DNA of 35,369 nucleotides from Methylococcaceae bacterium (GTDB lineage: Bacteria; Pseudomonadota; Gammaproteobacteria; Methylococcales; Methylomonadaceae), in NCBI GenBank assembly GCA_014191975.1, contig BJHG01000015.1:1-35369 (forward strand), in the 5' to 3' direction. Below, one piece after another: positions 1 to 35,369 of the stretch (position 1 is the stretch's first letter; the number at the start of each line of letters is the position of its first letter). A program made the position numbers and the translations under genes. The notes beneath the pieces are model-generated. The model was given only the letters and a program-made list of their open reading frames with translations. It was not told the DNA's origin and did no database searches.

Positions 1-379
1 GTGTTATCCACGCCTGTCTTTCCGCTATAGGCTGATTCCAGACTTTTTTTTAAGCCAATCTAATTCCATATTCAACTGCCCAATTTTGGCATACAGCCGA
101 TCCGGATCGCTCTGTGCATTGACAGGCTTGGGACCCCGTTTACCTTCAAAAAGACTACCCGCATTGTCCATCAATTCCTTTTTCCATTGACTTACCTGGG
201 TCGGATGGACTCCGTTTTCCTGGGCGATCTCATTGATTGTCTTTGTGCCTTTAACCGCTTCCAAGGCAATCTTAGCTTTTTGTGATCCTGTAAAAATCTT
301 CCGCTTGCTTTCACTCATTTGCCACTTCTCTTTTTTCGACAGAGTATAGCTTAAACTATTGTCCGGATTTCAGGGTCCA
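1..379 (-). mobile_element. IS3-family insertion sequence, partial (runs off left edge)
   Basis: The stretch carries an IS3-type orfA on the minus strand, an A8 run at its 3' end (plus-strand T8 at 44-51) suited to -1 frameshifting, and a plausible terminal end. Read on the minus strand from 379 the end begins TGGACCCTGAAATCCGGACA, starting with TG as IS3-family ends do. Nothing resembling transposase lies beyond 379. The left end, most of orfB and any target duplication are outside the window, so copy integrity cannot be judged. The boundary at 379 is inferred from the TG end and not from a seen duplication. Confidence 0.75.
25..318 (-). CDS. IS3-family transposase OrfA (helix-turn-helix subunit)
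   Basis: This 97-aa protein is a typical IS3 OrfA. A basic N-terminus leads into a helix-turn-helix (about residues 10-50, with INEIAQENGVHPTQVSQWKK), then a GKRGPKP linker and a short coiled coil ending MELDWLKKKSG. In this family OrfA binds the terminal repeats, and a -1 ribosomal slip on an A-run joins it to the DDE catalytic OrfB. Here A8 lies just before the stop, and the -1 frame stays open to the window edge, reading PIAERQAWIT, which resembles the start of OrfB. The DDE domain itself is not in the window. Function is well supported; activity is unknown. Confidence 0.9.
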   Translation of the reverse strand: MSESKRKIFTGSQKAKIALEAVKGTKTINEIAQENGVHPTQVSQWKKELMDNAGSLFEGKRGPKPVNAQSDPDRLYAKIGQLNMELDWLKKKSGISL

Positions 380-384
380 CTATA

Positions 385-419
385 ATATACACCATTTTCA
401 TATTCAAATTGGTGTATAT
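385..419. repeat. 10-bp inverted repeat beside the IS end
   Basis: Arms ATATACACCA (385-394) and TGGTGTATAT (410-419) are perfect complements separated by 15 bases. The structure sits directly outside the IS boundary and upstream of the TlpA gene, so it could be an operator or a weak hairpin. There is no T-run to make it a terminator. The rest of 380-528 holds only a possible -10 box (TATAAT at 473-478) with no convincing -35 partner. Confidence 0.5.
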
Positions 420-528
420 CACACACCGAATACGTTAAATAAAACGTCATCATATTGATTTAAAATTAGTTTTATAATGGCATCAACCTTGCACATTTAA
501 AGCTATTCATTACTTTACTCGATTTTTT

Positions 529-1020
529 ATGAAAAAAATTCTCTTTATTTTTATCGTTGTTACGTTTGCTTTTGTAGCAAACGCAACAGAAGTTGGTCAA
601 CCTGCACCACCATTTACTTTGCCAGCGTTAAAAACCGATTCTCCAACGCAGTTAAAACAATTCACAGGCAAAGTCATTTATTTAGACTTCTGGGCTTCAT
701 GGTGTGCGCCATGTAAAACATCGTTTCCATTACTCAATAAATTACATCAAAAACTCAAAGCACAAGGTTTTGAGGTGGTCGCGGTGAATTTAGACGAGGA
801 CAAAACGCTAGGTGAAAAATTTTTACAAGAAATCCCTGTTGATTTCACTGTTTTACGCGACGCAAAAGGCGAATGGGCAGATCAATATGTAGTTGAATCA
901 ATGCCAACCTCGTTTATTATCGACAAAAATGGCATCGTTCAAAAAATTCATCACGGATTTACCCGCGACGACATGAAAGAATTAGAAATTAAAATCACCG
1001 AATTATTGGCAAAGAAATGA
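529..1020 (+). CDS. TlpA-family periplasmic thioredoxin-like protein
   Basis: The 163-aa protein starts with a Sec signal peptide (about residues 1-19, ending VANA) and then has a complete thioredoxin fold of the TlpA/ResA type. The redox motif WCAPC is at residues 58-62 and the cis-proline is in SMPTSF (P126). Such proteins act outside the inner membrane as thiol reductants, commonly for apocytochromes or other Cys-containing exported proteins, and receive electrons from DsbD/CcdA-type membrane proteins. A dsbD gene lies 1.5 kb downstream and the next gene overlaps by ATGA, which suggests that its substrate may be the Cys-tailed lipoprotein it is coupled to. No strong ribosome binding site precedes the ATG. 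Confidence 0.88.
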   Translation: MKKILFIFIVVTFAFVANATEVGQPAPPFTLPALKTDSPTQLKQFTGKVIYLDFWASWCAPCKTSFPLLNKLHQKLKAQGFEVVAVNLDEDKTLGEKFLQEIPVDFTVLRDAKGEWADQYVVESMPTSFIIDKNGIVQKIHHGFTRDDMKELEIKITELLAKK

Positions 1021-1220
1021 AACTGATTGTAATTATTTTGTTAATTGAATTAACTGCTTGCACGGAAGTTTTGCCACGCCAACGCGGAAATCTAGCCTTG
1101 CCACAAATGGCATTCACACCTGATTCGCTAGAATTTGGTTTGCGTCAACACACCGCATTCAGCAAAGAAGCTGCGAGCGGCGGTTATGGCGGCGGTGGCG
1201 GCGGATGTGGTTGTAATTAG
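1017..1220 (+). CDS. DUF4266-type small lipoprotein with GGCGCN tail
   Basis: This 67-aa protein has a short lipoprotein signal with lipobox LTAC (lipidated Cys15), although a Glu sits at position 11 in the hydrophobic segment. The middle has an RGNLA/MAF pattern, and the last residues are Gly-rich, ending in GGCGCN with two cysteines. This matches my recollection of the DUF4266 family. Its start overlaps the TlpA stop (ATGA), implying translational coupling. The function is unknown; the two terminal Cys could bind metal, be modified, or be kept reduced by the upstream thioredoxin. The presumed partner, a DUF3570 protein, follows but is broken here. Confidence 0.8.
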   Translation: MKLIVIILLIELTACTEVLPRQRGNLALPQMAFTPDSLEFGLRQHTAFSKEAASGGYGGGGGGCGCN

Positions 1221-1231
1221 CAGGGACAAAA

Positions 1232-2462
1232 ATGAAGAAAAATAAAACTCACGCACTCACAAAATTAAATTTAGCCGCCCTCGCTTTAACTGGAATGATC
1301 CAAGATGCAAATGCGGGTGGGGGTTGAAGAAAGTTACAACAGCGATTTCCAATACGGGCATTATGCCTAAAGTGGTAATCGCATGAACGTTGATATTTTT
1401 GATTTGGCGATTTCTACACCCATCGGTAAAAGCATGACCTTTGCAGCAAGTTCGGTTCGCGATGTGATTTCAGGTGCGTCGCCAAAATATAACAAAAAAG
1501 ATAGCAAAGGTAATGTTGTTCAGGTTTTGAGTAGTGCATCGCCGACGAACTGGTGCCATCAATCTATTTGTGAACAACGCGATGGCGTAAATTCAAATTT
1601 AACGTATTTTTTCGATAACGCCGCATTAAATTTTGACGGAGGTTTTTCACAAGAACAAGATTACACCTCACGTTTTGTAAACAGTAATTTGAGCTGGGAT
1701 TTTAACAAAAAACTGACCACGTTGAATTTAGGTGGCTCGGTAGCGTTTGATGTTTCTGAGCCGACAAATATGAATCGAGATTGCAGCACGGATACGACTA
1801 ATACGAATTGCCATAAAACCAGCCAACAATATCTACTCGGTGTGTCGCAAATTCTCGACAAAAACTCACTGTTACAGCTCAATATGACTTATGGTTACAG
1901 CGAAGGGTATTTGTCTGACCCTTACAAAACAGTTTGGTTTTATAACGGTAATACGCTATCAGATATTCAATCGGATAAACGTCCACGTGAAAAAAATCAA
2001 TTCGCCTGGCTCGTGCAATATATTCACAACTTTGAAGGTTTGAATAATGCCGCATTGCACGCAGATTACCGTTTTTCAATGGACAATTTGGGCATCAATT
2101 CTCACACTACCGAATTGAGTTGGCATCAACCTATTACCGCTGGTTGGCAAGTTATCCCACGTTTTCGTTATTACTCGCAAGACAGCGCTGATTTTTATTC
2201 TGCAGTTTTTTCGGGTTCGCACAACAGTTACAGCGTGTATTCAAGCGATTATAGATTAGCAGGATTTGGCGCAATCTCTGGCGGCTTGAAAGTCGCAAAA
2301 ACGTTTATTGACGTGTCAAAACCAATTGAACAACTGAAATTACAAGCGGGCGTGGAATACTACGACCACATCGCGGCGTATCAATTAGGCGGTAACAGTT
2401 CGGGCAATTTTGCCGATTTTAGTTATTATTTAGTTAACGCTTCTATGGGTGTAAAATTCTAA
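1232..2462 (+). pseudogene. DUF3570-family outer-membrane-like protein, broken by frameshift and stop
   Basis: A start at 1232 gives a signal-peptide-like N-terminus (MKKNKTHALTKLNLAALAL...) that ends at TGA 1325-1327. One extra G in the run at 1319-1323 explains the break: dropping it gives GGVEESYNSDFQYGHYA in the frame of the long downstream ORF. That frame then meets TAA at 1368-1370, just before SGNRMNVDIFDLAIS. The remaining 359-aa ORF (ATG 1383) contains the DUF3570 signature VRDVISGASP and many alternating aromatic strands ending in Phe, typical of an outer-membrane beta barrel. With two lesions within 50 bases, no exported full-length product is expected. The barrel ORF from 1383 lacks a signal peptide. 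Confidence 0.82.
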
Positions 2463-2513
2463 ATTAAAACCAAGGTTTGAAAACCAACGTCAACAAAAAA
2501 CAACAATATCGGA

Positions 2514-2533
2514 GTACAAACCTTGGTTTGTAC
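2514..2533. promoter_or_regulatory. 20-bp palindrome upstream of dsbD (operator or attenuator candidate)
   Basis: GTACAAACC and GGTTTGTAC are perfect inverted arms around TT, 17 bases before the ATG of dsbD. A further complementary segment, AACCAAGGTTTG at 2468-2479, can pair with CAAACCTTGGTT at 2517-2528, so two mutually exclusive RNA structures are possible. This could be a regulator binding site or a leader structure controlling dsbD separately from the genes before it. No known motif is recognised. Confidence 0.45.
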
Positions 2534-2549
2534 AAATTCTGAGTACATT

Positions 2550-4433
2550 ATGAATAAAATCCTTACTATTTTTGCATTGTGGTTTAGCGTGATTTCGTTT
2601 GCCATCGCAGACGCGCCAACGGCTGAGATTACAGTCAAAGCGGTCAATACGACGTTTCCCGCGCAATATCAAATCAATTTCACCGTTCCGCCTGAGCATC
2701 ACGCCTATTTGGATAAAGGCGACGAGCAAATGTACATTCCTATCACGTTTGATGGGAATGGCGCGTTAGCAGGCGGGGGTTTAAAAATTGAAAAACTCGA
2801 TAAGCCGTTGGGCGTTTACGACAGCGAAGTGAAAGCCACGGTTTTACGCGCCACAGGTGAATTTAATTTAACACTTTCAGGTGCAGCAAACACGGCTATT
2901 TTTCCACTTTCGGTAAAATATCAAATTTGTAACGACACAACAAAACAATGTTTTCGCCCACAAACTGTTTCCGTTGATTTGAAATTACCAACGAATTCAG
3001 TGGCCAAAAAAGTTGAATCGACCAATACCGCATCCGAAAGCTTCACCGACAAATTGCTCGGTTTATTTAAAAACAACAAGGACAACACGTTAATTATGTT
3101 TGGCTTGATGTTGTTAGCAGGAATGTTATCGGTCGCCACGCCTTGTGTGTATCCGATGTTACCGATTACCTCGATGTTTATTATCGGGCGCGCCAACGGC
3201 ATTGCAGCCAAAGAAAAACAACACGCGCTGGTTTATGTTATCGGTATCGTTTGTACTTATACGTTACTTGGTTTAATGGCAGGCATGACGGGCGGCGCGT
3301 TCAATACGTTTATGCAATCAGCCTGGGTCAATTTAGCGTTTGCCTTATTTTTCACTTTCTTTGCGATTGCGTTATTGGGTTTTTACGAACTCGGTTTTAT
3401 GCAAAACGGAGTCCATCATTTAGACCAAAAATCATCGAATGTTAAAGGTTTAACGGGAACATGGATGATGGGTGCAATCGCAGGATTGGTGATTTCACCT
3501 TGCGTCGGGCCGATTGTGTTTGCGCTACTTTTACAAGTTGCCGACAACATTGCTGATAAAGCGGAGGCGTTAGCGTTGCTCAATCAAACGCCGACATTTG
3601 CTGATAAATTCACCATTTCATTGCAAGGCAGCGTGATGATGGCAGGTTTTGGTTTGGGCGTAGGATTACCGTTTTTCTTGGTGAGCGTCGTCAAATTCAA
3701 AAAATTACCGCGTGCTGGTTATTGGATGAACAAAATAAAATACGCTTTCGGGTTTCTAATTTTATATTTCGCTTATACGTATTTAAACAAAGCGATGGGC
3801 GTATTTGGCGTGGATTCAGAAACGACTTTAGTTTTAGCAATGGGGACGCTTTTTGTCTGGATTGCCGTGGTGAATTGTAACGTGTTGAGCCTAGTTCCGA
3901 CCGACGCGCAACCGAATCACAAATTCAAACATTTCATGGGCGTTATCACGATGCTGATTGGCGTTTGGTTAATGGTGACGAGTTTTGGACATTTACCAAT
4001 TTTGAAATCAGCGATTAAATCTGCGGTTGCCGATGAAAGTGTTGGTGTCAGCGCAAATCCAACCATCGAAACAGAAGCAGGAATTTCGTGGTATCGCAAT
4101 TTTGACGCGGCTCAAAAACTCGCGCAACAATCGGGCAAACCTATTTTTATCGATTTTTATGCCAGCTGGTGCGCGAATTGTGTGGAATTTAAAAATGCCA
4201 CGAAAACCAATGCCGCGTTGAATGAAGCCTTACGCACCAAAGCCGTTCCGGTGAAATTGGTCGATAAAGAACCCGAATTTGAAAAATTCCGTGAAAATCC
4301 CACGCATCGTCAATTGAAAATTGGTTTGCCGTATTTTGCGATTTTAAAACCTGACGGTTCGCTTTTATGGTCTGGCACTGATTATCAAGCGACTGACAAA
4401 ATGATTGCCGTTTTAAACGAAAACAATCTTTAA
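2550..4433 (+). CDS. dsbD: Thiol:disulfide interchange protein DsbD
   Basis: DsbD carries electrons from cytoplasmic thioredoxin across the inner membrane to periplasmic reductases. From ATG 2550 the protein has 627 aa. It has a signal peptide (MNKILTIFALWFSVISFAIA), an N-terminal domain with the Cys pair C127/C134, an eight-helix membrane domain with the paired motifs SVATPCVYPMLP (C199) and GLVISPCVGP (C318), and a C-terminal thioredoxin domain with WCANC (C541, C544). All six redox cysteines are present. An alternative TTG start at 2523 lies inside the palindrome and would put ten extra residues before the signal peptide, so the ATG is preferred. It is a likely electron source for the TlpA-like protein upstream. 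Confidence 0.95.
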   Translation: MNKILTIFALWFSVISFAIADAPTAEITVKAVNTTFPAQYQINFTVPPEHHAYLDKGDEQMYIPITFDGNGALAGGGLKIEKLDKPLGVYDSEVKATVLRATGEFNLTLSGAANTAIFPLSVKYQICNDTTKQCFRPQTVSVDLKLPTNSVAKKVESTNTASESFTDKLLGLFKNNKDNTLIMFGLMLLAGMLSVATPCVYPMLPITSMFIIGRANGIAAKEKQHALVYVIGIVCTYTLLGLMAGMTGGAFNTFMQSAWVNLAFALFFTFFAIALLGFYELGFMQNGVHHLDQKSSNVKGLTGTWMMGAIAGLVISPCVGPIVFALLLQVADNIADKAEALALLNQTPTFADKFTISLQGSVMMAGFGLGVGLPFFLVSVVKFKKLPRAGYWMNKIKYAFGFLILYFAYTYLNKAMGVFGVDSETTLVLAMGTLFVWIAVVNCNVLSLVPTDAQPNHKFKHFMGVITMLIGVWLMVTSFGHLPILKSAIKSAVADESVGVSANPTIETEAGISWYRNFDAAQKLAQQSGKPIFIDFYASWCANCVEFKNATKTNAALNEALRTKAVPVKLVDKEPEFEKFRENPTHRQLKIGLPYFAILKPDGSLLWSGTDYQATDKMIAVLNENNL

Positions 4434-4461
4434 ATTTTTTATTTAGGATAATCTTAACTTT

Positions 4462-5604
4462 ATGCAAAAGAAAATTATCGCCACCAGTCTTCTAGGTTTG
4501 TTGGCATTTGCAGTAACACCTGTTTTGGCGACAGAACAAATTGCTTTCTCGATATTTGGCGCATCTGCCTATCTCAATTTATGCAGCACTTGTCATTCAG
4601 GAAGCAAAGAGAATGAAAGCAAAGGTAACTTAAAAGCAGGTATCAATGCTGCATATCAAAAAGATAAATTTGGCTTATCTACATTGAAAGCACTTGTTAC
4701 CACTCCTGCTTTAACTTGCACCTTGCCACAAGTATTAAACACAACTAAAACAGCGTGCATTACACCTGCGCCGACTTGCGTTCCGCCACAAGTTTTAAAT
4801 ACAGCAAAAACCGATTGTGTCACACCGCCCCCAACTTGTAGCGCAACTGAAGTTTTAAATGCGACAAAAACAGCTTGCATTACAAAACCGCCAGCGCCTG
4901 TCAAAAACACAAAACCCATTTTAAATCCTGTTGCTCAACAATGGGATGTGCAAGTTGGCGAAACATTGATCATTCCATTATCCGTAGTTGATGATGAAGA
5001 AGATGAATTTACGATTGTCACAAGCAAATTGAAAGATTCAAAACTGAATCCTGTTACTGAAAATGACGCAGGCTTACCATCAATGGATTTTGAATGGATT
5101 CCAGCGCAAGCGAACGTGAACAAAATTCAAGCAATTACGTTCCAAGCGAAAGAAAAAAGCACAAAACCTGCGTTAGTTTCAAACAAGGTATCTGTCAAAG
5201 TGCGTGTTTGGGCAGCAGGTGATCGAAATGCCGCTTCGATTACCAAATTAAATGTCATGACAAGCAAATTTTCGGCGGGTATTTTGAAATTAGCGGGTAA
5301 TGTAAAATTTAATAGTTTGCTAACAGCAACTGAAATTCAATCGTTTGTTGCTAAAAATTTAGATTTAACCATTAGCGATACGAACGGCTTAATTGACAGT
5401 CTTCCTTTAACTCTCGACAAAAAAGGAAATTGGGCAATTTCAATTCCTATGATTTCTGTACCTTGTGATGTTACATTGGCATTTGCAGGGCAAAATGCGA
5501 GCCGTAGAGTAGTTGGTTGTTTAAAAACAGCTCAATCAAAAATGAACAACATTCTCGCTGCTAATGATGAGGATCATGATAAAAACAAAAAACACGACGA
5601 TTAA
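4462..5604 (+). CDS. Exported protein with CxxCH heme motif, Cys repeats and Ig-like domain
   Basis: The 380-aa protein has a signal peptide (to about residue 23, VLATE), then a heme-attachment motif CSTCH at residues 41-45 in a very short cytochrome c-like segment. Three near-identical 20-residue units follow (about residues 85-144, pattern TC..PQVLNTTKTACIT.P), each with two Cys, and then Pro-rich linkers. The next part (about 150-255) looks like a beta-sandwich domain of cadherin/Ig type (VGETLIIPLSVVDDEEDEF), and the tail is charged (HDKNKKHDD). No obvious distal Met ligand was seen. The gene follows dsbD by 28 bases, which fits a need for reduced cysteines before heme attachment. The specific function is unknown. 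Confidence 0.72.
   Translation: MQKKIIATSLLGLLAFAVTPVLATEQIAFSIFGASAYLNLCSTCHSGSKENESKGNLKAGINAAYQKDKFGLSTLKALVTTPALTCTLPQVLNTTKTACITPAPTCVPPQVLNTAKTDCVTPPPTCSATEVLNATKTACITKPPAPVKNTKPILNPVAQQWDVQVGETLIIPLSVVDDEEDEFTIVTSKLKDSKLNPVTENDAGLPSMDFEWIPAQANVNKIQAITFQAKEKSTKPALVSNKVSVKVRVWAAGDRNAASITKLNVMTSKFSAGILKLAGNVKFNSLLTATEIQSFVAKNLDLTISDTNGLIDSLPLTLDKKGNWAISIPMISVPCDVTLAFAGQNASRRVVGCLKTAQSKMNNILAANDEDHDKNKKHDD
4714..4893 (+). repeat. Three tandem 60-bp coding repeats
   Basis: Units begin at 4714, 4774 and 4834, each starting ACTTG and containing the conserved core AAGT(A/T)TTAAA. They encode 20-aa Cys-containing repeats and keep the reading frame, so copy number can change without breaking the gene. 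Confidence 0.8.
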
Positions 5605-5613
5605 AATAGTTTT

Positions 5614-7152
5614 ATGCTTTTAAAACGATTTACAAAACTATTTCGCATTGGCTGGGCGGCGAAAAAAGTTCGTGCTAGCCAAAGTGAAACAGAAAAGTTA
5701 CTCGCACAACGTGCATTGGTCGCTTTACTCGCCGATGCACGCGGTATCAGTTTAAAAGTCGGACAGCTTTTCGCGGCTGTCGAAGGCGGCAATGAATTTC
5801 AAAGACTCACCGACAGCCTCCCTGCACTGCCCCTAAAAATCATGTTACCCGTTTTGGAAAAAAGTTTGGGTTTTTCACCAAAAGTCATTTTCAAAAACAT
5901 TCAACCTGCAACAGCAGCGGCTTCATTAGGGCAAGTCCATTTGGCTGAATTTCACGACGGCACACCTGTTGCCATAAAAATTCGTTATCCCGATATTGCA
6001 AATGCCGTTCAAACCGAATTAAAACTTGCGAATTTAATGCCAAATATTGGCAAAGTTCAAGAATGGGGATTTGATTTAAACGCTTACAAACAAACGCTGT
6101 TTAATACATTGCAACGCGAATTAAATTATCGAATCGAGGCGCAAACACAAACTACTTTTCATGAAAATGTACGTGTGCCACGTTTAGAAATCCCGCGTCT
6201 TTATGACGAATTCAGTAGTGATTGTGTATTGGTTCAAAGTCGTGCCACAGGGGTGACGTTTCCAGAAATCATTCATTGGTCAGAATCCGAACGCCGCTTG
6301 ATTGCAGAAACCTTATTGCAAACGTTGTTCACCAGTTTATTTCTTATGGGCGATGTTCATGCCGATCCGCACAATGGGAACACATTCTACAATCATGCTC
6401 ACAATGGCACGATGGTGACATTATTGGATTTTGGTTGCACCGTTTCATTGACCGAAATACGCCGTTTGGCATTGCTAAAATTGATTATCGGATGTCGTAA
6501 AAAAAGTGCGGTGAATCCATTAGAATGTTTTGTTGCGCTAGGCTTTGACGCGCAAAAACTTGCACAGATTCAAGGTGCGTTGCCGTTGTTGAGCCAAATG
6601 TTGTTGCGTCCGTTTTTAGTTGATCACGTTTTTAATCTGTCTGAATGGCAGCTTGAAAAAAATATCACTGATTTATTAGGTGAAAAACGTTGGTGGTTTC
6701 GCTCGGCGGGTGCGGCAGATTTGATGTTGTTAATGCGAGCATTTCAAGGTTTGATGCAACAATTACAACAGCTTCAAATCAATTTAAATTGGTGGAAATT
6801 GTTAGAAAAAAGTGTTGGTAATGCGTTATTACAGAAAGCACGAGATGTGATTTTATCGTCAGTCAACTTGATAAAAACCGAATTTAAAACACTCGATTTC
6901 GCCTCACAAGCGACTAAATTACACGTTAACATTACGCAAAATAATCAAACATTAGTGGCACTGACATTACCTGCGGAAGCGGTTTTAGACTTGGAAAATT
7001 TAGTGCCAGAAAATGTGCGTGCAGCATTAGAAAAAAGTGGTGATTGTGATTTATCTTCGATTTTGACACGCTTGAAATTAGACGGTTTAAGTCCACAAAT
7101 TTTATTTGAATATACGCTTAATCAGAAAAGTTATCGTATTTGGCTAGCTTAA
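5614..7152 (+). CDS. ABC1/AarF/UbiB-family kinase-like protein
   Basis: The 512-aa protein has the ABC1 (UbiB/COQ8) fold signatures in order: KVGQ (residues 48-51), the Ala-rich loop AAASLGQVH (101-109), the ATP-site Lys in VAIKIRYP (K122), HADPHNGN (249-256) with catalytic Asp/Asn, and the metal-binding DFG in LLDFG (270-274). The family consists of atypical ATPases/kinases, some of which support ubiquinone synthesis. The C-terminal 200 residues show no clear transmembrane helices like those of classical UbiB, so it is named at family level only. A ubiC gene is present far away at 31574, but no ubi genes adjoin it. It follows the heme-motif gene by 9 bases and ends at a strong hairpin. Confidence 0.85.
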   Translation: MLLKRFTKLFRIGWAAKKVRASQSETEKLLAQRALVALLADARGISLKVGQLFAAVEGGNEFQRLTDSLPALPLKIMLPVLEKSLGFSPKVIFKNIQPATAAASLGQVHLAEFHDGTPVAIKIRYPDIANAVQTELKLANLMPNIGKVQEWGFDLNAYKQTLFNTLQRELNYRIEAQTQTTFHENVRVPRLEIPRLYDEFSSDCVLVQSRATGVTFPEIIHWSESERRLIAETLLQTLFTSLFLMGDVHADPHNGNTFYNHAHNGTMVTLLDFGCTVSLTEIRRLALLKLIIGCRKKSAVNPLECFVALGFDAQKLAQIQGALPLLSQMLLRPFLVDHVFNLSEWQLEKNITDLLGEKRWWFRSAGAADLMLLMRAFQGLMQQLQQLQINLNWWKLLEKSVGNALLQKARDVILSSVNLIKTEFKTLDFASQATKLHVNITQNNQTLVALTLPAEAVLDLENLVPENVRAALEKSGDCDLSSILTRLKLDGLSPQILFEYTLNQKSYRIWLA

Positions 7153-7178
7153 AACGGCGCATTTTCACACGCCGTTTT
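7151..7178. terminator. Bidirectional intrinsic terminator between ABC1 gene and creA
   Basis: A 9-bp perfect stem (AAAACGGCG / CGCCGTTTT) encloses a 10-base loop, with A and T tracts on both sides. It lies between the convergent stops of the ABC1-family gene and creA and can serve both. Confidence 0.8.
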
Positions 7179-7182
7179 AATG

Positions 7183-7650
7183 TTAATTCCAACGCATCAC
7201 AGGTACAGACGAAATCGAATTTTTCGGCGAACCGTCAATCAATTTGTCGCTGTAAGCGAGATAAACCAAGACATTTCGTTTTTTATCATAGAAACGAACA
7301 ACCTGTAGTTTCTTTAACAACAAGGAACGACTTTCTTTAAAAACAGTGTCACCGTTTTTCAAGTTGCCCAATTTGGTTAAATCAATTGAACCCACTTGCC
7401 GACACGCAATTGAAGCTTCCGAAGGATCTTCAGCTAAGCCAACCGCGCCTTTTAAACCACCTGTTTGTGCTTTTGAAACATGACAGGAAATACCTGCCAC
7501 ATCTGGATCATCAAATGCTTCAATGACGATTTTACTGTTTGGACTAAGTAAATTAAACGTCGTTGAAACTTCGCCAATTTCTTCAGCAACCGCTGAAAAT
7601 GCAAACATTACCAAAATTCCGAAAGTGATTTTTTTTAAGATAATGTTCAT
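7183..7650 (-). CDS. creA: CreA family periplasmic protein
   Basis: The 155-aa protein closely follows E. coli CreA as I recall it: a signal peptide (to about residue 22, AVA), then EEIGEV, the core [53 protein letters not shown] and the C-terminal SVPVMRW. The function of the family is not established. The product is predicted to be periplasmic. Its ATG overlaps the stop of the upstream TerD-family gene (ATGA at 7650-7647), so it is the last gene of a ter operon rather than of the creABCD locus of enterics. Confidence 0.93.
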
Positions 7651-8249
7651 AAAAATAAACTAATGGGTTTGAACAAATCGTTAATGGTTCGACCAGTCGC
7701 ATTTTCGCCAATCGCATGCATTTTCCATTCGCCATTGTGACGGTAAACTTTGGCCATAATTTGCGCGGTGTGCGACCCTTGGGAAGTCAACGTATAACGC
7801 GCAATCTCACTCTGATTATTGCCATCTAGCAAACGACAATACGCATTTTCAACGGAATCAAATGTTTGACCCGTAAATGAATTAACCGTAAAAACTAACG
7901 CCGTCACACTTTCAGGAACACGGCTCAAATCCACCACAATTTGTTCATCATCGCCGTCGCCTTTACCTGTGCGATTATCACCACTGTGCAAAATGCTGCC
8001 GTCTTTGCTTTTTAATTGTCCGAAAAAAATCGCATCAACGGGCTTATCACCTGCAAACATAATACACGACGCATCTAAATCAATTGAATCGTCGCTTGAA
8101 CCGCCACTGAATAATCCACCTAACAATCCCCCTTTTTTTTCACCAGATTGTTTAGCATCCCAACCCAAGCCCATTACGACTTTTGTTAATGTGCCGCCTG
8201 CTTCTTTTTCGAGCGAAATTTTCTGCCCTTTCTCGAGATTAATAGCCAT
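7647..8249 (-). CDS. TerD-family protein with Gly-rich insertion
   Basis: The start is ATG 8249, preceded by AGGA, and gives 200 aa. The longer ORF upstream would overlap the previous gene and lacks family similarity. TerD proteins are calcium-binding cytoplasmic proteins linked to tellurite resistance and envelope stress. The family signature [13 protein letters not shown] is at residues 90-102, and the C-terminal [17 protein letters not shown] motif is present. A Lys/Gly/Ser-rich insertion (about residues 36-54, [19 protein letters not shown]) is absent from its neighbour. It lies 8 bases after the other terD gene and overlaps creA. No terC or terB is in the window. Confidence 0.9.
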
Positions 8250-8257
8250 TTTCAGTC

Positions 8258-8833
8258 CTAAACACTTACGCCAAAAGAAGTCGCTAACGGAGCCAATCCA
8301 CCTGAAAAACCTTGTCCAACTGCACGGAATTTCCAATCACCGCCATTACGATACAATTCACCGAAAATCATTGCTGTTTCAGTAGAAGCATCTTCGCTCA
8401 AATCATAACGTGCTAACTCCACGCCACCGTCTTCGTTAATCACACGAATATAAGCGTTTCTGACTTGCCCAAAATTTTGGTGTCGGGTTTCGCCTTCATG
8501 AATCGTGACGCAAAAAGTAATTTTATCTAAATCAGCAGGGACTTTTGATAATTCGATATTTAAGGTTTCGTCATCGCCATCACCCGCACCGGTTCTATTA
8601 TCACCCATGTGTTGAACTGCACCATCTGCGACAACTTTATTATTGTAAAAACAGAAATCGCCATCGTTTCTAACTTTACCGTCAGCTTTAAGTAAAAAAG
8701 CATTTGCGTCTAAATCAAACGCCGCGCCATCGGTTGAACGCTCTGCCCACCCTAAACCCACTACTATTTTGTTAAGATTTGGTGCTTCTTTGCTTAAATT
8801 AACATTGCCGCCTTTGCTTAATGAAACTGCCAT
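8258..8833 (-). CDS. terD: TerD/TerE-type calcium-binding stress protein
   Basis: The 191-aa length equals that of classical TerD/TerE. The order is [32 protein letters not shown], then the calcium-site motif [13 protein letters not shown] (residues 77-89), RNAYIRV and [18 protein letters not shown]. The family is associated with resistance to tellurite, phage and colicin stress, but the biochemical role is unsettled. It is first in a three-gene operon with a second terD paralogue and creA. TerD versus TerE cannot be separated by eye, so the symbol is provisional. Confidence 0.9.
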
Positions 8834-9039
8834 TTTGTACGCTCCAAATTTATTATTATGAATTTAAAAAAAACGCTTTCACGCAGGTTTATTATGCGGG
8901 TTCAATGTGTAAAAACAAGGTCAATCTTTTTACTTTCTGTAACGATTTTTTTGCAATCTGTCAACGTAGTTTAACTCGAAATTTTCTGCTAGACTTAACT
9001 CGCAGTTTCAGAAAAACAATAATAAATGAGAGAACAATG

Positions 9040-9073
9040 AAGCGTGGTTTGATAACAAAACCACGCTTTTTTT
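9040..9073 (+). terminator. Orphan intrinsic terminator upstream of dnaB
   Basis: An 11-bp perfect stem (AAGCGTGGTTT at 9040-9050, AAACCACGCTT at 9058-9068) with a 7-base loop is followed by a T-run to 9073 on the + strand. No supported + strand gene ends here, because terD upstream is divergent. It therefore ends either a short RNA begun in 8834-9040 or an attenuated dnaB leader. The rest of 8834-9106 holds no supported gene. Confidence 0.75.
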
Positions 9074-9106
9074 AGCTGTATCGCTTTAATCATCCCCTGA
9101 GAAACC

Positions 9107-10507
9107 ATGTCTGAAAGTTATTTACTTGAGCGCGATCCTGCCCTTGATTCATTAAAATCGCCACCTAATTCCATTCATGCTGAGCAGTCTGTTTTAGGGT
9201 CATTGATTATTGAAAATAGCGCGTGGGACACGGTTGCTGACAAACTTTCAGAAGTTGATTTTTATCTTCGTTCACACAAACTTATTTTTCGTGCAATTGC
9301 TCAATTAGCAGAACAACAAATTCCTTTCGACATTATTACGTTATCAGAATCATTGAAATCGTTGGGGAAATTAGATTCTGTTGGTGGATTATCGTATTTA
9401 ATTGTGCTGTCGAAAGACACGCCCTGTGCCACGAATGTTGAAGCGTATGCCAACATCGTGCGCGATAAATCAATTTTACGGCAGTTAATTAGCGCAGGGA
9501 CAACGATTGCAAATTCGGTTTATCAAACCGAAGGTCGTGCAACACAAGAATTACTCGAAAATGCGGAACAACTCGTTTTTAAAATCGCGGAACAAACTCA
9601 AAAATCCAATGAAGGCGGTTTTGTTGGCATTCGTGCATTAGCGAAAAAAACCATTGAAAAAATTGAATTACTCGCTGAATTAGAAGGTGGAATTACTGGT
9701 GCGGCAACGGGATTTGACGATTTAGATACTCTTACATCTGGATTACAACCATCCGATTTAATTATCATTGCTGGTAGACCGTCGATGGGGAAAACGACAG
9801 TGGCAATGAATATCGCTGAAAATTTTGCAATTAAAAATCAAAAACCCGTAGCAATTTTCAGTATGGAAATGCCTGGTGACGCGATTGTAATGCGAATGAT
9901 GTCATCACTTGGAGGTATTGAACAACAACGTGTAAGGTCGGGCGATTTAGATGACAATGATTGGCCGCGTTTGACAACGGCATTAACGATGCTAAATAGC
10001 ACCAAACTTTTTATTGATGATAGTGCCGCGCTTACACCAAGTGAAATTCGGGCAAGAGCTCGGCGATTGGCGCGTGAACACGGGCAATTAGGATTGATTG
10101 TAGTAGATTATTTGCAATTGATGAATTCTCCGACGAGTGGCGAAAGTCGTGTTCAACAAATTTCCGATATTTCACGAGGATTGAAAGCCCTGGCAAAAGA
10201 ATTAAACGTCCCTGTTATTGCATTGTCACAGTTGAATCGTAATTTAGAACAACGTCCCAATAAGCGTCCCGTTATGTCAGATTTGCGTGATTCGGGTGCT
10301 ATTGAGCAAGACGCGGATTTAATTTTATTTATTTACCGTGACGAAGTGTATAACGAACAAAGTCCCGATAAAGGCACAGCAGAATTGATTATCGGTAAAC
10401 AACGAAATGGACCGTTAGGCACCGTACGATTAATGTTCCAAGGTGCATTTTCACGCTTCCAAAATTGCGCGAATCCAAGTCACTACAGTTCTTTTAGTGA
10501 CGAATAA
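9107..10507 (+). CDS. dnaB: Replicative DNA helicase DnaB
   Basis: The 466-aa protein is the hexameric 5'-3' helicase that unwinds DNA at the replication fork. The N-terminal primase-interacting domain (about residues 20-120, HAEQSVLGSLI) is followed by a RecA-like domain with Walker A GRPSMGKT (223-230), Walker B VVDYLQL (332-338) and the DnaB motif SDLRDSGAIEQDADLILF. Length is normal and no intein interrupts the motifs. It is preceded by the orphan terminator and followed by nadA after 29 bases. The common rplI neighbour is not present in this window. Confidence 0.97.
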   Translation: MSESYLLERDPALDSLKSPPNSIHAEQSVLGSLIIENSAWDTVADKLSEVDFYLRSHKLIFRAIAQLAEQQIPFDIITLSESLKSLGKLDSVGGLSYLIVLSKDTPCATNVEAYANIVRDKSILRQLISAGTTIANSVYQTEGRATQELLENAEQLVFKIAEQTQKSNEGGFVGIRALAKKTIEKIELLAELEGGITGAATGFDDLDTLTSGLQPSDLIIIAGRPSMGKTTVAMNIAENFAIKNQKPVAIFSMEMPGDAIVMRMMSSLGGIEQQRVRSGDLDDNDWPRLTTALTMLNSTKLFIDDSAALTPSEIRARARRLAREHGQLGLIVVDYLQLMNSPTSGESRVQQISDISRGLKALAKELNVPVIALSQLNRNLEQRPNKRPVMSDLRDSGAIEQDADLILFIYRDEVYNEQSPDKGTAELIIGKQRNGPLGTVRLMFQGAFSRFQNCANPSHYSSFSDE

Positions 10508-10536
10508 TTTTTCACTTTTTTACGAGACACACAAAA

Positions 10537-11625
10537 ATGACCTTATCAATTCATGATTACGCCACTTTAACTGACGAAGAATGCGATGCTCGGATTGTGG
10601 CAGCGAAATCCACATTGGGCGACCGCTGTGTAATTTTAGGACACCATTACCAACGTAACGAAGTGTTCAAACACGCCGATTTTTCAGGCGACTCGTTAAA
10701 ATTGTCTAAAGATGCTGCACAATCTAACGCAGAATTTATCGTATTTTGTGGCGTGCATTTTATGGCAGAAGTCGCAGATATTTTGTCTCGTCCCGATCAA
10801 ATTGCGATTTTACCCGATTTATCAGCAGGTTGTTCGATGGCAGATATGGCTAATTTGATGAAAGTGAATCAATGTTGGTCAGAATTAGCCCAAGTTTTAG
10901 ACGTTGAAAACGAAGTCACACCGGTTACTTACATCAATTCAGCAGCAGATTTGAAAGCCTTTTGTGGTGAACACGGTGGTATCGTTTGTACTTCCTCAAA
11001 TGCAGAAAAGATTTTAGATTGGAGTTTTTCACGCCGTGAAAAAGTATTGTTTTTTCCAGATCAACATTTAGGTCGCAACACCGCGCATCGAATGGGAATG
11101 CCGTTAGATGAAATGGTGGTTTGGGATTTTACAAAACCAATGGGGGACTTGACGGTTGAAGAAATCAAAAATGCCAAAATGATTTTATGGAATGGTTTTT
11201 GTTCTGTACATCAAATGTTTAAACCAGAACATATTGATAATTTTCTCGAAAAGTTCCCTGAAACGAAAATCATTTCACACCCAGAAGCGTCTTTTGAAGT
11301 TTGTGAAAAATCGGATTACGTAGGTTCTACCGAATTTATTTTGAAAACAGTTCGTGCGTCCGAAGCAGGAAGTCGCTGGCTCGTCGCGACCGAATTAAAT
11401 TTAGTCAATCGTTTAAACGAAGAATGCCAAGCAGACGCTAAAAATGTCCATTTCATGTCGCCAATGCTTTGTATGTGTTCCACGATGTTTAGAACTGACC
11501 CGCAACATTTGGCGTGGGTTTTGGAAAATTTAGTAGCGGGGAATGTTGTAAATCAAATTTCGGTTTCTGAAAAAGAGTCACTTTTAGCAAAAGAAGCCTT
11601 AAATGCTATGTTGACGGTGGTTTAA
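10537..11625 (+). CDS. nadA: Quinolinate synthase NadA
   Basis: NadA condenses iminoaspartate with dihydroxyacetone phosphate to quinolinate, the first committed product of NAD synthesis, using a [4Fe-4S] cluster. The 362-aa protein shows VILGHHYQRNEV near the N-terminus, FCGVHFMAE, DLSAGCSMADM (C99), NGFCSVHQMF (C222) and MLCMCSTMFRTDP (C312/C314), which contain the likely cluster ligands. The C-terminus HLAWVLENL is typical. No nadB or nadC adjoins. The next reading frame starts 2 bases after the stop. Confidence 0.96.
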   Translation: MTLSIHDYATLTDEECDARIVAAKSTLGDRCVILGHHYQRNEVFKHADFSGDSLKLSKDAAQSNAEFIVFCGVHFMAEVADILSRPDQIAILPDLSAGCSMADMANLMKVNQCWSELAQVLDVENEVTPVTYINSAADLKAFCGEHGGIVCTSSNAEKILDWSFSRREKVLFFPDQHLGRNTAHRMGMPLDEMVVWDFTKPMGDLTVEEIKNAKMILWNGFCSVHQMFKPEHIDNFLEKFPETKIISHPEASFEVCEKSDYVGSTEFILKTVRASEAGSRWLVATELNLVNRLNEECQADAKNVHFMSPMLCMCSTMFRTDPQHLAWVLENLVAGNVVNQISVSEKESLLAKEALNAMLTVV

Positions 11626-11627
11626 AA

Positions 11628-11741
11628 ATGACGAATTACGAAAAAAGTAAAACCGCACGGCGGGTAGCTGCCATCGCTTTTTTAGTTTTTATGACATTTA
11701 TTTTAGGTGGAACATATTTATCACAAAACGGAGTTATCTAA
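11628..11741 (+). CDS. 37-aa single-helix membrane peptide
   Basis: ATG 11628 to TAA 11741 encodes MTNYEKSKTARRVA, followed by a hydrophobic helix of about 20 residues (AIAFLVFMTFILGGTYL) and SQNGVI. The basic N-terminus predicts N-in topology. It begins 2 bases after nadA and ends 1 base before the DUF1244 ATG, so it fits an operon exactly. No family is recognised. It is short, but its placement and its textbook transmembrane pattern support a real gene. Confidence 0.5.
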   Translation: MTNYEKSKTARRVAAIAFLVFMTFILGGTYLSQNGVI

Positions 11742-11742
11742 A

Positions 11743-12042
11743 ATGACACCAATACAACAAACTGAATTAGAAGCAGCAGCATTTCGGCGTTTAGTTTCAC
11801 ATTTGCAAACGCACACTGAAGTTCAAAATATCGAATTGATGATTCTGGCTGATTTTTGCCGTAATTGTTTAGCAAAATGGTTCACGGCAGCAGCAGCGGA
11901 AAATGATGTTGCAATGGATTATGAGCAAGCACGAACGCTAATTTATGGCATGCCTTACAGCGAATGGAAGGATAAATTTCAAATTGACGCAACACCTGAA
12001 CAACTCATCGCTTATGATGTAAAAAAGGAACTGGAACTGTAA
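11743..12042 (+). CDS. DUF1244 family protein
   Basis: From ATG 11743 the product is 99 aa. The sequence ELEAAAFRRLVSHLQ, VQNIELMILADFCRNCLAKWF and YGMPYSEWK matches the conserved DUF1244 pattern, a small helical cytoplasmic family of unknown function common in proteobacteria. The upstream in-frame start (11707) would overlap the 37-aa membrane peptide and precedes the conserved region, so 11743 is preferred. The CRNC motif might bind metal, but that is only inference. The methyltransferase starts 5 bases after its stop. Confidence 0.87.
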   Translation: MTPIQQTELEAAAFRRLVSHLQTHTEVQNIELMILADFCRNCLAKWFTAAAAENDVAMDYEQARTLIYGMPYSEWKDKFQIDATPEQLIAYDVKKELEL

Positions 12043-12047
12043 AAAAA

Positions 12048-12776
12048 ATGAGCGAAAAATACGACGCGATGTTTTCGGGTTTAATTGGCGAAGATTACGA
12101 CATGCTCAATTTAATTTGTCCGTTGGCGACAAAAATGAGTCATTTGGTTGGAGAAACCTTGAAAGATTTTTCCGCAAATAAAACTGAAAAATTGAATGTT
12201 GTTGAATTGGGCGGTGGTACAGGAATCACGACATTAGCGTTATTGAATGCGAGTGAAAACACCCAAATTCTAAGTATCGACAACGAACCCGTAATGCAAA
12301 ATCAAGCCAAACAAAATTTAAACGCATGGGTTGAAAAAGGGCAACTTACATTTTTAGAAAATGACGTATTGACGGCATTGAAAAATTTACCTGAAAATAG
12401 TGTTGATGTGATTGCATCGGCTTATACGCTGCACAATTTTTTGAATTCTTATCGCGCTGACGTTGTGATTGAAATGTTCCGTATTTTAAAATCAGGCGGT
12501 AAATTTATCAATGGCGACCGCTATGCACTTGATGATATTTCACATCATACTCGTGCTACGCAATTTGAAGTTGCTGATTATTTTCGGATTCTAATTGCTG
12601 AAAATAAATTGGATTTACTACAGCATTGGATTATTCATTTGTTCAATGATGAATCTGAAAATCACGTTATGCGTGAAACGGTCGCGTTGGCACAATTGAG
12701 AAATGCAGGTTTTTCGGCAGTCACTTTAATAAATCGGGTTGCAGTAAATGCATTGGTTACGGCTGTAAAAGCGTAG
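12048..12776 (+). CDS. Class I SAM-dependent methyltransferase
   Basis: The 242-aa protein has SAM-binding motif I ELGGGTG (residues 53-59), an acidic end of strand 2 (ILSIDNEP), and motif IV-like VDVIASAYTLHNF, followed by MFRILKSGGKFINGDRY, typical of small-molecule or quinone-type methyltransferases. The substrate is not evident. Its 3' end overlaps the convergent cobQ gene by 20 bases, with no terminator between them. It is in series with the DUF1244 gene. Confidence 0.82.
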   Translation: MSEKYDAMFSGLIGEDYDMLNLICPLATKMSHLVGETLKDFSANKTEKLNVVELGGGTGITTLALLNASENTQILSIDNEPVMQNQAKQNLNAWVEKGQLTFLENDVLTALKNLPENSVDVIASAYTLHNFLNSYRADVVIEMFRILKSGGKFINGDRYALDDISHHTRATQFEVADYFRILIAENKLDLLQHWIIHLFNDESENHVMRETVALAQLRNAGFSAVTLINRVAVNALVTAVKA

Positions 12777-14141
12777 TCAAATCTAAATTTTCACGCACCA
12801 TGTTTGTGAAAGCGTTAATGGTTTCTTCTCGGTAAACCGTGTAATCAAAACCTTTATACGCAGGATTTAACTTTTTGAAATACGCGCTACGAAATTTATT
12901 ATTATCAAAAATGCCGTGAATGTGTGTCCCAGAAATGTTTTCAACGTCATAAAACAACGGATAACGCGCCAATTTCCCACAATGAATTTCGTAACCGGTT
13001 ACGTCAAAGCCAAAAACTGAATACACACCGCGTTTTAAAATTTTTGGTTGCTGATATGTTACGGTGTCAGCAATGAAACCAAAACCTGTTTCAAAACTTG
13101 GCATGTCAGCTTCTAAACCTTCCGAATCATTCAACGCTTCACATAGCATTTGATAACCGCCACAAATTCCAAAAATCGCTTTTTCAAATTGTTGGATTTC
13201 AGCAAATAACCCTTCCGCTTTCAGCCAACGTAAATCCGAAATTACACTTTTACTGCCAGCAAGCAAAATTAAATCAAAATCGGCAAGTGTTTGAAAACTA
13301 TGAATCAACGTCACATCTAATTCATCGTCCGCCATAAAAACGTCTAAATCATTGTAATTACTCAGACGTGGTGTAGCAATCACAGCTACTTTTAACTTTA
13401 TTTCATTTCGTCTTTGAGTGTAATTTTGCAATGATTGTGAATCTTCCATGTCGATATTGAGCGGCAAAAATGGTAATACCCCCAAAACTGGTACGCCAAA
13501 TCTTTCACGAATAATTATTTCTCCCGTGTCGAAAAATCGTCTGTCACCGCGAAATTTATTGATAATTATGCCAACCACATTTTTACGAATATCAGGCGCA
13601 AGTAATTCTAACGTCCCGTAAATTGACGCGAACACACCACCACGTTCAATATCAGCAACTAGAATAATGTTGGGTTCGAATATTTGCGCGATGAATGTAT
13701 TCGATAAATCTTTATGTAATAAATTCAATTCGACGGGCGAACCTGCACCTTCGGCAATCACCAATTCGTAATCGCTTAAAAGTTGTGAAAATGAATTTTT
13801 TACATGAATTTTCAATGTATCGAGTTCATCGTAATATTCTGCAACACCTTGATTTTTATGTACCAAGCCATTGACAATAACTTGCACACTGCCATTTCCA
13901 TGGGATTTCAATAAAACAGGATTAAATAAATAACTCGGTTCAACGCGAGCAGCTTCGGCTTGAAAGCATTGGGCGCGTGAAATTTCACGACCTTCAATTG
14001 TGACGCTGGAATTATTCGATACGTTTTGCGCTTTGAATGGTGCAACACGAACACCTAAATCCGAAAAATACGACACAACGCCATCACAATACTGGTTTTT
14101 CCTGCATCAGAACTTGTGCCAAAAACCAAAATCGGTTTCAT
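12757..14141 (-). pseudogene. cobQ: Cobyric acid synthase CobQ, frameshifted after the P-loop
   Basis: CobQ amidates adenosylcobyrinate diamide with glutamine in cobalamin synthesis. The true start is ATG 14141, which overlaps the MOSC stop (ATGA) and gives MKPILVFGTSSDAGKTSIVM, the ATP-binding P-loop. This frame ends at TAG 14055-14057. The rest (FSDLGVRVAPFKAQNVSNNS...) runs in the -1 frame to 12757 and includes the glutaminase part, with GICGGYQML (Cys nucleophile) and IHGIFDN. Adding one T to the run at 14064-14068 restores a 461-aa protein. As written, only a 28-aa peptide or an N-terminally truncated protein (GTG 14076) lacking the P-loop can be made. A sequencing indel is possible. Confidence 0.85.
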
Positions 14142-14971
14142 GATTCAAAAATTGGAGGTTGTTTTTTGCCTGAAATTTTTATCTCAACAATATCACCCAC
14201 TTTCAAATTTCCATTTTGGTTATGTAACGCATTTTGTCCAAAATAAATTTTATTTTGCCATTTTCGTAAACGATTCAACATAGTTAGTGGCTCTTTTGTG
14301 ACATCTGCTGTTTTGGGATTTATCCCTGGAATGGAACAACGCGAACACGGTTTTGGCAATCGGAAATCAATCTCGCCAATTCTAATTTCACGCCAAGAAT
14401 CTTCAGCGTAAGACTCACAACCTGAAATCACTAAATTCGGACGAAATCGCGCCATTTCAATAGAATTTTCAAGTTCGGAATTTAGCGCATTCAAGGAATT
14501 TTCAGACACAATCAAAAACGGAAAACCATCTGAAAATGCCACACGGTCTGTGTTATTTGCGTATTTTAAATCAACACCACGTTTCGTTTTGGAGGGTAAA
14601 TAAACAAGCCGACAAGGCATTTCCAAAATCGCACTAAACCACGCATCGGCATCATTTGAAACGTGTTGTGCATCGCAACAATCTTCCCAAACGGTACTTT
14701 GAATAATTGCACCACCTTTCAATTCCAACGACAAGGAAAAATCTGAAAAATTCGGTGCTGACAAAATCAATTCTGAATCGGTCAATCGAGTTTGAATCAA
14801 CACCATTTTAGGCAATCGTCGTTGACTTAAAAATTGCCCATTTTCGTCAACTAACATCCATTGACGGTCGTATTTCAAACCCGTTTCAACAACGTCCCAT
14901 TCTGAAATACGAATGCCCGCAAGTGATTTTACGGGATAAATAAAAATATCACTTAACGTAAATATATTCAT
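14138..14971 (-). CDS. MOSC-domain protein (YcbX-like, no ferredoxin domain)
   Basis: The 277-aa protein has the MOSC N-terminal beta-barrel (YPVKSLAGI, YDRQWMLVDENGQFLSQR) and then the MOSC core (FRPNLVISG, WREIRIGE, PCSRCSIPGINP with C209/C212, LTMLNRLR, FGQNAL, VGDIVEI). These proteins handle molybdenum cofactor or reduce N-hydroxylated compounds. The C-terminal [2Fe-2S] domain of E. coli YcbX is missing, so an outside electron donor would be needed. It starts 12 bases after truD and overlaps the cobQ start, so it belongs to the yehS-prfB-truD operon. Confidence 0.88.
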   Translation of the reverse strand: MNIFTLSDIFIYPVKSLAGIRISEWDVVETGLKYDRQWMLVDENGQFLSQRRLPKMVLIQTRLTDSELILSAPNFSDFSLSLELKGGAIIQSTVWEDCCDAQHVSNDADAWFSAILEMPCRLVYLPSKTKRGVDLKYANNTDRVAFSDGFPFLIVSENSLNALNSELENSIEMARFRPNLVISGCESYAEDSWREIRIGEIDFRLPKPCSRCSIPGINPKTADVTKEPLTMLNRLRKWQNKIYFGQNALHNQNGNLKVGDIVEIKISGKKQPPIFES

Positions 14972-14983
14972 AAAACCATTTCA

Positions 14984-16009
14984 TCAAAGGTCAATTATTT
15001 CCCGCAACACAGCTGTTGCATAACTTCCAGCAGGCAAATTAAATTGCAATCGAAATGTGTCATCGCCATTGAATTCCCACGTTAAATTTGAAATGTTGAC
15101 ACGCAAGGCGCGGCGGTCATTTTCTAGCCCAAAGGCAATCAAACCTTTTGTTAATTCGGCATATTTCTCAATGACGTTTTGTTCCAATTCGAACGCCGAC
15201 GCGCTTAGTCGTGATTCGCCTTTGCCAAATAATACGCCAGTTGGATGCAAAGCGTTTTGGGCTAATCGAGCGTGAATATCGTCATCCATTTCATCGCACG
15301 GAAAACAACTGTGCGAACCGTCAATCATAAACACATCTCCGTTCAAACCGTGCGACCAAGTATTTTGCTCAATTCGCGCAGCTAAAATATGATTAAACAA
15401 AAATGACCGTGCCGCAGACAAATATAAACTGCGTTGTTCGCGTCCGATTTTCGCGCCTTCAAACATTGCCAACGCTTTCGCCACATTTTGACCGCCGTGA
15501 CCAAATCGTTGCGTACCATAATAATTCGGCACACCGTGATTTTTTATCGTAGTTAATTGTTCAATCGCTTTCGTTTTATCACCTTGCCATTGGCGAATCG
15601 TCAACTCAAAACGGTTATTTGCCAATGCGCCACGTTTCAATTTTCGAGCGTGGCGCGTAATCGACAGAATTTTAAAACCATCCATTTCAAAATTTTGCCA
15701 ATCTGGTTCGTCACCTTTCGGCAACCACACGCTAAACCATTGCGTCGTAATCGCGTGGCGGTCTTTCATGCCTGCAAAACCAATATCGCGCTGCCGAACA
15801 TTCGCCAATCGCGCCAATTGTCGCGCCACATATTCGGTATTTTCGCCCGTTTTTTGAATCTGCAAAAAAATGTGTTCGCCACTGCCCGACGGTTCAAATG
15901 CCAACGTTTCTTCGACAATAAAATCTTCAGGTGACCTGCGAATTTCGCCTTTTCCAGTAGGTGAGCCATAAGCGTAAGCCCAATTTGGAATGATTAGATT
16001 TTCAGACAT
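14984..16009 (-). CDS. truD: tRNA pseudouridine-13 synthase TruD
   Basis: TruD converts U13 of tRNA-Glu to pseudouridine. The 341-aa protein contains FIVEETLAF, then the catalytic motif GFAGMKDRHAITTQ (Asp83), NYYGTQRFGHGGQN, the inserted TRUD domain and the C-terminal LTWEFNGDDTFRLQFNLPAGSYATAVLREI. Length and motifs are complete. Its ATG shares one base with the prfB stop (TAATG at 16011-16007), implying coupled translation. The usual surE/pcm/rpoS neighbours are absent here. Confidence 0.96.
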   Translation of the reverse strand: MSENLIIPNWAYAYGSPTGKGEIRRSPEDFIVEETLAFEPSGSGEHIFLQIQKTGENTEYVARQLARLANVRQRDIGFAGMKDRHAITTQWFSVWLPKGDEPDWQNFEMDGFKILSITRHARKLKRGALANNRFELTIRQWQGDKTKAIEQLTTIKNHGVPNYYGTQRFGHGGQNVAKALAMFEGAKIGREQRSLYLSAARSFLFNHILAARIEQNTWSHGLNGDVFMIDGSHSCFPCDEMDDDIHARLAQNALHPTGVLFGKGESRLSASAFELEQNVIEKYAELTKGLIAFGLENDRRALRVNISNLTWEFNGDDTFRLQFNLPAGSYATAVLREIIDL

Positions 16010-17107
16010 TACAAACCACTCTTCAAACTGGCTTCAATAAAAATATCTAAATCGCCATCTAAAACGCCTTGCGTGTTTCCAACTTCTACACCCGTCCGCA
16101 AATCTTTAATCCGTGATTGATCCAACACATAAGAACGAATTTGACTGCCCCAACCAATATCCGATTTGCTGTCTTCGATGAGCTGCTGACCTTCGTTGCG
16201 TTTCCGCATTTCGAGTTCGTACAATTTCGCTTTCAACTGTTTCATCGCGGTATCACGGTTTTTATGTTGCGAACGATCACTTTGACATTGCACCACAATC
16301 CCAGAAGGCGCATGGGTTAAACGCACCGCCGATTCGGTTTTATTGATATGCTGACCACCCGCGCCACTCGCACGATAAACGTCGGTACGAATATCCGACG
16401 GGTTAATGTCGATTTCAATATCGTCATCAATTTCAGGTGAAACGAAAACCGACGCAAATGAGGTGTGTCGGCGGCTGCCCGAATCAAACGGCGATTTTCT
16501 CACCAACCGATGCACGCCCGTTTCAGTTCGCAACCAACCAAACGCATATTCGCCTTCAAAGCGAATTGTCGCGCTTTTAATACCCGCTACGTCGCCCTGA
16601 GATTCTTCAATCAATTCGGTTTTGAAGCCTTTTCGTTCGCCCCAACGCAAAAACATTCGCTCTAAAATCGAAGCCCAATCTTGTGCTTCCGTGCCGCCCG
16701 AACCGGATTGAATATCCAAAAAGGCATTATTTGCATCCATTTTCCCCGAAAACATGCGGCGAAATTCTAAATCGGCAACGTGTTTGTCAAAACCATCAAC
16801 ATCGTTGGCAACCATATCGACAGTGTCCGAATCGCCTTCTTCTACTGCCATTTCGAGCAATTCTTCCGCATCGTCCAGCCCGCGTGTCAATTCGATTAAA
16901 CCGTTCACGACGAGTTCCAATTGTCCACGTTCTTTGCCTAATTCTTGGGCGAGTTGGGGTTTTTCCCAGATTTTTGGGTCTTCCAATTCGCGTAAAACTT
17001 CGGTTAAACGTTCATGTTTAGTTTCAAAGTCAAAGATACCTCCGAAGCCCATCGATGCGGTTTTTTAAATCGGACAGTTTGTTTTTTATAGGGTTAATTT
17101 CTTGCAT
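16009..17107 (-). CDS. prfB: Peptide chain release factor 2, with programmed +1 frameshift
   Basis: RF2 reads UAA and UGA and releases the peptide. The true start is ATG 17107: [18 protein letters not shown], then CGG AGG TAT CTT TGA C, where in-frame UGA is codon 26 (17032-17030). A +1 slip on CUU reads GAC and continues DFETKHERL to 16009, giving 365 aa, the E. coli length. The upstream CGGAGG acts as the internal Shine-Dalgarno stimulator. The specificity motif SPF falls at 205-207 and the catalytic GGQ at 250-252. Low RF2 favours the slip, so the gene autoregulates. It starts 3 bases after the yehS stop and overlaps truD. Confidence 0.97.
17030..17042 (-). promoter_or_regulatory. prfB +1 recoding site
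   Basis: On the minus strand the order is AGG TAT CTT TGA C, with the Shine-Dalgarno-like CGGAGG just upstream and the shift codon CUU before UGA-C. This is the classic autoregulatory arrangement. A gene finder that ignores it would begin prfB about 18 codons late. Confidence 0.93.
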
Positions 17108-17110
17108 TGT

Positions 17111-17599
17111 TTAATCCATTTCCTGCTGCATATCAGATTGTCTAAAATGAATAATAAGCCCTTGTAGAAAATTTCTTAGCACTTGATCGCCACATTTTCG
17201 GTGATGCTTATGCGCTTCGTGTCTAAAAAATGAACTAAGTTCAGGTTTCGATAATTCAAAGTCTGCTAATTTTAACGTGTGCAACATATCTTCTTCTTTG
17301 AATTCAAAAGCGATTCTTAATTTTCTCAGAATTCCATTGTTATCTAATTCACTGTTTATTTTTTGAGGTGTAGGAGAATCCTCTCTTTTACCTCGATTAT
17401 ATGTAATCAAACCGTCCAAAAATAAAGATAATTGTGAATTAGTAAGCGAAACAAAATCAGGTTCATTATCTTTTTTAAGCAGTTTAAGTAAATCTTCGCG
17501 GCTGATTTCGTAATCACTTAATGCAAAAATATCCATCATCGCAGCGTCATTTAAGTTTAAAGCGTAGCGCACACGGCGTAATACATCGTTATTTATCAT
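17111..17599 (-). CDS. yehS: YehS-like DUF1456 family protein
   Basis: The 162-aa protein has two copies of the DUF1456 helical unit. The first (MINNDVLRRVRYALNLND..MMDIFALSDYEISREDLLKLLKKD) and the second (LDNNGILRKLRIAFEFKEEDMLHTLKLADFELSKPELSSFFR) align with each other and with E. coli YehS from memory, including the ending CGDQVLRNFLQGL. The family function is unknown. It is the first gene of the operon with prfB, truD, MOSC and cobQ, and is divergent from yaeQ across about 115 bases. Confidence 0.9.
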   Translation of the reverse strand: MINNDVLRRVRYALNLNDAAMMDIFALSDYEISREDLLKLLKKDNEPDFVSLTNSQLSLFLDGLITYNRGKREDSPTPQKINSELDNNGILRKLRIAFEFKEEDMLHTLKLADFELSKPELSSFFRHEAHKHHRKCGDQVLRNFLQGLIIHFRQSDMQQEMD

Positions 17600-17715
17600 A
17601 ATTTATTATTGAAGTTTGAGTACTAAACATGGATAGTCGCACGTTTCTTGATTTATGCAAAATGAAGAATCAATCAATTTTCACTAAACAAGCACCTAAA
17701 ACCAAAAACACACTT

Positions 17716-18243
17716 ATGGCAATCAGCTCAACAATCAATAAAGTTTCGCTTAACATTTCAAATATCGATCAACATTACTACCAAACTCACGATTTAACTG
17801 TGGCACAACATCCTTCTGAAACGGACTTTCGCTTTATGATTCGACTAATCGCATTTATGGCGAATGCTAGCGAGTCGCTTTATTTTACGAAAGGACTCAA
17901 TGATAATGACGAGCCCGAACTTTGGCAAAAATCACTGACGGATGATATCGAATTGTGGATTGATTTAGGGCAGCCCGATGATAAAAGAATTCGTAAAGCC
18001 TGTGGTCGCGCTAAGCAAGTGATTATCTATACTTACCACGAGCGCAAAGCTAAAGTTTGGTGGGAACAACAGAAAGAAAAATTAGCCCGCTGTAGCAACC
18101 TCAAGGTTTTTCACATTAATGCCGAAGGTGTGGAAGCAATGATAAAACGTTCGATGCAATTACAATGCAGTATTCAGGATGGTGAAATTTATTTAAGTGA
18201 TGATAATGTAAATCTTGCTATTACGATGGACAGACTTTATTAA
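17716..18243 (+). CDS. yaeQ: YaeQ family protein
   Basis: From ATG 17716 the product has 175 aa beginning MAISSTINKVSLNISNID, like other YaeQ proteins. Conserved blocks are HPSETDFRFMIRLIAF, LYFTKGLNDNDEPELW, ELWIDLGQPDDKRIRKAC, YTYHERKAKVWW and the C-terminal QCSIQDGEIYLSDD. The fold is related to PD-(D/E)XK nucleases, but no activity is established. An upstream ATG (17629) would add 29 unrelated residues. Neither start has a strong ribosome binding site, so the shorter form is chosen on family similarity. Confidence 0.92.
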   Translation: MAISSTINKVSLNISNIDQHYYQTHDLTVAQHPSETDFRFMIRLIAFMANASESLYFTKGLNDNDEPELWQKSLTDDIELWIDLGQPDDKRIRKACGRAKQVIIYTYHERKAKVWWEQQKEKLARCSNLKVFHINAEGVEAMIKRSMQLQCSIQDGEIYLSDDNVNLAITMDRLY

Positions 18244-18266
18244 AACGCATTTTTGAAGGAGCTATT

Positions 18267-18476
18267 ATGTCTTCAGCATGGGCTGGTGGCACGGATGCCA
18301 TTATTGAACGCATGGACAAAATGACAGAATTATTTTTAGAAGAAAATCGCAAGAAAATTTACACGGGCGAATCGGCATTATTTTGCGAAGAATGTGGCGA
18401 ACCGATTCCTGAAAATCGACGTAAAGCGATTGCTTGCCGATATTGTTTGAGTTGTCAAAGTGCATTAGAAAAATAA
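18267..18476 (+). CDS. DksA/TraR-type zinc-finger protein
   Basis: This 69-aa protein has a short N-terminal helical segment and a C4 zinc finger, CEECGEPIP (C40, C43) and CRYCLSC (C60, C63, with an additional C57). This is the TraR/DksA C-terminal finger layout, and small members (YbiI/TraR-like) can contact the RNA polymerase secondary channel. The long coiled coil of DksA is missing. A strong AAGGAG precedes the ATG. It lies between yaeQ and fumarase in the same direction. Confidence 0.87.
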   Translation: MSSAWAGGTDAIIERMDKMTELFLEENRKKIYTGESALFCEECGEPIPENRRKAIACRYCLSCQSALEK

Positions 18477-18497
18477 ACTTTTTATTTTAGGATTTTT

Positions 18498-20024
18498 ATG
18501 ACTGTTATTCGCCAAAGCGATGTAATTGAAAGTATCGCGCAAGCTTTGCAATTCATTTCTTATTATCACCCGCAAGATTTTATTCAAGCCTTGAACGCCG
18601 CATATTTACATGAAGAAAGTCCCGCCGCTAAAGACGCAATGGCGCAGATTTTAATCAATTCACGTTTGTGTGCTGAAGGAAAACGTCCGATTTGCCAAGA
18701 CACGGGAATCGTCACCGTGTTTGTAAAAATCGGCATGAACGTTCAATGGCAAAGTGATTTGAGTTTAGCGGATATGATTAACGAAGGCGTGCGGCGTGCT
18801 TATCAAAACGCCGATAATCCGTTACGTGCTTCGATTTTACGCGACCCTGCTGGTGAACGGATTAACACGCGCGACAACACACCCGCGGTCATTCATACTG
18901 AAATTGTTTTGGGTGATAAAGTGGAAATCGACATTGCCGCGAAAGGTGGCGGTTCGGAAGCCAAGGCCAAATTTGTGATGCTCAATCCGTCCGATAATAT
19001 CGTCGATTGGATTTTAAAAACCGTTCCAACGATGGGCGCAGGTTGGTGTCCACCAGGAATTTTAGGCATTGGTATTGGCGGCACAGCGGAAAAAGCGATG
19101 TTGCTCGCCAAACAAGCGTGCATGGGGTCGATTGATATTCAGGAATTACAAGCGCGTGGCGCGTCGAATCGACTAGAAGAATTGCGCTTAGAACTTTATG
19201 AAAAAGTTAACGCACTTGGGATTGGCGCACAAGGGCTGGGTGGTTTGACGACAGTTTTGGACGTGAAAATTTTCGATTATCCAACGCACGCCGCAAATTT
19301 ACCAATTGCGATAATTCCGAATTGTGCAGCAACACGCCACGTTCATTTTGTATTGGACGGAAAGGGTGTGGCAGAATTTATACCGCCCAATTTGGACGAT
19401 TATCCCGTTGTAACACGAGACGTGAGCGCGGCGCGGCGTGTAAACTTAGACACGCTAAAACCCAAAGATGTCACAAATTGGAATGTCGGCGAAACGCTTT
19501 TATTAAGTGGTACGATTTTAACTGGGCGTGATGCCGCACATAAACGCCTTTGTGAAATGTTGGAACGTGGCGAAGCATTGCCAGATGGCGTAGATTTTGC
19601 TGGTAAGTTCATTTATTACGTTGGTCCTGTTGATGCAGTACGAGATGAAATAGTCGGCAGCGCCGGTCCTACGACAGCAACACGCATGGATAAATTCACT
19701 ACGCCGTTACTGGAAAAAACAGGCTTGCTTGGCATGATTGGTAAATCGGAACGCGGCGAAATCGCCATTTCTATGATAAAAAAACACAAAGCCATTTATT
19801 TAATTGCCGTCGGTGGCGCGGCATACTTGGTTTCCAAAGCCATCAAAAAATCTCGTATTATCGCATTTGAAGATTTAGGTATGGAAGCGATTCATGAATT
19901 TATTGTTGAAGATATGCCAGTTACCGTTGCAGTTGATTCACAAGGTGTTTCAATTCATCAAATCGCGCCAAAAGAATGGCAAGCAAGAATTGGTAAAATT
20001 CCTATTGAGATAATCAGAAAATGA
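18498..20024 (+). CDS. Fumarate hydratase, class I (iron-sulfur)
   Basis: The 508-aa single-chain enzyme interconverts fumarate and malate in the TCA cycle using a [4Fe-4S] cluster. The N-terminal alpha domain has ICQDTGIVTVFVKIG, the motif TRDNTPAVIHTEIV, KGGGSEAKAKF and PTMGAGWCPPGILGIGIGG. The C-terminal beta domain begins near LKPKDVTNWNVGETLLLSG and carries YYVGPVDA, GPTTATRMDKF, GMIGKSERG and GGAAYLVSKAIKKS. It is of the FumA/FumB type. Cys in CQDT and GWCPP are likely ligands. The next gene overlaps it by ATGA. Confidence 0.95.
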   Translation: MTVIRQSDVIESIAQALQFISYYHPQDFIQALNAAYLHEESPAAKDAMAQILINSRLCAEGKRPICQDTGIVTVFVKIGMNVQWQSDLSLADMINEGVRRAYQNADNPLRASILRDPAGERINTRDNTPAVIHTEIVLGDKVEIDIAAKGGGSEAKAKFVMLNPSDNIVDWILKTVPTMGAGWCPPGILGIGIGGTAEKAMLLAKQACMGSIDIQELQARGASNRLEELRLELYEKVNALGIGAQGLGGLTTVLDVKIFDYPTHAANLPIAIIPNCAATRHVHFVLDGKGVAEFIPPNLDDYPVVTRDVSAARRVNLDTLKPKDVTNWNVGETLLLSGTILTGRDAAHKRLCEMLERGEALPDGVDFAGKFIYYVGPVDAVRDEIVGSAGPTTATRMDKFTTPLLEKTGLLGMIGKSERGEIAISMIKKHKAIYLIAVGGAAYLVSKAIKKSRIIAFEDLGMEAIHEFIVEDMPVTVAVDSQGVSIHQIAPKEWQARIGKIPIEIIRK

Positions 20025-20353
20025 AAAAATATCGTGTATTTTTAGTTGTTTTTTTGATCGTAGCGATGTCAATGTTGACGGGCTGGCGTTCGCATCATAG
20101 AAAACATCCTACGGTTGAATCCACTACCGAAATCGCTGAACCAAAAACATTAGATTTATCGTTGCCGATGAGAACCGAAAACAACACTACAATTCCGATT
20201 ACACCAGAAAAATCGGTTATATCTATTGAAAAACCTAAAAAAATACAACGTGAACTTGAACTCGACACCCAATCAATCATGTCAATCGAACCCGAAGCGG
20301 GAAAAATAAAAACGTTTGACGGCGCGGGCATCACCATCAATTTAAAACGTTAA
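20021..20353 (+). CDS. Small N-terminally anchored envelope protein, unknown
   Basis: The 110-aa product begins with a basic-hydrophobic segment ([22 protein letters not shown]), followed by a Ser/Thr/Pro/Glu-rich, low-complexity region and the ending [10 protein letters not shown]. The signal resembles a lipoprotein signal, except that the lipobox position reads LTGW where LTGC would be expected, so it may remain an inner-membrane anchor. No family is recognised. Its ATG overlaps the fumarase stop and uppP follows after 20 bases, indicating co-transcription. Confidence 0.65.
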
Positions 20354-20373
20354 ATTTACACAGATTAGGAATT

Positions 20374-21204
20374 ATGGATTTATTATTCGCAGTAAAAGTA
20401 TTGATTTTAGGCATCGTCGAAGGCTTGACAGAATTTTTGCCTATTTCCAGCACGGGGCATTTAATTTTAGTGGGCGATTTGCTGAATTTTAACGACGACA
20501 AAGGCAAATTATTTGAATTAGTTATTCAAGTTGGCGCAATTTTGGCGGTATGTTGGGAATATCGTCGAAAAATTGGCAGCACGTTCAGCGGATTATTACG
20601 CAAAGAAAAAGCCGCACAAAACTTCACGCTCAATTTGGCGATTGCCTTTTTACCAGCGGCGATTTTAGGATTTTTATTTAGTAAATACATTAAAGCCGTT
20701 TTATTCAAGCCTGTTCCTGTGGCATTGGCGTTTATTGTTGGTGCGTTCATTATTATTTGGGCAGAAAAACGCGAACACACAGTGCGAATTAACGCCGTCG
20801 ATGAACTGTCAAAATGGGACGCACTTAAATTAGGGCTTGCTCAAGCATTCGCCTTAATTCCAGGCACATCACGTTCAGGTGCAACAATTATCGGTGGTTT
20901 GTTATTTGGTTTATCGCGTCAAGCCGCGACGGAATTTTCATTCTTTTTAGCGATTCCTACTTTAGTTGCAGCGAGTTTGTACGATTTATATAAACACCGC
21001 GAATTGCTTGATTTAGCTGCGGATGCGCCTATTTTTGTTTTAGGAATAATTGCGGCTTTTTTCAGTGCTTTATGGACGATTAAAGGCTTGTTGCGTTATA
21101 TCAGTCAGCACGATTTTTTAGTTTTTGCCTGGTATCGATTAGTTTTTGGTGTGATTGTTTTAATCACAGCTTATAGCGGCATAGTGCAGTGGTCCGTAAA
21201 TTAA
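20374..21204 (+). CDS. uppP: Undecaprenyl-diphosphatase UppP (BacA)
   Basis: This integral membrane enzyme dephosphorylates undecaprenyl pyrophosphate to recycle the lipid carrier for peptidoglycan. The 276-aa protein has the two signature loops, [17 protein letters not shown] near residues 17-33 and [10 protein letters not shown] near 163-172, among about eight hydrophobic segments. Length is normal. It is last in the yaeQ-to-uppP series. A weak hairpin (CACATC / GATGTG, 21274-21292) followed by T5 lies beyond it. Confidence 0.96.
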
Positions 21205-21280
21205 CCGATAAAAAGTGGGTGTAATTGTTGGATTTGTTGAAAAATTCGTAAATGTGTTTAGAATTACCACCAACACATCG

Positions 21281-21289
21281 TGATATGAT
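21281..21289 (+). promoter_or_regulatory. Extended -10 promoter candidate for the 21343 gene
   Basis: TGATATGAT fits an extended -10 (TGnTATGAT), about 54 bases before the ATG at 21343, with AGGA at 21330-21333 as ribosome binding site. No good -35 is present. The element overlaps a small hairpin. Confidence 0.4.
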
Positions 21290-21342
21290 GTGCTATTTTT
21301 CCCTTTCAACCAAAAATAATAACAATTTGAGGATAGTCGTTA

Positions 21343-21729
21343 ATGAATACATTGAAAAAAATCGCTTTAGCAGTAATGGTTGCAGCTTCTTTAGGTGCAG
21401 TTTCGACAACAGCTTTCGCTGAAAGCGATGCAGGTCGTATCGTATTCTCACCAACACAAGCTATTGAAATAACAGGAAATAAAGTTCAAGTAGCAATCGA
21501 TGCTTTAATACTTGGTAGCGACGCTGAAGCAGTTGCAAAATTGATTAAAGACGCTTCTGATTCTATTAAAGAAATTAACGCGAGTGATTCAGTTTTCCGT
21601 GCAAGTACAAAAGCTAACAACATGATTAAAGCAGCTCGTAACCATGTAAAAGACGGTGCAAATCAACAAGCTGAACAAGAATTACGCAATGCACACAAAG
21701 CGGTTCTTGATTTAAAATCAATTCTTTAA
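21343..21729 (+). CDS. Small periplasmic helical protein, unknown family
   Basis: The 128-aa protein has a clear Sec signal peptide (about residues 1-26, ending TTAFA) and a mature part that looks fully alpha-helical: VQVAIDALILGSDAEAVAKLIKDASDSIKEINASD, then KANNMIKAARNHVKDG and QQAEQELRNAHKAVLDL. It has no Cys and is rich in Ala and Lys, like small periplasmic helical bundles. It has its own candidate promoter, a good ribosome binding site and a strong terminator, so it is probably a single-gene, well-expressed unit. The function is unknown. Confidence 0.75.
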   Translation: MNTLKKIALAVMVAASLGAVSTTAFAESDAGRIVFSPTQAIEITGNKVQVAIDALILGSDAEAVAKLIKDASDSIKEINASDSVFRASTKANNMIKAARNHVKDGANQQAEQELRNAHKAVLDLKSIL

Positions 21730-21749
21730 GCTAGCGTTTTTTGAAACTT

Positions 21750-21788
21750 AAAAGCCCTGAAACTTTATAATAGTTGCAGGGCTTTTTT
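21750..21788. terminator. Intrinsic terminator between the periplasmic gene and sucA
   Basis: A 10-bp stem (AAAAGCCCTG / CAGGGCTTTT) is followed by T's on the + strand and also has A's on the other side, so it can serve both convergent genes. Confidence 0.85.
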
Positions 21789-21802
21789 ATTATATTATTG
21801 AA

Positions 21803-24616
21803 TCAATTCATTAATGCAGCATGAACAACCGCTTTTTGTTGTTCTAAATGCACTCGAAAATTTCCCACTGCTGGTGCTGCAGATGCTTCACGCCCTACAT
21901 AAACGACTGAAATAGCATCAGATAAATTTTCAACAAAATGATGATTCGAGTTATACCATGCACCTTGATTTTTCGGTTCTTCCTGACACCAAATGAATTC
22001 CTTTAAATTTGGATAACGTGCCACTTCGGCTTTGAATAATGCGTCGGGGAATGGATACAGTTGCTCCATTCTTGCAATCGCAATATGTTCTAAATTGGCT
22101 TCACGTCGCGCCTCTAACAAATCGTAATAGACTTTCCCAGCACAAAAAACTAAGCGTGTAATTTTTCCATCATCAAGTTCATGCTCGCCCAAAATCGGAT
22201 GAAATTTCCCATCCGTCAAATCATCCAATGAAGAAACCGCTAATTTATGACGTAATAAACTTTTCGGACTCATTACAATTAAAGGCTTACGATAAGTACG
22301 CACCATTTGTCGCCGCAATAAATGAAAAATCTGAGAAGGTGTTGTTGGGTTACACACTTGAATATTTTGTTCAGCACAAAGCTGTAAATAACGCTCCAAA
22401 CGTGCAGACGAATGTTCGGGACCTTGACCCTCAAAACCATGTGGCAATAACATTACCAGCCCGCACATTCTGCCCCATTTTGTTTCACCTGAACTGATAA
22501 ATTGATCAATCAAAACTTGTGCACCGTTCGCAAAATCACCGAATTGCGCTTCCCAAATCACTAGTGTATTCGGAAGCGTGGTGCTATATCCGTATTCAAA
22601 ACCTAAAACGCCAGCTTCAGATAATAATGAATCATAAACCTGGGCGTTACCTTGTTCTTTGTGTAGATATTTAAGCGGGGTATAACTACGATTTTCCAGT
22701 TGATTATGCAAAACTGCGTGTCTATGTACAAATGTTCCACGTCCGACATCTTGTCCTGTTAAACGTATATTAAACTTGTCCAATAATAACGTTGCATACG
22801 CCATGTTTTCAGCGAATCCCCAATCTAAAGGTGTATTTCCTGCCATCATTTCTTGGCGTGTTTCCATAACTTTTGCCACACGCGGATGTAATTCAAAATT
22901 TGCTGGTAACTGCAACAATCGCTTTGAACAATAACGTAAAGTTTCAAGTTTTACACCCGTGTTACAAGGCGTTGTCCAAGGCATATCCAAATATGGCAAC
23001 CATTGTGCGCTGTAGGAATACTTTAAATGAGAAATGGGGCGTGACACAATTTCACCGACTTCTAAGCGGCGATGATAATCGGTGATGTGCGCTTGAATAT
23101 CTGCCGCATTAACGACATTGCTGTTTATCAAATGCTGCGCGTAAAGTTCACGGGTCGTTTTTCGTGAACGGATTTTTTTATACATTAACGGCTGCGTCAT
23201 TGCAGGTTCATCCGCTTCGTTGTGACCTAATCGACGATAACAAAGCAAATCAATTACAACATCACGATTAAATCGAACCCGAAAATCTAACGCTAATTGC
23301 GTCACAAACAAAACAGCTTCTGGATCGTCACCATTGACATGAAAAACGGGGGCTTGAATCATCGTTGCAACATCTGTTGAATAAAGTGTCGAACGTGTAT
23401 CTTGTGGATTACTGGTTGTGAATCCAATTTGGTTGTTAATAACAATATGCACCGTACCACCCGTATAAAATGCGCGGGTTTGTGACATATTGAGCGTTTC
23501 CATGATGATGCCTTGCCCTGAAAATGCGGCGTCACCATGAATCAAAATAGGAATCACACGATTAATTCCATTTTTTCCCGCACGGTCTTGACGAGCTCGC
23601 ACGGAGCCTTCAACAACAGGATTAATTATTTCTAAATGTGAGGGGTTAAACGCTAGCGTAATATGTACACTGCCACCAACTGTTTCGACATCGGACGAAA
23701 ATCCCATGTGATATTTCACATCTCCACTACTCATACCTGTTGAAAGTGTCGCAGTGCCTGCAAATTCATTAAATAAAACACTTGGATTTTTACCAAAAAT
23801 ATTCACCAATACATTTAAACGTCCACGATGCGCCATGCCGATTACAATTTCTTTTGCACCATTTTTTCCTAGTCCTTGAATTAAAGCATCTAAAATCAGA
23901 ATTAATGATTCACTGCCTTCAAGTGAAAAGCGTTTTTGCCCGACGAATTTGGCGTGTAAATGTGTTTCGATACCTTCGGCGGCAATAAGTTGCTTTAATA
24001 TGTCAAATTTTTTATCAACAGATAACGCTTGTGATTTTAACGCGGCTTCTGTTCCTTCTAATCGATTGATAATCCAGCGACGCGTTGGCGTATCAACAAT
24101 GTGCATGAATTCTGCGCCAATACTGCCGCAATAAATCTGCTCTAAATTTGCAATAATATCGCGTAACAGCAATTGTTGACCGCCTTGCAAGGTTCCCGTA
24201 TCAAACACAGTATCCATGTCTAATGCCGATAAACCATAATAAGCAGGGTCTAAATCAGGTGGCATAAAAGCGTTTTTCCCAAGTGGATTATTGCGGGCGA
24301 TTTGATGACCACGCACACGATAATGATTGATTAAACGTGCTACTGCTGCCTGTTTTTTAACGCTTTCTGCGGTGAAACCTTGCAGTTTTTTGAGGCGATT
24401 TTGGGATTTTTCGGCGAGTTCGGTAAATCGTTCGACAATCGGACCGTGTGCAATTTCGTAGGCGCCATCTGTTTGTAATTCGCTAAATTTTGCTTGCCAA
24501 CTAGGTTCAATCGAACCTGGGTTATCTAAAAATTGCTCGTAAAGATCTTCAATAAAACCTGCATTACTGCCGTAAAAACTTGACGAATTCTGAAAAAATA
24601 TCCTTAAATCGCTCAT
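21803..24616 (-). CDS. sucA: 2-oxoglutarate dehydrogenase E1 component SucA
   Basis: This thiamine-diphosphate enzyme decarboxylates 2-oxoglutarate in the TCA cycle and passes succinyl to E2. The 937-aa length is typical. It shows the E1 N-terminus (SSFYGSNAGFIEDLYEQFL..PGSIEPSWQ), VRGHQIARNNPLG, GMAHRGRLNVLVN, FSSDVETVGGSVHITLAFNPSHLE, the cofactor region GDAAFSGQGIIMET and INNQIGFTTSNPQD, CYRRLGHNEADEPAMTQPLMY, and C-terminal WCQEEPKNQGAWY. No E2 (sucB) or E3 gene follows on its strand, because the next gene is convergent. It lies after the terminator at 24657. Confidence 0.96.
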   Translation of the reverse strand: MSDLRIFFQNSSSFYGSNAGFIEDLYEQFLDNPGSIEPSWQAKFSELQTDGAYEIAHGPIVERFTELAEKSQNRLKKLQGFTAESVKKQAAVARLINHYRVRGHQIARNNPLGKNAFMPPDLDPAYYGLSALDMDTVFDTGTLQGGQQLLLRDIIANLEQIYCGSIGAEFMHIVDTPTRRWIINRLEGTEAALKSQALSVDKKFDILKQLIAAEGIETHLHAKFVGQKRFSLEGSESLILILDALIQGLGKNGAKEIVIGMAHRGRLNVLVNIFGKNPSVLFNEFAGTATLSTGMSSGDVKYHMGFSSDVETVGGSVHITLAFNPSHLEIINPVVEGSVRARQDRAGKNGINRVIPILIHGDAAFSGQGIIMETLNMSQTRAFYTGGTVHIVINNQIGFTTSNPQDTRSTLYSTDVATMIQAPVFHVNGDDPEAVLFVTQLALDFRVRFNRDVVIDLLCYRRLGHNEADEPAMTQPLMYKKIRSRKTTRELYAQHLINSNVVNAADIQAHITDYHRRLEVGEIVSRPISHLKYSYSAQWLPYLDMPWTTPCNTGVKLETLRYCSKRLLQLPANFELHPRVAKVMETRQEMMAGNTPLDWGFAENMAYATLLLDKFNIRLTGQDVGRGTFVHRHAVLHNQLENRSYTPLKYLHKEQGNAQVYDSLLSEAGVLGFEYGYSTTLPNTLVIWEAQFGDFANGAQVLIDQFISSGETKWGRMCGLVMLLPHGFEGQGPEHSSARLERYLQLCAEQNIQVCNPTTPSQIFHLLRRQMVRTYRKPLIVMSPKSLLRHKLAVSSLDDLTDGKFHPILGEHELDDGKITRLVFCAGKVYYDLLEARREANLEHIAIARMEQLYPFPDALFKAEVARYPNLKEFIWCQEEPKNQGAWYNSNHHFVENLSDAISVVYVGREASAAPAVGNFRVHLEQQKAVVHAALMN

Positions 24617-24656
24617 AAAGTAATCTGCTTGAAGTTGTGAAAGTATTTTTTATAAC

Positions 24657-24692
24657 ATAAAAAAAGGCGGTGCAATAAACATCCGCCTTTTT
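24657..24692 (-). terminator. Intrinsic terminator after the 24720 gene
   Basis: A 10-bp stem (AAAAAGGCGG / CCGCCTTTTT) gives seven T's after the hairpin on the minus strand. It separates the purA-side transcript from sucA, whose promoter must therefore lie within or just after it. Confidence 0.82.
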
Positions 24693-24719
24693 GCCTAAAA
24701 TAAACCTAAACGCTGGAAT

Positions 24720-25010
24720 TTAATCCTTCGTCCAATCCTGCAAAATCTCAATCATACTTTTTGCTTGATCGATGCTAGAAATGTTGAATTTCGATTTTTG
24801 CTGATAATTGCCATCGCGTTTTTGATAACGCCGAATCGTGAATTTATCGGCGCTGTATTCACCTTTTGCTGCGCTCCATTCTTGATAACGATACATTACC
24901 GTTGCCCACGCACCTTTTGTTAAGACTTTTTTGTCGAGTTCTTTAACAGTGATTACACCGTTGTCTTCATAAGTAATCGTTAAATCATCTACGGTTGAAG
25001 TGTCTGCCAT
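24720..25010 (-). CDS. Conserved 96-aa protein of unknown function
   Basis: The protein has no signal peptide or membrane segment. It begins MADTSTVDDLTITYEDNG, with an acidic first third and a second part rich in basic and aromatic residues (WATVMYRYQEWSAAKGEYSADKFTIRRYQKRDGNYQQKSKFNI), ending DWTKD. The pattern of short beta strands suggests a small compact cytoplasmic fold. I recall similar short proteins in other proteobacteria but no function. It follows purA by 12 bases and ends at a strong terminator, so it is in the purA transcript. Confidence 0.72.
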   Translation of the reverse strand: MADTSTVDDLTITYEDNGVITVKELDKKVLTKGAWATVMYRYQEWSAAKGEYSADKFTIRRYQKRDGNYQQKSKFNISSIDQAKSMIEILQDWTKD

Positions 25011-25022
25011 TTTTTGCTCCGA

Positions 25023-26345
<1,323 letters not shown>

Positions 26346-26352
26346 TTATTTG

Positions 26353-26604
26353 TTAATGTGTTGAAATATCCAAAGGGACAGACTTCAAATAAATCGTATC
26401 AGGGCATAAATCAATTTCGTTTGCCCAAGTAACCGTTCCATGCTCAACTCGAACATTGTAAAAATCAGGCGTATCACGCAAATGTTGAAAAACAGGTAAA
26501 TCTAAATACGGTACAACATCAAAAACACGCTGTTCTTCATTTTTAAAAATAACCAATAATCTATGAAAATCGATAACTTCAACGGCGGCAACACGAGGAT
26601 TCAT
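26353..26604 (-). CDS. DUF2442 family protein
   Basis: The 83-aa protein shows the DUF2442 pattern: VEVIDFHRLLVIFKNEEQRVFDV, PVFQHL, FYNVRVEHGTVTWANEIDLCPDTIY. Such proteins are often encoded beside DUF4160 partners in toxin-antitoxin-like pairs. No partner is intact here. A 25-codon reading frame upstream in the same frame is separated by TAG at 26614-26616. It sits between hisZ and purA, probably in their transcript. Confidence 0.85.
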   Translation of the reverse strand: MNPRVAAVEVIDFHRLLVIFKNEEQRVFDVVPYLDLPVFQHLRDTPDFYNVRVEHGTVTWANEIDLCPDTIYLKSVPLDISTH

Positions 26605-26613
26605 AAATTTTTC

Positions 26614-26691
26614 CTAGCGCAAATGGTCAATTTTAAAAATTGGCTCACCACAAAAAACCTCGATAAATAAGACTTCTAAAGTGCGTGGCAT
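26614..26691 (-). CDS. Possible 25-aa peptide or remnant upstream of DUF2442
   Basis: ATG 26691 opens 14 bases after the hisZ stop and reads MPRTLEVLFIEVFCGEPIFK, then a few residues to TAG. It is in the same frame as the DUF2442 gene, whose ATG follows four codons after the TAG. It may be a tiny gene, a leader peptide or the stub of a lost partner. The ribosome binding site is poor, so this is tentative. Confidence 0.25.
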   Translation of the reverse strand: MPRTLEVLFIEVFCGEPIFKIDHLR

Positions 26692-26705
26692 GATTAATTT
26701 AAGTT

Positions 26706-27905
26706 CTATAACGTCGCAATACATAACGTTTCCACAACCCAAACACCTTCCGAATTTTTCGCCAAAACTGCCGTGCAATTCAATTCAGTCGCGCCACCAA
26801 TTTGATTCGGTAATTGCTGAACGACTGCCCGATTTTGAGCGCGTAAATCACGAATTGTTTCACACAAATTCAAATCTTCAGCATACGGTGCAAAAATTAA
26901 TTCACGTTCTGGTTGCTCAATGCCATTTTGTTTATTGATTGCTGATAAAACTTTTAAATCCGCACTAAAACCGGTCGCAGGGCGTTCACGCCCAAAAATT
27001 GCACCTATATTGTCATAACGTCCACCGCGTGCGATTTCTTTGCCGATTGAAGGCACAAATGCCGCAAACACAACGCCTGTGTGATAGTGATAACCACGCA
27101 ATTCGGCTAAATCAAAACTAATTGAAAGCGACGGAAAATAACGTGCTAAAGCAGTCGAAATTGCATCTAAATCGTCTAACGCTTTTTGAACTTTTTTAAA
27201 TTTTAATAACACGTTTGCTTTTGCTAAAACCGTTTTGTCACCGTTTAATCCGGGTAATTTCAACAACGCTGTTTTTAAATCATCAGCTAAATTGTAACTT
27301 TCAAGTAATTCTTTTAATTCAGGACGTGCTTTGCGCTGAAGAACATCAAACAATTCACTTTCTTGAGTTTGTGTCAGATTTGCTTCTTCTGCCAATGCGC
27401 GATAAATTCCAACGTGACCTAAATCTAAATGCACATTCAAAACCCCTGAAACAGCAAGCATTTCAAGCATCAAACGAATCACTTCTAAATCGCTTTCTTT
27501 GCCAGCGTGACCATAAAGTTCTGCGCCAATTTGCATCGGAGAACGTGATTTTTCTAGCGTGTCGCCGCGTGTCTGTAAAATTGTTCCGACATAACACAAG
27601 CGTGTCGGATGGTCGTTTTTCAAATTATGTGCATCGATTCTTGCCACTTGTGGCGTCATATCAGCTCGGACACCGAGCATTTTTCCGCTAATTTGATCGG
27701 TTAACTTAAAGGTTTGTAAATCAAGTTCATGCCCAGAACCCGTCAACAACGAATCTAAAAAGTCGATAAATGGTGGCACAACCAACTGATAACCCCAATT
27801 GGCAAAGGTTTCGAGTAATTTCTCACGCAAAATTTCTAAACGTTGCGCTTCGTCAGGTAGTAATTCATCTATGCCTTCTGGCAAGAGCCATGCATCTGTT
27901 TGCAT
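26706..27905 (-). CDS. hisZ: ATP phosphoribosyltransferase regulatory subunit HisZ
   Basis: HisZ is a catalytically inactive histidyl-tRNA-synthetase paralogue that supports the short form of HisG in the first step of histidine synthesis. The 399-aa protein has WLLPEGIDELLPDEAQRLE, motif 2-like MLGVRADMTPQVARIDAH, RLCYVGTILQT, QIGAELYGH and a C-terminal YYHTGVVFAAFVPSIGKEIARGGRYDNI. The C-terminal anticodon-binding domain of true HisS is absent. No hisG is in the window. It is upstream of DUF2442 and purA on the same strand. Confidence 0.93.
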   Translation of the reverse strand: MQTDAWLLPEGIDELLPDEAQRLEILREKLLETFANWGYQLVVPPFIDFLDSLLTGSGHELDLQTFKLTDQISGKMLGVRADMTPQVARIDAHNLKNDHPTRLCYVGTILQTRGDTLEKSRSPMQIGAELYGHAGKESDLEVIRLMLEMLAVSGVLNVHLDLGHVGIYRALAEEANLTQTQESELFDVLQRKARPELKELLESYNLADDLKTALLKLPGLNGDKTVLAKANVLLKFKKVQKALDDLDAISTALARYFPSLSISFDLAELRGYHYHTGVVFAAFVPSIGKEIARGGRYDNIGAIFGRERPATGFSADLKVLSAINKQNGIEQPERELIFAPYAEDLNLCETIRDLRAQNRAVVQQLPNQIGGATELNCTAVLAKNSEGVWVVETLCIATL

Positions 27906-28017
27906 TCTTTATATCCAAAAAATTATGTGTTTGATATGCCGTACATTTTCTCAAGTCTTTTTTCAAATGCAAGTCATATATAAAACTCTATTAATTCTAC
28001 ATCGTTGAATTTGTGGC

Positions 28018-30276
28018 TTACATCGTCTTATTTTCGTTTGTAATTTCCCAACAATAATGAATTTTCATATCACGTAAAAAATCTTCAGGAATGGTTTGCG
28101 CTGTAATATCTGTGATGCTCAAACCTTCAAAAATACTCGCATCAAATTTAAACTTCCTAAAGTTGGTTGAAAAATATAATACACCGTCTTTTGTAAGCAA
28201 TTTTGCTGAATTTTTAATAAGTTGAATGTAATCTCGCTGAACATCAAAAACATCATCCATTTTTTTAGAATTTGAAAACGTTGGTGGATCCAAGAAAATT
28301 AAATCGTATTGTCGAGCAGCATTTTTTGCTTCTTTTTCTAACCATTCAACACAATCGGCTTGAATAAATTCGTGTCGCCCCGTGGTCGAATTTAATGCTA
28401 AATTATCTTTTGCCCACTGCAAATACGTATTAGACATATCAACAGTTGTCGTAATTGCCGCACCACCAACTGCCGCATGAATTGTTGCGCTGCCTGTGTA
28501 AGAAAATAAATTTAAAAAACGTTTTCCTTTAGCTTCCTTTTGAATTCGCAAACGAATCGAACGGTGATCTAAAAATAAACCTGTATCTAAATAATTTTCA
28601 AAATTCACCAATAACTTGCAATCACCTTCGATAATTGTATGAAAAACTTCAGACTCAGCCTGTTTTTCATATTGATCTGTATTACGTTGTTTCCGACGAA
28701 TTTTTAACAAAACTTGTGCTTTCGGTACGTTTAAAACACGAGGGATTTCCGCAAGTAAACCCGATAAACGTGAATCCGCCTTGTCTTGATCTACGCTTTT
28801 GGGTGATTGGTATTCTTGAACATTTACCCACGTTTTATCATCGCAATGATAAACATCAACAGCCGCAGCATATTCTGGTAAATCTGCATCATAAACACGA
28901 TATGCAAAGACGTTATTTTGTTTTGCCCATTTTGATAATTTTTTCAGATTTTTTTGCAGCCGATTAGCAAACATCGGCGCGTCGAATTTTTCGGAATTGT
29001 CATCAATAATTTCGGCTTGAGCGACTTCAATAATTTTCTCAATGCGCTGCTCAATTGCCTCTTCAATGGGTTGCTCGATACGTTGTTCAAAAAGTCTTTC
29101 TTTAGGAATGAAAAACGATTTTTCTTCAATCGATAATCGTAGCAATCGACATTCTAACGCGCCGTTAAATAGTGTAATTGGTTTTTGCGAACGAATTCCT
29201 AAGCGAAAACCTAGCTCTGGATTACTGATAATGAACGCGGCTTGCCAACCCACAAAGTGACTTCTTAATGTTTGTCCAAATTGCTCGTACAAAATCGCTG
29301 TTTCAGCTTCGTCACCCAACCGTTCGCCATAAGGTGGATTACAAATAACCAGACCTTTTTCCCAGCTTTCAGGTGGTTTTGCGTCTAAAATATCGCGTCG
29401 TTCGATATGAATTTTGCTTTGAAAACCCGCATTTGCAACATGGGCTAATGCTGTATTAACCGTGTTTTTATTTTTATCAAAACCAACGATCATCGGCAAT
29501 TTCTTCATGCCAACAATTTTGCGCCATTCGGCATCACGTCGCAAATTTTGCCAGCATTCCACATCATGTTTTTTCCAGCCTAGAAAACCAAAATAATCAC
29601 GCCCCAAAGCAGGCGCAACATCTGCCGCAATCATCGCACCTTCTAACAACAGCGTTCCCGAACCACACATGGGGTCTAAAAGTGATTTTCCCTCTGCTGC
29701 TAATTTCGCCCAACCACAACGTAACAACATTGCCGCTGCTAAATTTTCTTTCATTGGTGCTTCAATGCTGACATCCCGATAGCCACGTTTATGCAAACTT
29801 TCACCAGACAAATCCAAACTTAAATCCGCTTTATCACCATTCAAATGAATGTTAATTCGAAGATTCGGACGTTCGGTGCTAATGCTCGGACGCACACCGA
29901 ATTTGTCACGCATTTGATCTACGATTGCATCCTTGACTTTCAATGCACCAAAATGACTATTTGTGATAACTGTTGAATTTTTTGAGCTAAACGACACAGC
30001 AAAACTATCTTCTGCATTGAAATGCTCAAACCAATTAATTTCTTGAATGGCACGATATAAATCATCTTGGCTTCGAACTTCAAACGAACTTAAAACGAGC
30101 AAAACGCGATTTGCTACCCGTGACCATAAGCACACACGATATGCCATTTCTAAATCACCTGAAAAGGCAACACCAGCAGTGGTAGCTTTAAATTCTGTGA
30201 TACCTAAAGAACGTAATTCATCGGTTAAAATGCCTTCGAGTGCTTTTGGAGTTGTGGCGAAAAATTGAAATGTCAT
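28018..30276 (-). CDS. rlmL: Fused 23S rRNA methyltransferase RlmKL (m2G2445 / m7G2069)
   Basis: From ATG 30276 the product has 752 aa. The order is an N-terminal THUMP domain (FATTPKALEGILTDELRSLG to about 160), the RlmL N2-guanine methyltransferase with DPMCGSGTLLLEGA and NPPYGERLGD, a linker, and the RlmK-type domain with FLNLFSYTGSATIHAA and FLDPPTFSNSKKM. The linker carries a Glu/Arg/Ile repeat segment (RIEQPIEEAIEQRIEKIIE) that looks like an inserted helical spacer and may explain why it is about 50 aa longer than the E. coli protein (about 702 aa). An upstream ATG (30315) abuts the T-run of the tRNA terminator, so the inner start is preferred. Confidence 0.93.
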   Translation of the reverse strand: MTFQFFATTPKALEGILTDELRSLGITEFKATTAGVAFSGDLEMAYRVCLWSRVANRVLLVLSSFEVRSQDDLYRAIQEINWFEHFNAEDSFAVSFSSKNSTVITNSHFGALKVKDAIVDQMRDKFGVRPSISTERPNLRINIHLNGDKADLSLDLSGESLHKRGYRDVSIEAPMKENLAAAMLLRCGWAKLAAEGKSLLDPMCGSGTLLLEGAMIAADVAPALGRDYFGFLGWKKHDVECWQNLRRDAEWRKIVGMKKLPMIVGFDKNKNTVNTALAHVANAGFQSKIHIERRDILDAKPPESWEKGLVICNPPYGERLGDEAETAILYEQFGQTLRSHFVGWQAAFIISNPELGFRLGIRSQKPITLFNGALECRLLRLSIEEKSFFIPKERLFEQRIEQPIEEAIEQRIEKIIEVAQAEIIDDNSEKFDAPMFANRLQKNLKKLSKWAKQNNVFAYRVYDADLPEYAAAVDVYHCDDKTWVNVQEYQSPKSVDQDKADSRLSGLLAEIPRVLNVPKAQVLLKIRRKQRNTDQYEKQAESEVFHTIIEGDCKLLVNFENYLDTGLFLDHRSIRLRIQKEAKGKRFLNLFSYTGSATIHAAVGGAAITTTVDMSNTYLQWAKDNLALNSTTGRHEFIQADCVEWLEKEAKNAARQYDLIFLDPPTFSNSKKMDDVFDVQRDYIQLIKNSAKLLTKDGVLYFSTNFRKFKFDASIFEGLSITDITAQTIPEDFLRDMKIHYCWEITNENKTM

Positions 30277-30315
30277 TTGTTGTTTACTTCCGAAAACGTT
30301 AAATTGTTTGGGCAT

Positions 30316-30351
30316 AAAAAAAGAGCGTTACACTTTCGCGTAACGCTCTTT
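30316..30351 (-). terminator. Terminator downstream of tRNA-Leu
   Basis: A 12-bp perfect stem (AAAGAGCGTTAC / GTAACGCTCTTT) gives a run of seven T's on the minus strand. It lies 7 bases after the tRNA 3' end and about 40 bases before the rlmKL start codon, so rlmKL needs readthrough or a promoter overlapping the hairpin. Confidence 0.88.
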
Positions 30352-30357
30352 AGATTT

Positions 30358-30444
30358 TGGTGCCTTGGGCCGGAGTCGAACCGGCACGTCCTCACGAACG
30401 AGGGATTTTAAGTCCCTTGCGTCTACCAATTTCGCCACCAAGGC
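30358..30444 (-). tRNA. tRNA-Leu (anticodon UAA)
   Basis: Read on the minus strand, the 87-base RNA starts GCCTTGGTGGCGAAATTGGT, has anticodon loop CTTAAAA with UAA, a long variable arm (CGTTCGTGAGGACG), the T-arm GGTTCGACTCC, an acceptor stem pairing GCCTTGG with CCAAGGC, discriminator A and an encoded CCA. The long variable arm and A73 are typical of leucine tRNAs. Confidence 0.97.
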
Positions 30445-30465
30445 AAGTAACTTGATAAGCCACAC

Positions 30466-30471
30466 ATTATA
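30466..30471 (-). promoter_or_regulatory. -10 box for tRNA-Leu
   Basis: A perfect TATAAT on the minus strand lies about 21 bases before the mature tRNA 5' end, giving a short leader. The -35 region is weak. The remainder of 30445-30630 is very AT-rich and holds the unlocated start of rluC transcription. Confidence 0.5.
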
Positions 30472-30630
30472 TATAAAAATTAAAAATAAACTAGATTTTT
30501 ATGCAATTTTTATCTTTTTCTATTCAATTCGAATTTGTTCCAAGACTTAAATTTAAAATTAAATCTTTTGATTTATTTGTTTTTTAAGTAAATTGCAATG
30601 TTTATCCATGACAGAATTCATCCAACTTAA

Positions 30631-31593
30631 ATGACAACAGATCAAAACCAACTCCCCACAAAAGTCACTCAAGTAGAAATTACTGAAGAAAATCACGATC
30701 AACGATTAGATAATTTTTTAATTACACGCTTAAAAGGCGTGCCAAAAAGTCACATTTACCGCATCGTTCGTAAAGGCGAAGTGCGTGTAAACAAAGGGCG
30801 TGTTGATGTAAATTATCGATTAGCCACCGGCGATATTGTGCGAATTCCACCCGTGCGAATTGCAGAACGTAGCGAAGAAGTTTTCGTCCCAACAAACTTA
30901 AAAGAAGCCTTGCAACACAGTATTTTATACGAAGATGATGGTTTTTTGGTTGTGAATAAACCCGCTGGTTTCGCGGTTCACGGCGGAACAGGCGTGAGTT
31001 CTGGTATTATTGAAGGCATACGTTTATTGCGTCCTGAAGCGCATTTTTTAGAATTGGTTCATCGCTTAGACAAAGACACCTCGGGCTGCTTAATCATTGC
31101 GAAAAAACGCAGCGCATTACGGGCTTTCCACGCTATTTTTAGAGAAAACAAAATTCACAAAACTTACACTGCACTGCTTGCGGGTCAATGGAAAAAGAAA
31201 AAATTGATCGTCAACGCGCCACTTTTGAAAAATGTCGCTAAAGGTGGTGAGCGCATGGTGACAATTAACGCGGCGGGGAAGGAAGCCGAAACCGTTTTTA
31301 CTCGTTTAACGATGTTTGAAAATTCAACGCTCGTTGAAGCAGCACCAAAAACAGGTCGCACGCATCAAATTCGTGTTCATGCTGTGCATTTAGGGCATCC
31401 AATTATTGGCGACGAACGTTATGGACGCGACGATATAAATTTAACGTTTAAACAAAAAGGCTATAAACGCATGTTTTTACACGCAACAACATTGACGTTT
31501 TCACATTATGTAACGGGCGAATCCATGAAAATCACCGCACCTTTGCCGCCACAACTTGAGCAGTTATTGAACAATGAAAAGCCTCTTATTTGA
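30631..31593 (+). CDS. rluC: 23S rRNA pseudouridine synthase RluC
   Basis: RluC makes pseudouridines 955, 2504 and 2580 of 23S rRNA in E. coli. The 320-aa protein has an S4 RNA-binding domain (about residues 20-80, DQRLDNFLITRLKGVPKSHIY) and the RluA-family catalytic domain with VVNKPAGFAVHGG, the catalytic HRLDKDTSG (Asp147), KTYTALLAG, PKTGRTHQIRVH and GHPIIGDERYG. RluC is chosen over RluA/RluD from the N-terminal and S4 pattern. It is first in a compact rluC-ubiC-dtd run and overlaps ubiC by 20 bases. Confidence 0.92.
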   Translation: MTTDQNQLPTKVTQVEITEENHDQRLDNFLITRLKGVPKSHIYRIVRKGEVRVNKGRVDVNYRLATGDIVRIPPVRIAERSEEVFVPTNLKEALQHSILYEDDGFLVVNKPAGFAVHGGTGVSSGIIEGIRLLRPEAHFLELVHRLDKDTSGCLIIAKKRSALRAFHAIFRENKIHKTYTALLAGQWKKKKLIVNAPLLKNVAKGGERMVTINAAGKEAETVFTRLTMFENSTLVEAAPKTGRTHQIRVHAVHLGHPIIGDERYGRDDINLTFKQKGYKRMFLHATTLTFSHYVTGESMKITAPLPPQLEQLLNNEKPLI

Positions 31594-32110
31594 GTCTGAA
31601 CCGAAATGGATTTTTTCGTCGCATTCTATTCGTCAAAATCTACCATCTGATTTGAACTCGTGGCTGAATGAATCCGAATCACTCACTCAACGACTCCGAA
31701 ACCAATTTGAAAACATCCGTGTGCAAGTGCTATTTGAAAAGCAGGAAACCCCATTTTTAACTGAGTGGCGAACATTAAATTTACCTGAGAAACGTTATTG
31801 CTTGGTGCGCGAAGTGGTTTTACTTTCGAATCAAATGCCATTAATTTTGGCTCGAACCGTGATACCAGGGAAAACATTGAAAATTACACAAGGCAATTTA
31901 GCACGTTTAGGTTCGCGTCCATTGGGTGAGATTTTATTTTCCACACCGAGTTTAGAACGTGAATCGTGCGGTATCGTGAAGATTGAACCGATGTTGTGGG
32001 CAACAGATTTTGACATCATTGCCCCATTATGGGGGCGACGCACACAATACAGCATTTGCAAACAACCCATGTTAGTCAGTGAGTTTTTTTTACCGAGCTT
32101 ATTTTTATGA
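31574..32110 (+). CDS. ubiC: Chorismate pyruvate-lyase UbiC
   Basis: UbiC splits chorismate to 4-hydroxybenzoate and pyruvate, the first committed step of ubiquinone synthesis. The 178-aa product is near the usual size (165-185 aa). It has LTQRLRN near the N-terminus, YCLVREVVLLSNQMPLILARTVIPG in the middle, RLGSRPLGEILFS and a C-terminal PLWGRRTQYSI, matching the UbiC pattern with conserved Arg and Glu for chorismate binding. No ubiA follows. Instead dtd overlaps by ATGA. Ubiquinone fits a respiratory lifestyle. Confidence 0.88.
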   Translation: MKSLLFESEPKWIFSSHSIRQNLPSDLNSWLNESESLTQRLRNQFENIRVQVLFEKQETPFLTEWRTLNLPEKRYCLVREVVLLSNQMPLILARTVIPGKTLKITQGNLARLGSRPLGEILFSTPSLERESCGIVKIEPMLWATDFDIIAPLWGRRTQYSICKQPMLVSEFFLPSLFL

Positions 32111-32544
32111 TTACGATTATTCAACGTGTCACAGAAGCGAGTGTTACCGTCAATGGGAATGTCATTGGGCAAATCAAACAGGGGATTTTAGCCTTAGTTG
32201 CAGTCGAAAAAATGGATACGATTCCAATTGCCGAACGGTTGTTAGAGCGAATTTTGAATTACCGAATTTTTGCTGATACGAATGACAAAATGAATTTAAG
32301 TTTACGCGATATTAAAGGTGGATTGTTGCTCGTGCCACAATTTACGTTGGCTGCGAATACCGATAAAGGGAATCGCCCGAGTTTTGCGTCAGCTGCGCCC
32401 CCAGAATTTGGACGTAAAATGTTTTCATACTTACAAAAATATACGATTCAGAATTTTGAAAGTGTTCAATTTGGCCAATTTGGCGCAGATATGAAAGTTA
32501 CGTTAATTAACGATGGACCAGTCACATTTACACTGAAAGTCTAA
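32107..32544 (+). CDS. dtd: D-aminoacyl-tRNA deacylase Dtd
   Basis: Dtd removes D-amino acids (and glycine from tRNA-Ala) from charged tRNAs. The 145-aa protein is standard length and has MITIIQRVTEASVTVNG, LLERILNYRIFADTNDKMNLS, LVPQFTLAANTDKGNRPSF and a C-terminal NDGPVTFTL with the cross-subunit Gly-Pro motif. The usual SQFT reads PQFT here, a Ser-to-Pro change next to the active-site Gln/Phe/Thr. It overlaps ubiC by ATGA, and its stop overlaps the stop of the convergent 48-aa peptide gene. Confidence 0.95.
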   Translation: MITIIQRVTEASVTVNGNVIGQIKQGILALVAVEKMDTIPIAERLLERILNYRIFADTNDKMNLSLRDIKGGLLLVPQFTLAANTDKGNRPSFASAAPPEFGRKMFSYLQKYTIQNFESVQFGQFGADMKVTLINDGPVTFTLKV

Positions 32545-32687
32545 TCATCGTCATCGGAATAAGGTTTCGGCGTTACACCGTCAGGGATTTTATGGCTATT
32601 CCCAGACCGTAACAAAGTCAATAAGCCACCAATAATAAACAACATAATCACAATAAAAATGAAAATTCCCATGTGGTTTATACCCAT
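32541..32687 (-). CDS. 48-aa membrane peptide, DUF2897-like
   Basis: ATG 32687 to TAG 32541 encodes MGINHMGIFIFIVIMLFIIG, then GLLTLLRSGNSHKIPDG, VTPKPYSDDDD. It has one membrane helix, a basic segment after it, and an acidic tail with PYSDDDD, which resembles DUF2897 peptides of gammaproteobacteria as I recall them. Its ATG shares one base with the histidine kinase stop (TGATG at 32689-32685), implying translational coupling, and its stop overlaps dtd's by two bases. ATG 32672 is an alternative start. Confidence 0.6.
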   Translation of the reverse strand: MGINHMGIFIFIVIMLFIIGGLLTLLRSGNSHKIPDGVTPKPYSDDDD

Positions 32688-33940
32688 CAAACAATTTCTG
32701 AAATCGGAAACAATAATTTAAACGTGGTGCCGTGATTAAATTCAATTTGGTTAGAATCAACCAAAAGATGTCCACTCGATTGATGAACAATACCGCTCAC
32801 CGCTGACAAACCTAATCCAGTACCTTCGCCTTGTGGTTTTGTGGTGAAAAATGGATCGAAAAGACGACTAATAATTTTCAGATCAATGCCCGTACCATTA
32901 TCCGCCACGCATAATTCAATAAAATCGCCTTCAATCATCGACGCACACGCTACACAATAGGTATTGCTATTCGTGGTTTTTTTCAACGAAATAGTAATTA
33001 CGCCAAGATGTTCTTTCATCGCATCTCGGGCATTGACCGCTAAATTCGTTACGATTTGATGTAAATCTATCGCGTCAATTTGAATCATTTCGTCACAGTC
33101 GAACACGGTTTCAAGTCTAATTCGACTGGTTAATGCAGGTCGCAACATATCCAAAACTTCTTGAATAACCCATTGTGTCGGTTGGATATTAGTTACTTCA
33201 ACATCGTCATTTTGGCGACAATACGTCAGCATTTTGTTAATGAGTTCTACTGCACGTTTACCCGCTAAATCGATTTGTTTGGTGTTATTTTCAAGTTCAA
33301 TTTTTAAACTTTCATCCGACATATCATCATGAACATACTGATTCATCTCGTTGTAACCAAGCATACACGTTAAAATATTATTAAAATCGTGAGCAATACT
33401 AGACGTTAATCGCCCGATACTTTCTAATTTTTGCATGTGATTAACTTGGTGATTCAAAAGAATATTTTGTTCAAGTGCCAATGCAAGTTCAGTCACACGC
33501 TTTTCTTTTTCTGAATTTTGAAATGCTAACTCTGTATTTGCAATCGCGAGTTCCTCAGCACGCTTTTCTTTTTCTGAATTTTGAAATGCCAATTCTATAT
33601 TGGTGACCAATTGCGTATCGACAAGTTGATTGGTGACGAATTGCATATCGACAAGTTGCTGTATTTTATAGTGTCGAATGGCAGACATCAGCACAGTAAC
33701 TATGACAATCGTAGTCAATAAACCCCCAACTCCTAATATCAACCAGATATTACTTGAATGATGTTGTAAAAAATAATCAGAGGTTGGTTTCACTTCAAAT
33801 TCCCACACACGCCCGCCAACATTAAATGTGGCACGACTTACCAATATTCGCGAATCCTCTCTTAGTGGTTTTGAGTTTAAATTAGTGTTGCCATTGGAAG
33901 ACAAAACTTGCTGATTATCGACTGCATCGATGTCAAGCAA
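32687..33940 (-). CDS. Histidine kinase part still open (remnant or truncated kinase)
   Basis: This 417-aa reading frame begins at TTG 33940 after the in-frame stop. It keeps the end of the CHASE domain, one transmembrane helix (about residues 65-87), a coiled coil with duplicated segments (ELAFQNSEKEKR twice, LVDTQLVTN-like units twice), the phosphoacceptor H184 in SIAHDFNN, the N-box NLAVNARDAM, and the G boxes. All kinase residues look intact, so if translation restarts it could give an unsensing kinase. No good ribosome binding site was seen, and it is more likely a fragment of the gene above. Confidence 0.5.
   Translation of the reverse strand: MLDIDAVDNQQVLSSNGNTNLNSKPLREDSRILVSRATFNVGGRVWEFEVKPTSDYFLQHHSSNIWLILGVGGLLTTIVIVTVLMSAIRHYKIQQLVDMQFVTNQLVDTQLVTNIELAFQNSEKEKRAEELAIANTELAFQNSEKEKRVTELALALEQNILLNHQVNHMQKLESIGRLTSSIAHDFNNILTCMLGYNEMNQYVHDDMSDESLKIELENNTKQIDLAGKRAVELINKMLTYCRQNDDVEVTNIQPTQWVIQEVLDMLRPALTSRIRLETVFDCDEMIQIDAIDLHQIVTNLAVNARDAMKEHLGVITISLKKTTNSNTYCVACASMIEGDFIELCVADNGTGIDLKIISRLFDPFFTTKPQGEGTGLGLSAVSGIVHQSSGHLLVDSNQIEFNHGTTFKLLFPISEIV
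33475..33600 (-). repeat. Coding direct repeats in the kinase coiled coil
   Basis: Two near-identical segments share CGCTTTTCTTTTTCTGAATT (plus-strand reading) followed by TTGAAATGC and encode ELAFQNSEKEKR. A shorter pair with TTGGTGAC lies at about 33602-33660. These heptad-like units lengthen the signalling helix between membrane and HisKA. Confidence 0.7.
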
Positions 33941-35369
33941 CCGATAAGATAAACCGGATAAATCTTAATCTTTGAAAGCAGTTTGCAACACTTCAACACC
34001 GCGAAATTTAGCAAAGGTGTAACCTAAAATAGCCGCGCGTCTTTGTTCGATTGTATCGTGTGGCACATCATGTTTATAAACGGGGAGAAAAGCAATAACG
34101 CCATTGTATTTTCCCTTTTCTTGAAGTAAAACTATTTTTTTGTGATAGATAGTTCGCCAGTATCTCTGGCTCTATCAATCGCATCACGGTGTGACTCAGT
34201 CGAATAAACGTCGAAATTAAGGCTACCTGTTAAGTTTTTTGGTTCAATATAACGAATCGGGATATATTCCGCACGATTTTCAGCCTGCACCAATTTTTTA
34301 TCCAAATTGAATTCTGTAATGTGAAAATCTAAAGCACCTTGATGTTTTAAACTATTTTCAAACGCTTCGCGTTCGTTCGCTTTGATAATGGCTGCAAATC
34401 CCAAGTTCATCATACTTGGATGATTTTTTAACGATGGTGAAACAAACAAATTAAATTCATGACCAGTAATAGATTCTGACGCATTGTAAAAGCTATTCAA
34501 CGACTTTAGCGCGTTCAAATCTTCATTAATAGATGTTTTTATTATGGTTTCTAATATTTTTGCACGTTCGTTAAATTCCATTTCTATGCGGATATTGCTG
34601 GTTTTTATTTCATAAATAACTCCCGTAATCATCAGCAACAAGATCGTAAAAATCGGTAATATTATCCCCAGGCGCTGCCCTTGCCAAATGGGGTTTTCTG
34701 TCGATAAGCAAACTAAAGTCAATGGCGTAAAAATTATAATACCCAAAGCATCGCCACCCCACCAAGACAGCCAATTTAGGATAGATATTTCGACTGGCAT
34801 TGAACCTATCGTGACAAGGAACCAAACTGACAGCGTCGAATTTACCAATGCGCTTATGAAACCGCCAATAAGAAAAAACAACATAATATTTCTGTTGTTA
34901 GATAAGATATTGGGTTTCCCTGCAAATGATTGAACCAAATAACCACCAATCAAGGCTTGCAGCGTTGCGCCGCCTGAAATTGCAAATGTAATCAGCATTG
35001 AATTTAAATCGGTTCTTGCACTATCCGATGCAATAGTGTTCAGTAAAAATGCCCCAATAAAAATCCCCCAGCCTGCCCGATTTCCATAAAGTAGAACGCT
35101 TGCCAACGCAATTCCCGCCGAAGGGAAAATAACAGTTGCATAAATTAGGTGGAATAACAAGTACATCCCCTATTTTTCCAGTAATTAAATAAGCGACTGC
35201 GATACCCATTATTTGGATAAAGTACATTAAAAATGGATACTTAGGATACAGTCAAAAATAACATCCCGAATTAGCAATGATTTAAAACGACACGATAATT
35301 CCATTTTGCAAGATGAGCATCAAAAGCAATGTCCGAGTTTTTAATGAAATCAATAGTACATTTCTTTCC

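Follow-up and report, generated by a model that had tools for sequence, protein, structure and literature searches.

The gene run at positions 529–5604 of the window, the whole 35,369-nucleotide stretch analysed here, which is a contig taken from its base 1, is probably the methanotroph (Methylococcales) version of a published flavinylation system of the DsbD type, in a form that looks degenerate in this genome. In that system, DUF3570 proteins were shown experimentally, including by motif mutagenesis, to be flavinylated by ApbE on two [S/T]GA[S/T] motifs (Meheust et al. 2021, eLife, PMC8238504). The same study catalogued 285 DsbD clusters, whose typical content is ApbE, DUF3570, a thioredoxin and DUF4266, and proposed a possible redox cycling of the DUF4266 CxC. 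The original prediction, made from the DNA letters, had described the TlpA/DUF4266/DUF3570 set as being without a known role; a role has in fact been published, DUF3570 being the ApbE flavinylation substrate. Its idea of a thioredoxin acting on the tail cysteines of DUF4266, with DsbD supplying the electrons, is in line with what PMC8238504 proposes. The element missing from that earlier hypothesis would be a covalent FMN on the barrel, and not a cofactor on the DUF4266 tail. A search of the literature on this system in methanotrophs returned nothing beyond PMC8238504.

Organization of the Locus

Five consecutive genes on the plus strand encode a TlpA-like protein, DUF4266, DUF3570, DsbD and an unclassified CxxCH protein. 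According to Pfam and to their coordinates, all five are where they were predicted, with corrections for the start of DsbD and for the DUF3570 gene. Among named relatives, the nearest are Methylococcales from freshwater. The first gene (529–1020) encodes a TlpA/ResA-like exported thioredoxin with a signal peptide and a WCAPC active site, which matches AhpC-TSA/Redoxin (E ~1e-25), its ResA-like match being under the NCBIfam cut-off. It is coupled through an ATGA overlap at 1017–1020, as had been noticed previously, to the gene of a 67-residue DUF4266 lipoprotein (1017–1220; PF14086, E=5e-20), and the same coupling is seen in the congeners examined by coordinates. This small lipoprotein has the lipobox LTAC-T, a glycine-rich arm and a C-terminal CGCN, its sequence ending with GGGGGGCGCN. 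DsbD (2550–4433; PF02683) starts at ATG 2550 and not at TTG 2523 as first proposed; it is divergent from the E. coli type, has all six expected cysteines and does not reach the NCBIfam DsbD cut-off. The last gene (4462–5604) encodes an exported protein of 380 residues with no Pfam family over cut-off, whose homologues also follow DsbD.

Outside the system, a transposase fragment at the contig edge (HTH_Tnp_1, 25–318, minus strand; PF01527, E=3e-9) corresponds to an IS end, this remnant lying about 200 bases upstream of tlpA. The analysis gave no demonstration of promoter loss through the insertion element: similarity with the upstream DNA of the L035 locus extends to about 120 bases before tlpA. 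Further along the window (7647–8833, minus strand), two open reading frames that look TerD-like by eye adjoin CreA; with a longer start, the first of them overlaps the second.

Conservation across the Phylum

An even draw of 349 genomes from the phylum contains 26 with DUF4266 above cut-off, and 28 such DUF4266 loci were counted outside the window genome. DUF3570 adjoins DUF4266 in 28/28 of these loci and TlpA is directly upstream in 26/28, which bears out the association of the three families given in the original prediction. The clustering of DUF4266 with DUF3570 is far beyond chance. ApbE is found at about 20 of the 28 loci, where it is the usual fourth gene, and DsbD at five; adjacency to DsbD is a minority trait, with three changes on the DUF3570 tree. 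The CGC[NY] end of DUF4266 is present in 124/126 distinct pairs, the two exceptions being a tandem copy lacking the first cysteine and an open reading frame running past the end. A DUF4266 family mostly separated from TlpA and DUF3570, or with unconserved tail cysteines, is thus the opposite of what these counts describe. According to the usual sorting rule, a lipobox +2 residue other than Asp directs a lipoprotein to the outer membrane. Since this residue is almost never Asp in DUF4266, the latter is taken as an outer-membrane lipoprotein.

The last residue of DUF4266 is Y beside a long DUF3570 and N beside a short one, with few exceptions (Fisher p 1e-26). This covariation was discarded as evidence for a contact, because it corresponds to a single change on the tree. 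The clusters devoid of ApbE give a mixed picture as regards the flavin motif, which is retained in some of them. Six loci of this kind (L085, L086, L091, L098, L103 and L105) belong to a conserved operon that starts with a large cytochrome, featuring a hydrazine-synthase-alpha middle domain and beta-propeller repeats, continues with an SH3 + barrel protein and a second exported protein, and ends with TlpA-DUF4266-DUF3570. An unusual amplification was also observed in one family relative (G034), with 15 DUF3570 matches in a single genome, several of them close together.

A Damaged Barrel Gene and an Intact Second Cassette

The barrel gene of the window cassette looks broken, apparently recently. 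Alignment with 11 congeners, in all of which DUF3570 is intact, indicates that the gene should begin at ATG 1232. The insertion of one base (+1) near 1316–1322 closes the signal-peptide frame (1232–1327) at TGA 1325–1327, and in the restored frame a TAA (1368–1370) replaces the GAA found in 11/11 aligned congeners; a genome search scored such an internal TAA in the window copy, alone in the genus. Family membership of the predicted barrel gene is therefore well established (PF12094, E=4e-91), whereas the 359-residue open reading frame (1383–2462) is only the remainder of a broken gene, and the barrel as assembled has no signal peptide. This remaining frame is still constrained (dN/dS ~0.09–0.14), so the damage would be either recent or an assembly error. 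That both lesions are assembly errors, the locus being intact in the cell, concerns the state of the locus and not the mechanism, and looks somewhat doubtful. The fragmentation of the genome into 131 contigs, the intact adjoining genes and the constraint just mentioned are consistent with such errors; against them stand two separate lesions within about 50 bases, as well as the changes specific to the window genome at columns where four congeners do not vary, which amount to 28/309 for DUF3570 vs 24/550 for DsbD and 7/137 for TlpA, a rate about twice that of either neighbor. With a barrel truly broken in the cell, the local cassette is probably inactive and its role left to a second cassette, located on contig C3.

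This second cassette of the same genome is intact and comprises three exported proteins, TlpA, DUF4266, a long DUF3570 of 861 residues (L054:7594-10179) and ApbE. In the model of the long DUF3570, the barrel strands fall into two consecutive sets, giving two barrels in tandem with a His-rich linker between them. Conserved Met/His residues are found in the second barrel part of the long-type proteins, and the 861-residue protein is possibly copper-related.

The window cluster itself contains no ApbE gene, two being present elsewhere in the genome, one of them on the sister cassette; in the congeners also, no ApbE lies alongside the DsbD-type barrel. Since ApbE is encoded somewhere in all 18 genomes of the genus, the window cassette could be served in trans. 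In family relatives (L052, L055, L057 and L071), TlpA-DUF4266-DUF3570-ApbE-DsbD form one run, with ApbE between DUF3570 and DsbD, which fits with a loss of ApbE from the cluster in the genus. The other published components are present, namely a DUF3570 with [S/T]GA[S/T], though its gene is disrupted at the 5′ end, a DUF4266 with a C-terminal CxC, a DsbD in the cluster and a thioredoxin-like gene, which is of the Redoxin/AhpC-TSA type vs the PF13899 counted in PMC8238504. As the clusters of that study only “typically include” ApbE, the window cluster is counted as a variant of the system and is not excluded from it.

Flavin Motifs and Modelled Barrel Topology

The window DUF3570 carries the flavinylation-type motif ISGASP, with SGAS at residues 30–33 of the 359-residue frame, and a second candidate flavin site, SSAS. 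ISGASP is also found in orthologues, and [S/T]GA[S/T] in 115 of the 126 DUF3570 partners; the GA of motif 1 is invariant in an alignment of 30 DUF3570 sequences. The topology was derived from the AlphaFold model of the L035 orthologue (pLDDT 82), read as secondary structure only. The barrel of this model consists of 16 strands; its chain begins and ends on the short-turn side, and the last residue is Phe. All the matches listed by a PDB fold search with it are outer-membrane barrels, and the search gave no family closer than generic ones. The GAS motif and the second site are predicted to lie in the second loop, of 30 residues, on the long-loop side, which corresponds to the extracellular end. 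Out of the 22 residues invariant in the 30 sequences, 19 map in the model to the outer third or the long loops and none to the periplasmic third (P ~0.001 for the long-loop end and ~0.0006 for the short-turn end). Such a distribution would place the flavin site either at the outer end of the barrel or within its upper lumen. A new element is the model itself, a 16-strand barrel whose extracellular end would carry the flavin motifs and most of the invariant residues. Because the motif loop would be at that end, ApbE would have to modify DUF3570 while the latter is still in the periplasm, ahead of its folding and insertion into the outer membrane.

DsbD and the CxxCH Protein

The window genome has a single DsbD locus. 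Five congeners (G005, G007, G012, G013 and G016) have no TlpA-DUF4266-DUF3570 block in front of DsbD but keep DsbD itself and the last gene. Since it is retained there without the barrel block, DsbD has other work and is not exclusive to the flavinylation system.

The 380-residue protein has the single heme motif (CSTCH) and the six repeat cysteines expected from the original prediction, the latter in three CxxxxVLNxxKTxC repeats, with two further cysteines near the C-terminus. It also has a conserved C-terminal domain outside named families, with an Asp/His-rich C-terminus in this genus, and no cytochrome c family of Pfam or NCBIfam matches it over cut-off. The putative CxxCH heme attachment motif is present in every homologue located after DsbD next to a barrel cluster, and missing in 5/5 of the congeners lacking the barrel block, which corresponds to two losses on the tree, both where the block is missing. 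(One further protein without CxxCH, L234, begins at the edge of its contig and gives no information on this point.) A strict tie between CxxCH and the barrel is rejected, because barrel-less homologues elsewhere (L235, L236, L240, L243 and L245) keep the motif, so the link is suggestive only. At L245:7085-9710, TlpA directly precedes DsbD, the DUF4266-DUF3570 pair is missing and the CxxCH protein is retained. The cysteine repeats look like linkers rather than active sites, since their number varies and they are absent in the Crenothrix homologues (L058 and L069). The CxxCH protein recurring after DsbD represents a new, conserved methanotroph addition to the published system.

Proposed Electron Path

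From the gene association, the conservation of the motif and of the CxC, and the modelled topology described above, we infer each electron-transfer step, its direction and the acceptor. DsbD would deliver electrons to the TlpA-like thioredoxin, which would in turn reduce the C-terminal CxC of the DUF4266 outer-membrane lipoprotein. The glycine-rich tail of the latter could be a flexible dithiol arm, reducing the FMN attached by ApbE to the GAS motif(s) of the 16-strand DUF3570 outer-membrane barrel. The flavin would then hand its electrons to an acceptor, probably an oxidant or a metal ion, located on the cell surface or close to it, with the CxxCH protein as a possible partner at this step. 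A more detailed version is put forward tentatively: a heme-poor conduit, where the CGC end of DUF4266 would be a swinging arm entering or touching the barrel to reduce FMN in the extracellular-side loop, and where the methanotroph CxxCH protein at the surface, with its Asp/His-rich tail, would take the electrons or present the metal.

The earlier suggestion involved no flavin transfer: TlpA would keep the CxC tail reduced as a binding site for a metal or a cofactor, and the barrel would receive this site or retain it. The invariant glycine-rich CGC end of DUF4266 is in line with such a site, and metals may well be involved, given the conserved Met/His of the second barrel in long-type DUF3570 and the Asp/His-rich tail of the CxxCH protein in the genus. 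It is nevertheless unlikely, DUF3570 being a shown flavinylation substrate (PMC8238504) and ApbE the usual fourth gene. Moreover, redox exchange alone accounts for a dithiol that has a thioredoxin and DsbD as neighbors, and the analysis found no indication of metal binding by the tail. It is also improbable that TlpA and DUF4266 are assembly factors, which would repair incorrect disulfides in the loops of the barrel or maintain the last protein's CxxCH cysteines in the reduced state needed for heme attachment: relatives of TlpA, ResA and DsbD do serve cytochrome c maturation, and many methanotroph DUF3570 proteins have cysteines in extracellular loops (CHQSIC beside the second flavin site), but these loop cysteines are missing in L042, L045, L055 and L071 despite the same TlpA-DUF4266 pair, and no CxxCH homologue is recognised beside most clusters of the phylum.

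Flavinylated DUF3570 systems are widespread, and the model presented here places their flavin at the outer end of an outer-membrane barrel. This placement makes a specific claim, namely that electrons would leave the periplasm by way of thiols and flavin, without multiheme cytochromes. Methanotrophs have many DUF3570 copies (15 matches in one genome), and the way in which they deliver electrons to metals when oxygen is scarce is still debated (PMC13322032).

Comparison with Known Systems

The window locus and the DsbD-type flavinylation system (PMC8238504) have the same four families side by side, with GAS in DUF3570 and CxC in DUF4266. They differ in three respects: the window cluster lacks its own ApbE, which is located on the second cassette, DsbD is followed by the gene of a CxxCH protein, and the barrel gene is broken. 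A transfer of electrons across the outer membrane at a barrel is also proposed for the MtrAB-type porin-cytochrome conduits, including in Methylobacter (PMC13322032). In contrast to these conduits, to which no family relationship was found, the window cluster has no decaheme cytochrome, and flavin and thiols would replace the heme chain. The E. coli DsbD-DsbC/DsbG and the CcmG/ResA relays have in common with the proposed path a DsbD feeding a periplasmic thioredoxin-fold protein. The next partner would here be a lipoprotein tail and a flavinylated barrel, instead of a misfolded protein or an apocytochrome.
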